DNA of 64,000 nt from Sulfurimonas sp. HSL-1716 (GTDB lineage: Bacteria; Campylobacterota; Campylobacteria; Campylobacterales; Sulfurimonadaceae): assembly GCF_039645975.1 (NCBI RefSeq), contig NZ_CP147918.1:372001-436000 (forward strand), in the 5' to 3' direction. Positions within the stretch are counted from its first letter, which is position 1. The number at the start of each line of letters is the position of its first letter. Under the pieces are notes generated by a model that worked only from the letters and a program-made list of their open reading frames with translations, searched no databases and was not told the DNA's origin. A program made the translations under genes and the position numbers. This document shows positions 1 through 64,000 of this stretch, piece by piece.

Positions 1-222
1 GCGGGTATCTACATGAGCGAGTCCTATCTTAAAGAAAGTGACTTTAACGAGGGAGATACGGTCATGGTGAAAACACAGTTTGGTGAATTGAGTACCAAGA
101 TAATAAGTGATAACAAAATCGAGGGAGATATCGCAACTCTTCCTACGTTTGATTCAAATTTAAATTCGCAGGCTCTCTTTAGCGGTTACCGCTTTAGTCA
201 AGCTACAATACAAGGGGTGTAA
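1..222 (+). CDS. nuoG: NADH-quinone oxidoreductase subunit G, C-terminal end (partial)
   Basis: The frame is open from the first base of the window and ends at TAA 220-222, so only about 73 C-terminal residues are visible. The segment (FNEGDTVMVKTQFGEL...) looks like the beta-rich C-terminal cap of molybdopterin-oxidoreductase-type NuoG. It lies 2 bp before nuoH and begins the unbroken series G-H-I-J-K-L-M-N, which supports the call more than the sequence alone does. NuoG carries electron-transfer Fe-S clusters in the peripheral arm of complex I, but those motifs lie outside the window. Confidence 0.8.
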   Translation, partial: AGIYMSESYLKESDFNEGDTVMVKTQFGELSTKIISDNKIEGDIATLPTFDSNLNSQALFSGYRFSQATIQGV

Positions 223-224
223 GT

Positions 225-1214
225 ATGGATATGGCATATTTAATCGAGACGATCGTAAAGATCGTCGTAATTATGTTGATCTTTTCTGCATTGGCAGGAT
301 TGGGTACATATTTTGAGCGTAAGGTGCTTGCATTTATGCAACGCCGTTTAGGACCTATGAGCGTCGGTCCTTACGGACTTTTACAAGTTGCTGCTGATGG
401 TATTAAACTATTTACCAAAGAGGATATCATTCCTTCAAACGTAGTAGCGCCGATATTCAAGTTCGCACCGGTCATCACTGCTGCTACGGCATTCATGGCT
501 GCTGCTGCAATTCCGTTTTGGCCTCAGTTTACCGTATTTGGTTACACGGTACATCCGATCGTTGCAGATACGGAAATAGGGCTGCTTTATATTTTAGCCG
601 TTATGGCGATCGGTTTATACGGTCTGCTTTTAGGTGGTATGGCATCGGCAAATAAGTTTTCTCTTATCTCTGCAGCGCGTACATCGGCTATATTTATCTC
701 TTACGAGGTTGTAACAGGACTCTCTTTGCTGGCGCCGATCATGGTCGTCGGTTCATTGTCCCTTGTCGATTTCAATAATTATCAAGCAGGAGGCGTGACG
801 CATTGGCTGGTATGGCATCAGCCTGTCGCCTTTGTACTGTTCTGGATAGCGGCATTTGCCGAAACGGGACGTACGCCGTTTCACCTTATCGCAAACGATC
901 ATGAGATCATCGACGGTTTTGGTACCGAGTATTCGGGTATGAGATGGGGTCTTTTCTTTATCGGCGAGTATGCGAATATGTTCTTCATTTCGTTTGTCAT
1001 CTCATTGGTCTTTTTGGGCGGATTCGGAGACGGCGGTGTGATGGGTGCACTGGCACTGGTAGGCAAAGTCGCATTCTTCTTTTTCTTCTTCTTATGGACA
1101 AGAGCCGCTTGGCCGGATGTAAGACCGGATCAGTTGATGTGGCTGTGCTGGAAAGTGCTTATGCCGTTAGCTGTAGTAAACGTAGTCGTTACCGGCTTTG
1201 TGATGATGTTTTAA
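225..1214 (+). CDS. nuoH: NADH-quinone oxidoreductase subunit H
   Basis: A 329-residue membrane protein of normal NuoH length with about eight hydrophobic segments. NuoH (ND1) joins the peripheral arm to the membrane arm of complex I and forms part of the quinone pocket. Family signatures are visible: FERKVLAFMQRRLGP near the N terminus and the loop AETGRTPFHLIANDHEIIDG followed by TEYSGM. In most bacteria the loop reads RTPFDLPEAE, so this one is altered. The gene starts 2 bp after nuoG and ends 9 bp before nuoI, so translation is probably coupled. Confidence 0.96.
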   Translation: MDMAYLIETIVKIVVIMLIFSALAGLGTYFERKVLAFMQRRLGPMSVGPYGLLQVAADGIKLFTKEDIIPSNVVAPIFKFAPVITAATAFMAAAAIPFWPQFTVFGYTVHPIVADTEIGLLYILAVMAIGLYGLLLGGMASANKFSLISAARTSAIFISYEVVTGLSLLAPIMVVGSLSLVDFNNYQAGGVTHWLVWHQPVAFVLFWIAAFAETGRTPFHLIANDHEIIDGFGTEYSGMRWGLFFIGEYANMFFISFVISLVFLGGFGDGGVMGALALVGKVAFFFFFFLWTRAAWPDVRPDQLMWLCWKVLMPLAVVNVVVTGFVMMF

Positions 1215-1223
1215 GGGGTAGTG

Positions 1224-1838
1224 ATGAGTATAGAACAGTTTAAAAACAGAAATATAAGCGATGACTACTTTTTAGTAGACATCGAAGATTATCCCACAGA
1301 CGGATGGGGTAAGTTCAAACGTGTCGTCAAACGTACGTTCAAAGGGGAGCTTTTTGTAGGTCTTTGGGTCGTTATCCGCGAGATGTTCAAGTTTGATATC
1401 CATACGGTCCAGTATCCAAAAGAGAAGATGCCTATAGGTCCTCGCTACCGTGCAGTCCATGAGATGAAGCGTCTTTGGGAATCGGGAACCGAGAGATGTA
1501 TCGGCTGCGGACTCTGCGAAAAGATCTGTATATCAGACTGTATCCGTATGGAGACGCGTCTGGACGAGAACTCTCGTAAAGAGGTTACCGAATACAGTAT
1601 CAACCTTGGACGCTGTATATTCTGCGGTTACTGCGCGGAGGTCTGTCCGGAACTTGCGATCACGCATGGCGGAAGATATGAAAACGCAAGTGAGCAAAGA
1701 GCGCACTTTGTAATGTATGAGGATATGTTGACTCCGATCGACATGCTCAAAGCTGGGAAACAGCGTGAGTTTGAAGGTTTCGGTGCAATTACACCGCATG
1801 AAGACGAGCGTGTCAAAAAGACACCTCTGGCATATTAA
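1224..1838 (+). CDS. nuoI: NADH-quinone oxidoreductase subunit I
   Basis: A 204-residue protein with two 4Fe-4S motifs of the form CxxCxxCxxxC: CIGCGLCEKIC and CIFCGYCAEVCP. These hold clusters N6a and N6b, which pass electrons toward N2 in complex I. The ATG at 1224 is chosen over the GTG at 1221 because the AAGGGG at 1213-1218 is better spaced from it. The N-terminal 60 residues form the amphipathic membrane-contact region. The first motif lacks the proline that usually follows the fourth cysteine. Confidence 0.96.
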   Translation: MSIEQFKNRNISDDYFLVDIEDYPTDGWGKFKRVVKRTFKGELFVGLWVVIREMFKFDIHTVQYPKEKMPIGPRYRAVHEMKRLWESGTERCIGCGLCEKICISDCIRMETRLDENSRKEVTEYSINLGRCIFCGYCAEVCPELAITHGGRYENASEQRAHFVMYEDMLTPIDMLKAGKQREFEGFGAITPHEDERVKKTPLAY

Positions 1839-1847
1839 GGAGTAGAA

Positions 1848-2417
1848 ATGTTTGAAGCGATCGCTTTTTATCTGTTTGCAATTTTGACAATTGTTATGTT
1901 TTACATTACGGTAACGACAAAACAGGCGCTGTTTGCATTAACTGCATTGGCAGCCGGAATGATTTTTATATCGGCATTCTTCTTTATGCTGGGTGCGGAT
2001 TTTTTAGGTGTTGTTCAAATCATCGTTTATACGGGTGCCGTAATGGCGCTTTACGCTTTTGGTATGATGTTTTTTGATACGACTCGCGAAGTGAAAGAGC
2101 GAAGCGGCTCATCTTTTATCATATGGGGACTTTCGATTCTCTCTGCCGTATTTACGGTAGTTATCTTTTCGGCTCCGATCATCGGTTCGAAGATAGAGTC
2201 TCTTTACCCGTCGATAAAAGAGGCTACAAACTCTCAATCCGTAGGTATGGTTCTCTTTACGAAATATCTTGTGCCGTTCGAGCTTGCGGCGGTCATGTTG
2301 CTGGTAGCTATGATCGCGGGTATCGTGATGGCAGGCAAGAAAATGGATAGATCGTTGACCCTTATGCGCGAAGAAGATATCTTGGCCGAGGAAGTTAACA
2401 GAAAGGTGATTTTATGA
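1848..2417 (+). CDS. nuoJ: NADH-quinone oxidoreductase subunit J
   Basis: A 189-residue protein with five predicted membrane helices. NuoJ (ND6) sits between NuoH and NuoK and carries the pi-bulge helix involved in coupling; the matching segment GVVQIIVYTGAVMALYAFGM is visible in the middle of the protein. AAGGAG precedes the ATG. Its TGA overlaps the nuoK start by four bases (ATGA), a typical coupled junction. The C-terminal 25 residues are charged and probably cytoplasmic. Confidence 0.95.
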   Translation: MFEAIAFYLFAILTIVMFYITVTTKQALFALTALAAGMIFISAFFFMLGADFLGVVQIIVYTGAVMALYAFGMMFFDTTREVKERSGSSFIIWGLSILSAVFTVVIFSAPIIGSKIESLYPSIKEATNSQSVGMVLFTKYLVPFELAAVMLLVAMIAGIVMAGKKMDRSLTLMREEDILAEEVNRKVIL

Positions 2418-2722
2418 TGCAAATTGGTTTAACACATTATCTGGTATTGGCGACGATCCTTTTTTCAATCGGTTTGATCGGGGTAATGAAGCGTAAAAAT
2501 CTTTTGATGCTGTTCTTTTCGACAGAGATCTTACTAAATGCCGTCAATGTCGGATTTGCGGCTATTTCACATTATTATAACGATCTTACGGGACAGATGT
2601 TCGCGTTTTTCATAATCGCTATCGCGGCATCAGAAGTTGCCGTAGGTCTTGGCTTGCTTATTATTTGGCATAAACGCAGCGGTAATATTAATCTTGACAC
2701 TATGTCATCAATGAGAGGATAA
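2414..2722 (+). CDS. nuoK: NADH-quinone oxidoreductase subunit K
   Basis: A 102-residue, three-helix protein of standard NuoK (ND4L) length. The helix-2 glutamate (STEILLNAVN) and the helix-3 glutamate (AASEVAVGLGLL), both part of the proton path, are present. Two consecutive ATG codons (2414 and 2417) could start it; the first overlaps the nuoJ stop and follows AAAGG at 2402-2406. nuoL begins 4 bp downstream. Confidence 0.96.
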   Translation: MMQIGLTHYLVLATILFSIGLIGVMKRKNLLMLFFSTEILLNAVNVGFAAISHYYNDLTGQMFAFFIIAIAASEVAVGLGLLIIWHKRSGNINLDTMSSMRG

Positions 2723-2726
2723 AAGA

Positions 2727-4634
2727 ATGGAATTGTACTTATATATAGCACTGTTTTCACCGCTTGTTGGTTCGCTGTTCGCAGGACTTTTCGGAGCTAC
2801 GCCTAAGACGCTGCTGACGGGGGTCGTAAACTCGTCGCTTCTGTTCGCTTCGTTTATAGCGAGTTCGATTCTGCTTGTGCATGTAATGGAGGGTGAGACC
2901 ATCCATGTGGAGATGATGACTTGGATCGCTGCAGGGAATCTGCATATACCTTTCGGTTTTGTCGTCGATCAGGTAAGCGTTACGATGATGATGGTCGTAA
3001 CGATCGTTTCTACTATCGTTCACGTTTACTCTATCGGATATATGGATCACGATAAAGGTTTCAACCGTTTCTTCTCGTATCTTTCGGCATTTGTTTTCTC
3101 GATGATGGTTTTGGTCATGAGCGATAACTTTGCCGGTCTATTCATCGGCTGGGAAGGGGTCGGTCTTTGTTCGTGGCTGCTGATAGGATTCTGGTACCAC
3201 AAAGAGAGCGCAAGCTGGGCGGCAAACGAGGCTTTCATCATGAACCGTATCGCTGACCTTGGTATGCTTATCGGTATCTTTTTGGTCTACTGGAACACGG
3301 GATCTCTTCAATACGACAAAGTGTTCGCTGCGCTTCCGGCACTTGACGGCACAACGCTTATGTATATAGGAATATTCCTGTTTGTGGGTGCAATGGGTAA
3401 ATCTGCACAGTTTCCTCTGCATACTTGGCTTGCCGATGCGATGGAAGGTCCTACACCGGTTTCTGCACTTATCCATGCGGCAACGATGGTTACGGCGGGT
3501 GTATACTTGGTAGTTCGTGCAAATCCTTTATATGACACGATCCCTGAAATGGGATTGTTTATCGCAAGTCTAGGTGCATTTGTGGCTATGTTCGCCGCTT
3601 CTATGGCGATGGTTAACCGCGACATGAAACGTATCATCGCTTACTCTACGCTTTCTCAGCTTGGGTATATGTTCGCTGCGGCAGGTCTTGGAGCATACTG
3701 GGTGGCACTTTTTCACTTAATGGCGCATGCGTTCTTTAAAGCGTTGCTGTTCCTTGGCGCGGGTAACGTCATGCATGCTATGGACGATGAACTTGATCCG
3801 TTTAAGATGGGTGGACTTAAAAAGCAGATGAGAGGCACATGGATCATGATGACGCTGGCTTCTATCGCACTTGCAGGTGTGTTTCCGCTGGCCGGTTTCT
3901 TCTCAAAAGATACTATCTTGGAAGTAGGCTTTGTAGAACATCATTACGTCATCTATACCGTACTTCTTTTAACTGCGGGTCTTACGGCATTTTATTCGTT
4001 CCGTCTGGTCGCTCTTATCTTCCACGGCGAAGAGAGATACAAGCTGTTCGGTTTCCATCCGCATGAAGCGTATAAGTTCATGCTTTTGGCGATGAGTCCG
4101 CTTGCGATCCTGGCAGTGATAGCAGGTTTTTTCAAAAGTACGTATTTCGAAATGGTGACGAAACTGCTTCCGGGTACAGAGTATCATATACATTCAGAAG
4201 TAACCGAATGGGTTATGATCCTCGGAACACAGGCATTCGTTATCATCTCTATCTGGTATGCGTATAAAAAATATATCAACTTCAAAGGCGAAGATAAAGA
4301 GTTTGAAAAACGCTTTACATACAAGCTTCTTATCAATCAATACTATATTCCGCATTTTTATGAAGAGTATATAGCAAAACCGTACAGAGAGCTTTCTGAT
4401 GTCTTCTGGAGAAAAGTCGACCTGAAAATTGTTGATGCAACAGTTGATTTAATAGCTATGACTATTTACAAAACGGGTGAAAATACACGCACTATGCAAA
4501 ACGGCAATCTATCGAGCATGCTTAGATGGATGGTCGTAGGTATAGTTATATTGTTATCACTGGCGGTAGCTTTTGGGTTAACAGTTAGATATTCAGACGT
4601 TATCACGTCTGTCTTATCAGGTTTAGGAGTTTAA
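2727..4634 (+). CDS. nuoL: NADH-quinone oxidoreductase subunit L
   Basis: A 635-residue antiporter-like subunit, the distal proton-pumping module of complex I, with about 15 helices and the long lateral C-terminal helix. Family motifs include FIGWEGVGLCSWLLIGFWY (glutamate of helix 5), HTWLADAMEGPTPVSALIHA and LAGFFSKD. The region after about residue 480 is hydrophilic (KYINFKGEDKEFEKRF) and then returns to a final membrane helix near the C terminus, as in other NuoL proteins. Spacing to nuoM is 3 bp. Confidence 0.97.
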   Translation: MELYLYIALFSPLVGSLFAGLFGATPKTLLTGVVNSSLLFASFIASSILLVHVMEGETIHVEMMTWIAAGNLHIPFGFVVDQVSVTMMMVVTIVSTIVHVYSIGYMDHDKGFNRFFSYLSAFVFSMMVLVMSDNFAGLFIGWEGVGLCSWLLIGFWYHKESASWAANEAFIMNRIADLGMLIGIFLVYWNTGSLQYDKVFAALPALDGTTLMYIGIFLFVGAMGKSAQFPLHTWLADAMEGPTPVSALIHAATMVTAGVYLVVRANPLYDTIPEMGLFIASLGAFVAMFAASMAMVNRDMKRIIAYSTLSQLGYMFAAAGLGAYWVALFHLMAHAFFKALLFLGAGNVMHAMDDELDPFKMGGLKKQMRGTWIMMTLASIALAGVFPLAGFFSKDTILEVGFVEHHYVIYTVLLLTAGLTAFYSFRLVALIFHGEERYKLFGFHPHEAYKFMLLAMSPLAILAVIAGFFKSTYFEMVTKLLPGTEYHIHSEVTEWVMILGTQAFVIISIWYAYKKYINFKGEDKEFEKRFTYKLLINQYYIPHFYEEYIAKPYRELSDVFWRKVDLKIVDATVDLIAMTIYKTGENTRTMQNGNLSSMLRWMVVGIVILLSLAVAFGLTVRYSDVITSVLSGLGV

Positions 4635-4637
4635 TCG

Positions 4638-6188
4638 ATGTTAGATCATATCTTATCAATATTAATATTTTTACCGGCACTGGCTGGAATACTGGGCTTT
4701 GTCATCCACAAAGACAGTGTCAAGACGTACGGTATAGCAGTTTCGATCATAGAGTTCTTGGGATCTCTGTATCTATGGTTTGCCTTCGATCCGAATGTTT
4801 CTGGTATGCAGTTTATGGAAAGTATGCCTATCATTCCGTCGTTTGGAATCAACTATCTCTTGGGAATAGACGGTATATCTCTGTTCATTATCATAATGGC
4901 GGCACTGTTTACGATGCTTGGGATCGCTTCATTGGGTGAAACGAAAAAGATCAAAAACCTTGTAATCACGCTGCTTTTCCTGCAGATGACGATGGTCGGA
5001 GTTTTTGCCGCTCTTGATGCGATACTTTTCTATGTCTTCTGGGAACTTTCTTTGGTTCCGATGCTTTATATCATCGGTGCTTGGGGAGGGCCTTTACGCA
5101 TTTACGCATCGGTCAAGTTCTTCTTGTATACGTTCACGGGATCGCTTATCATGCTTGTGGGTATGCTGTTTACGGCGTATCTGTATTATCAGGCAACAGG
5201 AAGCTGGAGCTTTTCTATCTTAGAGTGGTATCGTTTGATACTACCGCATAGTTATCAGTTATGGCTGTTTGCGGCATTCTTTATAGGATTTGCCATCAAA
5301 GTTCCGATGTTCCCGTTTCATACCTGGCTTCCGTATGCGCACGGTCAGGCACCGACGATCGGTTCTGTGATACTTGCGGCCGTACTTTTGAAAATGGGTA
5401 CGTATGCGTTTATCCGTTTCTCACTGCCGATGTTCCCTGATGCGGCAACATTCTTTATGTTCCCGATAGCCGTTTTAGCGATCATCATGATCATCTATAC
5501 GGCAATGGTCGCATATGCGCAAGAGGATATCAAACAGGTCGTTGCCTATTCGTCGGTCTCTCATATGGGTGTCATCGTTCTTGGAACGTTTGCGCTCAAT
5601 GTCGAAGGGATCACGGGTTCCGTGTTCTTGATGATAGGTCACGGGATCGTGTCCGGTGCACTGTTCTTGCTTGTTGGAGTTATCTATGACAGACGTCATA
5701 CGAAGCTTATGAGCGAGTTTGGAGGGCTTGCACACGTTATGCCTAGATACGCGACGATCTTCGGTATCATGATGATGGCTTCTGTGGGTCTGCCTCTTCT
5801 TATAAACTTTGTCGGGGAGTTCTTGAGCCTGTTAGGATTTTACAACCAATCGCACATAACGACGCTTTTAGCCGGAGTAGCTATCATCGTAGGTGCGATC
5901 TATATGCTGAGTGCATTTAAAAAAGCTTTCTTCGGTGAAGTAACGAACGAGAAGAACAAAAATCTTCCGGATATCAACAAAAGAGAGCTGGTGGCTTTAA
6001 TACCGCTTACTATCATAGCGGTATGGCTGGGTGTATATCCAAAACCGATCTTAAACCCTATCAACAACAGCGTTGAGTCGATTGTGGCTTTGATGCATGA
6101 AAAAGCTATATCGCCTGAAGCTAAAACCCGTATACCTGCGCTTGAAGGTAAAATCGCTATACAAAAATCTGAAGCGGAGGTAAAATAA
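4638..6188 (+). CDS. nuoM: NADH-quinone oxidoreductase subunit M
   Basis: A 516-residue antiporter-like proton-pumping subunit (ND4). Visible signatures are [20 protein letters not shown], with the glutamate and nearby residues of the proton channel, and [20 protein letters not shown] around the helix-7/8 lysine region. The C-terminal 40 residues are hydrophilic. The final A of its TAA is the first A of the nuoN ATG, so the two genes overlap by one base. Confidence 0.97.
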
Positions 6189-7696
6189 TGTTAAGCCACG
6201 TTAATGTTTCTTTAGAGTCGTTGAACATAGCGACTCTGGTGCCTATGCTAATCCCTATTATAGGTGCACTTTTTATATTGGTTATCGATCTTTTCAAAAA
6301 GGATCTAAGCAAATCCATGTACGTCATGCTGAGTCTGCTTTTCGTACTTTTGGATTTCGGTTCTTTGATAGATTTCGCTATCCGTTTCGATACGAACGGT
6401 ACGCTGCTTGGTTATTTCGACCTTATGCTTGTAGACGGGCTTGCGCTTTTGGCACAGTTTGTCATAGTCGGCGCATCGCTGCTGTTTATTCCGCTTGCGC
6501 TTACGTCTAAACGTTTCCATGAGTTCTCGTACTCGGAGTTCTTTGCGCTTTTCCTGTTTATGATCGCAGGTTTTCAGTTCATGGTGGCAACGGACAATCT
6601 TATCCTTATCTTCATAGGACTTGAGACAGCATCTTTGGCGCTTTATACGCTTATCGCTCTGCACAACAGAACAAAATCTTTTGAAGCGGCAGTGAAATAT
6701 TTCACGATGGGCGCATTGGCAGCCGGATTCTATGCTTTTGGTTCGATGATCTTTTATGCATTGAGCGGTTCTGTCGAGATACATCAGATAGCTGCGGTGT
6801 TTCATGCCGACGGTTTTGCAAATCTGCCGTATATCTTGATCGGTGTAGTGTTCCTGCTCGGTGCAGTAGGGTTCAAGCTCTCTTTGGTACCGTTTCATAC
6901 ATGGGCACCTGATGTTTATGAGGGAGCAAGCGCTTCTATGGCGGGGTATATGTCTATCGTTCCTAAGATAGCGGGTTTTGTCGTTGTTATGCGTCTGTTT
7001 GAGTTCCTTGTTCACAGCGGTGTAGTCTGGATGGACGTCATTCTTTACGCTACGGTTGTCATCACGATGACGGCACCGAACATCTGGGCTCTTGTCCAAA
7101 CGGACGTCAAACGTATGCTGGCATACAGCTCTATATCGCATGCAGGATTCGTTATGGCGGCGGTTCTTATCGCCACCACTCAATCAAATTCTGCACTGTT
7201 CTTATATTGGACGCTCTTTACGTTTACGAATCTCGGATCGTTCTCTATGCTTTGGATCTCTCGCCAGAAGAATCTTCCGGCGGGACAAAGTTCGGATCAC
7301 CCGTATACGAAGTTCTCCGGTATGATAAAAACGGCACCGATAGCAGCGACTATTATGGCCTTGTTTATGCTGAGCCTTGCGGGAATACCTCCTTTTGGAC
7401 TGTTCTGGGGTAAACTCTACATGATATCTTCGGCGGTTTCTGGAGGTTACATCGTACTAGCACTCATCATGGCGCTTAACTCGGCAATAGCCGGGTACTA
7501 CTATGTAAAACTGATAGTATATATGTTTATGAAAGAGCCTGTTCCTGGACTTGAAGGAAAAGTGTATTCCATGAACGCTTCTACGTCTCTTCGTACGATC
7601 ATAGGGATCGCGGCGATAGGAACTGTTTTTGCTGTGATAGCTATAAACCCGTTATTAGAGTTTATTACAAGATTTGTGTACAATAGCGGATACTAA
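6188..7696 (+). CDS. nuoN: NADH-quinone oxidoreductase subunit N
   Basis: A 502-residue antiporter-like subunit (ND2), the third proton-pumping module. The motifs [14 protein letters not shown] and [20 protein letters not shown] match the family closely. It is the last nuo gene of the operon. The next gene, pflA, is on the same strand after 29 bp and has its own AAGGAG, so it may be read from the nuo transcript. Confidence 0.97.
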
Positions 7697-7725
7697 AAAC
7701 TAAAAAAACATAAGGAGTAAGATAA

Positions 7726-10086
7726 GTGTTGAAATGGCTGCTGCTCCTTATGACTCCATTTTATCTTTACGCGCTTGAGATAACGTTTCAGGCGGGCAAA
7801 GAGAATTTTGACAAATACAGCATCTTACACATAAGAAACGATACACCCTTTATCTGCGAACCTCAGTTGGATGATTTTAAAAATATCAACAAGGTCGTCT
7901 GTGCATTTTCCAAAAAACCCGAAAAGCTGTTCAAACCTTTAAACGACGATTTTTTCAATGTCGTGAGCGAAGTGAAAAAAGACACTTTCTTTCTTATCGT
8001 CACACCCGTTTACAAGATGAAGCTTCTTCCAGATGTTTTTGACCTTTCGAACGAAACAACAATATATAAATCCGACGTAAAACTCTCAAGATCATGGATG
8101 ATGGTGGGGTATAAGAACAAGTTTTCTATGCTTAAAGAGGACAAAACCCCTTCTATAGGGTTGAATATACCGATAACGTTTGCACATAAGGACCTGTTTT
8201 ACATCGGAAGTCTGGATATCAAAGGCAATCCGGTACATATAAAAGAAGCAAGAGACGTGAGTGCGTACTTAAAAGCGAAAAAGCAATATGAAAAAGAGGA
8301 TTATGCCCAGTCTCTTGCTATCATCAACGAGATCATGAACGCATATCCCGACTCCATCTTTATGAGCGAACTGCTGTATTATAAGATAAAAGCACTTTCT
8401 AAACTTCATAAATACGAAGAGGTCAGAGAGCTTTCAAAAGAGTATCTGCGTACGTACTCTTCTGATGAGAACGTTCCCGAAATTCTTTCGCTTACCGCAA
8501 TGGCATATAGCAAGCTGAGCCTTAACAGCGATGCGGATTATTTTTATGACAGGCTGTTTTCCGAACACGCAGACTCCGATTTTTCAAAAAAAGGGATGAT
8601 ATACAAAGGGGATCAGCTAAGTGACTCGGGAGACACGAAAAAAGCACGGGAGTATTATATACGTGCGCTCAACGAAACAAAAAGTATCGATACGGCTGCT
8701 ATTGCAGCAGAGAAAATAGCCAAGAACTATCTGGGAGGTACGGATTCGAAAAAAGCCAAGATATATGTGGATAAGATACTTGAGGCCGATCCGTCTTACT
8801 TTTTGAAAGATCCTCAGGATTCCATATTGCTTGCGCAGAGGCTGGCCGATAAAAAGATTTTTATTGAAGCATCAAAAATTTCTCAGATAGTGTTAAAAAC
8901 ATTGAAAAGACTCGATGACGATTATGAACCGCTTCTTAAAAACAGCGGAGTATGGCTTGCTAAATCCGATGAAAAATCAGACGCTATCAAACTCTTAAAC
9001 AGGTATATCAAAGAGTTCGAATACGGAAGTTTTCTAAAAGAGGTCCAGACTACAAAAGACTCTCTCTTCTTTGATACGGGGGATAAAAATATAAGCGCAA
9101 AGCTTTTAAACTACGATAACCTCATAAAAACATATAAAGGCGATTCCATCGGAGAGAAGGCCATATATAAAAAAGCGGAGTTATTGTTAGACAAGCAAAG
9201 ATATCCCGAGCTGCTTAACATGAAAGATGCGCTTGCAAAGCTGGATAAAACGACCTATCCCGGCGTAGACGGTATGATAAACAAAGCAGCGACAAACCTG
9301 ATGAAAGAGCGTCTTAAAGAGGACAGATGCAGCGATGTCATAGATATATCGACCAAGTACGATATAAAGCTCTCAAACGAATTTGACGACGGGCTTTTTA
9401 AGTGTTATATGAAGGTTTCGAAGTTCAGCTCGGCAAAAGAGATCGCTTCAAAACATATAGACTCTAAGATATTGACACAGCGTATGAAATGGATGTATCA
9501 GTATGCTAACGTCGATTTTCAGATAGGCGAGTACAAGGACTCCATCACGATCGGGAATGATCTTATAAAACTTATAGGTAAAGATAAAAAAAGTCCCTAC
9601 ACGGATATTTATAGATTGATGTTCGATGCATATCAAAGGGCCGGCAACAACAATAAGATGATAGAGATGATGACGAAGATAACGGATATCTTCGGAGACG
9701 ATTTTAAAGATATCGAAAGATATGTTCAAATGATGACTCTGGGAACGGCGTTAAAAGATGACAGTATCATCATCACGTATGCGCAAAAGGTGATGGACCT
9801 GCAAAACAACACATCCTCTTATACCCAGTCGCCGTATGTCGAGTTCGCACTCTATCAGGCTTATTTAAATAAAGACGATATAACACGGGCAATGGATACA
9901 CTCTATTCGCTTGATGACAGGAAGCTGAACAAAGAGCAAAGAGCAAGACAAAAATATCTGCTCGGATCGCTTCTGCAAAAACAGTGGAGATACGACGAAG
10001 CAAAAAAAGAGTTCAAAAAATCGATAGAAGCCGATAAAGACTCCGCTTGGGCGAAACTGGCGGCAGACGCCATGAAACTTATTTAA
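7726..10086 (+). CDS. pflA: Flagellar motor disk protein PflA (paralysed flagella), TPR repeats
   Basis: A 786-residue protein with a signal peptide (MLKWLLLLMTPFYLYALEI) and many helical TPR/SEL-like repeats from about residue 180 onward. PflA with PflB forms the medial periplasmic disk of the Campylobacter/Helicobacter flagellar motor, which places stator units; mutants assemble paralysed flagella. Length (about 788 in C. jejuni) and position directly after nuoN match C. jejuni and H. pylori. The start is GTG at 7726 with AAGGAG at 7711-7716; the following TTG is a possible alternative. The 3' end overlaps the convergent miaA by four bases. Sequence conservation of PflA is low, so the assignment leans on length and gene order. 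Confidence 0.85.
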   Translation: MLKWLLLLMTPFYLYALEITFQAGKENFDKYSILHIRNDTPFICEPQLDDFKNINKVVCAFSKKPEKLFKPLNDDFFNVVSEVKKDTFFLIVTPVYKMKLLPDVFDLSNETTIYKSDVKLSRSWMMVGYKNKFSMLKEDKTPSIGLNIPITFAHKDLFYIGSLDIKGNPVHIKEARDVSAYLKAKKQYEKEDYAQSLAIINEIMNAYPDSIFMSELLYYKIKALSKLHKYEEVRELSKEYLRTYSSDENVPEILSLTAMAYSKLSLNSDADYFYDRLFSEHADSDFSKKGMIYKGDQLSDSGDTKKAREYYIRALNETKSIDTAAIAAEKIAKNYLGGTDSKKAKIYVDKILEADPSYFLKDPQDSILLAQRLADKKIFIEASKISQIVLKTLKRLDDDYEPLLKNSGVWLAKSDEKSDAIKLLNRYIKEFEYGSFLKEVQTTKDSLFFDTGDKNISAKLLNYDNLIKTYKGDSIGEKAIYKKAELLLDKQRYPELLNMKDALAKLDKTTYPGVDGMINKAATNLMKERLKEDRCSDVIDISTKYDIKLSNEFDDGLFKCYMKVSKFSSAKEIASKHIDSKILTQRMKWMYQYANVDFQIGEYKDSITIGNDLIKLIGKDKKSPYTDIYRLMFDAYQRAGNNNKMIEMMTKITDIFGDDFKDIERYVQMMTLGTALKDDSIIITYAQKVMDLQNNTSSYTQSPYVEFALYQAYLNKDDITRAMDTLYSLDDRKLNKEQRARQKYLLGSLLQKQWRYDEAKKEFKKSIEADKDSAWAKLAADAMKLI

Positions 10087-10967
10087 AACCGTATTCTTTT
10101 TTCCAGCTCCAAAAGAGGTGCGGTGATCACATCTTGAAACTGGGTACGGTTGAAGGTCTGCTGGCGTTTTGCCAGCTGAGCCGTATGAGTGGAGATATTT
10201 TCAAGCATCTTCTTTTTATCGACCGATCCGTCAAGATACTCCAACACCTCCGATATCCCTATCGATTTCATGCAGTTTGGCTCTCTGGTGTATTTGTGTT
10301 CGAGATAGGCGACTTCATCGATGATCCCCATCTGCAGCATCTTCTGAGACCTTGCTTCTATGCGCTTTCTCAGCGTCTGTCTGTCGACTTCTATATCGTA
10401 TATTTCAAGGTCCTGGATGATCGGTTTTGGAGGATGCTTTAAAAACCATTGTGAGGGAGTAAGCCCCGAAGCTTTATAGATCAGAAGCATTTTTTCGATT
10501 CTATAACTGTCGTTAGGGTCGATATTTTTCATGTACTCCTCATCAAGCGAGTAAAGAAGTTTATAAGAGTCTTTCGGGTGCAGGAGCAGCTCTGCGACTT
10601 CGTCTTTTATTTTTTGCTCGATTTTTGGGATCTGAGACAGCCCTTGTAGAAGAGATTTAAGGTAAAAAGTAGTGCCGCCGACAATAACCAGGTTTTTGTT
10701 ATCGTGTTTTGCCTGCGAGAGAGCGTTTTTATAGATGTTTATAAAGATGTCTACGTTAAAATTCTCGTTTGGGTTTATCTCGTTTATACCGAAATGCCGT
10801 ATCTTTAAGAGCTCCTTGGCAGAGGGTTTTGCAGAAGCTATATCGATCTCTTTGTAGATGCTCAGAGAATCGATGGACAAAATGTATGCATCGTGTTTTT
10901 CAGCGATGTTAAGCGCCAGATCACTTTTCCCCGATGCGGTCGGACCGATAATTGCGATTTGTTTCAT
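10083..10967 (-). CDS. miaA: tRNA dimethylallyltransferase
   Basis: A 294-residue enzyme that adds the dimethylallyl group to N6 of A37 in tRNAs reading UNN codons. The P-loop GPTASGKS lies at residues 8-15, followed by SIDSLSIYKEIDIASAKPS, the family's substrate-binding segment, and GGTTFYLKSLL. Typical length is about 300 residues. It is transcribed against pflA and mqnP and starts about 70 bp from the start of the divergent prenyltransferase gene, so the two probably share a promoter region. Confidence 0.95.
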   Translation of the reverse strand: MKQIAIIGPTASGKSDLALNIAEKHDAYILSIDSLSIYKEIDIASAKPSAKELLKIRHFGINEINPNENFNVDIFINIYKNALSQAKHDNKNLVIVGGTTFYLKSLLQGLSQIPKIEQKIKDEVAELLLHPKDSYKLLYSLDEEYMKNIDPNDSYRIEKMLLIYKASGLTPSQWFLKHPPKPIIQDLEIYDIEVDRQTLRKRIEARSQKMLQMGIIDEVAYLEHKYTREPNCMKSIGISEVLEYLDGSVDKKKMLENISTHTAQLAKRQQTFNRTQFQDVITAPLLELEKRIRF

Positions 10968-11035
10968 ATTGAAATTATATCAGCTAAAAGGTTATTTCGC
11001 TAAAATAAGAAAAAAATAGTTTTGTAGGAATTCTA

Positions 11036-11896
11036 GTGCAGAGATATATAAGCAGATTAAAAGATTTCAATGAGCTGGTCATGTTCCAGCATTCCATATT
11101 TTCGCTGCCTTTTATCTTTATAGCGATGGTGGTTTCGGCTGACGGATGGTTCGGGTTCAGACTGCTTGTTCTTGGGATCTTGGCGGCGATCAGCGCGAGA
11201 AATTTTGCTATGGGACTCAACAGATGGGCGGACAGGGAGTTTGACAGATCCAATCCGCGTACGGCTTCTCGTCCAAGCGTCGACGGAAGGCTCGATGCTA
11301 CCTCCATCTTTATATTCACGATGGTAAACGCGCTGGTTTTTATTGCGGTTGCCTATCTTATCAATGCACTGGCGTTTTATCTTTCCGTTCCTATTTTGGT
11401 GGTTCTTGGAAGCTACTCCTATTTTAAAAGGTTCAGCGAGGGTGCACATATCGTACTTGGAATATCTTTGGGGCTTGCTCCTTTGGCGGGCGTTGTGGCG
11501 GTGCAGGAGAGCATTCCTGCATGGTCTGTACTGCTGAGTATCGGGGTGATGTTTTGGGTGGCGGGATTTGATCTTCTGTACTCTTTGCAGGATATAGAGT
11601 TCGACAAGAAAAACGGTCTCTTCTCGATACCTTCGAGATACGGCTCCGAAGCCACATTGAGCATATCGGCTTTTTTTCATCTTTTGACCGTCGTTTTCTG
11701 GAGTTTTTTCGTCGTATGTGCGAATCTCGGTATTTTCGCATATCTTGCCGTCATCTTCAGCTTGTTGATGCTGGCGTATGAACACTATCTGGTAAGAAAA
11801 GATTTTACCAAGATAGACAAGGCATTTTTTACCGTTAACGGTTATCTGGGTATAGTGTTTTTTGTATTTATAATATTAGATAAGGTGTTTTCATGA
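11036..11896 (+). CDS. mqnP: UbiA-family polyprenyltransferase, probably menaquinone (MqnP)
   Basis: A 286-residue membrane protein with eight to nine hydrophobic segments. Both Mg-prenyl-diphosphate motifs are present: NRWADREFD (NxxxDxxxD) and DLLYSLQDIEFD (DxxxD). It joins a polyprenyl chain to an aromatic ring. Campylobacterota make menaquinone by the futalosine route, in which the prenyltransferase is MqnP, so that role is inferred rather than shown; a 4-hydroxybenzoate substrate cannot be excluded from sequence. The start is GTG with AGGAA at 11026-11030. It overlaps the next gene by ATGA. Confidence 0.8.
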   Translation: MQRYISRLKDFNELVMFQHSIFSLPFIFIAMVVSADGWFGFRLLVLGILAAISARNFAMGLNRWADREFDRSNPRTASRPSVDGRLDATSIFIFTMVNALVFIAVAYLINALAFYLSVPILVVLGSYSYFKRFSEGAHIVLGISLGLAPLAGVVAVQESIPAWSVLLSIGVMFWVAGFDLLYSLQDIEFDKKNGLFSIPSRYGSEATLSISAFFHLLTVVFWSFFVVCANLGIFAYLAVIFSLLMLAYEHYLVRKDFTKIDKAFFTVNGYLGIVFFVFIILDKVFS

Positions 11897-12423
11897 ATAT
11901 ACGTTTAGTTCCGGCTCCAATATCTATAACTTTTAGTCCTGCCGCAGAAGATGAAGAGAATTTTTTACGCGAGTATCATAAACTGAGTCAAACCGACGAC
12001 GATCCCATAGCACAGTGGCTCAAACTCGCAAAAGCCCGCGGTGATACTTCGCAGAGCGACCCGGTGTTGTTAAATCTGATGGTCGAGCTTCACAGAAAAA
12101 TAGATGAGCTTGAGAAGTTTATAAAAGACGAAAAGCCCGTACGCATAGAGCTGATGCATCATGCCGATATCGAGAGCATAGGGTTTCATCACTTTAAAAT
12201 AAAAGAGGAGATACTTTCCGCCGGAGTCGAATACTACGGAAGGATCGAGATGCCTGTTTATCCGAAGCGGGATATAGGCATATATTTTAAAGCCCTTGAC
12301 GGAGATATTGCGGAGATAATCAAGATGCATGACAGAGACGAAAAAGAGTGGAACACGTACCTTACCGCTCGTGAACGTATATTGATCAGAGAGATGAAAG
12401 AGGGTAAAAGTGATACCGATTGA
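11893..12423 (+). CDS. Conserved protein of unknown function, possible atypical PilZ-like domain
   Basis: A 176-residue soluble protein without signal peptide. The N-terminal 90 residues are acidic and helical; the C-terminal half is beta-rich (GRIEMPVYPKRDIGIYFKAL) and ends in a charged helix containing ARERILIREMKEG. The C-terminal half recalls PilZ-like proteins, but I see no clear RxxxR or DxSxxG c-di-GMP motif, so this is weak. It is coupled by ATGA to the upstream prenyltransferase and overlaps the downstream gene by 14 bp, which implies co-translation rather than a shared role. Confidence 0.6.
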   Translation: MNIRLVPAPISITFSPAAEDEENFLREYHKLSQTDDDPIAQWLKLAKARGDTSQSDPVLLNLMVELHRKIDELEKFIKDEKPVRIELMHHADIESIGFHHFKIKEEILSAGVEYYGRIEMPVYPKRDIGIYFKALDGDIAEIIKMHDRDEKEWNTYLTARERILIREMKEGKSDTD

Positions 12424-12922
12424 ATACATTTTAATAGTTATCGGTGTCATCATCCTCTACATAATCTATTATATCTTTTCAAAAGATGCGCAGCTCACAC
12501 GAAATATAAGAGCGATCGCTTCGGCTGTGGAAGATGCGAACCGTCAGATATACATGATAGAAAAAAAGCTGTATGAGATGGATAAAAAGTCATCTACGAC
12601 GGACATAAAAAGAGGTATGAACGATGAAGAGATATATCAGGAGATAGAACGCAGTGTTTATGATTTTATAAATCCCGTTTCTTCGAATATCAAAGAGATA
12701 GAACGAAATCTGGCGGATCTGTCGGTCGCAGTCGATTCAAGGCTTGCTAATCTCGAAGGCGGGATACGTCAGATATCTCTGCCCTCTTCAGTCCATGGAA
12801 ACGATGACAGCAAAATAACTTCACTGTTTAAACAGGGGGTCGATGTCGATACGATCTCAAAAGAGCTGCATCTTTCAAAGGCGGAAGTAGAGTTCGTATT
12901 GAAGATCAACCAGCTAAGATAA
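12410..12922 (+). CDS. Membrane-anchored coiled-coil protein, DUF2802-like
   Basis: 170 residues: an N-terminal membrane helix (IEYILIVIGVIILYIIYYIF), a coiled coil over about residues 30-115, and a short C-terminal helix-turn-helix-like segment, SLFKQGVDVDTISKELHLSK. This order matches DUF2802-type proteins found near motility or division genes in other Proteobacteria. The start is GTG at 12410 inside the previous gene, with AGGG at 12401-12404. ftsW follows within 2-11 bp depending on its start. Function is unknown; a membrane-proximal role in division or motility is only suggested by neighbours. Confidence 0.65.
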   Translation: MIPIEYILIVIGVIILYIIYYIFSKDAQLTRNIRAIASAVEDANRQIYMIEKKLYEMDKKSSTTDIKRGMNDEEIYQEIERSVYDFINPVSSNIKEIERNLADLSVAVDSRLANLEGGIRQISLPSSVHGNDDSKITSLFKQGVDVDTISKELHLSKAEVEFVLKINQLR

Positions 12923-12923
12923 A

Positions 12924-14114
12924 GTGACGGGTATGGCAGATAGAAAACTTTTTGTTTTGACATCGATATTGATCTCTATGAGCATATTGATGTCCTATTC
13001 GCTTACGACGTATACGGTCGTACTTTTTGATATGGGAGAGTTCCATTTTCTTATCCGCCAGGCGGTCTTTGGAGTACTTTCTATCTTGATCATGTGGTTT
13101 TTCGCTCAGCTTGATCCCGATGTCTGGCTTCACAGGCTCGGTCTTATCCTGTTGATAACTTCGATGCTGCTGATGATTATCATGCCGTTTCTGCCTGCAA
13201 GTCTGGTCTCGGAAGTGGGAGGGGCAAAAAGATGGATAAAAATACTCGGTTTTTCATTGGCGCCGGTCGAGTTTTTCAAGATAGGGTTTATCTACTTTTT
13301 GGCGTGGAGTTTTTCCAGAAAACTCGGATATCACGGAGGAATGGGAATAAAACAGGAGTTTTTGCGTTTCTTGCCCTATGCCGTCATCTTCGTTGCCATC
13401 ATGTTCATCATCGCTTTTGTCCAAAACGATCTCGGACAGGTCGTCGTCCTCGGATTGACCCTGCTTTTTATGCTGATGTTTGCCGGAAGCAGTTTCAAGT
13501 TCTTCTTGGTGCTGCTTTTTAGTGCATTCAGCTTTTTTGCTTTTTTTGTCTTGACGGCGGAACATAGGATACTGCGTATAAAATCATGGTGGTCTCTGGC
13601 GCAAAATTCCATTTTGCAGCTTTTTCCCGAATCGATCGCCTCACATCTGCGCGTCCCTTCTTCAACCGAACCCTATCAGATAGGACACTCGCTAAACGCC
13701 ATACATAACGGCGGAATATTCGGCGTAGGTCTTGGAGACGGTACGTTTAAGCTTGGTTTTTTAAGTGAAGTTCATACCGACTTCATACTGGCGGGAATAT
13801 CCGAAGAACTGGGATTTATAGGTGTATTGACGGTAACGGTTATATTTTTATGGATACTGCAGCGTATATTTAAAATCGCAAACCGTTCGAACGATTCGGT
13901 GAACTATCTTTTCAGTCTGGGCATAGGGCTGCTTATATCTTTTGCATTTTTGATAAATGCCTACGGTATAAGCGGATTGGCTCCTATTAAAGGGATATCT
14001 GTACCTTTTTTAAGCTATGGAGGTTCGGCCATCATCGCCGCTTCCATGGGTATCGGGATGGTGCTTATGGCATCAAAGAAGGTAAATATGGATAAAAAAA
14101 GGCTCAACGGGTGA
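12924..14114 (+). CDS. ftsW: Peptidoglycan polymerase FtsW (SEDS family)
   Basis: A 396-residue SEDS protein with about ten membrane helices. Family signatures include FVQNDLGQVVVLG (the catalytic Asp region), GGIFGVGLGDG and GISGLAPIKGISVPFLSYGG near the C terminus. SEDS proteins polymerise lipid II at the septum (FtsW) or side wall (RodA); the murG immediately downstream favours FtsW. The start is either GTG 12924 or ATG 12933; neither has a strong Shine-Dalgarno. The stop overlaps the murG GTG. Confidence 0.88.
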   Translation: MTGMADRKLFVLTSILISMSILMSYSLTTYTVVLFDMGEFHFLIRQAVFGVLSILIMWFFAQLDPDVWLHRLGLILLITSMLLMIIMPFLPASLVSEVGGAKRWIKILGFSLAPVEFFKIGFIYFLAWSFSRKLGYHGGMGIKQEFLRFLPYAVIFVAIMFIIAFVQNDLGQVVVLGLTLLFMLMFAGSSFKFFLVLLFSAFSFFAFFVLTAEHRILRIKSWWSLAQNSILQLFPESIASHLRVPSSTEPYQIGHSLNAIHNGGIFGVGLGDGTFKLGFLSEVHTDFILAGISEELGFIGVLTVTVIFLWILQRIFKIANRSNDSVNYLFSLGIGLLISFAFLINAYGISGLAPIKGISVPFLSYGGSAIIAASMGIGMVLMASKKVNMDKKRLNG

Positions 14115-15127
14115 AATTTTGTATCACGGGAGGCGGAACGGGAGGACATCTCAGCATCGCCGAAGCACTTTGTTCCTCGGCTATCACAAGAGGGCATGAA
14201 GTTGTGTTTATCGGTTCGACGAACGGGCAGGACAGAGCATGGTTCGGCGAACACAGCGGGTTTTCCCATACATATTTTTTAGAAACCTCGGGAGTCGTCA
14301 ATAAAAAAGGTGCGGCAAAAGTCAAAGCCTTGTACCATATCTTTAAAGCGGTGCTGGAATCGAGAAGAATATTTAAGAGACACAAGATACAAGCGGTTAT
14401 AAGCGTAGGCGGATTTTCTGCTGCTCCTGCGGCGTTTGCGTCCGTTATCTCCGGGCTGCCGCTTTTTATTCATGAACAAAACGCCGTCGTGGGGAGATTG
14501 AACTCCGTTTTAAGGTCCCGCGCAAAATATTTTATATCCGCATACGAAAAAGATTCGCCTATAAAAGGATATCCCGTAAAAGAGCTCTTTTTCAGTTCAT
14601 CCAGAGTAAGAGAAGAATTAAAAACGATCATCTTCCTTGGCGGTTCTCAAGGAGCAAAAGCGATAAACGATCTTGCTTTGCAAACGGCCCTGTCCTTAAA
14701 ACAAAAAGGGATAAATATCATCCATCAATGCGGTGAGCGCGATTTTAAAAGAGTTAAAGAAGAGTACGAAAAGATCGGTGTAGAGGTCGAACTGTACTCG
14801 TTTACCAAAGATCTGAACTCACTTGTAAGCAGAGCGGATCTGGCAGTGAGCCGCGCGGGTGCGAGCACTCTTTGGGAACTTTGCGCAAACGGACTGCCCG
14901 CGTTTTTCATTCCCTATCCCTATGCGGCGGGAGATCATCAGTTTTACAACGCAAACTTTATCGTAAAAAAGAATATGGGCTGGTGCGAGAGAGAGGGAGA
15001 AGATTTGAAAGAGAAGCTGCTTGATATTTTAGACGAGCCTCTGCAGCAAAAGAGTGAAAAACTCATCGAACATTCCCATAAGAACGTGGCCGAAGAGATG
15101 ATAAAACTTTTTGAAAGTGCGATATAG
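14111..15127 (+). CDS. murG: UDP-GlcNAc:lipid I N-acetylglucosaminyltransferase MurG
   Basis: A 338-residue GT-B glycosyltransferase that converts lipid I to lipid II on the inner face of the membrane. The glycine loop GGGTGGH is at residues 7-13, the membrane-contact and acceptor region (HEQNAVVGRLN) follows, and the donor-site motif GGSQGAKAIND and AVSRAGASTLWEL are in the C-terminal half. The GTG start lies within the ftsW stop (GTGA). A DedA gene follows 9 bp later. Confidence 0.95.
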   Translation: MKFCITGGGTGGHLSIAEALCSSAITRGHEVVFIGSTNGQDRAWFGEHSGFSHTYFLETSGVVNKKGAAKVKALYHIFKAVLESRRIFKRHKIQAVISVGGFSAAPAAFASVISGLPLFIHEQNAVVGRLNSVLRSRAKYFISAYEKDSPIKGYPVKELFFSSSRVREELKTIIFLGGSQGAKAINDLALQTALSLKQKGINIIHQCGERDFKRVKEEYEKIGVEVELYSFTKDLNSLVSRADLAVSRAGASTLWELCANGLPAFFIPYPYAAGDHQFYNANFIVKKNMGWCEREGEDLKEKLLDILDEPLQQKSEKLIEHSHKNVAEEMIKLFESAI

Positions 15128-15136
15128 GATGGATAG

Positions 15137-15751
15137 ATGTTAGCGGAATTTGCACAGTGGCTTTTGGCGACGGTTTTTGATTGGGGATATCTTGGAATTT
15201 TTTTTCTTATGGCGGTTGAGAGCTCGTTCGTACCGTTTCCAAGCGAAATCATTTTGATCCCGGCAGGCGTATTGATCGCGGATGGAAAGATGAACCTGTA
15301 TCTGGTCTTTGCGTTTTCGATACTGGGCTCACTGTTCGGTGCTTTGGTAAACTATTATCTGGCGATGTTCGTGGGAAGAAAGTTTTTGGACAGATTCGGA
15401 AAATATTTTTTCATCAGTCAAAACTCTTTGGAAAAGATGGATAATTTCTTTGAGAATCATGGTCATATCTCGACGTTTACCGGAAGACTTCTTCCCGGCA
15501 TCAGACAGCTCATATCGATCCCTGCGGGGCTTTCAAAGATGAACTTGAAAATATTTCTCGTCTATACGGGAGCAGGGGCGGGCGTCTGGAGTGTTATCCT
15601 TATAGCTTTGGGGTACTTTATTGGAAAGAATCAGGAACTCATCCATGTGTATCTAAAAGAGATCACGATAGCGGCCGTCACGGCGGCAGTATTGTTGATA
15701 GCTGGATATGTCATTTACAAAAAAAAGAGAATCAAGGAGAAAGAATTATGA
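15137..15751 (+). CDS. DedA/SNARE-associated family membrane protein
   Basis: A 204-residue membrane protein with the DedA signatures ESSFVPFPSEIIL (the re-entrant acidic segment) and GRLLPGIRQLISIPAGLSKM (the glycine/arginine motif). DedA proteins are implicated in lipid carrier recycling (undecaprenyl phosphate) and lipid scrambling, which would suit a gene downstream of murG, but the specific substrate is unknown. AGGATGG precedes the ATG. It overlaps bcp by four bases. A second, different DedA gene is at 34774-35343. Confidence 0.88.
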   Translation: MLAEFAQWLLATVFDWGYLGIFFLMAVESSFVPFPSEIILIPAGVLIADGKMNLYLVFAFSILGSLFGALVNYYLAMFVGRKFLDRFGKYFFISQNSLEKMDNFFENHGHISTFTGRLLPGIRQLISIPAGLSKMNLKIFLVYTGAGAGVWSVILIALGYFIGKNQELIHVYLKEITIAAVTAAVLLIAGYVIYKKKRIKEKEL

Positions 15752-16251
15752 TTGAAGTAGGAAAAACAGCACCGGACTTTTGTCTGCCGAACCAAGATGA
15801 TGTAGAGATATGTTTAAGAGATCTGAGAGGCAAGTGGATAGTCCTGTACTTCTACCCAAAAGACAATACGCCGGGGTGTACGACGGAAGCCTGTGATTTC
15901 ACCCAGACACAGATCGAGTTTGCGGATATGGATGCGATCATCATGGGCGTGAGTGCGGACAGTACGCTCAGCCATCAAAAGTTTATCGAAAAACATGATC
16001 TGGAGGTCACGCTGCTCAGTGATCCTTCTACTAAAATGATGCAGGATTATGATGTCTGGAAGATGAAAAAGAACTACGGCAAAGAGTATATGGGGATCGT
16101 AAGAACGACATATATCGTCTCTCCCGAAGGAAAAATCGCTGCGGGATGGGACAACGTAAAAGTGCGCGTAAAACGTAAGAAAGATGGTGAAACAATAGAA
16201 AAACTGCATGTAAACGAAGTCAAAGAGAAACTAAACGAGCTAAGAGCTTAG
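15748..16251 (+). CDS. bcp: Thioredoxin-dependent thiol peroxidase (Bcp/PrxQ)
   Basis: A 167-residue atypical 2-Cys peroxiredoxin. The peroxidatic cysteine is C44 and the likely resolving cysteine C49 in TPGCTTEACDF; the preceding YFYPKDN and later SADS are family features. It reduces hydroperoxides with thioredoxin as donor in the cytoplasm. Coupled by ATGA to the DedA gene, and convergent with the DUF3373 gene after a 41-bp gap. The C-terminal 30 residues are unusually lysine-rich. Confidence 0.94.
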   Translation: MIEVGKTAPDFCLPNQDDVEICLRDLRGKWIVLYFYPKDNTPGCTTEACDFTQTQIEFADMDAIIMGVSADSTLSHQKFIEKHDLEVTLLSDPSTKMMQDYDVWKMKKNYGKEYMGIVRTTYIVSPEGKIAAGWDNVKVRVKRKKDGETIEKLHVNEVKEKLNELRA

Positions 16252-16292
16252 AGTTTACATACAGGGCTTTTATGTTTATATGTTAAAAGTCT

Positions 16293-17813
16293 TTAATATC
16301 TGTATCTCAGATAAAAACGGATGTCCTGCGCTTTGTCTACTACTTCGGAGCCGTGTCCGTTCGCCACTGCCTCGCTCATAGTCATAGGCGTTCCCGTTTC
16401 GCTTCCGAAAAATCCGTTGCTTCCGCTGTAATCGTAATCTATATACGTGTAACGGAGTTGAAGCGAAAGAATATTTCGTATCAGCGGTTCGGTAAAATAA
16501 GCTTCATAAGCATTCCCCCTGGCTGCCAGCTTCGAGCCGATATTCGTATCTTCTGCGTAGGTGATGCTTCTCCAGTATTTTGAGCCGTGATTGTATTCAA
16601 GACCCCATCTGCCGCTGTTGCTTATCAAAGAGGGAAACTGCACACCTATCCATTCGGAGTGGCCCGTTTTGGCATCCGGGCTGCCGAGCATGGTCTGTCC
16701 GCTTTTTGGATTTGTCTGAGATACTGCGCCGCTTATGAAAAATAGGGTATAGTCTAAAAAATCGCTTATTCCGTCGCCGATGCCGTTGACAACGAAATTA
16801 ACGGTTCCGCTGTATAATCCGCCGACATTTTTGAACCCTGCAGAAGGATCGGAAGCATTGTTTTCATCGATAAGGTTGTTTGCATAATAAAATTGCGTTC
16901 CTATACTGTACTGCCCGTCATCATAGGGCACAAAGATCAATCCGGCCAAATCTATATCGTTTATGCTGTTTGTGTCTTTTGAATAGGGCGCCCCGCTGAA
17001 TTTTGGCTGTGCATTGGTTCCGCCGCGGCCGGCGCAGAACTTCACATACATCCCCGAAACACCTGTCATTCTCTCAAGATCGAACTTTGAACTCAATCCG
17101 TCAAATTCGACATTGATAGTATGTCCCATAGGAGAAGCGGCAAGGTCGTCGTCGCGCAGGTTTACCAGATGACCGTTTGTGGAAGGTCGTCGCCCCAGAC
17201 TGAAAGTCCACGGTATGTCTGTTCCTAAAAACGTATTGTTTTTGTAAAAAAAGTAAGCGGAACGAACTCTGATAGTGTCGTCGTAAGCATTTTCATTTGT
17301 TATCCAGTCAAAGTTTTCAAAGGAGTTGTTTGTACTTGCACCGCTTCTGGAACCGTAGGCTTTGTTATACGCGAGCTGTCCAGTAAAGCTGAGGTTATCG
17401 GTAGCCGCCCAGTTCATGCCAAGCCACAGTCTGTTCGTAAAAAAAGCATCGTTGTTGTTTGTCGAGCCGTCAGCCATCTTATACTGTATGTTTTCAACGG
17501 CACTTCTAAGATCGACGTTGAATTTTAAGTGGTTTCCACCAGTTTTTTTATGAAGATCGTCGATGCTCTCCTGTATATCGGCCAGTTTTTCCGACAGATC
17601 CTCTTTATCGTTTTTAGGCGTTTCTTTTACATCGATTTTTTTATTTTCCGCTTTCATTGAAGCGGATTCTTTTGCTTTTAAGTCGGCGATCTCCGCTTTT
17701 AGTTTATTTATCTCTTTTTCCATGGCTTCTAGCCGATCATACATCGAAGCTGCGCTTGCATTGCTTACAAGCAAAGTCGCTGCCATCAGAGAGATCATTA
17801 CTTTCTTTTTCAT
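16293..17813 (-). CDS. Outer-membrane DUF3373 (porin-like) protein
   Basis: 506 residues with a signal peptide (cleavage near residue 21, SNASA), a short coiled coil at about 24-85 (EAMEKEINKLKAEIADLKAK and following), then a long beta-rich domain ending in an aromatic residue (DIRFYLRYRY), as expected for an outer-membrane barrel. This layout, a coiled coil followed by a barrel, fits DUF3373 proteins of Campylobacterota. A single cysteine is seen in KFCAGRGG. The substrate is unknown. It is a single-gene unit, divergent from rpsB across a 357-bp gap. Confidence 0.8.
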   Translation of the reverse strand: MKKKVMISLMAATLLVSNASAASMYDRLEAMEKEINKLKAEIADLKAKESASMKAENKKIDVKETPKNDKEDLSEKLADIQESIDDLHKKTGGNHLKFNVDLRSAVENIQYKMADGSTNNNDAFFTNRLWLGMNWAATDNLSFTGQLAYNKAYGSRSGASTNNSFENFDWITNENAYDDTIRVRSAYFFYKNNTFLGTDIPWTFSLGRRPSTNGHLVNLRDDDLAASPMGHTINVEFDGLSSKFDLERMTGVSGMYVKFCAGRGGTNAQPKFSGAPYSKDTNSINDIDLAGLIFVPYDDGQYSIGTQFYYANNLIDENNASDPSAGFKNVGGLYSGTVNFVVNGIGDGISDFLDYTLFFISGAVSQTNPKSGQTMLGSPDAKTGHSEWIGVQFPSLISNSGRWGLEYNHGSKYWRSITYAEDTNIGSKLAARGNAYEAYFTEPLIRNILSLQLRYTYIDYDYSGSNGFFGSETGTPMTMSEAVANGHGSEVVDKAQDIRFYLRYRY

Positions 17814-17966
17814 TGGCCATCCCTGTTTTTATTATATTTTTGTAATATTTTTTGTTTGTGCATAGTAACTAAATATATTATAAAAACTAATTAAAACAGA
17901 TCCCTTGCTTCTTGGAAAAATCGATCTTATAATTATTTTTACAGCAGTATTTAAACTAAAATTTTG

Positions 17967-17972
17967 TATAAT
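17967..17972 (+). promoter_or_regulatory. Probable sigma-70 -10 box of rpsB-tsf
   Basis: A perfect TATAAT preceded by T/A-rich DNA and no recognisable -35, the usual form of housekeeping promoters in this phylum. Transcription would start near 17979, leaving a leader of about 190 nt before the rpsB ATG. Confidence 0.6.
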
Positions 17973-17978
17973 TCCGCG

Positions 17979-18170
17979 ATTTTCTTTCTGTAAAAACAAA
18001 GAAAAACAAAGCAAGTATATGCCGAAACGTTGGTGCGTCCCCTCTGAAATAATAGAGGAAGATGTCTGGTAATACCCAAGATAACCGACAAAACTAGAGA
18101 ATGCGGTTTTGCGAAAGCAAAAAGTTTCTTTAGAAAATTTCTGGCTGAAAAAGCCTTTAAAGGACCTTAT
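17979..18170 (+). ncRNA. Candidate structured 5' leader of rpsB
   Basis: The leader contains at least two hairpins. One has arms CCTCT (18041-18045) and AGAGG (18054-18058). The other is TTTTGC-GAAA-GCAAAA (18107-18122), a six-pair stem with a GNRA tetraloop; it can be extended outward by CTAGAGAA/TTCTTTAG with a G-U pair. Ribosomal protein S2 genes are autoregulated through their leaders in other bacteria; whether this leader works that way is inference. No open reading frame fills it. Confidence 0.45.
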
Positions 18171-18953
18171 ATGGTAACTATGAAAGACCTACTAGAATGT
18201 GGTGTACACTTCGGACACCAAACCCGTCGTTGGAACCCAAAGATGAAAAAATATATCTTCGGTGTGCGTAAAAATATCCATATCATCGATCTACAAAAAA
18301 CATTGCGTTATTTCCGCAATACATATCAAATCGTCGTCGATGCTGCAGCTGAAGGAAAAACAGTCCTTTTTGTCGGAACAAAAAAACAAGCTCGCAATAC
18401 TTTAAAAGAAGCGGCACTGAAATGCGGTATGCCATATGTTGAAAATCGCTGGTTAGGCGGTATGCTTACGAACTTCGAAACTATCCAAAAGTCTATCCGT
18501 AAACTTGAAGCTATCGAGCAGATGGAAGAAAACGGACAGATGTCGCTTTTAACTAAAAAAGAGGCGTTGATGCTTTCTCGTCAAAAAGAGAAACTTTCTT
18601 CATACTTCGGCGGTATCCGTGATATGAAAAAACTTCCGGATATGCTTTTCGTACTGGATGCGGCAAAAGAACATATCGCAGTTTTGGAAGCTCGTTGTCT
18701 AAACATTCCTATCGTTGCGCCGTTAGATACTAACTGTGATCCGGACCTTATCGATTTCCCGATCCCTGGTAATGATGATGCTATCCGTTCTATCCAGCTT
18801 TTCTGTAATGAAATGGCTGAAGCGATCAACGAAGGTAAAGCATTGGCAAACGGCGGTTCTACTACTGATGTAGAAGAGGAGATGGAAGCTGCAAACGCTA
18901 AAGAAGTTGAAGCGGAAGAAGCAGCGGAAGAAACAGCAGAAGAGGAAGAGTAA
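18171..18953 (+). CDS. rpsB: 30S ribosomal protein S2
   Basis: 260 residues. The start [20 protein letters not shown] and [11 protein letters not shown] are S2 signatures. The protein is completed by an acidic tail of about 30 residues ([14 protein letters not shown]) that E. coli S2 lacks but relatives in this phylum share in some form. AAAGGA precedes the ATG. tsf follows after 2 bp, the standard bacterial rpsB-tsf pair. Confidence 0.98.
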
Positions 18954-18955
18954 TC

Positions 18956-20023
18956 ATGGCAGAAATCACAGCAGCAATGGTGAAGGAGCTTAGAACAGCT
19001 ACCGATGCACCAATGATGGATTGTAAAAAAGCATTGACAGAAACTGACGGAGATATGGAAAAAGCAAAAGAGTATCTTCGTGACCGCGGTATCGCCAAGT
19101 CGGCTAAAAAAGCTGACCGTGTTGCTGCTGAAGGTTCTATCGGTCTAAAAATCGCTGACGATTTCTCTAAAGCGACATTGGTAGAAGTAAACTCAGAAAC
19201 AGACTTCGTTGCGAAAAACGACGGTTTCAAAGACCTTGTTTCAAAATCTGTTTCTCAAGCTTTTACAAATGAGTGTGGTGATGTTACGGCTCTTCGCGAA
19301 ACTGAGATGGACGGTAAATCTTTTGCATTGGTATTCGATGAAGCAGTAGCAAAGATCGGTGAAAAAATCGAGATCCGCCGTATCGCTACATTGACCGGCA
19401 ACGAGAACACTATTATCAACGGTTATGTTCACTCAAACACTCGTATCGGTGTTATCGTCGCTATCGAATGTGACAGTGCTAAAACTGCACAAGCTATGGT
19501 CGATACGGCTAAAAACGTTGCAATGCATGCATCTGCAATGAAACCTACGACTCTTAGCTACAAAGATTTCGATGCTCAGTACGTTGCAGATGAAACTGCA
19601 GGACGTATCGAAGTGATCAAAAAAGAGAACGAGGAACTAGCACGCCTCAAAAAACCTCTTAAAAACGTACCTCAGTACGTTTCTAGATGCCAGCTTACAG
19701 ACGAGGTTATCGCTCAAGCTGAAGCAGACATCAAAGCAGCTCTTAAAGAGCAGGGTAAGCCTGAGCAGATCTGGGATAAGATCGTTCCTGGTCAACTTGC
19801 TCGTTTTATCGATGACAACTCTACATTAGATAAAGAGCAGGCTCTTCTAGATCAAAATTACGTTCTAGACGACAAAAAAACTGTTGCAGAGGCTGTTGAA
19901 GCAGCCGGTAAAGCAGCAGGCGGTAGTGCGAAAATTGCTGCATTCTTCCGTCTTGAAGTAGGTGAAGGTATCGAGAAAAAAGTCGACGACTTTGCTGCAG
20001 AAGTTGCTGCACAAATGGCGTAA
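18956..20023 (+). CDS. tsf: Elongation factor Ts
   Basis: A 355-residue nucleotide exchange factor for EF-Tu. The N-terminal UBA-like domain and the [12 protein letters not shown] motif, then [11 protein letters not shown], identify it. It is longer than the 283 residues of E. coli, with most extra length in the C-terminal half, as in Campylobacter. It is the last gene of the rpsB-tsf unit; a weak hairpin follows the stop. Confidence 0.98.
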
Positions 20024-20058
20024 GGGTTCTCCCTTATTCCACTTTTTTATTTTTTAAC
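20021..20058 (+). terminator. Weak candidate terminator after tsf
   Basis: TAAGGG (20021-20026), loop TTCT, CCCTTA (20031-20036), then a T-rich tract at 20043-20055. The stem is short and includes the stop codon, and the T-run is not immediately adjacent, so read-through into the ABC gene is plausible. Confidence 0.35.
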
Positions 20059-20114
20059 ACTCCTAAAATAATTTTTACCCTTTCTTTTATATTCACTTTG
20101 TTATAATCCATTTT

Positions 20115-20759
20115 ATGAATTTACTAAAAGCCACTTCCATATCACACTCATTTGATTATGAACTCTTTAAAGATATATCCCTGCATGTAAATGAGGGAGA
20201 CAAAATAGCGATCACCGGAGTCAGCGGCAGCGGAAAGTCTACGTTTTTGCATATACTTTCCACGTTGCTCGAGCCTCTTGAAGGAACGGTGGAGCTGCTC
20301 GGCAAAAGAGTGCATGATCTTACTCAAAAAGAGCTTGTGCATCTCAAAAGCAATGATCTCGGTATTATATTTCAGGCACATTATCTTTTTAAAGGCTTTA
20401 GTGCCATGGAAAATCTCGAAGTGGCTTCAATGCTCAGTCGTGAAGAGATAGACGAAGAGCTGCTAAAAAGACTCGATATTGCAGAAGTGATGTACCAGAA
20501 GGTGAGTGAGCTTTCAGGCGGACAGCAGCAGCGGGTTTCTATTGCCAGAGTCCTTACAAAAAAGCCTCGTATAATCTTTGCGGACGAGCCGACGGGAAAC
20601 CTTGACAACAAAACGGCGGAGGAAGTGATGAAGATCTTTGATGAGTATGTAGTTCATCATAAAGCTGCTTTAATCCTAGTGACGCATGATGAAAATATGG
20701 CAGACAGATGCGATAAGGTCTTTCATCTGGAAAACAAAGAGCTGCTGCAGGTAAAATAA
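20115..20759 (+). CDS. ABC transporter ATP-binding protein, LolD/FtsE-like
   Basis: A 214-residue ATPase with Walker [10 protein letters not shown] (35-43), signature LSGGQQQR and Walker B RIIFADEP followed by [12 protein letters not shown]. Sequence features match the LolD/MacB/FtsE group. No permease is adjacent; the next gene is fliR, overlapping by one base. The same orphan ATPase lies between tsf and fliR in C. jejuni. The partner is unknown: LolCE-like lipoprotein release, FtsX, or an unlinked permease are all possible. Confidence 0.85.
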
Positions 20760-21523
20760 TGAATTACGCGACAATATTTACCGATACGAATATTGTAGGG
20801 TTTTTGCTTCTTTTTTTTCGTTTTGCTTCGCTTTTTATAGCCGTTCCTATTTTTTCACATCAAAGTATACCGATCGTAGTAAAGACCGCTATGGCTTTTT
20901 TCTTTACAGTGGTCTTTTATGCATCTATGAAACCTATCGCATTTGAGATAAATGTTGTAAACCTGATCCTTGCCACACTCAGTGAACTGCTGTTTGGGCT
21001 AATCATCGGGATCGTATTGCAGCTGGCGTTTAATGTCATCACTTTTGCCGGCGGACAGATATCGTTTGTCATGGGGTTTTCCATGGCAAGCGCCATCGAT
21101 CCGCAGTCGGGAGTCTCTATGCCTATCGTCAGCCAGTTTTTGTCTTTGATGGCATTGATGATGCTTTTTTCGCTTAATCTGCATCATTGGATGCTTCTGT
21201 TTATCGATAAATCTTTAAGCGCTATCCCTCTTGGCGGTTTTATAATGAGCAAACATATCTTCAGCTACATAATTCACGCAGCCTCGAACATGTTTGTAAT
21301 AGGCTTTACCATCGCATTTCCGTTAATAGCATTGTCATGGATGGCTGACATAATCTTTGGTATGCTTATGAAGACAATGCCGCAGTTCAACTTGCTTGTT
21401 ATCGGATTTCCGATAAAGATAGTCGTCTCGTTCGCCGTTTTGATCGCTACCTTTGCATCGGCGATGCTGATATTTAAAATCCAGATGCAGGATTCGTTTA
21501 ACTGGCTGGGAACTCTTTTTTAA
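20759..21523 (+). CDS. fliR: Flagellar biosynthetic protein FliR
   Basis: A 254-residue protein with about six membrane helices, part of the FliPQR export gate of the flagellar type III secretion system. Recognisable segments are FASLFIAVPIFSHQSIPIVV, QISFVMGFSMASAIDPQSG and the C-terminal KIVVSFAVLIATF. Length is normal (about 255). The gene order ABC ATPase-fliR-acidic protein-gmk is that of C. jejuni. Confidence 0.93.
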   Translation: MNYATIFTDTNIVGFLLLFFRFASLFIAVPIFSHQSIPIVVKTAMAFFFTVVFYASMKPIAFEINVVNLILATLSELLFGLIIGIVLQLAFNVITFAGGQISFVMGFSMASAIDPQSGVSMPIVSQFLSLMALMMLFSLNLHHWMLLFIDKSLSAIPLGGFIMSKHIFSYIIHAASNMFVIGFTIAFPLIALSWMADIIFGMLMKTMPQFNLLVIGFPIKIVVSFAVLIATFASAMLIFKIQMQDSFNWLGTLF

Positions 21524-21577
21524 ACGAAACAGGCGGACAAAACATATAGATTTTCAGAGGTTTCAACTTTTTTTTGA

Positions 21578-21583
21578 TACAAT
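21578..21583 (+). promoter_or_regulatory. Possible -10 box upstream of the acidic protein gene
   Basis: TACAAT after a run of eight T bases, 38 bp before the ATG at 21621. The T-tract upstream of a -10 fits housekeeping promoters in this phylum. Weak evidence on its own. Confidence 0.35.
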
Positions 21584-21620
21584 AAGTTAAATTCTATAAA
21601 TCATTCAAGGATGTCCTACT

Positions 21621-23363
21621 ATGAATATATTGCTGTTAAATGATAATCCTGTTGTCAGTAAACTTGTTACGTTGAGCGCTCAAAAAACCGGCAACAATGT
21701 TGAAATCATAAACAATGTAGACGATATCAAAGAAAGCACATATGATCTTGTCATAGTTGATGAAACTATCTATTCTCCTGAGATGATAAACGAATTAAAA
21801 GAAAAAATATCATATAAGCGTTCTATCTATATGCTTTCCCGCGGATCAGAAGGTATGGAAGGGTTTGACTATGAGGTCAAAAAGCCGTTTTTGCCGACGG
21901 ATCTCGTAGAGCTGTTGAGTATGGTCTCAAAGAGTCTTGCAGGCTCCGCTGCGGATGATGAAGATCTGGAACTTGAAAATATAGAAGAGATGGATTTAGA
22001 AGATGAACCGGAGTTTGATGAAAATGAAGATGATGATGGAGATGGCGATAGCGATGAGATCGAAGATCAGCCCAAAGAGGAAGAGGAGAATCTTGACGAG
22101 TTGGAACACGATGATCTAGATGATATCGATTTCGATCATGACGATCTGAATCTTGATGATATCGATTTTGATGAACTCGACGATGAGGATCAAAATGAAG
22201 AACTCACCGGATCCGTACTCGATCAAGATGAAGTACAAGAGGTAAAAAATCTTTTGGATGAAACCGAAGCGGATGAGATAACCGAAGAAGATGAAGAGTT
22301 TAGTGAAGATGATCTTAATCTGGAAGATTTGCAGCTTGATGAAGAATCTCTGGAAGATATAGAAGGGTTGGATGATCTCGACGAGCTTGATGAGCTTGAG
22401 GAATCTGAGGAATCTGAGGAATCTGAGGAAGAAGCGGAGAGCGTGATCGAAGATATCGATACGGAATCTGAAACAGAAGAGGAAACGCTGTCAAAGCTGC
22501 AAGAACTGGAAGAAGATCTGGATTTGAACGGGGACGATCTTGAAGAAACCCTGGAAGAAGAACAAGAGCCGGATGAAGAGATATTAGAAGATGAAAGCGT
22601 TGAAGAAGAGCCGGAGTTGGACGAAGCGGATTTTGAAGAAATAGCAGAAGAGGAACCAGAATCAGATGAAGAAGAACTTGAAAATATAACACAAGAGGAA
22701 GTAGAATCTGACGAAGAAGATTTTGATGAAACAGATGAAGAAGAGTCTGCCGATAATCCTGTTACACAAGAAGATGAGATAGAAGCGGAGTTGGATGAAC
22801 TGGATGATTTGGACGATGATCTGAATCTTGACGAGATGGAATCAAGTGAAGATGAGATCTTAGAAGAAGATAAAGTCCTGCAAGAGGATGATCTTCAGGA
22901 TGAAGAACTGGCCTTGGAAGAAGAACCGCAGCCGGAGACTGAAGAAACAAATGAGGACCTCGGTCTGGACGATTTGGAAAATAAGATAGAAAACGCCGTA
23001 AACGATTTAACACAAGAAGATTTAGACCAGGAGATAGATTTGGAAATAGATACCGAGATCGGCGATCTTTCATCTTTGGATGAAAGATCACTTAAGATTG
23101 CACTAGGAGAAGAGATAGACGAAGACGAGACCGTACAAGACGATGCTCAAGAGGAAACAGAAGCAAGCGGGATCGATATGCAGCAAGATGAAGAGATACA
23201 ACCCGATGAAGATACAGAAGAAACAGTAGAAAAATCATCCAACGAGGGGATAGAAGCTCTTAAAAACCTGCTAAAAGCATTAAGTGACGACAATATAGCG
23301 GCTTCGCTCAAAGGTGCGAATATAACCATAAATATTTCGTTCGGAGATAAAGTTGAAAAGTAG
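21621..23363 (+). CDS. Highly acidic protein with N-terminal receiver-like domain
   Basis: 580 residues in three parts. Residues 1 to about 110 look like a degenerate CheY-type receiver (MNILLLNDNPVVSKLVTLS, DLVIVDETIY, then a conserved-type lysine in VKKPFLP). Residues about 115-530 are an extremely acidic low-complexity stretch, close to half Asp or Glu, with short imperfect repeats of LDDIDFD- and ESEESEEE-type. The last 40 residues return to ordinary sequence (IEALKNLLKALSDDN ... ITINISFGDKV). It is positional counterpart of the acidic protein Cj1178c between fliR and gmk in C. jejuni. Function is unknown. The stop overlaps the gmk start. Confidence 0.8.
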   Translation: MNILLLNDNPVVSKLVTLSAQKTGNNVEIINNVDDIKESTYDLVIVDETIYSPEMINELKEKISYKRSIYMLSRGSEGMEGFDYEVKKPFLPTDLVELLSMVSKSLAGSAADDEDLELENIEEMDLEDEPEFDENEDDDGDGDSDEIEDQPKEEEENLDELEHDDLDDIDFDHDDLNLDDIDFDELDDEDQNEELTGSVLDQDEVQEVKNLLDETEADEITEEDEEFSEDDLNLEDLQLDEESLEDIEGLDDLDELDELEESEESEESEEEAESVIEDIDTESETEEETLSKLQELEEDLDLNGDDLEETLEEEQEPDEEILEDESVEEEPELDEADFEEIAEEEPESDEEELENITQEEVESDEEDFDETDEEESADNPVTQEDEIEAELDELDDLDDDLNLDEMESSEDEILEEDKVLQEDDLQDEELALEEEPQPETEETNEDLGLDDLENKIENAVNDLTQEDLDQEIDLEIDTEIGDLSSLDERSLKIALGEEIDEDETVQDDAQEETEASGIDMQQDEEIQPDEDTEETVEKSSNEGIEALKNLLKALSDDNIAASLKGANITINISFGDKVEK

Positions 23364-23967
23364 CGGAGCGATCCTTGTTCTCTCCGGTCCAAGCGGAGCA
23401 GGAAAAAGTTCTCTGATCAAGAAAGTTGCGCAGGAGATAGGTGCGCATTATTTTTCGATATCTACGACGACCCGTCCTATGCGTGAAGGTGAAGTAAACG
23501 GTATAGATTATCATTTCGCGGATATAGAAGAGTTTAAAAAAGATATAGAAGATGAGCAGTTCTTAGAGTATGCGCTGGTCCATGGAAACTATTACGGAAC
23601 ATCCGTGAAACCGGTGAAAGAAGCTTTAAAAGCGGGAAAACTCGTAGTCTTTGATATTGATGTACAGGGGAATATGTCCGTAAAGAACAGATTCGGCGAT
23701 ATCGCTACATCCGTATTTATTACTACACCCAGTTTAAAAGAGCTTGAACATAGGCTCAGGGTACGAGGTACCGACAGCGAAGAGATCATACAAAACCGTA
23801 TAAGTATGGCAAAGCGCGAAGTGCAGCGTATATCCGAATATGAGTTTTTCATCGTAAACGACGACTTGGATAAAGCGGCAAAACATTTGGTCACCATAGC
23901 CAAAGCGGCAAGACTGAAGATCCCGACATCGGAGATCAATAAGTTTATAATAGATTGGGAAGATTAA
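23353..23967 (+). CDS. gmk: Guanylate kinase
   Basis: 204 residues, GMP to GDP phosphorylation. P-loop GPSGAGKS at 12-19, then STTTRPMREGEVNGIDYHF for GMP binding and the lid region with NRISMAKREVQ. The start is TTG at 23353, eleven bases inside the previous gene, with GGAGAT at 23343-23348 at good spacing; no ATG fits. Confidence 0.95.
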   Translation: MKSSGAILVLSGPSGAGKSSLIKKVAQEIGAHYFSISTTTRPMREGEVNGIDYHFADIEEFKKDIEDEQFLEYALVHGNYYGTSVKPVKEALKAGKLVVFDIDVQGNMSVKNRFGDIATSVFITTPSLKELEHRLRVRGTDSEEIIQNRISMAKREVQRISEYEFFIVNDDLDKAAKHLVTIAKAARLKIPTSEINKFIIDWED

Positions 23968-24044
23968 TACCAATTACAGCAAATCGTAGATATACTTCTG
24001 AATATTTAAAATATTGTGATATTATATGCACAAAAAGGAGTCTC

Positions 24045-24290
24045 ATGGGTATGCCAGGTGGATGGGAATGGATAATTATCCTTCTTGTTATTGTTATATT
24101 ATTCGGTGGTAAGAAAATTCCGGAACTTGCAAAAGGTTTGGGTAAAGGTATAAAAAGTTTTAAAAACGAGATGAAAGACGATGAGTCGGGATCTGAAACA
24201 GCGTCTTCTGAACAACCAAAACAGGTAGAAGCCGACAAAAAAGCTTCAGCAGCAGAAGAAACTACTTCATCAACAACAAAACAAGCATAA
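24045..24290 (+). CDS. tatA: Twin-arginine translocase subunit TatA
   Basis: 81 residues: a short N terminus, one membrane helix (WEWIIILLVIVILFGGKKIP), the conserved FGxKKxPELAKGLG hinge, an amphipathic helix and a charged Ser/Lys-rich tail. TatA oligomers form the pore for folded Tat substrates. The ATG at 24045 is chosen because AAAGGAG at 24034-24040 is ideally placed; an upstream in-frame start would add a long hydrophilic extension without family support. tatB and tatC are not nearby. Confidence 0.93.
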   Translation: MGMPGGWEWIIILLVIVILFGGKKIPELAKGLGKGIKSFKNEMKDDESGSETASSEQPKQVEADKKASAAEETTSSTTKQA

Positions 24291-24293
24291 ATC

Positions 24294-25895
24294 TTGAAAC
24301 AACGTGTAGGATCGCTTTTACGCGAAAAATTTGATCGTGACGTTGTTTTAGAAAAGCCCAAAGACAGAAGTTTTGGGCATTTTTCTACTCCAATTGCATT
24401 CTCTCTCGCAAAAGAACTGCGTAGATCGCCAATGGTTATAGCAGAAGAACTCAGTTCATCTTTCGGTGAAGACGACATGTTCAGCGCCGTAGAATCCGTA
24501 CAGGGTTATATCAATTTTCGTTTGAGCGAAACGTTTTTGAACGAATATGCTTCATGGGCTTTAAACAATCAAGACGAGTTCGGCAGATCTGACAAAAAAG
24601 AGAAGATACTTTTAGAGTTCGTCAGCGCAAACCCTACAGGTCCTCTTCATATAGGTCATGCCCGCGGAGCGGTTTACGGGGATACTCTTTTGCGTCTCGG
24701 CCGCCATCTCGGTTATGATATCACAGCAGAGTATTATGTCAATGATGCAGGAAACCAGATAGACCTGCTGGGTCTTTCTATTCAGCTTGAGGGACAGGCA
24801 AATATACTCGGGCTCGATATCGAGTGGCCTGAGAGTTTTTATCGCGGCGAATATATGACGGATCTCACACGTGACGCGGTTGAAAAATTCGGCAAAGAGA
24901 TACTGACCGATGAGTCGCGTCAAAAAGAGCTTGCGCTTTGGGCAAAAGACAAAGTGATGGAGCTTATCGTCAAGACATTGGCAGATACGAACATCCATTT
25001 TGATACTTTTGTAAACGAATCCTCTTTATATGACGATTGGGACAGGGTTATGGCAAAAATGGGCGTGGGTATCTATAAAAAAGATGACAAGATGTTTATA
25101 GCCTCATCTTCAAAAGGAGATGATTCGGACAGGGTCGTTGTCCGCGAAGACGGACGTCCGACATATCTGGCCGGAGATATTGTCTATCATAATCAGAAGT
25201 TTGAAAGAGGGTATGACCACTATATCAATATCTGGGGAGCCGACCATCACGGTTATATACCGCGCGTAAAAGCCGCCGTCGAATTTTTAGGGTATGAGAG
25301 TTCAAAACTTGAAGTGCTTTTGTCTCAGATGGTGAGCCTGTTAAAAGACGGTGAGCCTTACAAGATGAGCAAACGGGCAGGAAACGTGATCCTTATGAGC
25401 GATATCGTCGAAGAGATAGGTTCCGATGCACTTAGATTTATTTTTGCTTCGAAAAAAAGCGATACGGCTTTGGAATTTGACGTAGAAGAGTTTAAAAAGC
25501 AGGACAGCTCTAATCCTATATATTATATACAATATGCTCATGCACGTATCAGAACCATGGTCGCAAAAAGTGATCTGTCAAAAGAAGAGATAGAAGAGGT
25601 GTCTTTAAAAGGCTTGAACGCCGATGCAGATTCGCTTCTTTTTGAAGCTCTTTTACTGCCGGAGGTGATCGAAGATGCTTTTGGTTCAAGACAGGTTCAA
25701 AAACTGACCGATTATCTAAAATCTTTGGCTGCAAAACTTCATAAGTTCTATTATGATTTCAGAATCATCGGAACAGAGGATGAGGCAAAACTTTTAAAAC
25801 TTCTCGAAGTGGTGGCGCTTTCATTAAAAACAGGTATGAGTCTGCTTGGGATCGAAGCAAAAGACAGAATGGTACGTGAAGAGGAAGAGGCTTAA
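24294..25895 (+). CDS. argS: Arginyl-tRNA synthetase
   Basis: A 533-residue class I synthetase. ANPTGPLHIGHARGA contains the HIGH motif and KMSKRAGN the KMSKS equivalent; the C-terminal DALR domain (IQYAHARIRTMV) binds the anticodon. The start is TTG at 24294, three bases after the tatA stop, without a clear Shine-Dalgarno, so it probably depends on coupling to tatA. The tRNA it charges with anticodon GCG is at 44152. Confidence 0.95.
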   Translation: MKQRVGSLLREKFDRDVVLEKPKDRSFGHFSTPIAFSLAKELRRSPMVIAEELSSSFGEDDMFSAVESVQGYINFRLSETFLNEYASWALNNQDEFGRSDKKEKILLEFVSANPTGPLHIGHARGAVYGDTLLRLGRHLGYDITAEYYVNDAGNQIDLLGLSIQLEGQANILGLDIEWPESFYRGEYMTDLTRDAVEKFGKEILTDESRQKELALWAKDKVMELIVKTLADTNIHFDTFVNESSLYDDWDRVMAKMGVGIYKKDDKMFIASSSKGDDSDRVVVREDGRPTYLAGDIVYHNQKFERGYDHYINIWGADHHGYIPRVKAAVEFLGYESSKLEVLLSQMVSLLKDGEPYKMSKRAGNVILMSDIVEEIGSDALRFIFASKKSDTALEFDVEEFKKQDSSNPIYYIQYAHARIRTMVAKSDLSKEEIEEVSLKGLNADADSLLFEALLLPEVIEDAFGSRQVQKLTDYLKSLAAKLHKFYYDFRIIGTEDEAKLLKLLEVVALSLKTGMSLLGIEAKDRMVREEEEA

Positions 25896-25909
25896 GAAAC
25901 CTCTTCTTT
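25884..25909 (+). terminator. Candidate terminator at the argS/flaC junction
   Basis: GAAGAGG (25884-25890) and CCTCTTC (25900-25906) form a seven-pair stem with a nine-base loop spanning the argS stop, followed by only three T bases. Both genes end here convergently. Modest support. Confidence 0.35.
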
Positions 25910-26660
25910 AGCTGCCTAAAAGCTGAGAGACCATTGCAGAGTTTATACTGCTTTTATGGGCCTGAGCTATAAGCGAAGCATTGAGCATGATGTTTTGCTG
26001 CGCGAAGTTTGTCGACTCTTTGGCGATATCCGCATCGCTCAACTGAGATTTTGCAGACGACAAAGAACCTATCTGCGTAAGAATAGAGTTCGTCGAACTT
26101 TGTAAAGCATTCACTGTTGATCCTACGTTACTGCGCACGCTGTCCAGATTTTTCATAAATTCCGCGATACTGTCCTGCGAGTTTATATCCAGAGAATTTA
26201 CGTTGACGTTGGATATGTTAGCCGTTACGGTACTCTCACCCAGTGAAAACTCCATATTTCTGCCGAAAATCGCCTGTCCGTTGAAAGAGGCATTGTTTAT
26301 GCTGTCTTGCATGCTGGATTTGATAGCGTCGGCTTTGCTGCTGAGTGAAGCTTTTTGTTCACTGGAAAGAGCAGCACTGTTTGATTGTACCGACAGTACG
26401 TTAAGATCCTGTGCACTTTGAGACAGGCCGCTGAGAACACCGTCTGCGATCTGCATCATACTTGTCGCATCGGTCGCGTTTTGAAGACCTTGAGAAAGTG
26501 TACCGATATCGTTGCCAATAGCATCTGCTATGAGTGCCAAAGAAGCGTTGTCAAGCTGCTCATTTTTCGCACTGACTATTTTGCCCAGCGACGCTTCTGC
26601 GCTTTTTTTATGATCGTTTATGTACAATAAAGAGCTGCTCGTTGAATTATTTACTTGCAT
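25908..26660 (-). CDS. flaC: Short secreted flagellin-like protein FlaC
   Basis: 250 residues, close to C. jejuni FlaC (249) and much shorter than filament flagellins. The D0/D1 terminal helices are kept, the middle variable domain is absent, and the segments SINNASFNGQAIF and LDINSQDSIAEFMKNLDSVR align with FlaC. In Campylobacter FlaC is exported through the flagellum and is not a main filament subunit. The start at 26660 is fixed by GGAGGTTATC immediately upstream on the minus strand; an earlier ATG would lack an SD. It is a single-gene unit away from other flagellar genes. Confidence 0.82.
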   Translation of the reverse strand: MQVNNSTSSSLLYINDHKKSAEASLGKIVSAKNEQLDNASLALIADAIGNDIGTLSQGLQNATDATSMMQIADGVLSGLSQSAQDLNVLSVQSNSAALSSEQKASLSSKADAIKSSMQDSINNASFNGQAIFGRNMEFSLGESTVTANISNVNVNSLDINSQDSIAEFMKNLDSVRSNVGSTVNALQSSTNSILTQIGSLSSAKSQLSDADIAKESTNFAQQNIMLNASLIAQAHKSSINSAMVSQLLGS

Positions 26661-26797
26661 GATAACCTCCTTGTCTTTTATCAATAATAACGCTTTTAAA
26701 CTAAAATAATGTTTATTTTATCATATTAATTATCGATAAGGATAAATAATAAATGAAAATCATACATTAATTAAGAACATATGAAATCAAAAATAGT

Positions 26798-26803
26798 TAG
26801 AAT
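26798..26803 (+). promoter_or_regulatory. Probable -10 box of the degenerate GGDEF gene
   Basis: TAGAAT, about 50 bp before the ATG at 26854. A start site near 26810 would place the adjacent inverted repeat at the very beginning of the transcript. Confidence 0.4.
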
Positions 26804-26809
26804 AGTGCA

Positions 26810-26829
26810 TATCTAACCCGAATTAGATA
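26810..26829. promoter_or_regulatory. Inverted repeat, candidate operator
   Basis: Perfect seven-base arms TATCTAA (26810-26816) and TTAGATA (26823-26829) around the spacer CCCGAA. It lies just downstream of a -10-like TAGAAT and upstream of the degenerate GGDEF gene. It could be a repressor site or a 5'-UTR hairpin. Confidence 0.45.
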
Positions 26830-26853
26830 AATAAAATTATTGGTGATTCCGAC

Positions 26854-27285
26854 ATGAAAAATATCTTAGTTGAGCTGCGTGAAGATATTCGAAAAACAAT
26901 AATGAACGAGATAACAGACTATGATTATAGATATAGACGCTATAACATTAACTATTCTGTTTTGATAGGTTTTGCCGAAGAACTTGATTTAACAAGCTTC
27001 GAATCGTATATACGCAAAAGTGACCGTTTTATTGTTATAAAACCGAATTTATGTGCCATTGTACTGGATTGTACGGATGAAAAAGGCGGAATAAAAGCAG
27101 GAAATAATCTGCTGACGAGATTTCAAAACCTTTTTTTCTCTAAGAAGCTTTTTGCAAGTGTTGTAACTGCCAGTGCCCATAAAGACGCGATACATCTGGT
27201 TAATGAACTTTATCATTTATTGTCGTTTGGAATCACTCACAATATGGATAATATACTTATCGATTCTTCACAGCTTTTTAAATGA
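26854..27285 (+). CDS. Small protein with degenerate GGDEF-like fold
   Basis: 143 residues. The pattern RRYNINYSVLIGFAEEL followed by SDRFIVIKPNLCAIVLDCTD resembles the first half of a GGDEF domain (the strand after R-x-x-x-x-F and the R-x-x-D...GGDEF region), but the active-site GGDEF motif is replaced and the C-terminal half is short. It therefore cannot make c-di-GMP and, if the fold is right, may sense or scaffold. No signal peptide. It is divergent from flaC, and its 3' end overlaps the convergent YkuD gene by 18 bp. Confidence 0.55.
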   Translation: MKNILVELREDIRKTIMNEITDYDYRYRRYNINYSVLIGFAEELDLTSFESYIRKSDRFIVIKPNLCAIVLDCTDEKGGIKAGNNLLTRFQNLFFSKKLFASVVTASAHKDAIHLVNELYHLLSFGITHNMDNILIDSSQLFK

Positions 27286-27963
27286 TATTGCATCGGTACT
27301 TAACAACTCTTTGGGAATCTCTTTGATGTAATTCTTTGGTATCTGTATAAGAAGAGGTTTCTTATTTGGATCAAGCCATTTTAGAATTTTTCTCAGGTCT
27401 TCGTATCTCATCGATGTGCATCCGGCCGTCGGGTGGTCTTTTTCTTTTTGCACATGCAAGAAGATGCATGATCCCCTGTTTTTTACTTTATTTGGATTAT
27501 AATCCACGACGACGCCTATTTTGTACTGTATGTCGTCCCTTTTCATATTTTCAAAACTTTTCGGCTGCTCTTTTGGCATATCAATAATCCGGTTATAAAA
27601 ATCGGAATCTGCATCATCGACGCATATCTTTTCGGTCGTGCTTTTTATATAGGGCAGTAAAAAATCGTTATCTTCATATCCGAAACTGCTTTTTAGCAGA
27701 AACACGCCCGCAGGCGACTTTCCGTCGCCTTCCCGTTTTAAAGGTTCTTTTTTGTCGTGATGGAAATATTTGTCGTCGCCGTCCCAGGCAAGACCGTTTC
27801 TTCCAATGTTGACGTCGATACCCCTAAAAACGCTCTTTGAATCCTCAAAAGTGTACAATTTTGCTTTTGTCGAGTTGAAGTTTTCACTTACTACAAGGAG
27901 TATCTGCCTTGCATGTAAGATGTTAAATTGCAGCAGTATAAAAATTAAGAATATTTTTATCAT
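27268..27963 (-). CDS. L,D-transpeptidase (YkuD) family periplasmic protein
   Basis: 231 residues with a signal peptide (MIKIFLIFILLQFNILHA). The catalytic YkuD motif is seen as FLHVQKEKDHPTAGCTSMR: the histidine and cysteine of H-x(n)-S/T-x-G-C-x-S/T. Such enzymes form 3-3 cross-links, attach proteins to peptidoglycan, or, as with Csd6 of H. pylori, trim tetrapeptides and affect cell shape. This protein is shorter than Csd6 and nearer the YafK-like group; which reaction it carries out cannot be told. Confidence 0.8.
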   Translation of the reverse strand: MIKIFLIFILLQFNILHARQILLVVSENFNSTKAKLYTFEDSKSVFRGIDVNIGRNGLAWDGDDKYFHHDKKEPLKREGDGKSPAGVFLLKSSFGYEDNDFLLPYIKSTTEKICVDDADSDFYNRIIDMPKEQPKSFENMKRDDIQYKIGVVVDYNPNKVKNRGSCIFLHVQKEKDHPTAGCTSMRYEDLRKILKWLDPNKKPLLIQIPKNYIKEIPKELLSTDAISFKKL

Positions 27964-28010
27964 AAAATATGATACTATTAGTAAGATTTAAAAAATATAA
28001 AGTGCGATTA

Positions 28011-28637
28011 ATGAAAAAAATTGAGATTAGAAAAGCCCTCAGCGGCGATTCAAAATTTTTAGCTTTATCAATGTTGAAAAGTTCAAGAGCCGGTAAAAGG
28101 ACGGGTATATTCGATCTTATCTTTGATATAGATAATAAAGAATTATTATTGAACAAATTAGAGCAGCTTATTACTTCGGAGATAAAAACATATTGTCATT
28201 ACTCAAACTTTCTTATCGCTTCCATCGACGGTGAAGATGTCGGAACTTTATGTAATTATGAGCCGAGGATAGCGACGGAGGAACTGCTTTCAAAAGCTCT
28301 TGAAAAACTGGGAGTAAGCGAAGAAAACGAAGAACACTCTTCGATGATATCTCTTTGTGCTTTTCAAAGCGATAAAAGAACCTGGATGCTCGATTTTCTC
28401 GTAGAAAAAGACGGTTACAGCGACTTGGTCATTATAAAAGAGCTTGTCAAAAAAAGCCTGCTGACTGCCAGTTTAAAGGGATACCGCATAGTTCATACGG
28501 TTGTCGAGATAGGCTCTGCGGATATAATGCTCGTGTACAAAAAACTCGGATTTAAAGTGATAAATGAAAAAAAATGCGAAGTTTTCAAAGAGAAATTTGG
28601 GCGTAGCGGGGTTGCTCTTTTAGAATTCCACCTATAA
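28011..28637 (+). CDS. GNAT-family N-acetyltransferase
   Basis: 208 residues from ATG 28011. The start (KKIEIRKALSGDSKFLALSML) and the C-terminal IMLVYKKLGFKVINEK are GNAT features (beta-1/alpha-1 and the alpha-4/beta-6 'YxKxGF' motif). The acetyl-CoA-loop consensus Q/RxxGxG/A is not obvious, which is common in divergent members. Substrate unknown. An upstream in-frame ATG at 27969 would overlap the divergent promoter region and is less likely. The NhaC-type gene begins about 10 bp later. Confidence 0.75.
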   Translation: MKKIEIRKALSGDSKFLALSMLKSSRAGKRTGIFDLIFDIDNKELLLNKLEQLITSEIKTYCHYSNFLIASIDGEDVGTLCNYEPRIATEELLSKALEKLGVSEENEEHSSMISLCAFQSDKRTWMLDFLVEKDGYSDLVIIKELVKKSLLTASLKGYRIVHTVVEIGSADIMLVYKKLGFKVINEKKCEVFKEKFGRSGVALLEFHL

Positions 28638-28647
28638 GGAAAAAAAG

Positions 28648-30006
28648 ATAGACTCTCTTAGTGTTCTGCCGCCTCTTTTAGCCATCATCCTAGCGTTATT
28701 TACAAGAAACGTTCTTATATCGCTTTTTGGCGGCATATTTTTGGGATTGTTCATATTGAACGGTTTCTCTTTGGCAGATACGTTTGGAGCGACAGCCGGA
28801 CTTTTTTTTAAGCTTGTGTCGCAGGCTTGGATAGTAAAGACTCTCGGATTTGCGCTGCTTGTAGGTTCCGTCGTTCTCCTGATAGAAAACTCCGGAGGCA
28901 TAGGCGGGTTTATCCACTATGTGCAAAAAAAGCACTCTATCATCACATCGGCCAGGGCCTCTTTACTTTTAGCATACTTTATCGGGATATTGATATTTGT
29001 CGAATCTTCCATTACGTCGCTTATAGCAGGCACTGTCAGCCGCCCTTTAACCGACAGTTACGGAGTGTCGCGCGCAAAACTTGCTTTTGTTTGCGATTCG
29101 ACCTCTGCTCCCGTGTGCTCACTGCTGGCAATAAACGGATGGGGAGCGCTGCTTCTGGGACTTATCTCCACACAGATACTAGACGGCGTCCTTGTTGCAG
29201 ACGATATAGATATTCTTCTAAGATCCATCGCATACAACTTTTATGCAATGGCTGCACTAGTCGTTACTTTTTTGGTCGTCTGGTTTAATATAGAGATAGG
29301 GCCGATGAAAAACGCTGTCGTTATAAACGACAGTTCAAAAAATTACGGATCCGGCAAGATAGGACATATGGTGTATCCTATCTTACTGATGATCTTGCTT
29401 GTTTTTCTTTTTTTATATATAACGGGAAGCGGGAACATACTAAAAGGAAGCGGCTCTTCTTCCATCTTTTATACTATGATTTTTACGGTCGTGTTATCGA
29501 TTCTGTATTATAAAATTGACGGTGTCATGAGTATAAAACAGGGTGTTTTTCTTTCCTTGAGAGGGATAAGAAAGATGATACCAATCGCAACAATACTGCT
29601 TTTTGCATTCGGTATAGGAGAGGTGACCAATGAACTCAAAACGGGTTTGTTCCTGGCATCCTTTACATCAAATATTTTATCTCCCCACTATTTGGCTTTC
29701 ATTATATTTTTGCTTGCTTCGGTTATGTCCTTTTCAACCGGAACCAGTTGGGGGACCTTTAGTATCATGACACCCATAGCAATACCGATGGCAGTAGCTA
29801 TGAATGCAGAAGTTCCCCTTGTTATGGGGGCTGTGATCTCAGGTGGGGTATTTGGAGACCATTGTTCGCCCATTTCGGATACGACCATTATCTCGGCGAT
29901 GGCGAGTGAATGCGATGTTGTAGAGCATGTAAAAACCCAGCTTCCCTATGCAGTAATATCCGGTTTGGCGGCATCCGTGATGTTCATCCTCTTTTCTTAC
30001 ATATGA
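28648..30006 (+). CDS. NhaC-family Na+/H+ antiporter, apparent non-canonical start
   Basis: About 452 residues with 11-12 membrane helices. The family sequence begins well before the first usable TTG at 28741: the translated segment LSVLPPLLAIILALFTRNVL is typical NhaC N-terminal sequence. In that frame there is no ATG, GTG or TTG between the stop codon at 28621 and TTG 28741. ATA at 28648 lies seven bases after AAGGA (28636-28640) and is my preferred start; CTG 28666 is an alternative. Later features include FVCDSTSAPVCSL, MSFSTGTSWGTFSIMTP and GDHCSPISDTT, all conserved in the family. Confidence 0.82.
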   Translation: MDSLSVLPPLLAIILALFTRNVLISLFGGIFLGLFILNGFSLADTFGATAGLFFKLVSQAWIVKTLGFALLVGSVVLLIENSGGIGGFIHYVQKKHSIITSARASLLLAYFIGILIFVESSITSLIAGTVSRPLTDSYGVSRAKLAFVCDSTSAPVCSLLAINGWGALLLGLISTQILDGVLVADDIDILLRSIAYNFYAMAALVVTFLVVWFNIEIGPMKNAVVINDSSKNYGSGKIGHMVYPILLMILLVFLFLYITGSGNILKGSGSSSIFYTMIFTVVLSILYYKIDGVMSIKQGVFLSLRGIRKMIPIATILLFAFGIGEVTNELKTGLFLASFTSNILSPHYLAFIIFLLASVMSFSTGTSWGTFSIMTPIAIPMAVAMNAEVPLVMGAVISGGVFGDHCSPISDTTIISAMASECDVVEHVKTQLPYAVISGLAASVMFILFSYI

Positions 30007-30049
30007 GTAGTATCTGAATATCTTTGTCTTCAGTGATAAGTGTGTAGAA

Positions 30050-30073
30050 TTGTTACATTACAAAATGTAACAA
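30050..30073. promoter_or_regulatory. Perfect inverted repeat upstream of icd, candidate operator
   Basis: TTGTTACATT (30050-30059) and AATGTAACAA (30064-30073) are perfect ten-base arms around ACAA. A third partial copy (AATGTTAC) follows directly at 30073-30080. Centred about 90 bp upstream of the icd -10, a position typical of activators or of a distal operator. The binding factor is unknown. Confidence 0.55.
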
Positions 30074-30098
30074 TGTTACTTTATTGCACATTTTAATT

Positions 30099-30124
30099 AA
30101 TTAGATATGAAAAAAAATCTAATT
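30099..30124. promoter_or_regulatory. Second inverted repeat upstream of icd
   Basis: AATTAGAT (30099-30106) and ATCTAATT (30117-30124), perfect eight-base arms with a ten-base A-rich spacer. A further TTTAGATA lies at about 30128. The core TTAGAT also occurs in the repeat at 26810-26829, which may be chance in AT-rich DNA. Confidence 0.4.
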
Positions 30125-30151
30125 TCATTTAGATACATAAAACTATGTTAC

Positions 30152-30157
30152 TATACT
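30152..30157 (+). promoter_or_regulatory. Probable -10 box of icd
   Basis: TATACT, 33 bp before the ATG at 30191; transcription would start near 30164. AGGAG at 30179-30183 is a good ribosome-binding site. Confidence 0.5.
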
Positions 30158-30190
30158 CCAATTTTAAAAATCTGATTTAGGAGTCAAGAC

Positions 30191-32395
30191 ATGGCACAGT
30201 CAAATCCAACTATTATCTGGTCTGTGATAGATGAAGCACCTGCTTTAGCTACATATTCGTTGTTACCAATCGTTCAAGCTTTTTCTAAAGAAGCCGGAGT
30301 AAACGTCGAGCCTAGAGACATCTCTCTTTCCGGAAGAGTTATCTCTACATTTCCTGAGTATTTAACTGAAGATCAAAGAATAGCTGATGAGTTGGCATAT
30401 TTGGGTAAAGTTGCACTAGAGCCGGAAGGAAACATCATTAAACTTCCAAATATCTCTGCTTCTATCCCTCAATTAAAAGAGTGTATCGCTGAGCTTCAAG
30501 AAAAAGGGTATAACCTTCCGAATTTCCCTGAAAACCCGCAGACTGAAGAGGAAAAAGCCATTGCTGCAAAATATGCAACATGTCTTGGTTCTGCCGTTAA
30601 CCCGGTACTTCGTGAAGGTAACTCCGACCGTCGTGCTGCTGATGCGGTTAAAAAATTCGCTCAGAAAAACCCTCACAAACTTCGTGCGTTTGAAAACCCT
30701 TCAAAAGCGTATGTTCAACACATGGACGGAGACGGTGACTTCTACGGAAACGAGCAGTCTGTTATCGTTTCAGGTGACCAAAAAGTTACTATCAACCTTA
30801 ACGGTAAATGCCTAAAAGAGATCGACGCTCTTGACAAAGAAGTTCTTGACGGTACTTTCATGTCAGCGAAAAAACTTCAAGCGTTCTACCAAAAAACTCT
30901 TGACGATGCAAAAGCAAACGGAGTTCTTTGGTCACTGCACCTTAAAGCGACAATGATGAAGATCTCTGATCCTATCATGTTCGGTCACGCTATTAAAGTG
31001 TTCTTCAAAGACGTTTTCGCAAAATACGCTGATGAGTTCGCTCGTCTTGGTGTAAACGCCAACCTTGGACTTGGTGATCTTTACAAAAAGATCGCTAACT
31101 CTCCGATGAAAGCAGAGATCGAAGCAGCTATCATGGCTACTTACGGTACTCAACCTCCGATCGCTATGGTTGATTCTGACAACGGTATCACTAACCTTCA
31201 CGCGTCAAACGACATCATCATCGATGCTTCTATGCCGGTTGTTGTACGTGACGGCGGTAAAATGTGGAACTGGGACGGAAAAGTTCAAGAGTGTGTTGCG
31301 GTAATCCCAGACAGCTCTTATGCACGTTTCCACCAAGGTATGGTAGATGATTGTGTTAAAAACGGTCAATACGATGTTACTACAATGGGTAACGTTGCAA
31401 ACGTCGGTCTAATGGCACAAAAAGCTGAAGAGTACGGTTCTCACCCGACAACTTTCGAAATGCCGGAAGACGGTGTTGTAGAAGTTAAAGATGCTGCAGG
31501 TAACGTTCTTATGAGTCACAACGTAGAAAAAGGTGACATCTGGAGAATGAGCCGTGCGAAAGATATTCCGATCAAAGATTGGATAAGACTTGCGTTCGAG
31601 CGCGGACGTCTTACTGGAAGCCCGGTTGTATTCTGGTTGGATGAAAACCGTGCACACGATGCAAATCTTATCAAAAAGATCAACGACTATAAAGACGAAT
31701 TCGATCAAAGCGGTTTCGAGTGGATGATCATGAATGTTCAAGATGCTACAGCTTATACAAATGCTCGTGTACGTAAAGGTGAGAACACTATTTCTGCTAC
31801 CGGTAACGTTCTTCGTGACCACTTAACAGATATGTACCCGATCTTAGAGCTTGGAACATCTGCAAAAATGCTTTCGATCGTTCCGCTTCTTGCCGGTGGT
31901 GGTCTATTTGAAACAGGTGCGGGCGGATCTGCTCCTAAGCACGTTGACCAATTCCTTGCAGAGGGTCACCTACGTTGGGATTCACTTGGTGAGTTCTTGG
32001 CACTTGCCGAGTCATTCAGATATATCGAGCAAAAACATCCGGATGCTAAACTAGCTGCACTTACTGCTGCACTGGATAAAGCAAATGCCGGATACCTAGA
32101 TAACAACAAAGCTCCAAGCAGAAAAGCTGGTGAGCCGGATAACAAAGCTAGCCACTTCTATGTTGCACAGTACTGGGCAAAAGCTCTTGCTGAAGGTGAC
32201 AACGCTGAACTAGCTGCTAAATTCGCTCCTGTTGCAAAAGCACTAGAAGAGAACGAAGCGAAAATTATGGAAGAGCTTCTTTCTGTAGAAGGTAAGCCTG
32301 CTGATATCGGCGGTTACTACAAGCCAGTTGATGCTAAAGCTGCTGCAGCTATGCGTCCATCTGCGACTCTTAACGCTATCATCGATTCTATATAA
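30191..32395 (+). CDS. icd: Isocitrate dehydrogenase, NADP-dependent, monomeric type
   Basis: A 734-residue protein, the length of monomeric IDH (about 740), not the 420-residue dimeric form. The start TIIWSVIDEAPALATYSLLP and the segments NSDRRAADAVKKFAQ, NGVLWSLHLKATMMKISDP and ETGAGGSAPKHV are highly conserved in this class. It interconverts isocitrate and 2-oxoglutarate; in autotrophic members of this phylum it runs in the reductive direction of the reverse TCA cycle, which I infer from lineage only. Codon use (many CTT, GCT, GGT) suggests strong expression. Single-gene unit with upstream inverted repeats and a downstream terminator. Confidence 0.96.
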   Translation: MAQSNPTIIWSVIDEAPALATYSLLPIVQAFSKEAGVNVEPRDISLSGRVISTFPEYLTEDQRIADELAYLGKVALEPEGNIIKLPNISASIPQLKECIAELQEKGYNLPNFPENPQTEEEKAIAAKYATCLGSAVNPVLREGNSDRRAADAVKKFAQKNPHKLRAFENPSKAYVQHMDGDGDFYGNEQSVIVSGDQKVTINLNGKCLKEIDALDKEVLDGTFMSAKKLQAFYQKTLDDAKANGVLWSLHLKATMMKISDPIMFGHAIKVFFKDVFAKYADEFARLGVNANLGLGDLYKKIANSPMKAEIEAAIMATYGTQPPIAMVDSDNGITNLHASNDIIIDASMPVVVRDGGKMWNWDGKVQECVAVIPDSSYARFHQGMVDDCVKNGQYDVTTMGNVANVGLMAQKAEEYGSHPTTFEMPEDGVVEVKDAAGNVLMSHNVEKGDIWRMSRAKDIPIKDWIRLAFERGRLTGSPVVFWLDENRAHDANLIKKINDYKDEFDQSGFEWMIMNVQDATAYTNARVRKGENTISATGNVLRDHLTDMYPILELGTSAKMLSIVPLLAGGGLFETGAGGSAPKHVDQFLAEGHLRWDSLGEFLALAESFRYIEQKHPDAKLAALTAALDKANAGYLDNNKAPSRKAGEPDNKASHFYVAQYWAKALAEGDNAELAAKFAPVAKALEENEAKIMEELLSVEGKPADIGGYYKPVDAKAAAAMRPSATLNAIIDSI

Positions 32396-32405
32396 TCTTT
32401 CTTTT

Positions 32406-32454
32406 CCTAAAGGGTTTTGGCCCTTTGGGAACTTTCCTCTTTTTTTATTTTTCA
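32406..32454 (+). terminator. Rho-independent terminator of icd
   Basis: CCTAAAGGG (32406-32414) pairs with CCCTTTGGG (32421-32429) with one G-U pair, loop TTTTGG, followed by AACTTTCCTC and a run of T at 32439-32453. Located 11 bp after the stop. Confidence 0.75.
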
Positions 32455-32522
32455 TCTGTTTTTTTCTTTACATGTAAGACTTTTCTCTATACTTTTTGAC
32501 GGTTAAAGTAAGTTTATTTCAT

Positions 32523-32720
32523 GTACTTTTTTCTCCGCAAAAAAGTACCAAAAAGCTCTTGCAACGGCTTCGAGCTTGACTGCGTCAAGTCCCCAAGAAA
32601 AATCAAATCCATTCCTAAAAACATAAAACTCGGCTTCGCCTCAAACAGTTATGTTTTCTTCACGTCATTGTTTTGCTTTTTCTTGGCTCTGCAGATGTTG
32701 CAACTGACGTATGGACTTTT
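32523..32720. repeat. Nested palindromic element of about 200 nt
   Basis: Several arms nest around one centre: AAAAGTACCA (32541-32550) with TGGACTTTT (32712-32720, one base short); TTGCAAC (32559-32565) with GTTGCAA (32697-32703); CCAAGAAAAA (32593-32602) with TTTTTCTTGG (32677-32686); AAAACATAA (32618-32626) with TTATGTTTT (32649-32657). Side hairpins are GTACTTTTTT/AAAAAAGTAC (32523-32548) and CTTGAC/GTCAAG (32575-32589), and the apex is GGCTTCGCC. A 76-codon reading frame across it (32521-32751) is most likely a by-product. It resembles palindromic intergenic repeats I recall from many bacterial genomes; copy number cannot be judged from one copy. Confidence 0.65.
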
Positions 32721-33077
32721 CGTTAAACACAGAAAAATTAATGGGATATAATGTTCGTGAAATATGAGAATTGGTAAAAATATGATTAATTTTTCTCGTT
32801 GAGCATTCAGTAGAAAGTATAACGCATAAGTATATTTACAAATGGGTAGAACAAGTGGTTAGCTAAGATTGCGCTAGGATTAATTTATCTAAACGGATAG
32901 ACTTTGTAATAGATCTATAAGAAAACTAAAAAAAGAATAAATTATGCATAATGAAGTACAATGGTACTTTATATGCTTGTTAATAGTATATTAGTTAGTA
33001 AGTTATGCTAAAATAAAAATGAAGTACTCATAATATTATGATAAAATTATGAAATTAAATTTGTCTGAAGGCATATA
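32721..33077. other. AT-rich spacer before the accessory operon
   Basis: No convincing gene. A perfect TATAAT is at 32747-32752 with nothing coding downstream for 320 bp, so a small RNA or a decayed gene is possible. The right part carries two copies of AATGAAGTAC (listed separately) and a possible -10 (GATAAAAT, about 33040) for the operon. Confidence 0.5.
32946..33030. promoter_or_regulatory. Repeated AATGAAGTAC motif, candidate operator of the accessory operon
   Basis: AATGAAGTAC occurs at 32950-32959 and 33018-33027, 68 bp apart, each preceded within 25 bp by TTATGC. In the first copy AAGTAC pairs with GTACTT (32964-32969) across AATG, and GCATA (32946-32950) with TATGC further out; in the second, AGTACT is itself palindromic. 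The layout suggests binding of a dimeric regulator at two sites about six helical turns apart. Confidence 0.4.
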
Positions 33078-33824
33078 ATGCAACAACCTCATCCTAGTAG
33101 ACTAGGCATTACACCGATTGTTGAATCAAATTTAGAAATTAGATTTACATCTGTTATACCAAGTAGTGCTATCCCAGGTATGATATATAATGCTTTGAAA
33201 GATAGTTATCAAGAAATGCTACCTACTAATGTGTTGGAAATACCCGATAGCATTCGTTCTCATGCTCCAGAATTAAAATTTGCACCTCTGTATAGACTTG
33301 TAGGGAATGATAAAAAAGTTTCGGTTGGAGTAGGTCAAAATGTCTTAACTGTTTTTTACAATAAAGAGTTACATAATGACAATTATCCGGGGTGGACTTC
33401 ATATATTCACGATGAAGTTATAGATATTTGTAAGAAAATAAATGCAATGAATATTATTAGTGAAACGGATAGATTAGGTTTGAGAACAATAGATTTTTTT
33501 GAAAAAATAAATATTTTCAATAAATCTGAGTTGGAATTAAACTTTAATCATACTTCTATTCTTGATGAAGTAACTACATTAGAAAGAGCTATTATTGAAG
33601 ATGGGTTTAACTGTAACGTTATAATCAAGAGTCAAACAAGTAGAAAGTTCAAAAATGACATTCAACTTGGTTCTGTAATTGATATCGATACAAATGTGAA
33701 ATTAAGTAATAATCTTTTTGCAGATCCAGACGATATAATAATGAGATGCCATAGAGCGAATAAAAAAACATTTTTTGACTTATTAAAAAAAGAATTTATT
33801 GATACTCTTGATCCAAGAGAATAG
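33078..33824 (+). CDS. TIGR04255-type family protein of unknown function
   Basis: 248 residues, soluble, no signal peptide. The beginning (LGITPIVESNLEIRFTSVIP) fits the 'PPLVEA-x-x-E-x-RF' opening of the sporadically distributed TIGR04255 family, whose members are about 250 residues; the later GLRTIDFF also fits the family's 'RY-N-R/T' strand. Molecular function is not known. AAGG precedes the ATG by 6 bp. It heads a three-gene AT-rich operon with codon use (TTA, AAT, ATA, AGA-rich) unlike its neighbours, which suggests transfer. Confidence 0.7.
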   Translation: MQQPHPSRLGITPIVESNLEIRFTSVIPSSAIPGMIYNALKDSYQEMLPTNVLEIPDSIRSHAPELKFAPLYRLVGNDKKVSVGVGQNVLTVFYNKELHNDNYPGWTSYIHDEVIDICKKINAMNIISETDRLGLRTIDFFEKINIFNKSELELNFNHTSILDEVTTLERAIIEDGFNCNVIIKSQTSRKFKNDIQLGSVIDIDTNVKLSNNLFADPDDIIMRCHRANKKTFFDLLKKEFIDTLDPRE

Positions 33825-33837
33825 AAAGGGTAGGAAT

Positions 33838-34239
33838 ATGCAACCGTCAACAAGTTTATCTAGTACAATTAATTATACCGTTGCTGGTATGTTGGTATCT
33901 CTTGCTTTAGTAGGTTCAACAGATGCAGGGACTAAATCTGAAGTCGATATAGTCAATCAATTCCCTTCAGAAATTGTTAAATACTTATCAGAAGTCGATA
34001 ATAAAGTGGTCTATATGAATAAAATTCAGATTGCATTAACTTCTTTAAAGGAAGATAATATGATTGATTCTTTTGATATTACAGAAGATAAGTTGGGAAT
34101 AACTACGTTTCTTATAAATATACCAAAATCAAAAGATATTGAAAAGCTTGTTAATACAAATATAGCTATTAGTGAAGCTTTTGCTAGTATCCCAGATAAT
34201 GCAATAGGGCAGATTACAACACATCAACAAATGGTATAA
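33838..34239 (+). CDS. Small unknown protein of the accessory operon
   Basis: 133 residues from ATG 33838, chosen because TAGGAA at 33831-33836 precedes it; 13 bp after the TIGR04255-type gene. The N-terminal part has a mildly hydrophobic stretch (YTVAGMLVSLALVGS) that could be a weak membrane helix or a buried strand; the rest alternates helices and strands. I recognise no family. Its position between the other two genes, with short gaps, makes it likely that all three proteins act together. Confidence 0.65.
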   Translation: MQPSTSLSSTINYTVAGMLVSLALVGSTDAGTKSEVDIVNQFPSEIVKYLSEVDNKVVYMNKIQIALTSLKEDNMIDSFDITEDKLGITTFLINIPKSKDIEKLVNTNIAISEAFASIPDNAIGQITTHQQMV

Positions 34240-34242
34240 AAT

Positions 34243-34746
34243 TTGTCACAAAGTCCTATAGCAACTAAAGCGATAAAATTTATAGAATTAGCAAAACAAC
34301 TACATGCAGAGAGAGAAGTTGATACTTCATTGTATGAAGCAAAAGTTCGTACATCTATAGGACGCTTGTATTATGGGGTATTTAACTTATTGAAAGATCG
34401 CTTTTTAAATTGTGGTAAGTTTCGTTCCAAAGATAAAGCAAGTTTACAAGAAGATGATGCTCATTATACTTTAAAAAACTGTATATCAAACACTGAACCA
34501 ACAATGAGAACACATATTGATAAATTACGTATATTGAGAAACTTATGTGACTATGATTTAGAAGTTGATGTAGCAAAAGAATTGACAATAAAAACCAACA
34601 GTGGATATTCTATTTCTTATGATGATATTGAATATGCTTATGCAGATGCTATAGCTTCTGCAATTACGCTAATATCAACGTATACTAATCATCGGAAATA
34701 TTTTGATAATAGAGGATATGGGATGATAAATATTTCTCCTAAATAA
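34243..34746 (+). CDS. HEPN-like protein of the accessory operon
   Basis: 167 residues, all helical by eye. The pattern RTSIGRLYYGVFNLLKDRF followed by LRILRNLCDYDL resembles the HEPN fold (SRAYYAxF ... R-x-x-ADY), common in toxin-antitoxin, abortive-infection and RNA-processing systems. The RNase motif R-x(4-6)-H is not evident: after the RN the expected histidine is replaced by Cys-Asp-Tyr, so activity is uncertain. The start is TTG at 34243, three bases after the previous stop and without a strong SD, so coupling is likely. Confidence 0.6.
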   Translation: MSQSPIATKAIKFIELAKQLHAEREVDTSLYEAKVRTSIGRLYYGVFNLLKDRFLNCGKFRSKDKASLQEDDAHYTLKNCISNTEPTMRTHIDKLRILRNLCDYDLEVDVAKELTIKTNSGYSISYDDIEYAYADAIASAITLISTYTNHRKYFDNRGYGMINISPK

Positions 34747-34773
34747 CCTCTTAGCAACTAATTTAATATATTA

Positions 34774-35343
34774 TTACTTCTTTTTCTTCTTCTTAGTGGC
34801 CGTAGAAAGATAAATCCAGAGAACAGCGAATATAGTCGCTACCACTATGATGGCTATATACGGTTTTTCTACTATGTGATCGTAAAGTTTTACAATGGCG
34901 TTGCCTGAAAAGTAGCTTGCAAAACCTACCACTAACGTCCAGACGATTGCGGAGAGGATATTTAAGATCGTGAATTTTTTAACATCGTATTTTGTTAAAC
35001 CGATGGCGATGGGGATGAGCGTTTTGATGCCGTAGATGAATTTTTGGATCAGGATGATCCATGAGCCGTACTGTTTCATCTTTAAGTGGGCAAGTGCGAG
35101 TTTTCTTCTATGTTTGCGAAGGTAGTCATGCATAGCTGTTTTTTGGTTGCGTGCGAGATAAAAGAGCAGGTTGTCACCTATGACGTTGGCGGTAAATGCG
35201 ATAGCCATCGAAGTTGCCAGATCCATTTTTCCCATGTATGAGAGAACGGACGCTGCAACAAGAGCTACGAATCCCCCTCCTAGAGAGTAGATAAAAAGAC
35301 CTATATATCCGTAAGTCGCAATGTTGCTCAACATATCTTCCAT
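34774..35343 (-). CDS. DedA/SNARE-associated family membrane protein
   Basis: 189 residues with about five membrane segments and a run of lysines at the C terminus (ATKKKKKK). The DedA features are reduced: GGGFVALVAASVLSYMG replaces the usual E-x-x-x-P-x-P-x-E, while QKFIYGIKTLIPIAIGLTKY matches the 'GRFxPxxRTxxxxxAG' motif with an altered start. It belongs to a different subgroup from the gene at 15137. Possible lipid or polyprenyl-phosphate transport; the substrate is not known. uvrB lies 33 bp upstream on the same strand. Confidence 0.8.
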   Translation of the reverse strand: MEDMLSNIATYGYIGLFIYSLGGGFVALVAASVLSYMGKMDLATSMAIAFTANVIGDNLLFYLARNQKTAMHDYLRKHRRKLALAHLKMKQYGSWIILIQKFIYGIKTLIPIAIGLTKYDVKKFTILNILSAIVWTLVVGFASYFSGNAIVKLYDHIVEKPYIAIIVVATIFAVLWIYLSTATKKKKKK

Positions 35344-35376
35344 TTTTTTCCTTTAGTGTGTCAAGGGTTTTATACC

Positions 35377-37350
35377 CTAAAGTTTTTTGATCTTTGTTAT
35401 TTCGCCGCGCAGGCGAGCTGCTTCTTCGAACTCCAGCTCGCGTGCGGCTTTTTTCATCTGTTCTGTAAGCTCTTTTACGATCTTTTTCTTTTCTGCTGCC
35501 GGCATTTTATCGATATTTTTTCTTTTTGAATAGAGGTCGCCGTGATCTTCGAGTTTCAGATTCTCGTCCAGTTTACGGATGGTCGTCGTCGGAGTTATGC
35601 CGTGGGCTTTGTTAAACTCCTCTTGATGCTTGCGTCTGTTCTTTGTTATGTCGATGGCGCGCTGCATAGAGCCTGTTATCTTGTTTGCGTAGAGGATGAC
35701 GCGTCCGGCGGCATTTCTCGCCGCACGTCCGATGGTCTGGATAAGCGAAGTCTCGCTTCTTAAAAACCCTTCTTTATCCGCATCGAGTATGGCGACAAGA
35801 CTTACTTCAGGCAGGTCAAGACCCTCTCTTAGCAGGTTTATTCCCACCAGTACGTCAAACTCCCCTAGACGCAGGGAGCGGATGATCTGGTTACGTTCTA
35901 TGGTATCGATCTCCGAGTGCATATACTGCACTTTTATGCCCAGATCGGCAAGGTATTTTGTCAGCGCTTCTGCCATTTTTTTTGTCAGAACGGTGATAAG
36001 AACTCTCTCATTTTTCGCCGTGATCTTTTTTATCTCGTCGTGGATGTCTTCGACCTGGTTATCCAGCGGCTTGATATCGACTATCGGATCGAGCAGACCC
36101 GTGGGACGGATAATCTGTTCGGCTTTTACGGCTGAAAGGGAAAGCTCGTACTGGGCGGGTGTTGCCGAAACAAAAAGATAGTGAGGTGCTTTGTTGATGT
36201 ACTCATCCAGCTGCAAAGGACGGTTGTCCAGTGCGCTTGGCAGACGAAAGCCGTACTCGACAAGTACCTCTTTTCTGGCACGGTCTCCCGCATACATTCC
36301 GCGAAACTGCGGAAGACTCACGTGTGATTCATCGACGATGACGAGATACTCTTTATGTTTGATCTCAAAATAATCAAGCAGGGTAAAGGGCGCTTCTCCC
36401 GGTTTTTTATTCGTTAAAAGTCTTGAATAGTTCTCGATCCCCTTACACATCCCCGTGGTCTGAAGCATCTCGAGGTCGAATTCCACACGCTGTTTAAGGC
36501 GCTGTGCTTCAACAAGCTTGCCCTCTTTTAAAAGAAAATCAAGACGTTCGCCGAGTTCGTCTTCTATGCGTTTTATGGCGATCGCCATACGATCCTGTGA
36601 GACGCTGAACTGGCTTGTCGCATAGATGTTCACGTTTTTATAGTCTTCGATGCGTTTGTTTTCCAAGACGCTTATTTTGTAGATGGATTCGACCTCGTCG
36701 CCGAAAAATTCGATGCGGATCGCTTCATCTTCGAAATAGGGTGGATAGATATCGATGACATCGCCGCTGACACGGATATGTCCGCTGTCAAAATAGCTGT
36801 CGTTTCTGGTGTAGCCCATCTCGACGAGCCGAAGCAGAAGTTTCTTCTGGCTTATTTCATCGCCTACGGTTACGGCTTGTACCATCTTGAGGTATTCTTG
36901 GGGGTCACCCAAACCGTAGTTTGCAGAGACCGAAGCTATAACAATGACATCGTCGTAGCTGAGCAGGTTCGCCGTACATGAGAGGCGAAGACGCTCCAGC
37001 TCGTCGTTGATGGCGCTGTCTTTTTCTATGAAAAGGTCCTGACGGGGTATGTAGGCTTCAGGCTGGTAGTAGTCGTAGTAGGAGACGAAATACTCGACAT
37101 GGTTGTTTGGAAAAAACTGCCGAAACTCGCTGTAAAGCTGTGCGGCAAGCGTCTTGTTATGCGTCATGATGATGGTCGGCATCTTTACGTTTTCGATGAC
37201 ACGCGCCATGGTGTGAGTCTTACCGCTTCCCGTTACGCCTTCAAGAGCTTGGTAGCGGTTTCCTTTTAATATAGAATCGCTCAGAGCTTTGATGGCTTGG
37301 GGCTGATCTCCCGCAGGAGCATAGGGTGAATGTACTTTAAAATTCGGCAT
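35377..37350 (-). CDS. uvrB: Excinuclease ABC subunit B
   Basis: A 657-residue nucleotide-excision repair helicase. Walker [13 protein letters not shown], the beta-hairpin region [15 protein letters not shown], the DEAD-like [12 protein letters not shown], motif [15 protein letters not shown] and the C-terminal UVR domain ([12 protein letters not shown]) are all present. With UvrA it locates and verifies damage and then recruits UvrC. Single gene or operon with the downstream DedA. Confidence 0.98.
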
Positions 37351-37537
37351 GTGAAATTATAGCCGATTTGGTATTTATATTGGGGTTTTTCTAGGATAGG
37401 ATCGTGATTTTTTTATTGAAAAAGTTTATGAAATAAAGATTGTTCTACAGCATAAAACATGACCTCCGTCATTAATTGTCTTCCATGAAAATGTTATAAT
37501 AATTAATAAACAAATATTAACAAGGTTATAAACGAAC

Positions 37538-40297
37538 ATGGCTGATACAAGCGTATATAAGACGATTTTTGAAATGACGAATGTAGGTATGGCCATTGCC
37601 GACTTGAGCGGAGGATTTATACAAGTCAATAAGAGCTTATGTGATCTGCTGGGGTATACGAAAGAGGAGCTACAGAACAGGACTTTTCAAGAGATAAGTC
37701 ATGCAAGCGACCTAAAAGAAGATTTACACCATATTGAAGAGATCAATAAAGGGCTTATCGATACTTTTAGTATGGAAAAACGATACTTTAAGAAAAACGG
37801 AGAGTTGGTATGGGTGGACCTGACCGTCACGGCAGTCCGAAAAGCCGACAAGAAGGTCGATTATTATATTGCCGTTATCAAAGATATCGATGAGCTTAAA
37901 CAAGCGCAGTTCGCATTGCGTTTAGAAGAAGAAAAAGCAAAGCTGTATCTCGATGTCGCAGCCGTCATGCTGCTTGCTTTGGACAGAAACGGAAAAATCC
38001 GGCTTATCAATCCCAAAGGCTGTGAGATATTAGGGTATTCGCAAGAGGAGCTGTTGGGAAAAGATTGGATCGAAACGGTTTTGCCAAAGCGTGTACAAGC
38101 AGATGTCAAAGAATTGATGCAGAGCATCTTCAGCGGCAACATAGAGCCTGTAGAGTATTTTGAAAATTCCGTGATCACCAAAGTAGGTGAAGAACGGACC
38201 ATAGCCTGGCATAACGGTGCGATACGGGACCACAACGGAGATATTATCGGTTTGATGACATCGGGACAGGATATCACGGATGAGAAACAGGCACAAGAAG
38301 AGCTTCGTCTTCAAAAAGAGGAGTTCGAGACTATCTTTAAAGCTTCCAAGGACGGCATAGCCATTCTTGATCTGGAGTCTCACTTTCTTGACTTCAATGA
38401 TGCATATTTAAAATTTACAGGCTTCAGCCGTGAAGAGATGCTCACAAAATCATGCATTGAAATGAGTATTCCAGAAGATGTCCCAAGAGCCAGACAAGCC
38501 GTACAAGAAGCGATAGAAAAAGGGTACGTCGAAAATTTTGAAAAATCCTGCATCGTAAAAAACGGAAAACAGATCGCCATCAATATGAGTCTTGCTTTGC
38601 TGCCGGATAAAACAAGACTGCTTATCACTACAAAAGATATGAGCGCAAAAAAAGCATACGAAGATCTGCTGAAAAAGACCATCGAGCAGCAAGAAGCACT
38701 TTTGAAGATAGAAACGGCAGGCTTTGTCCATATAAAGGACAGAAAATTTACCTGGACGAACAGGGCTTTTGAGAAAATGCTCGGATACGAGGCAGGCGAA
38801 CTCGTCGGAAAAGATACCCGTATCCTGTATAGCAATGACGAAGAGTACGAGAGTTTCGGCAGAGAAAGTTCGATCGCGTTTGAGACATCAAAAACATACA
38901 ATAAAGAGATAAACTGTCTTCGCAAAGACGGCAAAGCATTAGTGCTTATGAAAAGTCTGACAGCCATTGAAGGTTCTCCAGGCGAAGCTCTCGGCGTGTT
39001 TGTGGACATTACGCAGATGAAAGAGAACGAACGGGAGATACAAAAAGCGGAGACGAAGTTTTTTACCCTGTTCAACGAAGCGCTGAACCCTATTGCCGTC
39101 GTCGATCCGATCAAACATAAGATATTGGAAGTAAATCCTGCTGCAACCGAACTGTACGGCTATACAAATGAAGAGTTCAAGCAATTGGACATATCTGCCA
39201 TCGAAATGCTGGAAGATCAAGCCGAGATAAACAAAAGACAAGAGGCTATGATCACAAAAGGCTGGGACAGATTTACCACCAAGCACAGGACAAAAGAGGG
39301 TTCGATCTTGGATGTTGACGTCAGCGTGCGTGCCATACAATTGGAAAACAAGCCCTATCTGTATGCTACGTTTCATGACATAACGGCTCAAAAGAATAAC
39401 GAAAGACAGTTGATCGAAGTAAAAACGGAACTTGAAAAACAGAAGATATTTATAACGAGTCTTTTAGACGCACAGCCCAACATGATGCTTCTGACGGACG
39501 GGGAAATATCTTCATTTATGAATAAAGCGGCATTGAAATATTTCAACTGCAGGGATCTGGACGAATTTAAAGAACGCTATAACTGTATCTGTTATCGATT
39601 TATCAAGAACGATGCATATTTTCATCTCGGAAAAGTTCAAGAGGGACAAAACTGGATCGAAGTACTCTTGAGACTTCCTCAGGATCAGCATATAGTAACG
39701 ATCCAGTCATTGAAAGACGGGATTGTCAGAGCATTTAACATCTCGGTGAGAAAGTTCAACAGTGATTATGCGGTGAACTTTACGGATATTAGCGAGACGG
39801 TCGTAAAACAACGCGATCTAGAGGATAAAACTACTCATGACAAACTTACAAAAGCGTATAATAGAGAGTACCTCGAACAAAATATCCAAAGGATTCTGTC
39901 TCAAAACGAAACCGTTGCATTTGCTATGGTCGATATTGATCATTTTAAAAAGATCAACGATACATACGGTCATGATGTCGGAGACAAGGTTCTTAAAGAT
40001 TTGGTTAAAGTTCTTGATGACTTTTCAAGAAAAGAGGATATTTTGATACGATGGGGCGGGGAAGAGTTTTTACTGCTGTTAAAAGTAGATGAAAAAACAG
40101 CGCTTGCAAAAGTGCTTGAACATATCAGAAAAGCTATTGAAGAGCATAAATTTCCTGTCGCAAACAAGATCACCTGCAGTTTCGGTGCTGTTTTGCATGA
40201 TCCGTCTCATGCGTGGGAGATGACCTTTAAATCGGCGGATATCGCGTTATACGAAGCTAAAGCTTCGGGAAGAAACCGGGTTGTAGTGTCTGTTTAA
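37538..40297 (+). CDS. Cytoplasmic multi-PAS diguanylate cyclase
   Basis: 919 residues with no membrane segment or signal peptide. Six PAS-like repeats can be traced by their 'G-x-I-x-x-x-N-x-x-x-x-x-L/F-GY-x-x-E-E-L' core, at about residues 10-120, 130-245, 260-365, 385-490, 505-620 and 640-740. The C-terminal GGDEF domain has the active form RWGGEEF and an allosteric I-site RKED five residues before it. It should make c-di-GMP and be product-inhibited. The signal is unknown. It is convergent with the next gene. Confidence 0.93.
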   Translation: MADTSVYKTIFEMTNVGMAIADLSGGFIQVNKSLCDLLGYTKEELQNRTFQEISHASDLKEDLHHIEEINKGLIDTFSMEKRYFKKNGELVWVDLTVTAVRKADKKVDYYIAVIKDIDELKQAQFALRLEEEKAKLYLDVAAVMLLALDRNGKIRLINPKGCEILGYSQEELLGKDWIETVLPKRVQADVKELMQSIFSGNIEPVEYFENSVITKVGEERTIAWHNGAIRDHNGDIIGLMTSGQDITDEKQAQEELRLQKEEFETIFKASKDGIAILDLESHFLDFNDAYLKFTGFSREEMLTKSCIEMSIPEDVPRARQAVQEAIEKGYVENFEKSCIVKNGKQIAINMSLALLPDKTRLLITTKDMSAKKAYEDLLKKTIEQQEALLKIETAGFVHIKDRKFTWTNRAFEKMLGYEAGELVGKDTRILYSNDEEYESFGRESSIAFETSKTYNKEINCLRKDGKALVLMKSLTAIEGSPGEALGVFVDITQMKENEREIQKAETKFFTLFNEALNPIAVVDPIKHKILEVNPAATELYGYTNEEFKQLDISAIEMLEDQAEINKRQEAMITKGWDRFTTKHRTKEGSILDVDVSVRAIQLENKPYLYATFHDITAQKNNERQLIEVKTELEKQKIFITSLLDAQPNMMLLTDGEISSFMNKAALKYFNCRDLDEFKERYNCICYRFIKNDAYFHLGKVQEGQNWIEVLLRLPQDQHIVTIQSLKDGIVRAFNISVRKFNSDYAVNFTDISETVVKQRDLEDKTTHDKLTKAYNREYLEQNIQRILSQNETVAFAMVDIDHFKKINDTYGHDVGDKVLKDLVKVLDDFSRKEDILIRWGGEEFLLLLKVDEKTALAKVLEHIRKAIEEHKFPVANKITCSFGAVLHDPSHAWEMTFKSADIALYEAKASGRNRVVVSV

Positions 40298-40304
40298 CAA
40301 CCGG

Positions 40305-41810
40305 TCAAAGGAGTGTTTTTTTGGATACCAACGCTTTTGCCAAGGCATTTTTTATGGATAGGTAAGAGGGTCTGTTCTGCTCCAGGACTTTTTCATTTCT
40401 ATGTAATTGCCGCATGAGAGTATCCAGAGTTTTTCTTAGATTGTTGTATTGGGTGATGACGCTTTTTTGAACGGTTTGCGCTATGATCTGAGCCTTTTCG
40501 TCCCTCTTTTTTTGTATGATCTCCTTTAGCTCCAGTCTTTCCCGCGTCAGTACAAACTTTCTTTGCTCGTTTTTTACCGAGAGCAAAGTGTCTTGAACCC
40601 TGTCTAACTTTTTTTTCTCTTGAGTCAGGATATGTTCGATCTCCTCTTTCTCTTTTTGAAGCTTGTTCTGATACTCTAAGGGAGAAAACTCTCCGATATA
40701 GAGAACTTTTATCTTTTTATCGAGTTCGTCTATCTCTTTTTTCAGTATGTCTACGGATGATTTTATTTTGACGTAAATCTTTACTATGGAGAGCATCGAT
40801 ACGACGTTCCATTTCAGTCCGCTCTCCGTTTCCAGTTCCGGGACTTTGTATTTTTTCCCGTCTATGACAATGACGTTTAAAGAGTAGTATTTTAAAAAAT
40901 CCATCATATATTCATTGGATATGGCGATCTCCGTCAGGATCAAGCTGGCGATATGTCCGAACACTTCCTCGAAGTGCACCCTGAAGATATAGCCTGCAAA
41001 TCCCGTACAAAAATCTTTATTGCGGTTGTAGGTGTTGTTCAGCTGTTCTGCTATGATGGATTGGATAATCGAAAAGACTTTCTGCTCATATGTGTGGTTG
41101 TCAATCTTTTTTTCTATCATATGTACCGTAACAAAGAGTTTTGCCACATAGTAAAAAAAGCTTTTATTCTCCTCTTTTGAGAAGAAGTCGTCATAAAGAG
41201 ATTTTAACTCCTCTTCGTTGATACCGTTATATCTGTTGGCTATGGTGTTCTTTTCATTTTCGCTGACTTTGCGCTTATATTTTTCATCGAGTTTCTTTAC
41301 GAATATCTGATCCTCTTTTATGATAACGATATCATGGTCATGCAGTTCAAAAAATTCGTTGACGGCAAATCTTATAAGCTCTTTTTTATGGATCTCTTCG
41401 TTTTTGATGCGCTTTACGAAGTCATATATCTTTTTTTTCAGTTTCGAAGGTATCGATATCTGATTTTTATTGCCTTTGTAATCGTACTGGATGAGATCCT
41501 TGTGCAGAGAAAGTATTTCGAGAACAGCGGGTAGGTTTATACTGTCTTTTGGCTCTATTTTATACGCAAAGACTTTTAGAAGGATTTTGTTCTCGGTCAG
41601 TTTAAAGAGGATATATCCGACAGGCTCAAAATATTCTTTGAATGCCTGTTTGATCTTTTGCTGGCTTTTAGGGTCCTGCAGGCATCCCTCTTCGCAGTGC
41701 TCGTTAAAATAAGCGAACAGCTTGTTGTTCTCGGCTTCGCTCAGTTTGAATCCGACTGACGGTTTGCCTAGATGGGCTTTTAAATAAAATTTTAATTCCG
41801 AATCTAACAT
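40305..41810 (-). CDS. Large soluble protein of unknown function with C-terminal coiled coil
   Basis: 501 residues from the ATG whose codon ends at 41810; AGGACGG stands right upstream on the minus strand, which decides against an in-frame start 36 bp earlier. Residues about 1-350 are mixed alpha/beta and contain no motif I recognise. Residues about 365-460 form a long charged coiled coil (KKEIDELDKKIKVL, EKEEIEHILTQEKKKLDRV). No signal peptide or membrane helix. Rich in Lys, Glu and Ile, typical of the genome. It may be a lineage-restricted structural or regulatory protein. Confidence 0.65.
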   Translation of the reverse strand: MLDSELKFYLKAHLGKPSVGFKLSEAENNKLFAYFNEHCEEGCLQDPKSQQKIKQAFKEYFEPVGYILFKLTENKILLKVFAYKIEPKDSINLPAVLEILSLHKDLIQYDYKGNKNQISIPSKLKKKIYDFVKRIKNEEIHKKELIRFAVNEFFELHDHDIVIIKEDQIFVKKLDEKYKRKVSENEKNTIANRYNGINEEELKSLYDDFFSKEENKSFFYYVAKLFVTVHMIEKKIDNHTYEQKVFSIIQSIIAEQLNNTYNRNKDFCTGFAGYIFRVHFEEVFGHIASLILTEIAISNEYMMDFLKYYSLNVIVIDGKKYKVPELETESGLKWNVVSMLSIVKIYVKIKSSVDILKKEIDELDKKIKVLYIGEFSPLEYQNKLQKEKEEIEHILTQEKKKLDRVQDTLLSVKNEQRKFVLTRERLELKEIIQKKRDEKAQIIAQTVQKSVITQYNNLRKTLDTLMRQLHRNEKVLEQNRPSYLSIKNALAKALVSKKTLL

Positions 41811-42142
41811 AACCGTCCTACATGAAATTTGTCCGCTTTTTAACACAAGCTTTTTTAATTTGTAGATTTTACAATAAGAAGTACAAAAAGAATATAAAGA
41901 GAGAAAAATATCTGATATTTGTCAGTATTTTACAAATCAAAATATGAAAGATTTGAGCATAGATAGAGTGAAAAATAAAAAAATCACATTTTTATCATGA
42001 AAAAAACGAATTATCTAAAAGTTTTCAGGATTACACAATGTTGTATAAGATACAATTATCTTACATTTCCGAAAAGAAGTCTTGTTTTCGGGGGGTATGC
42101 CGATTCCGGTATTTACAAAAATAAGAAAAAAAGAGGGTAAAC
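41811..42142. other. Intergenic region between the coiled-coil protein and the DUF302-like lipoprotein
   Basis: AT-rich, no gene seen. A hairpin-forming pair CCGAAAA (42069-42075) and TTTTCGG (42085-42091) lies about 50 bp before the lipoprotein ATG, and TACAAT near 42050 could be its -10, which would place the hairpin in the 5' UTR. AGAGGG at 42133-42138 is the ribosome-binding site. Confidence 0.5.
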
Positions 42143-42730
42143 ATGATAAAAAAAGTTTTAGGCGCTGCTTTTGCATTAGCCATGGTTTTGACTATAAGTG
42201 GATGTTCTACAATGCATATGGGTTATACGGCAGTATTTAAGTCAGGTGATTTAGATGAGGGTGCTATGCCGGCATACGATGCTATGTTTACAAAAGTTGC
42301 TAAATACGGTGATCCGGCAAGAGCTATGATGAATGAGTACAAAGTAAACAAAGATGTTAAAAACGAAGATGTTGCGGATTCGATCAAAGCTTTGGCCGAA
42401 GAGTACAATATGCGTGTAACCGGCGATATCAAAATGTTTACAAAAGCGGATGCTAAACCGGATGAGGTCAAACATGCGAGAATCTTCTCTTTATGTAGTT
42501 TGACGATAGCAAAAGTATTTCTAAACCATTCTCGCTGGTACGGCGGTTTCATGCCGTGTAGAATCATGCTTGTGGAGTACGGTAACGGGGACAGATATCT
42601 TATCACTATGGATATGACGCTTGCGATCCATGGCGGTAGACCGCTTCCACCGGATATGCTGAAAATGGCGCAAAGTGTAGAAAAGGCTATGATAAACGTG
42701 CCAAAAAGAGCAGCTGTAGGTGATTTCTAA
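42143..42730 (+). CDS. Lipoprotein with DUF302-like domain
   Basis: 195 residues. A type II signal peptide ends in LTISGC, so C21 is the likely lipidated cysteine. The C-terminal 90 residues (SLCSLTIAKVFLNHSRWYGG, MPCRIMLVEYG) match the DUF302 pattern with its paired cysteines, a domain seen in redox- and sulfur-linked proteins. Function unknown. The gene stands alone with a hairpin in its apparent leader and two small hairpins downstream (42738-42748 and 42758-42776), neither followed by a T-run. Confidence 0.75.
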   Translation: MIKKVLGAAFALAMVLTISGCSTMHMGYTAVFKSGDLDEGAMPAYDAMFTKVAKYGDPARAMMNEYKVNKDVKNEDVADSIKALAEEYNMRVTGDIKMFTKADAKPDEVKHARIFSLCSLTIAKVFLNHSRWYGGFMPCRIMLVEYGNGDRYLITMDMTLAIHGGRPLPPDMLKMAQSVEKAMINVPKRAAVGDF

Positions 42731-42836
42731 TCACCTCGGGCTCTGCCCTCTGCTATAAAAGATCTTTTGGATCTTTGCTTAAAAACTTCTTCGAATAAAC
42801 TTCATCCATTTAAATATTTTTCTCAAAATTCCATTT

Positions 42837-43364
42837 CTAATACGGTGGATTAAGCTTGATAATCTGATCCGTTGCGTTGTAATCGAAATGTACAACGTCT
42901 TCATCATGAGGTTTGATCTCTTTTACAAGTTTTGCATTTTTGTCGTAAACTGTTATGAGGGCACCGTTCTCATCATAATAGTAAAACCAGTAAAGAGAGC
43001 CGTCTTTGGTAAGAGAACAATCCATTATGTCACCCAGATGTTTGATGGAAACCGCTGATCCGTCGTAGTTTATTATGTGGGCATATTCTCCGCTATGCGA
43101 CATATATCCTCCGCAGTCTAGTATCTGGTTGTTTTTGCGGGAGAGGAAAAACGGTCCGAAGTATTTCTCTATTTTGAGGGATCTTTTTTTTGTATTTATC
43201 TGCAAGATCGCGTAGCAGTTGTCCGTTGCATATTCACAGATCTGTTTTTGTGAAAAACTCAAAATCTTGTTTTCATCACTGTTTTTTGGATAAAAGTATA
43301 CTAAAGCAAAAATACCGCCAAGAACGAGAAAAAGTCCGCGCATAAAAGTTTTATTGTAGATCAT
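42837..43364 (-). CDS. Membrane-anchored protein of unknown function
   Basis: 175 residues: an N-terminal membrane helix (GLFLVLGGIFALVYFY) followed by a beta-rich domain with repeated short strands (GSLYWFYYYDENGALITVYD) resembling one or two beta-propeller-type blades. The main domain is probably periplasmic. Start is either ATG 43364 or the in-frame ATG 21 bp later; neither has a clear SD. No family recognised. Confidence 0.55.
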   Translation of the reverse strand: MIYNKTFMRGLFLVLGGIFALVYFYPKNSDENKILSFSQKQICEYATDNCYAILQINTKKRSLKIEKYFGPFFLSRKNNQILDCGGYMSHSGEYAHIINYDGSAVSIKHLGDIMDCSLTKDGSLYWFYYYDENGALITVYDKNAKLVKEIKPHDEDVVHFDYNATDQIIKLNPPY

Positions 43365-43649
43365 ATCGATTTCGCTTTTAGTTCATCCGTGCAAAAATTG
43401 AAAGCGGTTTCAAAGATCAGCACGATTATCTCTAATTCGATCGAGGAATGTATAGGAAACTCCTTAGCGCTTTGTTAACGATTATAGCATAAAATCCAAT
43501 GTTTCTCGGCAGGTAATATAGAAGCAGATCTTTCGTTATTTGCCTATAATCTCGGACGATAAACGCAGCGCGGCAGTCAAATCTTTTATTTTGTGATAGA
43601 ATTATGGTATCGGATAAAGATGTAAAAAAATTATTTGGTAGGTTCGTGT

Positions 43650-43877
43650 ATGGAAGAATTATCGATGTTGGACAAGTTAAGCTCAAAAGTTTCTGAGATT
43701 ATACATCAGTATAATAATTTAAAAAATGAAAATGAAACCTTAAGAAACGAGGTGATCACATTAAAAGCCGAACGTCAAATAAAAGACAACGAGATCGAAA
43801 GACTTGCTCAGGAAAATGCCAATAAAGACATGGAGATAGAAGAGATAGTCAACAAGATCGAAAATATATTAAGTTAG
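43650..43877 (+). CDS. Small coiled-coil protein
   Basis: 75 residues from ATG 43650 (TAGG at 43639-43642 upstream). It is one continuous heptad-pattern coiled coil (LSSKVSEIIHQYNNLKNENE and following), rich in Glu, Asn and Lys. Size and form resemble ZapB-type division proteins, and the gene following 6 bp later begins like ZapA. The pair could be a division accessory module, but coiled coils give poor evidence of homology. Confidence 0.6.
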   Translation: MEELSMLDKLSSKVSEIIHQYNNLKNENETLRNEVITLKAERQIKDNEIERLAQENANKDMEIEEIVNKIENILS

Positions 43878-43883
43878 TGGTTT

Positions 43884-44099
43884 ATGAGTAAAAAAATATC
43901 TGTAACGATCGGCGGGAAACGCTTCGATCTCAATATCGACGACAAATTTGCTTCGTTTTTACACAAGCAGATGGCTTTGGATCTTAACGTTGACGGCAAC
44001 AATGAGGTCAAGAGAATCCTCGAAGCTTATGTAAGAAAAACTTATGAACTTTACACGAAAGAGCAGAAGGTAGAAGAGATCCTAAAAAAATTCGATTGA
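43884..44099 (+). CDS. Small protein, possibly ZapA-like
   Basis: 71 residues. The beginning KKISVTIGGKRFDLNID has the 'V-x-I-x-G-x-x-x-x-L' strand opening of ZapA, and the rest is helical with a charged end (EQKVEEILKKFD). It is shorter than typical ZapA (about 100 residues). ATG preceded by TTAGTGG, a weak SD. Assignment to ZapA is tentative; the coupling to the coiled-coil gene is the better-supported statement. Confidence 0.55.
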   Translation: MSKKISVTIGGKRFDLNIDDKFASFLHKQMALDLNVDGNNEVKRILEAYVRKTYELYTKEQKVEEILKKFD

Positions 44100-44151
44100 T
44101 TTATGTTTGTATAAGCTTTTTTATATATAATTTCGTTCTCTTTAAATACGT

Positions 44152-44228
44152 GCGTCCATAGCTCAGCTGGATAGAGCACCGGTTTGCGGTACCGGCGGTC
44201 AGGAGTTCGAATCTCTTTGGGCGTACCA
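44152..44228 (+). tRNA. tRNA-Arg (anticodon GCG)
   Basis: 77 nt including encoded CCA. Arms: acceptor GCGTCCA/TGGGCGT with G-U at the first pair and a U-G at the fourth; D stem GCTC/GAGC; anticodon stem CCGGT/ACCGG with loop TTGCGGT, anticodon GCG; T arm AGGAG-TTCGAAT-CTCTT. C35 and an A in the D loop are arginine identity elements and fit. GCG reads CGC and CGU. Most bacteria use ACG (inosine-modified) for these codons. Confidence 0.9.
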
Positions 44229-44401
44229 TCCTCCGACATTCTTTATTTCTTTTTTAGATAATCAATTTTTTACCGATTTGTATAGTTCGACTCAGAGTAT
44301 CTTCATAGAGGTTTTTGTTGTAAAGCGAACCTTTTATGCTAATATATTGTCATGTAAAGTTTACAAACTACGTCATAACGACAAAAATAAATTGGATAAA
44401 T

Positions 44402-44893
44402 ATGGATATAAAAAAGATATTTACAAGCTTGATTTTTGTTCTGTCGGTTATTTTTATAATTTTGATGGTGATTAAAGTTGCATTAAAATCCGATTTTGCA
44501 AATGTAAGCAACAGAAACGGGCAGGGCAGCGATGCCGGCTATAAAATGAAAACAAAATTCTATAAAGAGTTTTATTATTCGACTAATTTTAAAAGAAATC
44601 CGAGCAACGACAACATGCTCTCTCTGGGTAATTTTACCGTCAATATCAACAGCAACAGAGAACAAAACAAGCTTATTATGAAGGTCTCTATCGAAACGAA
44701 AGAGGGTGTGATCGATGATATTATGGATAGACAGTCCGTGATACGAAATGACGTTATCGACAGCGTTATGAACCTGAGATCGTCAACGATCAATCAAGAA
44801 AACGTATCGACGGCGATCAAAGAAAATCTCAATAAGAGACTAAAAGGAGACGTCATAAAGAACGTCTATTTTGAAAGATTCATAATTCAATGA
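44402..44893 (+). CDS. FliL-like flagellar protein paralogue
   Basis: 163 residues from ATG 44402. An N-terminal membrane helix (IFTSLIFVLSVIFIILMVIK) is followed by a periplasmic domain with the FliL pattern: LSLGNFTVNINSN, LIMKVSIETKE, IRNDVIDSVMNLRS and the ending VYFERFIIQ, which matches the 'V-Y-F-T-x-F-V-I-Q' C terminus. FliL surrounds the stator and affects torque. It lies away from other flagellar genes and is probably a second FliL-type protein. An earlier start would add residues with no family match. Confidence 0.72.
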   Translation: MDIKKIFTSLIFVLSVIFIILMVIKVALKSDFANVSNRNGQGSDAGYKMKTKFYKEFYYSTNFKRNPSNDNMLSLGNFTVNINSNREQNKLIMKVSIETKEGVIDDIMDRQSVIRNDVIDSVMNLRSSTINQENVSTAIKENLNKRLKGDVIKNVYFERFIIQ

Positions 44894-44953
44894 TAAGTTT
44901 TTTCTTTTATGAGGAGTAGCCGTACGGTATGAAAACCTCTATAACGTACAGGA

Positions 44954-45307
44954 CTATTTTTTTCTTATAGAGTTTTTATACTCTTCGCTTAGTTCAAGGT
45001 TCTTACATGGACGTATCAATCCGTACAGCTCGAGCTCCGCTCCTCCGACATGACAGAGAATCTTTCCTGTTTCGTCCAAGAAGACAAAGAGTTCGTTTTG
45101 ATGGTTCTCCTTTTTTACATGCGGTGAATATATGACATAATCCGCATTTTTTAAAAAATGTATACGTTCGCACTCTTTTTTGTATTTTTCACAATCTTTA
45201 TCCACCTGTTGAATATCTAAAAAATCGGTTTGCAGCGCTTCTTTGAGTACTTCTGCAAGATTTGGCAGCTCTTTTTCGATATTGGAATATTTGTCGATCG
45301 TTTTCAT
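44954..45307 (-). CDS. Small soluble protein of unknown function
   Basis: 117 residues, charged, no membrane segment. A helical N-terminal half (ELPNLAEVLKEALQTDF, with a cysteine-containing KDCEKYKKECERIHFL) precedes a beta-rich C-terminal half (ADYVIYSPHVKKE, LFVFLDETGKILCHVGG). GGGG seven bases upstream of the ATG acts as the SD. No family recognised. Confidence 0.55.
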   Translation of the reverse strand: MKTIDKYSNIEKELPNLAEVLKEALQTDFLDIQQVDKDCEKYKKECERIHFLKNADYVIYSPHVKKENHQNELFVFLDETGKILCHVGGAELELYGLIRPCKNLELSEEYKNSIRKK

Positions 45308-45380
45308 ATAGCCCCTTTTTTCATATTATTTTATCTCTTTTAGAGATAATAGTGTAATAGATATCACAAACCTCTTAAAG

Positions 45381-46175
45381 TCACTTTGTTTCATAAAAGC
45401 AGGAGCTTAGATAGCCCACGACCCTGTTCTCGTCTCCGCTTGCATCCGCACTGGTTCGATAATCCAGTATTTTAGTATGCAGACCCGCTTTTTTCGCACT
45501 CATCATCATCGCTTCTACACCTGTGATCCCGCAGGCTTCGCACCCTTCGTTAATCTCTTTGAGATCGAGATTTTTGATCGCTTCTATGCATATGCCGTCA
45601 AGCTGATGTGCCATGTTTAGATCATAGAAATGGCTTAAGTCCGTACTGATTATTATCCCCGTATCCTCTCTTGTCAAAAGATAGTCTATGATCTGAGATA
45701 TATGGTGTGGATCCGCTTTTCCGTAAATGATCTCCAGTATTTTCGCATTTTCCATATAGTGTTTTATAAACGGGAACTGGACTTCCGTACTATGTTCATA
45801 GTGGGCATCTGCAAAACAGCCTATATCAAACTTCTGTTTTAGTTCATGCAGAAGTTCCTCGGCGTTTTGCAGTTCGCCAAAAGGAGTCTTATATGCCTTG
45901 AATTCGCATAGACTCGTCCCGTGAAAGGCAACTCTGTGCGACGGGCCGATGATTACAAAGTTTTTGATACCGCTGTTTTTTAATACTCTGTATGCGATGT
46001 TGGCGCTAAACCCCGAGTATATATAGCCCGCATGAGGAACTATGACGGCTTTTGGTTTTAAAGCCGGCAGGGTGAATTTTTCATCATACACTTTTGTGAA
46101 GTGATTAAAATATCTTTTTATTTCCTCAGGAGTATTTGGATAAAACGTCCCAGATACGCTCATCTCTCTTTTCAT
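45381..46175 (-). CDS. amrB: AmmeMemoRadiSam system protein B (Memo family)
   Basis: 264 residues of the Memo family, related in fold to class III extradiol dioxygenases and LigB. The conserved start SGTFYPNTPEEI, VIVPHAGYIYSGFSANIAY (with the histidine), IGPSHR and the later STDLSHFYD are present; the histidines and Asp/Cys that could bind metal are kept. The ATG ending at 46175 is preferred to 46181 since AAGGAA is correctly spaced for it. Third gene of an A-radical SAM-B cluster, overlapping the radical SAM gene. The cluster's reaction is not established. Confidence 0.9.
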   Translation of the reverse strand: MKREMSVSGTFYPNTPEEIKRYFNHFTKVYDEKFTLPALKPKAVIVPHAGYIYSGFSANIAYRVLKNSGIKNFVIIGPSHRVAFHGTSLCEFKAYKTPFGELQNAEELLHELKQKFDIGCFADAHYEHSTEVQFPFIKHYMENAKILEIIYGKADPHHISQIIDYLLTREDTGIIISTDLSHFYDLNMAHQLDGICIEAIKNLDLKEINEGCEACGITGVEAMMMSAKKAGLHTKILDYRTSADASGDENRVVGYLSSCFYETK

Positions 46176-47161
46176 GACCATCTTCCTTTTATGTTATATC
46201 CGCAATTTCCGCATTTACCGTCCGTAAAGTTCAAAATGTGCGAATGAAATCCGTTTCTGTCTATCAGTTTCTCTTTGCAGTTCGGACAGTAGGTACTGCT
46301 GTCGTTTGCGATATTTCCCAGATAGACGTATTTGATACCGTGTTTATATGCTATTTTTCTGGCGTTTAAAAGAGTATTAAGCGGTGTAGAGGGTGTGCTT
46401 TGCATCTTATAGTCGGGATGAAACGCACTGAAATGCCAAGGTATTTCACGGCCCAGCTTCGTGGATATGAATTCGGCCATTTTCTCTATCTCCTCGCTGC
46501 TGTCATTAACTCCGGGTATAAGAAGCGTCGTTATCTCAAGCCAGATATCGCTTTTTGCGAACTCTATTAATGATTCTAAAACACCTTCAAGATTCGTTTT
46601 TAAAACTTTTTTATAGTAATCATGCGAGAAGCTTTTGAGGTCGATGTTCGCCGCGTCCAGCCATGAGGGCATATCTTCTAATACCTCATGCGATTCATAT
46701 CCGCTGGAGACGAAGACGTTTTTGAGCCCTTTCTCTTTTGCCAAAATACCGATATCCTTTGCATAAGGGTACCAGATAGTCGGCTCGTTGTATGTGTAGC
46801 TGATGCTTTGGCAGCCATGTTTTATAGCCAGGTCGACTACGTCTTGGGGCATCATCGTGATGCTTTCGTCTACGACCGATGTCTGTGAAATAGAGTAGTT
46901 CTGGCAAAACGGGCATCTGAAATTGCATCCGACCGTACCCAGCGAAAAGGAGAGGCTGCCGGGCAGAAAATGGTACAGCGGTTTTTTTTCTATCGGATCC
47001 ACATGAACGGCACTTGGATGACCGTAAGTTTTATTTACGAGTTTTGAATCGATGTTGTAGTTTATTCCGCAGATGCCGTGCGAATCTTTTTTTAACGTAC
47101 AGTAATGCTTGCATAAAACACAAACGATGGAATCTTCGTCTTTATAGCGGTAATACTTCAT
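46172..47161 (-). CDS. amrS: AmmeMemoRadiSam system radical SAM enzyme
   Basis: 329 residues. The radical SAM cluster motif CNFRCPFC (CxxxCxxC) is followed by typical core features, with a cysteine-rich N terminus (CVLCKHYC ... GICG) and a C-terminal zinc-ribbon-like pair (CPNCKEKL ... CGNCGYN). Start at 47161 (MKYYRYKDE) overlaps the AMMECR1 gene by 20 bp; a longer reading to 47215 has no homologous extension. Ends with TGA overlapping the Memo gene. It resembles pyruvate-formate-lyase-activating enzymes, but the substrate is unknown. Confidence 0.92.
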   Translation of the reverse strand: MKYYRYKDEDSIVCVLCKHYCTLKKDSHGICGINYNIDSKLVNKTYGHPSAVHVDPIEKKPLYHFLPGSLSFSLGTVGCNFRCPFCQNYSISQTSVVDESITMMPQDVVDLAIKHGCQSISYTYNEPTIWYPYAKDIGILAKEKGLKNVFVSSGYESHEVLEDMPSWLDAANIDLKSFSHDYYKKVLKTNLEGVLESLIEFAKSDIWLEITTLLIPGVNDSSEEIEKMAEFISTKLGREIPWHFSAFHPDYKMQSTPSTPLNTLLNARKIAYKHGIKYVYLGNIANDSSTYCPNCKEKLIDRNGFHSHILNFTDGKCGNCGYNIKGRWS

Positions 47162-47714
47162 CGAATTTCTCCTCGATCGAATCGACCGTGTAACGGTATA
47201 TCGCAGGATGTTCATTATATATGGACGGATTTGCCCCCGCTTTGTAGCTTAGATGTTCCAGGAATTTTTCTGAAGAGGGAAGCTGCTCCCACACCTGTGG
47301 TAAAAAAGTTCCTTGATATATCCCATGTTTTAGGATCAATCCGTCGATATGGGGTCTTACTTTGGCAAGAAGGTCTTCATAATCGTTATAATCCAAGATA
47401 TGAGGAGAGCTTAAGAGCGATACTTCCAAGGTCAGATGAGAAAGCTCGTCTGCATCCAGAGACGAAAATCTCGGGTCATTGAATGCCGCGGATGCCGCAT
47501 TGCTTAAAATATCGTCAAGCAGGTCTCTGTGTGCGACGATCGAACCTATACAGCCGCGAAGATTTCCGTCATAGTTCAAAGTCACGAAAGTTGCGCCGTC
47601 TTGGGCAAGATAGGGATATTTTTTAATAAGACTCTCTTTATCGATTTTGTAAGCAGAATCAAATCTGCTGAGGATCGCCGTTTTGGCAATGCGGAGTAAA
47701 ATAGTGTCTAACAT
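47142..47714 (-). CDS. amrA: AmmeMemoRadiSam system protein A (AMMECR1 domain)
   Basis: 190 residues of the AMMECR1 domain: GATFVTLNYDGNLRGCIGSI contains the conserved LRGCIGS motif, then AAFNDPRFSSLDADELSHL and LEVSLLS. It is the first gene of the cluster. The conserved RGCIG cysteine is thought to be functional in the family. A good SD (AGGAGATATC) precedes the ATG. Confidence 0.92.
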   Translation of the reverse strand: MLDTILLRIAKTAILSRFDSAYKIDKESLIKKYPYLAQDGATFVTLNYDGNLRGCIGSIVAHRDLLDDILSNAASAAFNDPRFSSLDADELSHLTLEVSLLSSPHILDYNDYEDLLAKVRPHIDGLILKHGIYQGTFLPQVWEQLPSSEKFLEHLSYKAGANPSIYNEHPAIYRYTVDSIEEKFDEVLPL

Positions 47715-47840
47715 GATATCTCCTTTAACAAAGGTCTTGATTCATTATATAACAAATTTTTGTTTGAGAAGTTTAAAAAAAAGTCTTAATTGTGTAGAAA
47801 TAAGAGGAGTAGGCACAAGTGGGGGTTTGTGCCTACGGAG

Positions 47841-48179
<339 letters not shown>

Positions 48180-48194
48180 TTATCTGTCCTTATA

Positions 48195-49496
48195 TTATAG
48201 GTTAAGTCCACGTTCACCGTGTACCGCTTCATCTAAACCGATAGTTTCGGTCTCTTCATCGACACGTCCGCCGCCTGTAAGCGCAGATGCTATGAAATAA
48301 ACGACAACCGTACCGATCAAAGTCACCAGACCAACGGTGACTATCGATTCAAGTTGAACCATGATCTGTCCCATTCTATCACCGCTTGCTTTAAGCGGAC
48401 CGTCCCATAAAAGATCTTTATCGTTGAGGGCAAATATACCTGTTGCCAATGCACCCCATAGACCTGCAAGGAAGTGAACACCGAATGCATCGAGGCTGTC
48501 ATCGTATCCGAGTTTTTTCTTCAAGAATGCTACACCGAAGAAGCCTATAGCCGAACCTACTATACCGATGATGAAAGCTCCGCCTACACCTACGAAACCG
48601 GCAGCAGGAGTGATTGCAACAAGACCTGCTACAACACCCGAAGCAGCTCCTAGAAGAGTAGGCTTTTTAAAGATCATCCATTCGATTACCAACCATGCGA
48701 TAGCTGCAGCGGCAGTCGCTATAGTAGTAGTTAAAAGAGCTACACCTGCAATAGCGTTCGCACCAAACGCAGAACCTGCGTTGAATCCGTACCATCCAAA
48801 CCATAGTATAGCAGCACCAAGAGCCGTTAACATAACGCTCATAGGTTTCATAGGGATCTTTGGATATCCGCCGCGTTTACCTACTAAGAAAGCAAGAACC
48901 AAACCTGCAAGACCGCCGTTCATATGAACAACCGTTCCTCCTGCAAAGTCAAGTGTACCTGCATCGAACAGGAATCCGCCTCCCCATACCATATGTGCGA
49001 TCGGAGCATATACCACAACTGTCCAGATAGCCGCAAAGACCAACCAGGTAGAGAACTTCATACGCTCGATGATAGAACCGCTGGCGATAGCAACGGTAAT
49101 AGCTGCGAACGTACCTTGAAACGCTATAAACACGAAAGTCGGGTATGTACCGCTTAGGTCCGTCCATTTAATGCCGTTAAGCATAAAGTTCGACAAGCCG
49201 CCTATAACACCGTTCAAACCGCCTTGGCTATGACCGAAAGCCATTGAGTAACCTGCGATCACCCAAACGATAAAAGCAACACTGAAGCCGACAAAAACCA
49301 TCGCATATGTATTAAGAAGGTTTTTTGCACGAGTCATACCTCCGTAAAACAAAGCAAGACCGGCCGGAGTCATCAGCAGAACCAATGCAGTAGATATCAT
49401 CATCCATGCAGTATCGCCGCTGTCTAGTTTAGGAGCGTCCTCGGCCAGTGCCAAAGACGGTAAGAGCAATAATGCCGTTAAAAGCCATTTTTTCAT
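48195..49496 (-). CDS. amtB: Ammonium transporter
   Basis: 433 residues: a signal peptide-like first helix (MKKWLLTALLLLPSLALA), then 11 membrane helices. Typical segments are LMTPAGLALFYGGMTRAKN, FDAGTLDFAGGTVVHMNGG (with a pore histidine) and AFGVHFLAGLWGALATG (second pore histidine). The C-terminal tail with EETETIGLDEAVHGERG contacts PII. Forms an operon with glnB. Confidence 0.96.
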   Translation of the reverse strand: MKKWLLTALLLLPSLALAEDAPKLDSGDTAWMMISTALVLLMTPAGLALFYGGMTRAKNLLNTYAMVFVGFSVAFIVWVIAGYSMAFGHSQGGLNGVIGGLSNFMLNGIKWTDLSGTYPTFVFIAFQGTFAAITVAIASGSIIERMKFSTWLVFAAIWTVVVYAPIAHMVWGGGFLFDAGTLDFAGGTVVHMNGGLAGLVLAFLVGKRGGYPKIPMKPMSVMLTALGAAILWFGWYGFNAGSAFGANAIAGVALLTTTIATAAAAIAWLVIEWMIFKKPTLLGAASGVVAGLVAITPAAGFVGVGGAFIIGIVGSAIGFFGVAFLKKKLGYDDSLDAFGVHFLAGLWGALATGIFALNDKDLLWDGPLKASGDRMGQIMVQLESIVTVGLVTLIGTVVVYFIASALTGGGRVDEETETIGLDEAVHGERGLNL

Positions 49497-49824
49497 TTTC
49501 TTTCCTTTTTACTCAATCGCTTGAGCGAATTAATTTATGAGAAAAGTATAACACTATGCTGTATATTAAAAATCTATTTTGTGATTAAAATTTAATCAAT
49601 AAGAGAATGATCGGTCAAGTTGCTGCGTGAACGTTATATTAATGTATATAATAAAAAAAACAGGGCTTATATTTATTGGGTGGGAAGATAAAAAAACAAA
49701 AGATCGACCGATACAGCGGCTTTCAGGCAGACTCTTTCATCTTAATCATTGCATATTGACAAGTTAGTAGAAACTTAAGCCAAGTTTCGCTAGAATAGGC
49801 AAAAATTATTTCTAGGCATTATTG
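49497..49824. other. Divergent intergenic region amtB/gyrA
   Basis: No gene. The left side contains the amtB leader with TCGCT-TG-AGCGA (49517-49528) and an AT-rich region; I see no sigma-54 type GG-N10-GC site for amtB. The right side carries the gyrA -10. Confidence 0.5.
49791..49796 (+). promoter_or_regulatory. Probable -10 box of gyrA
   Basis: TAGAAT, 29 bp before the gyrA ATG. A TTGACA at 49756-49761 is too far (29 bp) to act as its -35. Ribosome-binding AGG follows at 49813-49815. Confidence 0.45.
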
Positions 49825-52308
49825 ATGAACGATTTGTTAGAAAACAGTGATATACAAAACATAAACATAGAAGATACTTTACAGAGCAGTTATCTCGACT
49901 ACTCTATGAGTGTTATTATAGGGCGTGCACTTCCTGATGTTCGTGATGGTTTAAAACCTGTTCACAGACGTATACTTTATGCTATGGATAAACTCAATCT
50001 GTCAGCCGGTGCAAAGTACAAGAAATCCGCACGTATAGTCGGTGACGTTATCGGTCAGTACCATCCGCATGGAGATACTGCCGTTTATGACGCGCTGGTA
50101 CGTATGGCTCAGCCGTTTTCTATGAGTATGCCGCTAGTTGACGGACAAGGGAACTTCGGTTCGATCGACGGTGACAACGCAGCAGCAATGCGTTATACCG
50201 AAGCACGTATGACACGATATGCCGGCGAACTGTTAAAAGACTTAGAAAAAAATACTGTCAATATGATAGACAACTACGACGGTACGACGGAGGAACCCGA
50301 TGTCCTGCCTACCCGCGTACCTAATCTTCTTATCAACGGTTCAAGCGGGATCGCAGTCGGTATGGCTACGAACATTCCTCCGCACAATCCGAGAGAAGTT
50401 GTCGAAGGACTGAAATTCCTTTTGGAAAATCCGGATTGTGAACTTTATGAACTTATGGAGTTCATCAAAGCTCCGGATTTCCCTACGGGAGGAACGATCT
50501 TCGGTAAAAAAGGGATCATCGATGCGTATGAAACGGGACGCGGCCGTATCAAAGTGCGTGCAAAGACTCATATAGAGAAAAAAGCGAGCAAAGACGTTAT
50601 TGTCATAGACGAACTTCCGTACCAGGTAAATAAGGCTCGTCTTATCGAGAGCATTGCCAATCTTGTGAAAGAGAAAGTGGTAGAGGGGATCTCCGAGATC
50701 AGAGACGAATCCGATCGTGAAGGTATCCGTGTCGTCGTGGAACTCAAACGTGACGCGATGAGCGAGATCGTCCTTAACAATTTGTACAAATCTACGAACA
50801 TGCAGACGACGTTTGGTATTATCATGCTCTCTATCCTTAATCAAGAACCTCGTATTTTCGGATTAAAAGAGATATTAAAACAGTTTATTAACCACCGTAA
50901 AACGGTTATCATCCGCAGAACTATCTTCGATCTTGAAAAAGCAAAAGCACGCGCACACATCTTAGAAGGTTTGAAAAAAGCGCTGGATATCATAGACGAG
51001 ATCATCAGGGTCATCAAAACAAGCGCAAGTATCGAAGATGCGCGTGATAACCTTGTAAGCGAATTCGACTTTTCGCCTATCCAGGCTCAAAGCATTGTGG
51101 ATATGCGTCTTGGAAGATTAACAGGTCTAGAGCGTGAGAAGATCGAAAACGAGCTAAAAGAGCTGATAGCATTTATCGAATATCTGGAATCTATCTTAAA
51201 AAGCGAAGAGGTTCTTCACGGAATCATCAAAGCGGAATTTGATGAGGTGCATGAGACCTACGCCATAGAAAGACGCACGGATATCGAAGACGATTATGAC
51301 GATATCGATATAGAAGATCTTATTCCTAACGAACCGATGGTCGTTACCATCACTCACCGCGGATATATCAAGCGTGTTCCTCTTGCTCAGTACGAAAAAC
51401 AGCGCCGCGGCGGAAAAGGAAAAACTGCCGTTACCGTATATGAAGACGACTTTATCGAGAAGTTCTTTACATGTAACACGCACGATACCCTGCTCTTTAT
51501 TACGGATCGCGGACAGCTGCATTGGCTGAAAGTCTATAAAATTCCTGAAGGAAGCAGAACGGCCAAAGGTAAAGCGGTCGTTAATCTGCTTAACCTCGTA
51601 GCGGACGAGAACATCCGTTCTATTCTTCCGACCACCGATTTCAGTGAAGACAAGTCGCTTACTTTCTTTACGGAAAGAGGAATCGTGAAACGTACGAACC
51701 TTTCAGAGTTCTCTAACATAAGAAGCAACGGTGTAAGAGCGATCGTTCTTGATGATGACGACACATTGATAGTCGCAAAAATAGCAACAAAAGAAACAAA
51801 ATATCTTTTCATCGTGACACAAAAGGCGCAATGTATCAAATTCGATATCGAAAAAACCCGTGAACAAGGCCGTTCGACTCGCGGTGTCAGAGGTATCAAG
51901 TTCAAAATAGCCGGAGATAAGGTCGTTGATGCGAACGTAATTGAAAATGATGAACAAGAGATATTGATGGTAAGCGAAAAGGGTATAGGCAAACGTACGG
52001 ATGCCGGAGAGTACAGACTTACCAACCGCGGCGGTTCGGGTGTCATTGCGATGAAACTCAACCAAAAAACAGGCGTGAACGTTGTCGGATGTCTGATGGT
52101 TGATGAGAAGATGGATATGATGGCCCTTACGGTAGGCGGTAAAATGATACGCGTGGATATGCAGACGATCTCAAAATCTTCCAGAAACACAAGCGGCGTC
52201 TATATTGTAAAAGGTGACGATGTTGTAAATGTCTCCCGCTGTCCGAAAAAAGAGGAAGATGAGGATGAATCGGACTCTGATGAGGGCTTAGGATCAGAGT
52301 TGGAATAG
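49825..52308 (+). CDS. gyrA: DNA gyrase subunit A
   Basis: 827 residues from ATG 49825 (a TTG just before is less likely). Catalytic tyrosine Y124 in [10 protein letters not shown]. The quinolone-resistance region reads [10 protein letters not shown] with T85 and D89, equivalent to Ser83/Asp87 of E. coli and to the wild-type Thr86/Asp90 of C. jejuni. The beta-pinwheel C-terminal domain includes the GyrA box QRRGGKGK. The acidic tail ([14 protein letters not shown]) is usual. Followed by flgP, as in C. jejuni. Confidence 0.97.
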
Positions 52309-52317
52309 TTTATGCTT
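52300..52317 (+). promoter_or_regulatory. Sigma-54-like promoter upstream of flgPQR
   Basis: TTGGAATAGTTTATGCTT has GG (52302-52303) and GC (52314-52315) separated by exactly ten bases and matches the Campylobacter sigma-54 form TTGGAAC-N5-TTGCTT except at two positions. It overlaps the last codons of gyrA and would start transcription near 52327, giving a leader of about 28 nt before flgP. FlgR, encoded in this operon, is the sigma-54 activator. Confidence 0.5.
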
Positions 52318-52354
52318 AAATCTTTACAATAAACTTGCTATTAAGGATTGCATA

Positions 52355-52903
52355 ATGAAATACTCACTCATTTTAGCGGCACTGCTTTTTACGTCTTCTG
52401 TATATGCCGAAGATGTAGCAGCTGCGCAAAATACCGAAGTAAAGACTGTCGAACCTGCACCGATGGTCTCGACTCCGCCTTCTACCACTAATGTTACTTG
52501 TAACTGTAATAATCGTGACGAAGCAAAAAAAGAGGAAACGGTTTCTCCGAAGAAAGCGGTTGCAAATACTGCAGAACAAGAACTTACGCCTACTCATGAT
52601 ATACGTATAAGCGTTACGGGGGAAGGTGTCGCGCCGATGAACACAAGTTCTCCGGCACAGGCGTATGCGCTTGCAAAACGTGCTGCGGTTGCCGATGCTT
52701 ACCGTATGATCGCCGAAAAAGTCAAAGGTGTCAGAGTAGAGGGATATGATTTGATAAAAAACATGATGGTAAAACGCTCGACAGTGCGTACATCGGTAGA
52801 TGCGATGGTGCGTAACGCAAATATCGTAGAAACAAATTTCAAAGAGGGTCTGTGCGAAGTAGAGATGGAAATTTTAATCTCCTATTCTCAATTTGCACAT
52901 TAA
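52355..52903 (+). CDS. flgP: Flagellar motility protein FlgP (LPP20-like domain)
   Basis: 182 residues with a type I signal peptide (cleavage after VYA, residue 18), a low-complexity linker of about 60 residues (EVKTVEPAPMVSTPPSTTN) and a C-terminal LPP20-like domain (AYALAKRAAVADAYRMIAE, VEGYDLIK). In C. jejuni FlgP forms the basal disk under the outer membrane and is a lipoprotein, but no lipobox cysteine is visible here. The gyrA-flgP-flgQ-flgR order is as in C. jejuni. Confidence 0.82.
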   Translation: MKYSLILAALLFTSSVYAEDVAAAQNTEVKTVEPAPMVSTPPSTTNVTCNCNNRDEAKKEETVSPKKAVANTAEQELTPTHDIRISVTGEGVAPMNTSSPAQAYALAKRAAVADAYRMIAEKVKGVRVEGYDLIKNMMVKRSTVRTSVDAMVRNANIVETNFKEGLCEVEMEILISYSQFAH

Positions 52904-53265
52904 TATTTTGCTTAAGCAATCTTAATGGCGATGAGTATATCATCTCTTATCGTTATGCTACAAAAGATGCGATACTCTTAAACGACAGCTTGGATATCTC
53001 AAGAGCGATGACGCCGTGCAGCGGCGAAATCGGAAAATCCAAGCTGCTTCTTTCCGCTTCCGGCGACTCAAAAAATTTAAAAAAGATCATACTTGAAAAT
53101 AGCGATCAATTCTTTACCTATATCAATTCACTGGGCCTGCATATAAGAAATGATGAACAGACAAGCAGCGGCGTGAACAGCTCTCTGACGATTGTGACTC
53201 TAAAGCCGACATGTTTTACAGTCGAGTTTAATGATAATTTGGTTAAAATAGCCCCTTTTAAATAG
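52852..53265 (+). CDS. flgQ: Flagellar motility protein FlgQ
   Basis: 137 residues. The GTG start at 52852 lies 52 bp inside flgP and follows AGAGGG at 52843-52848; no other start suits. The N terminus has a hydrophobic segment (FNLLFSICTLIFCLSNLNG) that may be an export signal. The rest is small and mixed alpha/beta. The call depends mainly on position between flgP and flgR, since FlgQ conservation is weak. In C. jejuni FlgQ stabilises FlgP. Confidence 0.7.
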   Translation: MRSRDGNFNLLFSICTLIFCLSNLNGDEYIISYRYATKDAILLNDSLDISRAMTPCSGEIGKSKLLLSASGDSKNLKKIILENSDQFFTYINSLGLHIRNDEQTSSGVNSSLTIVTLKPTCFTVEFNDNLVKIAPFK

Positions 53266-53295
53266 TAGTTTTAAACATTAAAAGTGAGGTCTGTG

Positions 53296-54447
53296 GTGAA
53301 AATTGCCATCGTTGAAGATGATATCAATATGCGTAAATCTTTAGAGATCGCTATGGAAGACTATAAAGAGTTCGATATTAAGACCTTCAAGAATGCCAAA
53401 GATGCGCTCAAAGGCTTGGACGACAGTTTTGAACTCGTGATTACGGATATAAATATGCCGGGAATGGACGGTATCGAATTCGTAAAAGCTCTAAACGGAA
53501 AGTACGAAGTCATCATAATGACAGGGAATGCGACGCTTCAAAGAGCAATAGAATCTATCCAGCTCGGCGTTAAAGATTTTCTACTGAAACCTTTTGAAGT
53601 AGATACCTTGGTCAAAGCCATTAAAAGAGCGGACGATGTATCTAAAGTGGTGAAAAAAGCCGCTTCAAGATCAAAATCCGAGAATCCTAACGGTTTTGCC
53701 GCTTCGTCGCAAGCACTGGAAAAAGTGATCGCTATCACCGACAAGGCTGCAAAAACGGATGCGACCGTACTGCTTTTAGGCGAAAGCGGAGTCGGTAAAG
53801 AGGTATTTGCCAAATATGTCCATGAGAATTCGCAAAGGGCCAAAAAGTCTTTTGTCGCCATCAATATGGCGGCGATCCCGGACAATCTTATAGAGAGCGA
53901 ACTTTTCGGGTACGAAAAAGGTGCGTTTACGGATGCCGTAGAAGCAAAAGCGGGACATTTTGAAAATGCGAACGGCGGCACGCTTTTTTTAGACGAGATC
54001 GCGGAGATGCCATACGGTGTTCAAGCCAAGCTTTTGCGTGCATTGCAGGAAAAAGAGATAAGACGTCTTGGTTCATCCAAATCGATTAAGATAGATATCC
54101 GTATAATATCGGCAACAAATGCCGACTTGGCCGATAAGATAAAAAACGGCGAATTCAGAGAGGATCTGTATTATCGTTTAAATACGATTCCTCTGAATAT
54201 TCCGCCTTTGCGTGAGCGTAAAGAGGAGATCTTGCCGATCGCCGAAAATATACTTGTGCAGAGCTGCAGCGAGTACGGGTTTTGTGAAAAAAGATTTAAT
54301 GAAGGAGCAAAAGAGCAGTTGATGCTCTATGGCTGGCCGGGAAATATCAGAGAACTCATCTCTGTCGTGCAAAGAGCTGCGATATTGAGTGACGGAGATG
54401 AAATTACGCCGGAAGACCTTTTTTTAGAAAGCCGTGGATTACATTAA
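53296..54447 (+). CDS. flgR: Sigma-54 activator FlgR without DNA-binding domain
   Basis: 383 residues from GTG 53296 (GAGG six bases before it; GTG 53284 and 53293 are alternatives). Receiver domain with ITDINMPGMDG (phosphorylated Asp), then a sigma-54 AAA+ domain: GESGVGKE, GYEKGAFTDA (sigma-54 contact), GGTLFLDEIAEM. It ends soon after the C-domain helix (GWPGNIRELISVVQRAA), so the Fis-type helix-turn-helix of NtrC is missing, as in Helicobacter FlgR. It activates flagellar sigma-54 genes with the kinase FlgS, which is not in the window. Confidence 0.92.
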   Translation: MKIAIVEDDINMRKSLEIAMEDYKEFDIKTFKNAKDALKGLDDSFELVITDINMPGMDGIEFVKALNGKYEVIIMTGNATLQRAIESIQLGVKDFLLKPFEVDTLVKAIKRADDVSKVVKKAASRSKSENPNGFAASSQALEKVIAITDKAAKTDATVLLLGESGVGKEVFAKYVHENSQRAKKSFVAINMAAIPDNLIESELFGYEKGAFTDAVEAKAGHFENANGGTLFLDEIAEMPYGVQAKLLRALQEKEIRRLGSSKSIKIDIRIISATNADLADKIKNGEFREDLYYRLNTIPLNIPPLRERKEEILPIAENILVQSCSEYGFCEKRFNEGAKEQLMLYGWPGNIRELISVVQRAAILSDGDEITPEDLFLESRGLH

Positions 54448-54463
54448 AAATTTAGGAGAAAAT

Positions 54464-55492
54464 ATGAGTAAGTACAATGTTGCCGTTGTCGGTGCAAACG
54501 GTGCTGTAGGAGAGGAGATACTGAGAGTTTTACAAGAGATAGATTTCCCTCTTGCTAAACTTGTTCCCCTTGCCAGCAGCAGAAGTGCCGGTACTACAGT
54601 CGAGTTCGGCACGCAAGAGATAACGATCAAGGAGCTTACCGAGACAGTTTTTGAGGAGGAAGATATCCAGATTGCACTTTTCAGTGCGGGCGGAAGCGTT
54701 TCTGCCAAATTTGCTCCATATGCGGTAAAAGCGGGTGCCGTCGTTGTAGACAACACAAGCCATTTTAGAATGGACAAGAACGTTCCGCTTGTCGTCCCTG
54801 AAGTAAATCCTGAGGATATAGCGCTTTGGGAAGATACGGGGATCATAGCAAATCCGAACTGTTCGACCATTCAAATGGTTCAAGCACTCAAGCCGCTTGA
54901 CAAAGCATACGGACTCAAACGTGTCGATGTCGCCACATATCAGGCGACTTCGGGTGCCGGTAAGTCTGCCATGGAAGAGCTTGTAAATCAGATGCAGTCA
55001 TTTTTTGCTTTTAAACTGGATGAAGCGCAGCACACGAAGTTTCCTCATCAAATAGCATTAAACGTTATTCCTCAGATAGACTCTTTTACCGAAAACGGAT
55101 ATACGAAAGAGGAACTCAAAATGGTCAACGAGACATCAAAGATCATGCATAAAAACATACAGCTGAGTGCTACGTGTGTGCGTGTGCCGACCCTGCGCGG
55201 ACATGCAGAAGCGCTTACGCTCACGTTTGAAAACGGTGTCAAGGCGGACGAGGCAAGAGAGCTGCTTCGCAAAGCACCAAATATCGTGATCTTGGACAAC
55301 CCTAATGAGAGCGAATATCCGATGCCAATAGCTTGTATGGATCAAAACGAGACATTCGTAGGACGTATCAGAGACGATCTCTTTAACGACAATATGATCC
55401 ATATGTTTATCGTCGCGGACAATCTCAGGGTAGGCGCGGCTACAAATGCCGTCCGTATAGCTCAAAAATGGGTAGAGATGCAAGAGGCATAA
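54464..55492 (+). CDS. asd: Aspartate-semialdehyde dehydrogenase
   Basis: 342 residues from ATG 54464, with TTAGGAG upstream. NADP-binding VGANGAVGEEIL, the catalytic cysteine in ANPNCSTIQMV, the later histidine in RVPTLRGHAEAL and YQATSGAGKSAM identify it. It makes aspartate semialdehyde for Lys/DAP, Thr and Met. The track into flgR is close (16 bp), so it may share the flagellar transcript, as in C. jejuni. Confidence 0.97.
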   Translation: MSKYNVAVVGANGAVGEEILRVLQEIDFPLAKLVPLASSRSAGTTVEFGTQEITIKELTETVFEEEDIQIALFSAGGSVSAKFAPYAVKAGAVVVDNTSHFRMDKNVPLVVPEVNPEDIALWEDTGIIANPNCSTIQMVQALKPLDKAYGLKRVDVATYQATSGAGKSAMEELVNQMQSFFAFKLDEAQHTKFPHQIALNVIPQIDSFTENGYTKEELKMVNETSKIMHKNIQLSATCVRVPTLRGHAEALTLTFENGVKADEARELLRKAPNIVILDNPNESEYPMPIACMDQNETFVGRIRDDLFNDNMIHMFIVADNLRVGAATNAVRIAQKWVEMQEA

Positions 55493-55493
55493 A

Positions 55494-56012
55494 ATGTTGG
55501 AAAAACTATTTGAACATGGTCTGTGGAGTACAAGATTTGTAGTTTTACTTGCCGTTATATTCGGACTGGTCGGTGCTTTTGCACTTTTTGCCGTGGCAAG
55601 TTTCGATATATACGATACTGCCAAAAAAGTTTTTTTGGCTTACTATAACCATCTGCATCCGGAGAACTTTCATGAGGATGTCGTAGGCGGTATCATAGGT
55701 GCGGTGGATCTTTATCTTATCGGCGTAGTAATGCTCCTTTTCTCCTTCGGCCTGTACGAGCTCTTTATTTCCGATATAGATGCCGCAAAAGAGGATGAGG
55801 AGAGAGAAAACAAGATACTGGCGATACATTCGCTGGACCAGTTGAAAGACAAGATATCAAAAGTGATCGTTATGGTCTTGGTGGTGAGTTTTTTCCAAAG
55901 AGTGGGACACACCGAGTATCATGGGGCATTGGAGATGATGTATTTTGCACTCTCGATCACTGCGGTGAGCGTAGGATTGTATTTTTTAAGTAAAGTAGGA
56001 CATAAGCATTAA
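55494..56012 (+). CDS. YqhA/UPF0114 family membrane protein
   Basis: 172 residues with about three to four membrane helices (FVVLLAVIFGLVGAFALFAV, DLYLIGVVMLLFSFGLYEL, VIVMVLVVSFFQRV). The features ESLRYFE-like start, DLYLIG and FGLYELFIS fit YqhA. The function of the family is unknown. It follows asd by one base and ends in a strong hairpin terminator. Confidence 0.82.
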   Translation: MLEKLFEHGLWSTRFVVLLAVIFGLVGAFALFAVASFDIYDTAKKVFLAYYNHLHPENFHEDVVGGIIGAVDLYLIGVVMLLFSFGLYELFISDIDAAKEDEERENKILAIHSLDQLKDKISKVIVMVLVVSFFQRVGHTEYHGALEMMYFALSITAVSVGLYFLSKVGHKH

Positions 56013-56014
56013 AG

Positions 56015-56050
56015 GAGCACAACTTTAGTTAATTGTGCTCTTTGGCTGTT
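56015..56050 (+). terminator. Rho-independent terminator after the YqhA gene
   Basis: GAGCACAA (56015-56022), loop of ten, TTGTGCTC (56033-56040), then TTTGGCTGTTTT. An eight-pair perfect stem but a broken T-run. It separates the flgPQR-asd-yqhA unit from hemE. Confidence 0.6.
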
Positions 56051-56106
56051 TTAAATAAATGGAGGTTCCCTTCATTTTATGAAATAAAATTAAGGAGAAT
56101 ATTTTT

Positions 56107-57138
56107 ATGAGTAAAATTTTTGTAGACGCATGTCTTGGCAAGGAAACCTCGTATGCCCCTGTCTGGATGATGCGTCAAGCAGGACGTTATCTGCCCGAAT
56201 ACATGGAAGTGCGCGCTCAGGCAGGCAACTTTTTAAACCTTTGTCATGATCCGAAAAAAGCGTGTGAAGTGACGCTTCAGCCTGTCGATATCGTCGGTGT
56301 CGATGCCGCGATCCTTTTTAGCGATATCCTGGTGGTCCCCGATGAGATGGGAATGGATCTCTCTTTTGTAAAAGGGGAAGGGCCTAAATTCGATGATCCT
56401 ATCAGAGATGAAAAAGATCTGGATAGACTTACCGGCGGTGAAGAGGCGGCTTCAAAGCTTACTTATGTCTATGACACTATAAAACTCATTAAAGAGCAGC
56501 TGGCAGAAGATAAAGCACTTATCGGTTTTACGGGTGCACCATGGACGCTTGCCACATATATGATAGAAGGCGAGGGCACAAAGACCTACAATATCTGTAA
56601 AAAGATGATGTACTCCGAGCCGGAGCTTTTGCACAAGATACTTGCAAAAGTGACTGAAGTCGTAAAACTTTATATGGAAAAACAGATAGAGAGCGGGGTG
56701 GACGTCGTTCAGATATTTGACAGCTGGGCAGCGGCTATCGAGCCGGCAAAATATGATGAGTTCTCATGGAAATATATGGTCGAAATAGCAGAGTATCTCA
56801 AAGAGAAATATCCGCATATCCCCGTTATCATGTTCCCTAAAGGGATCCCTGCATTCCTAGATCAAGTGTACGGAAACTTTGATGTTTTCGGTGTCGACTG
56901 GTCGACACCTATGGCGTATGCAAAAGAGAAGCTTGGCGATAAGTATGTGCTACAGGGAAATATGGAGCCGTGCCGTCTTTATTCAAAAGAATCTACCACC
57001 GAATGTGTAGAAGCGCTTCAAAAGATCATGGGCGGAAAACGCCATATATTTAATCTTGGGCATGGGATACTTCCCGACGTCCCGGTCGAGAATGCGAAAC
57101 ACTTTGTAAACGAGTGTCATAGAGTCAGTGGAAAATAA
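56107..57138 (+). CDS. hemE: Uroporphyrinogen decarboxylase
   Basis: 343 residues. The start [19 protein letters not shown] is the signature; later [16 protein letters not shown] and [16 protein letters not shown] are also conserved. It converts uroporphyrinogen III to coproporphyrinogen III in heme synthesis. AAGGAG precedes the ATG by 8 bp. Its end overlaps the radical SAM gene by 11 bp. Confidence 0.98.
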
Positions 57139-58078
57139 GACCGTTTTTGGTCCGATCCATTCACGAAGGTTCGGAAGCTCTTTAGGCGTCGATCTCTCTC
57201 CGGCGTTTAAACAATGTAACTTCGACTGCCTTTACTGTGAACTTACTCCAGCTGCAACGATAGATAAACAGACAGATGTCGTAAGTGTACAGACGATCAT
57301 AAAAGATCTGAGCATTGCGCTTGAAGAACACCGCAACATAGACGTCATCACGCTTACGGCAAACGGTGAACCTACACTTTACCCTTATCTGGATGAACTT
57401 GTCGATGAGATAAAGAGGATAAAAGGCGCTAAAGAGATACTTATCCTCACAAACAGTGCGGCATTGATAAACGAGAAGATATTTCATACGCTTTTAAAGC
57501 TCGATCAGGTAAAGCTTTCCCTTGATGCAGTGACGCTTGAAACCTTTAAAAAAATAGACAGACCGCATGAGGGTATAGATATCGATACTCTCATCAGCAG
57601 GGTGCAGGAGTTTTCGCGCTGTTTTAAAGGCAAGCTTTTCATAGAAGTACTTTTTGTTCACGGGCTCAACGACACGAAAGAGGAAGTAGAAGCTTTAAAC
57701 GAAGTTTTGAAAACTCTCGAACATATACAGCGCATAGATCTTGGAACCATAGACAGACCTCCGGCATATCCCGTTCAGGGGATAAGCTACGGCGAGCTGT
57801 TCGAGATAGCCCGCATATTTGATGCCTCTCTTCCCGTACATATAGCTTCACGCACCCATGCAGAAAGCTGCATCGGCAGCTACGGTAATGATGAGATCAT
57901 CAATATGCTCGACAAGCGTCCGCTTACTTTTGAAGACATAGAACTTCTATTTGACAAAGATTCAAAAACAAGGCTTGAAAAGCTGATAAAAAACGGTGAA
58001 ATAACCGTAAAAAAAGTCGGAAATCTTGAGTTTTTAATACCATTGGGAAATCTAAAAAGAAAACGTCAAAAATCTTGA
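57128..58078 (+). CDS. Radical SAM protein of uncertain role
   Basis: 316 residues from GTG 57128. The cluster motif is CNFDCLYCE (CxxxCxxC), preceded by [19 protein letters not shown], a conserved start in this COG0731-like group. Core elements [16 protein letters not shown] and [16 protein letters not shown] resemble wybutosine-type (TYW1-like) and other tRNA/cofactor enzymes; no bacterium uses wybutosine, so that role is not implied. Coupled to hemE by the overlap. Confidence 0.85.
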
Positions 58079-58119
58079 CAATTAAGTTTGTTTAACATAT
58101 AATTGCGGCTCATAAATAT

Positions 58120-58194
58120 TCCGGATTAGCTCAGCGGTAGAGTAGGTGACTGTTAATCACTTGGTCACTGGTTCGAATCCAGTATCCGGAGCCA
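58120..58194 (+). tRNA. tRNA-Asn (anticodon GTT)
   Basis: 75 nt. Acceptor TCCGGAT/ATCCGGA, discriminator G, encoded CCA. Anticodon stem GGTGA/TCACT, loop CTGTTAA, anticodon GTT. First of a three-tRNA cluster. Confidence 0.95.
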
Positions 58195-58203
58195 CATTTT
58201 TAT

Positions 58204-58279
58204 GGCCAATTAGCTCAGTCGGTAGAGCAAGTGACTGAAAATCACTGTGTCCTTGGTTCGATTCCGAGATTGGCCACCA
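58204..58279 (+). tRNA. tRNA-Phe (anticodon GAA), copy 1
   Basis: 76 nt. Acceptor GGCCAAT/ATTGGCC, discriminator A, encoded CCA; anticodon stem AGTGA/TCACT, loop CTGAAAA, anticodon GAA. The D and T arms are identical to those of copy 2, but the acceptor stem differs. Confidence 0.95.
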
Positions 58280-58310
58280 CTACAACTAGAAATCACTTTC
58301 TAAATTTTAT

Positions 58311-58386
58311 GGCTCGTTAGCTCAGTCGGTAGAGCAAATGACTGAAAATCATTGTGTCCTTGGTTCGATTCCGAGACGAGCCACCA
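58311..58386 (+). tRNA. tRNA-Phe (anticodon GAA), copy 2
   Basis: 76 nt. Acceptor GGCTCGT/ACGAGCC, discriminator A, encoded CCA; anticodon stem AATGA/TCATT, loop CTGAAAA, anticodon GAA. Compared with copy 1, changes in both stems are paired compensatory changes, so both should fold. A T-rich stretch follows at 58388-58395. Confidence 0.95.
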
Positions 58387-58738
58387 CTTTTTTTTAAGCT
58401 CTTTTAATTTAATCATATAAGATCATATCACTTGACAAGAATAGAACTGATACACTAAACAAGAGCGTTTTTTTAGAAGATTTAAAAATGTAGAGCCGAG
58501 ATATTTTAAAAGAACAGAATTGCATAAAAGTACAAGATTATTTTTACGCTAAATCGCTATCATGTAATAATCTTAACCGGCTATATAAAAAGTTTTTAGC
58601 CAAATTTGTGATATTATGTTGCTTTGTTTGTATTTTTATACTCTTTAATCGTTTTGTCTTGATGCTGTTATATTTATGCCAAAAGTATGACAGTCAATAT
58701 TTTTTTAAACAGTAAAACCTACGTATAAAGGTCTTGTT
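58387..58738. other. Intergenic region between the tRNA cluster and the sensor diguanylate cyclase
   Basis: AT-rich, no gene seen. A run of eight T at 58388-58395 probably ends the tRNA transcript. GGCTA (58579-58583) and TAGCC (58597-58601) could form a weak hairpin. AAAGG at 58728-58732 is the ribosome-binding site of the following gene. Confidence 0.5.
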
Positions 58739-60676
58739 ATGAAAAAGTATAGTGAAAATAACGGCTCCTATAAAAAACTGCTCAAAGCTCCGTATCAGCT
58801 TATCATTATTATGGTGATCGTCGTTATCATCGTCACAAATACTTCTATCTACGGTTTATACAAGATCGGATTTGAACAGCAGAGAAAACGTTTGACGGAA
58901 ATTGTTCAAAGCGAAGCGGTGATGATAGATGCTATCATAAATTACCAATTGAAAATGGATAATATAGATGCTTTGTCCGACAAAATATCAAAAGCCCAAT
59001 CCGAAGCGATCGTTTTAAAAAAGCTTATGTACGCACATGAGAAATTCGTCGGTTTTGGCGACACCGGCGAATACACTCTGGCAAAACTCGACAAGAACAC
59101 AATACACTTTTTACTGAGTCACCGTCATAACGAAGTTGACAGGATGGACTCCATTACCATAGACTCCAAGCTTGCCGCACCTATGCGTGAGGCGCTTCAC
59201 GGTAAAAGAGGCAGTCTCGTCGGTCTTGATTACCGCGGCAGTACGGTTTTAGCGGCATATGAACCGATAAAAAGTCTGGGATGGGGTATCGTCGCAAAAA
59301 TAGATCTTTCGGAGATACAGGCTCCATACATACAAGCTGCGGAGTACGGTTTCTTTGGAAGTATAATCCTTATCATAATAGGCAGTGTCATAGTCTTGTT
59401 CTTTACGCATCCTCTTATCAAGGAGATCGAAGAAAGCAGACAATACAACCGTATGCTTTTTACAAAATCTCCTATGGGATTGGTTTTAACCGATATGAAG
59501 GGCAATATGCTCGATGTCAATCCCGCTTTTTTGAATTTGACCGGATATACGTTAGAAGAGGTCTTGAATATGACGTATTGGGAGATTACCCCTAAAAAAT
59601 ATGCGTCTCAAGAACATGAACAGCTCAGTAAACTTTTAAATGAAGGAAACTACGGCCCATATGAAAAAGAGTATATACATAAAAACGGTCATCTTGTAAA
59701 TGTCAGGCTTTCTGGATGCCGGCTGCAAAGAGACGGAAAAAGTTTTATATGGTCGAGCGTTGAAGATATTACTGAAAAAAAACGCTACGAGATCGCACTA
59801 AAAGAGGCTTCACTTGTATTTGAACATACGCATGAAGGTATCGTAATAACAGATGCGGATGTCAATATCATAAGGGTCAACAGCACTTTTACAAAGATCA
59901 CCGGCTATACGTTTGAAGAGGTGGCCGGAAAGAACCCCAACTTTTTGCAGTCGGGAAAACATGATGACGATTTTTACAAAAAGATGTGGGATACGATCAA
60001 TGCCAAAGGTACCTGGTACGGTGAGATAAACAACAGACGCAAGAGCGGTGAAAGTTTTACTACGCTGCAGAGTATTACGGCCGTCAAGAACGAAGACGGC
60101 AGCATAAGCGGCTATGTATCGGTATTTTCCGATATCAGCGAAAGAAAAAACAATGAGTTGAAACTGGCTCATCTCGCAAGTCATGATACGCTGACATCAC
60201 TGCCAAACAGGATGCATTTTAACGATAATCTCGAACAAGCCATCAAGATGGCAAAACGGCGCAAAAACAAGATAGGGATACTTTTTATAGATCTCAATCG
60301 TTTTAAAGAGGTCAACGATACGTTGGGCCATGAGATAGGAGATCATCTTTTAAAAGAGGTTGCCAAGCGTCTTTTGGAGTGCGTGAGAGAGGATGATACC
60401 GTCTCCAGACTCGGAGGAGATGAGTTCGCAGTCATTCTAACGGAAATAAAAGAATCTCAAGACAGCCTGAATATCGTGAAAAAGATTATGCATGGCGTAG
60501 AAAGACCGGTTTATATTTACGAGCATTTTTTAGCGCCTTCGCTCAGCATAGGTATAAGTATCTATCCCGAAGATGGAGAAGAGCGCAGTGTATTGCTCAA
60601 TAATGCGGATAAAGCGATGTATATGGCAAAACAGAAAAGAGAAGAGAGATATGAATTCTATAAAAAAGATCTTTAA
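58739..60676 (+). CDS. Membrane-bound sensor diguanylate cyclase (CACHE-PAS-PAS-GGDEF)
   Basis: 645 residues. Membrane helix at about 19-41, a periplasmic dCACHE/sCACHE-like domain to about 200 (FVGFGDTGEYTLAKLD, HGKRGSLVGLDYRGSTVLAA, SLGWGIVAKIDLSEI), a second helix at about 200-222, two PAS domains (about 235-350 and 360-475) and a C-terminal GGDEF domain with active SRLGGDEF and I-site REDD five residues before it. It should sense a small ligand outside the inner membrane and make c-di-GMP. Confidence 0.93.
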   Translation: MKKYSENNGSYKKLLKAPYQLIIIMVIVVIIVTNTSIYGLYKIGFEQQRKRLTEIVQSEAVMIDAIINYQLKMDNIDALSDKISKAQSEAIVLKKLMYAHEKFVGFGDTGEYTLAKLDKNTIHFLLSHRHNEVDRMDSITIDSKLAAPMREALHGKRGSLVGLDYRGSTVLAAYEPIKSLGWGIVAKIDLSEIQAPYIQAAEYGFFGSIILIIIGSVIVLFFTHPLIKEIEESRQYNRMLFTKSPMGLVLTDMKGNMLDVNPAFLNLTGYTLEEVLNMTYWEITPKKYASQEHEQLSKLLNEGNYGPYEKEYIHKNGHLVNVRLSGCRLQRDGKSFIWSSVEDITEKKRYEIALKEASLVFEHTHEGIVITDADVNIIRVNSTFTKITGYTFEEVAGKNPNFLQSGKHDDDFYKKMWDTINAKGTWYGEINNRRKSGESFTTLQSITAVKNEDGSISGYVSVFSDISERKNNELKLAHLASHDTLTSLPNRMHFNDNLEQAIKMAKRRKNKIGILFIDLNRFKEVNDTLGHEIGDHLLKEVAKRLLECVREDDTVSRLGGDEFAVILTEIKESQDSLNIVKKIMHGVERPVYIYEHFLAPSLSIGISIYPEDGEERSVLLNNADKAMYMAKQKREERYEFYKKDL

Positions 60677-60737
60677 CTCAAATAATAGCTTGTTTGCATT
60701 ATCATTTCATTATATGTAAAAGAGGAGATTTCTATTT

Positions 60738-61583
60738 ATGGTAAAAGTAGCGGCTATTCAGATGAGTATGGGTGAGAACAAGAGTGCAAACGTCGAAAAA
60801 GCCGTAAAACTGGTGCGAACGGCCGCAAAAGAGGGTGCTAATATTATCCTTCTGCCCGAACTTTTCGAGGGGCTGTATTTTTGTAAAGATATGGATAAAG
60901 AGTATTTTGCATGGGCCAGAGAAAGAGAAGATAATCCGCTGTTAAAAACTTTTTCAGCTTTGGCAAAAGAGTTGCATGTGGTACTTCTTGTCAGTTACTT
61001 TGAAAAGAGCGGTGATGAGTATTTTAACTCTTTGGTCGTTATGGATGCCGACGGAGCGGAACTTGAAAACTACCGCAAGACCCATATACCTGATGGCCCT
61101 GGATATGAGGAGAAGTTCTACTTTAAACCCGGTGATACGGGATTTAAAGTCTGGGATACGGCATACGGCCGCATAGGTGCGGGGATATGCTGGGATCAAT
61201 GGTTCTGCGAAACGGCGCGTGCGCTTGCTTTAAAGGGTGCGGAGCTGATATTTTATCCGACAGCGATCGGAAGCGAGCCTGAGATACATGTAGATTCCAA
61301 AGAGCATTGGCAGCGTGTCCAGATGGGACATGCAAGCACAAACCTCGTTCCCGTAATCGCAGCTAACAGATACGGGAAAGAGAAAGGAGAAAGCTGTACT
61401 CTTGATTTTTACGGTTCCTCTTTTATAACGGATAGTTCCGGAAAGAAGATCGCTGAAGCTCCGCGTGATAAAGAGGAGATAATCTATGCGGAGTTCGATC
61501 TGCAAAAAAACAGAGAATTTCAGGATTACTGGGGTCTTATACGCGACAGACGCCCTGAGTGTTACGATGATCTTGTAGAGTGA
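60738..61583 (+). CDS. aguB: N-carbamoylputrescine amidase
   Basis: 281 residues of the nitrilase superfamily. The Glu-Lys-Cys triad is visible: E41 in LLPELFEGLYF, K in NYRKTHIPDGPGY and C in GAGICWDQWFCE. The segments RKTHIPDGPGYEEKFYF and ICWDQWFCETARAL match AguB closely rather than other amidases. It converts N-carbamoylputrescine to putrescine, the agmatine route to polyamines. aguA is not adjacent. AGAGGAG precedes the ATG. Confidence 0.92.
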   Translation: MVKVAAIQMSMGENKSANVEKAVKLVRTAAKEGANIILLPELFEGLYFCKDMDKEYFAWAREREDNPLLKTFSALAKELHVVLLVSYFEKSGDEYFNSLVVMDADGAELENYRKTHIPDGPGYEEKFYFKPGDTGFKVWDTAYGRIGAGICWDQWFCETARALALKGAELIFYPTAIGSEPEIHVDSKEHWQRVQMGHASTNLVPVIAANRYGKEKGESCTLDFYGSSFITDSSGKKIAEAPRDKEEIIYAEFDLQKNREFQDYWGLIRDRRPECYDDLVE

Positions 61584-61622
61584 TTTTAAAGTAAAATAAG
61601 AAGTTTTATATGAAAGAAAGTC

Positions 61623-61655
61623 CCTTCAATGTGAAAAGGGGAAACACATTGAAGG
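61623..61655 (-). terminator. Terminator of the porin gene
   Basis: CCTTCAATGTG (61623-61633) and CACATTGAAGG (61645-61655) form a perfect 11-pair stem with an 11-base loop. On the minus strand the stem is followed by ACTTTCTTTC, a T-rich tail, so it most likely ends the porin transcript; the plus-strand side is not T-rich. Confidence 0.75.
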
Positions 61656-61664
61656 AACAAATAA

Positions 61665-62837
61665 TTAGAATGCTATTTGTGCAGTAAGCATATACTCGTT
61701 GCCGTTTACGCTTGCATTAGAGCCTGTACCGCTTTCGTTGTCTTTAGTGATAACGTTTGCAACCCATTGAATGTTTTTATTCATATCCCATGCTGCACCG
61801 CCGATATATGTACGGTTAGCGTATTCCGTAGTACCTGACACTTCTTTAGGAGTCCATTTGTCGTAACGGCCGAATACATGGTATTGGTTTCTTTCACCCA
61901 TACGAGCATCGAAGTTCACACTGTAACCGTCACCGGCATATACAGATACTGCGCTTCCGCTTGCCGTGTCGTTTGATTGGATGTATTGAGCAGCGACTAG
62001 TAACGGCTCAGTGTTAAATACAGTATGTACACCGATATAGTCTAGATCGTTTCCGTCAGATCCGTGTTTTGTATTGTGTTTACCGTAAAGTGAAGCATCC
62101 CAATATGTTTTCTTTGTATCTTTTGTATTGTTGCCAAGAACATGGAATGTAAGTCTTGCTTCATAATCCATACCTTTTTTTGCTGCATAATAAGTACTGT
62201 CATTAGAACCTTGTGCCGCATGGTAACCTTCACCGTTGTAGACACCGATCTCAGTTGAAACATATTTCGTATTAGTTTTGAAATCGACACCAAGGTCTGC
62301 AGAACTGTCAAGATGCGCACCGTTACCTTGCTCAGCGAACGTTTCTAAGATATTACGGTAATGCCAAGAGTGACCCTCTGCATAATCCAACCAAGTAGTA
62401 TGTGATTGACCGATCTCTACGCCTGTGTTTGGAAGAATTTTATCTAAGTAAAGATAAGCATACTTGATACGCATAGTTTTATCTCCGTCTCTGCTTGTTG
62501 TATCTAAAGTGATACGGAAATAATCTTTAGGATTTTCTAAAAGATGAGCTTTTACCTGGAAGTACATACGTCTTAATTCAAATTGACTTTCGTCCGGCTT
62601 TGTAGAATTGTGTGTTCTGTAATCAGTATTTTGGTATCCTACATATGCTAGCATACTAAAGTCAAGTTTGCCTGATTTAGTGAACAGAGAAGTTGCTTTT
62701 GGCATTTCGATCGCAGTACGACCTTCGCCGCCTTTTGTGAAAACTTGACCGTTCGAGTCTGTATAGAATTGAGCATCTGCAGATGCAACTGTTGCGATTG
62801 ACAATGCTGCCAATGTAGATAATACTATTTTTTTCAT
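61665..62837 (-). CDS. Outer-membrane porin, OprO/OprP-like
   Basis: 390 residues with a signal peptide (cleavage after ASA, residue 20) and a beta-barrel ending in phenylalanine (YMLTAQIAF). Segments FELRRMYFQVKAHLLENPKDYF, IGQSHTTWLDYAEG and YANRTYIGGAAWDMNKNIQW resemble the OprO/P (phosphate-selective porin) group. No positively charged ladder can be seen from sequence, so selectivity is unknown. Strong codon use and a strong terminator suggest high expression. Single-gene unit. Confidence 0.82.
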   Translation of the reverse strand: MKKIVLSTLAALSIATVASADAQFYTDSNGQVFTKGGEGRTAIEMPKATSLFTKSGKLDFSMLAYVGYQNTDYRTHNSTKPDESQFELRRMYFQVKAHLLENPKDYFRITLDTTSRDGDKTMRIKYAYLYLDKILPNTGVEIGQSHTTWLDYAEGHSWHYRNILETFAEQGNGAHLDSSADLGVDFKTNTKYVSTEIGVYNGEGYHAAQGSNDSTYYAAKKGMDYEARLTFHVLGNNTKDTKKTYWDASLYGKHNTKHGSDGNDLDYIGVHTVFNTEPLLVAAQYIQSNDTASGSAVSVYAGDGYSVNFDARMGERNQYHVFGRYDKWTPKEVSGTTEYANRTYIGGAAWDMNKNIQWVANVITKDNESGTGSNASVNGNEYMLTAQIAF

Positions 62838-63003
62838 TTTTGAATCTCTCCTGTTTTTGTTACCGACATTTTAAAATCTAAAGATTACATAACGGTTACA
62901 TAAAGACTGCGGTTAACACTCTGTTATCCTTATATATGTAAGCGTTTATGTTGTGGAACTTTTTTTGCTTTATTTGTCTAGATGCTTTAAAGAAGGGATG
63001 TAG

Positions 63004-63804
63004 ATGGAAATTGTACTGCAGAACAATCTCATTTTGATCCGTACCGATTTTAATACATTGAATCAGGAATGGATAAGAAGCTTTTTGATAGAACACTCGA
63101 AAAACATGCTCTTTTTGCCCAGAGCCGTTTTGGTGTTTCAAAACCAATCCCTGGTGGAAAGCCGAAAAGAGTTCTTAGAAGAGCTCGGTTCTTATCATGC
63201 CAAAAAACATGATCTTTCGCAGGAGTTTTTTAAAAGGTCGCTGCTCAAACTAAAAAACAAACCGATAAAGATAGAACTTTTAAGTATGCAGGATATCCAG
63301 GCCGTAAGCGTAGAGTTATACGCAAGAGACAGGTATACCGTAGACATCTCTTTGTTTTACCCTAATTCATGGGTTATGAGCTTTTTAATAGGACAGTTCG
63401 GCATATATGTATTAAACACTACCGACAGTTCCATATCTCTGGATGTCAGCGATTCGAGATCAAGGACAATGCTCGAGCGTGTGCTGAACAAAAAAAATGT
63501 CCTGCATTATGAGATTCAGTACAGTTATGACAGCGATTTTTTGCGGCGTCTGTATAACGGCTTTTCCATGTTTGATTATGATGAGCACAGTGATGAGAAC
63601 ATCGATCAGATGATTCACTTCTACAATGTTTTGGAGTGTCCCGTAGGGGCGTCATTGGATACCATAAAGAAAAATTACAAGAAACTTGTACGGGTATATC
63701 ATCCGGACCGAATTTTTCATACGAGCCCCACTATGCTCGATCATTATACGGAGAAGTTTCAGCTTCTTCAAGAAGCGTACAGTGCACTCAAGATCGTCAG
63801 TTAG
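63004..63804 (+). CDS. J-domain protein
   Basis: 266 residues. The C-terminal 60 are a J domain (LECPVGASLDTIKKNYKKLV, HPD motif in RVYHPDR). The N-terminal 200 residues are mixed alpha/beta and not recognised; there is no membrane segment. It lacks the G/F region and zinc domain of DnaJ, so it is a specialised Hsp70 co-chaperone. Its stop overlaps the convergent gene by four bases. Confidence 0.85.
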   Translation: MEIVLQNNLILIRTDFNTLNQEWIRSFLIEHSKNMLFLPRAVLVFQNQSLVESRKEFLEELGSYHAKKHDLSQEFFKRSLLKLKNKPIKIELLSMQDIQAVSVELYARDRYTVDISLFYPNSWVMSFLIGQFGIYVLNTTDSSISLDVSDSRSRTMLERVLNKKNVLHYEIQYSYDSDFLRRLYNGFSMFDYDEHSDENIDQMIHFYNVLECPVGASLDTIKKNYKKLVRVYHPDRIFHTSPTMLDHYTEKFQLLQEAYSALKIVS

Positions 63805-64000
63805 ACATAAGGCGGTTCAAATCCTTGGATCAGATCGTTTGGCGAGATGTTTTTTAACAGGATAGAAAAATCATCGGCACAGTAAAGTGCGAGATTGGGA
63901 CTTTGGCTGTGTTGCAGTTCGTTTGAGAATCCGCGTTTTGAAAAAAGCAGAACTTTGTTGGGAGTTATCCCGAGTTTATTGCATTTTTCCAAAAGTTTGT
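63801..64000 (-). CDS. C-terminal end of an unidentified protein (partial)
   Basis: About 65 residues, open to the end of the window; the start is outside it. The sequence (ITPNKVLLFSKRGFSNELQ, then NDLIQGFEPPYV at the end) resembles the C-terminal DUF234-type part of some archaeal-type AAA ATPases, a loose resemblance only. Convergent with the J-domain gene. Confidence 0.5.
   Translation of the reverse strand, partial: KLLEKCNKLGITPNKVLLFSKRGFSNELQHSQSPNLALYCADDFSILLKNISPNDLIQGFEPPYV

Follow-up and report, generated by a model that had tools for sequence, protein, structure and literature searches.

A probable chePep homologue between fliR and gmk in Sulfurimonas sp. HSL-1716 and the retention of its family in Campylobacterota genomes without FliM

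The stretch of Sulfurimonas sp. HSL-1716 DNA analysed here (the window; 64,000 nucleotides, positions 372,001 to 436,000 of contig NZ_CP147918.1) belongs to a genome consisting of one contig of 2,257,566 bases, and shows a gene encoding a long acidic protein between fliR and gmk (Table 1). The gene order in this region is tsf, a gene encoding an ABC transporter, fliR, chePep, gmk, tatA and argS, with the neighbours named by inspection and by comparing loci with BLAST. Directly past argS, on the opposite strand, there is an ORF which is flagellin-like by eye (window 25908-26684). The chePep locus was examined in 40 genomes of the phylum: 31 without FliM and nine FliM-positive. The gmk gene adjoins chePep in 38 of the 40 loci, including 29 of the 31 FliM-less ones, and this linkage is the most constant feature seen. 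In 14 of these 38 loci there is a 4-nt overlap between the chePep stop codon and the first possible start of gmk, and in most others the two are close together. The order fliR-chePep-gmk is present in seven of the nine FliM-positive loci, and a fliR match was found at the chePep locus in none of the 31 FliM-less ones, 12 of which retain the tsf-ABC order with fliR missing. The adjacency of chePep and gmk may be an inherited gene order.

Table 1. Genes and protein features at the chePep locus, in window coordinates.
Feature	Residues	Position	Strand	Basis
fliR, upstream neighbour of chePep		20759..21523	+	
chePep homologue	580 aa	21621..23363	+	ORF with ATG start; family found phylum-wide
Receiver-fold head	1-108	21621..21944	+	AlphaFold2, Foldseek, VIA-align of compact relative, PDB profile, residue counts
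Acidic tract	110-448	21948..22964	+	Predicted disordered except motif A; pLDDT mostly under 50
Motif A (VLDQDEVQEVKNLLDETEAD), conserved amphipathic helix in the tract	199-218	22215..22274	+	Family matrix, AlphaFold2
Helical island, ending in motif B (LxxLxExxLKxALGEE)	449-500	22965..23120	+	AlphaFold2, conservation
C-terminal element: two helices and an alternating hydrophobic, strand-like end (LKGxxIxINIxF)	541-580	23241..23360	+	AlphaFold2, tail matrix
gmk, 11 nt overlap with the chePep stop from its first start, TTG (23353)		23353..23967	+	

An earlier note, made from the window sequence alone, had described the product as a receiver-like head, an acidic tract and an ordered C-terminal tail, and ORF composition, the AlphaFold2 model and the PDB profile agree with this division. 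In the AlphaFold2 model, built from the window's own family, residues 1-100 form a block with pLDDT 88-96 whose topology is beta1-alpha1-beta2-beta3-alpha3-beta4-beta5-alpha5, the helix between beta4 and beta5 not being called, and whose best Foldseek matches are receivers. VIA-align on the model of a compact relative also returned receivers, and this one domain fills its match list, the structure models covering whole proteins. A profile of 45 heads matched CheY/response-regulator chains in the PDB at E about 9e-6, with designed TIM barrels also among its matches, and Pfam Response_reg (PF00072) matched only four of the 45 heads, weakly (best 0.019), leaving the window protein unmatched. As modelled, the head adopts a genuine receiver fold.

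Asp47, at the phospho-acceptor position, and Lys88 are present in 68 of 68 heads. When proteins are counted by genome type, with six that touch a contig edge included, Asp47 is retained in 78 of 79 from FliM-positive genomes and in 27 of 31 from FliM-less genomes; position 88 is Lys in 61 and Arg in 17 of the 79, and Lys in 30 of the 31. The PFLP residues are mostly retained in the FliM-less proteins. Position 7 is Asn in 65 of the 68 heads and position 8 is Asp in 18, the window protein included, and most members show N-x-N in place of the acidic Mg-binding pair after beta1 that belongs to Response_reg. The word degenerate, applied to this receiver from the window sequence, is therefore half right, since the acidic pair is replaced and Asp47 and Lys/Arg88 are kept. 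Ordinary receivers hold Mg2+ with this acidic pair; since the head has none, it more probably provides a surface for constitutive binding than a switch operated by phosphorylation.

The tract contains 73 Asp and 113 Glu (186 of 339 residues) and only four Lys or Arg. Its length varies in the family: proteins range from 143 aa (G195) and 149 aa (G176), which retain head and tail with the tract almost absent, to 690 and 850 aa. In a protein of family f3 (genome G054, locus L046, 2538-4136) the tract shows a long tandem IEEN run, which suggests length variation by slippage. The tract is thus as acidic as first described, but not featureless, since a helix at residues 199-217 and the island at 449-500 stand out. 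The former corresponds to motif A, modelled as a helix at 202-217 (block pLDDT 77 and 63), in which L200, D201, L211 and L212 are invariant across 48 aligned proteins. Among 67 proteins of other families, a matrix made from the window's family only recovered motif A in 40 (p<=0.01 relative to shuffled sequences); at that level none of the nine proteins of family f3 has it, and seven of 14 FliM-less proteins do. A loose pattern found it in 17 of the 31 FliM-less proteins, where shuffles expect 0.04. The island shows helices at 449-461, 465-475 and 488-494 (block pLDDT 54-78), and A494, G496 and E497 are invariant across the 48 aligned proteins; motif B was recovered at p<=0.01 in only 12 of the 67 proteins of other families. 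The test of both motifs covered proteins clear of contig edges (18 edge cases in 178 ORFs were left out) and omitted L117, a wrong ORF.

The structure prediction proposed in the earlier note for both ends gave order at the tail as well as at the head, with pLDDT 72-81 for residues 541-570. Conservation of the C-terminus, for which the earlier note proposed a check, was found in part: of 84 tails taken from other families or from FliM-less genomes, the tail matrix of the window's family recovered 45 (p<=0.01 relative to shuffled sequences), and 39 fail, among them those of f5, f12 and most of f7, which are yet alike by eye. The matrix tests for motif A, motif B and the tail are strict. In the model of the compact relative, of 279 aa, helices are placed at 135-150 (motif A) and 197-203 (the start of motif B), followed by two tail helices. 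A full-length profile of the 48 proteins matched no PDB sequence.

By position, make-up and distribution, the window protein is very probably ChePep. An N-terminal receiver-like domain, a defining feature of ChePep, is present in it by PDB profile, AlphaFold2, Foldseek and VIA-align, and so are the long acidic, Glu-rich region and the location beside fliR, as in C. jejuni; a CheZ partner is encoded in the same genome. Against Pfam and NCBIfam the whole protein belongs to no family (in Pfam, none at E<=10), and the assignment is made because chePep (CJJ81176_1193) and fliR (CJJ81176_1194) of C. jejuni have consecutive locus tags (PMC5438104) and the order fliR-chePep-gmk is found in the phylum; the adjacency to fliR that the earlier note claimed for C. 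jejuni is borne out with it. By sequence, other families of the phylum carry the protein too, and among named genomes the 80 loci retained bear Sulfurimonas, Sulfuricurvum or wider Campylobacterota-type labels. The protein HP0322 of H. pylori, a 'poly E-rich protein', is now named ChePep (PMC3561388). ChePep is reported to be restricted to Campylobacterota and important for the polar localisation and function of CheZ (PMC11237671), and in H. pylori the localisation of each of the two proteins needs the other (PMC5447363). Hyper-reversal is reported in a C. jejuni chePep deletion mutant (PMC9665402), a clockwise bias in H. pylori without ChePep (PMC11237671), and lowered gut colonisation by C. 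jejuni with chePep insertions (PMC5438104). In the literature available to us the protein is treated as a flagellar and chemotaxis regulator of two pathogens. The statement that no function had been described hence does not hold for flagellated species, and of the roles first suggested, that of a flagellar regulator agrees with the published work on reversal control (PMC9665402, PMC11237671, PMC5447363), a scaffold role is plausible, and a metal-binding or DNA-mimic role has no support in the ChePep texts available.

FliM, FlhA, CheA and CheZ are all encoded in the window genome. Its CheZ was found at E=5.7e-110 with a profile of the phylum in which this same protein is one row, and fell below the cut-off with Pfam CheZ (E=2.3e-4). 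The ORF shows the D-xxx-Q pair and is followed downstream by an ORF that resembles a U32 peptidase; a U32 peptidase is a reported neighbour of cheZ in Campylobacterota (PMC9321776). This CheZ (L065, 1033-1743) starts with MTQEELDALM and ends with DDIEALLAQFGANG, and by eye either end looks like a FliM-type or CheY-docking peptide.

The ChePep head was matched in 279 of 298 genomes of the phylum by single-sequence search (E<=1e-3), with one match in 271 and two in eight, the weakest of these matches (for example, G062, G197, G226 and G230) coming from that search alone; a profile adds 17 of the remaining 19 genomes. FliM is present in 265 of the 298, which leaves 33 genomes without it (20 listed and 13 by subtraction). 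FlhA and CheA matches were found in none of these 33, and four of four flagellate controls have both. Since Pfam CheZ is too weak in this phylum (over the cut-off in two of 298 genomes), CheZ was searched with a five-row phylum alignment, run on 47 genomes. No full-length CheZ was found with it in the 33 FliM-less genomes, where the only match was a partial one in G231 (E 1.4e-6), and 13 of 14 FliM-positive controls were positive, two of which (G000 and G074) had supplied rows. The remaining control, G029, has ChePep and no CheZ match. This genome belongs to family f8 (L272), in which FliM is divergent: it matches at E of about 1e-38 to 1e-41, where most families give about 1e-75 or lower. The ChePep of G029 carries motif A (L025). 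These features would agree with the flagellar replacement published for Nitratiruptor.

A ChePep-family gene was found by profile (E<=1e-5) in 31 of the 33 FliM-less genomes: six of them (G176, G190, G203, G218, G224 and G231) supplied rows to the profile and the other 25 gave none. Two FliM-less genomes belong to the window's own family, with a local GC of 0.56. The two genomes in which the gene was not found differ: G086 shows its gmk locus without ChePep, and G283 gave no match to ChePep or to gmk, which may reflect a gap in the assembly. In G086 (L280, 1489-3301) the region from the ABC gene to gmk has neither fliR nor chePep, and an ORF on the other strand is phospholipase-D-like by eye. 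Among the genomes with the gene, G203 has a shortened copy and no gmk match in the genome; at this locus (L249, 5867-8617) chePep lacks its 3' end and is followed by a long ORF in reverse orientation, MutS2-like by eye. In G217 chePep is present and the gmk match is on another contig. According to a 2022 survey, all chemosensory genes were lost in two lineages of the FliM-less type, and in its available text ChePep appears only in the reference list; in the open-licence literature we found no report of ChePep in flagellum-less species. The retention of the ChePep family without FliM, FlhA, CheA and full-length CheZ is new here, and the survival of the gene without flagella or CheA is beyond what the window sequence by itself could reveal.

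Selection on chePep was computed for eight FliM-less pairs, two of which (G026-G210 and G224-G218) were set aside with saturated or high dS. The six pairs with dS under 1 show whole-gene dN/dS of 0.08-0.21, with bootstrap upper bounds of at most 0.38; they are not independent, since three share G249, G250 and G139. In f1/g6 and in three genera of f4, chePep is under purifying selection. For the receiver, ratios were listed only for pairs with receiver dS <=2: they are 0.21-0.70 in the f3/g20 pairs (gmk 0.09-0.24), 0.87 in G207-G096 and up to 0.68 in other f4 pairs. The gmk ratio is 0.05-0.24 where computable; the flagellate control pair gave 0.12. Because the receiver ratios in f3/g20 and G207-G096 are well above those of gmk in the same pairs, constraint is relaxed there.

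As a whole, we consider it very likely that the window gene is chePep, with a product that most probably acts together with CheZ at the pole of the cell. By analogy with H. pylori and C. jejuni, the same CheZ-linked role is the most likely one in the window organism: ChePep and CheZ, the CheY-phosphate phosphatase, would be located at the pole, CheY-phosphate would be removed there, and reversals would be limited. Both ends, the receiver-like head as well as the C-terminal element, may serve in protein binding or self-association, and the long flexible acidic chain that joins them may carry motif A and the 449-500 island as additional docking elements. Since 31 of 33 genomes without FliM, FlhA, CheA and full-length CheZ keep ChePep, the family probably does something that requires none of these, and the partnership with CheZ is not the whole story. 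A second, flagellum-independent role is likely. In its fuller form, the reading that we hold probable is that ChePep has a core function which needs no flagellum, CheA or full-length CheZ, was kept after motility was lost or replaced in several lineages and is linked to gmk, and that its CheZ-localising role is later or additional.

A stronger version, towards which the evidence leans a little less, is that ChePep is primarily flagellum-independent, for example as a polar or cytoplasmic scaffold or as a factor tied to the gmk operon, and that the chemotaxis role was added through CheZ. It is favoured by the retention of the gene where FliM, FlhA and CheA are missing, by the low whole-gene dN/dS of the six close pairs, by the 29 of 31 loci with chePep-gmk intact and fliR absent, and by motif A, far more frequent in FliM-less proteins than in shuffles. 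Nevertheless, the phenotypes met in the published texts available concern only motility, chemotaxis, biofilm and colonisation, and the dependence of ChePep localisation on CheZ in H. pylori argues against an autonomous polar landmark; besides, the f3/g20 pairs and G207-G096 are under weaker constraint, the adjacency to gmk may be inherited, and the gene was lost in G086. That same weaker constraint in some FliM-less lineages, together with the overlapping or near stop and start codons, would suit a gene kept in flagellum-less lineages only for translational coupling to gmk, with a dispensable protein. We think this improbable: a short leader would be enough for coupling, the six closest pairs show purifying selection on the protein, Asp47 and PFLP are mostly kept in the FliM-less proteins, and G217 keeps chePep with its gmk match on another contig.

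Two further alternatives concern parts of the protein. Motif A could be a FliM-like CheY-binding peptide gathering CheY-phosphate for CheZ, as by eye it is like the FliM N-terminus of the same phylum (ILSQEEIDALL) and it sits in a partner of CheZ. However, it is kept in genomes where FliM, CheA and CheZ are gone (seven of 14 by matrix, 17 of 31 by loose pattern), so it cannot be only a docking site for CheY, FliM or CheZ, and it is absent from all nine f3 proteins although the f3 genome G054 has FliM, CheA and CheZ; we regard this explanation as unlikely, if slightly less so than the coupling to gmk. An acidic DNA mimic or metal buffer would agree with a tract whose net charge is strongly negative, but the ends are constant across tracts that range from almost nothing, in the proteins of 143 and 149 aa, to those of the 690- and 850-aa proteins, and no Pfam or NCBIfam family was matched, which makes such a role the least credible of all. 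If the family matters enough to have been retained by harmless, non-motile relatives, Sulfurovum for example, these allow the basic role of ChePep to be studied free of motility, and models in which ChePep places CheZ have to include a second partner. For pull-down experiments and structural work, the conserved helix, island and tail are defined pieces to start from.

Compared with CheY-like receivers, the head shares the fold, the Asp ending beta3 and the Lys-Pro after beta5, and differs in the N-x-N which replaces the acidic pair in most members, the variable Thr/Ser position, the beta4-beta5 helix that is not called and a length of about 105 aa. PopZ-type polar hubs may be comparable, with a linker that is acidic and disordered and that joins an interaction end to a possibly self-associating C-terminal end, whereas the localisation of H. 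pylori ChePep depends on CheZ. With the ChePep proteins HP0322 and CJJ81176_1193, the window protein has in common that it is an acidic, poly-E Campylobacterota protein beside fliR, with mostly one match per genome and with CheZ, CheA and FliM encoded in the same genome. The likeness is one of position, make-up and distribution, and the window protein differs in its tract, which is of mixed Asp and Glu and in which two conserved elements are described here, and in that its homologues are also found without flagella.
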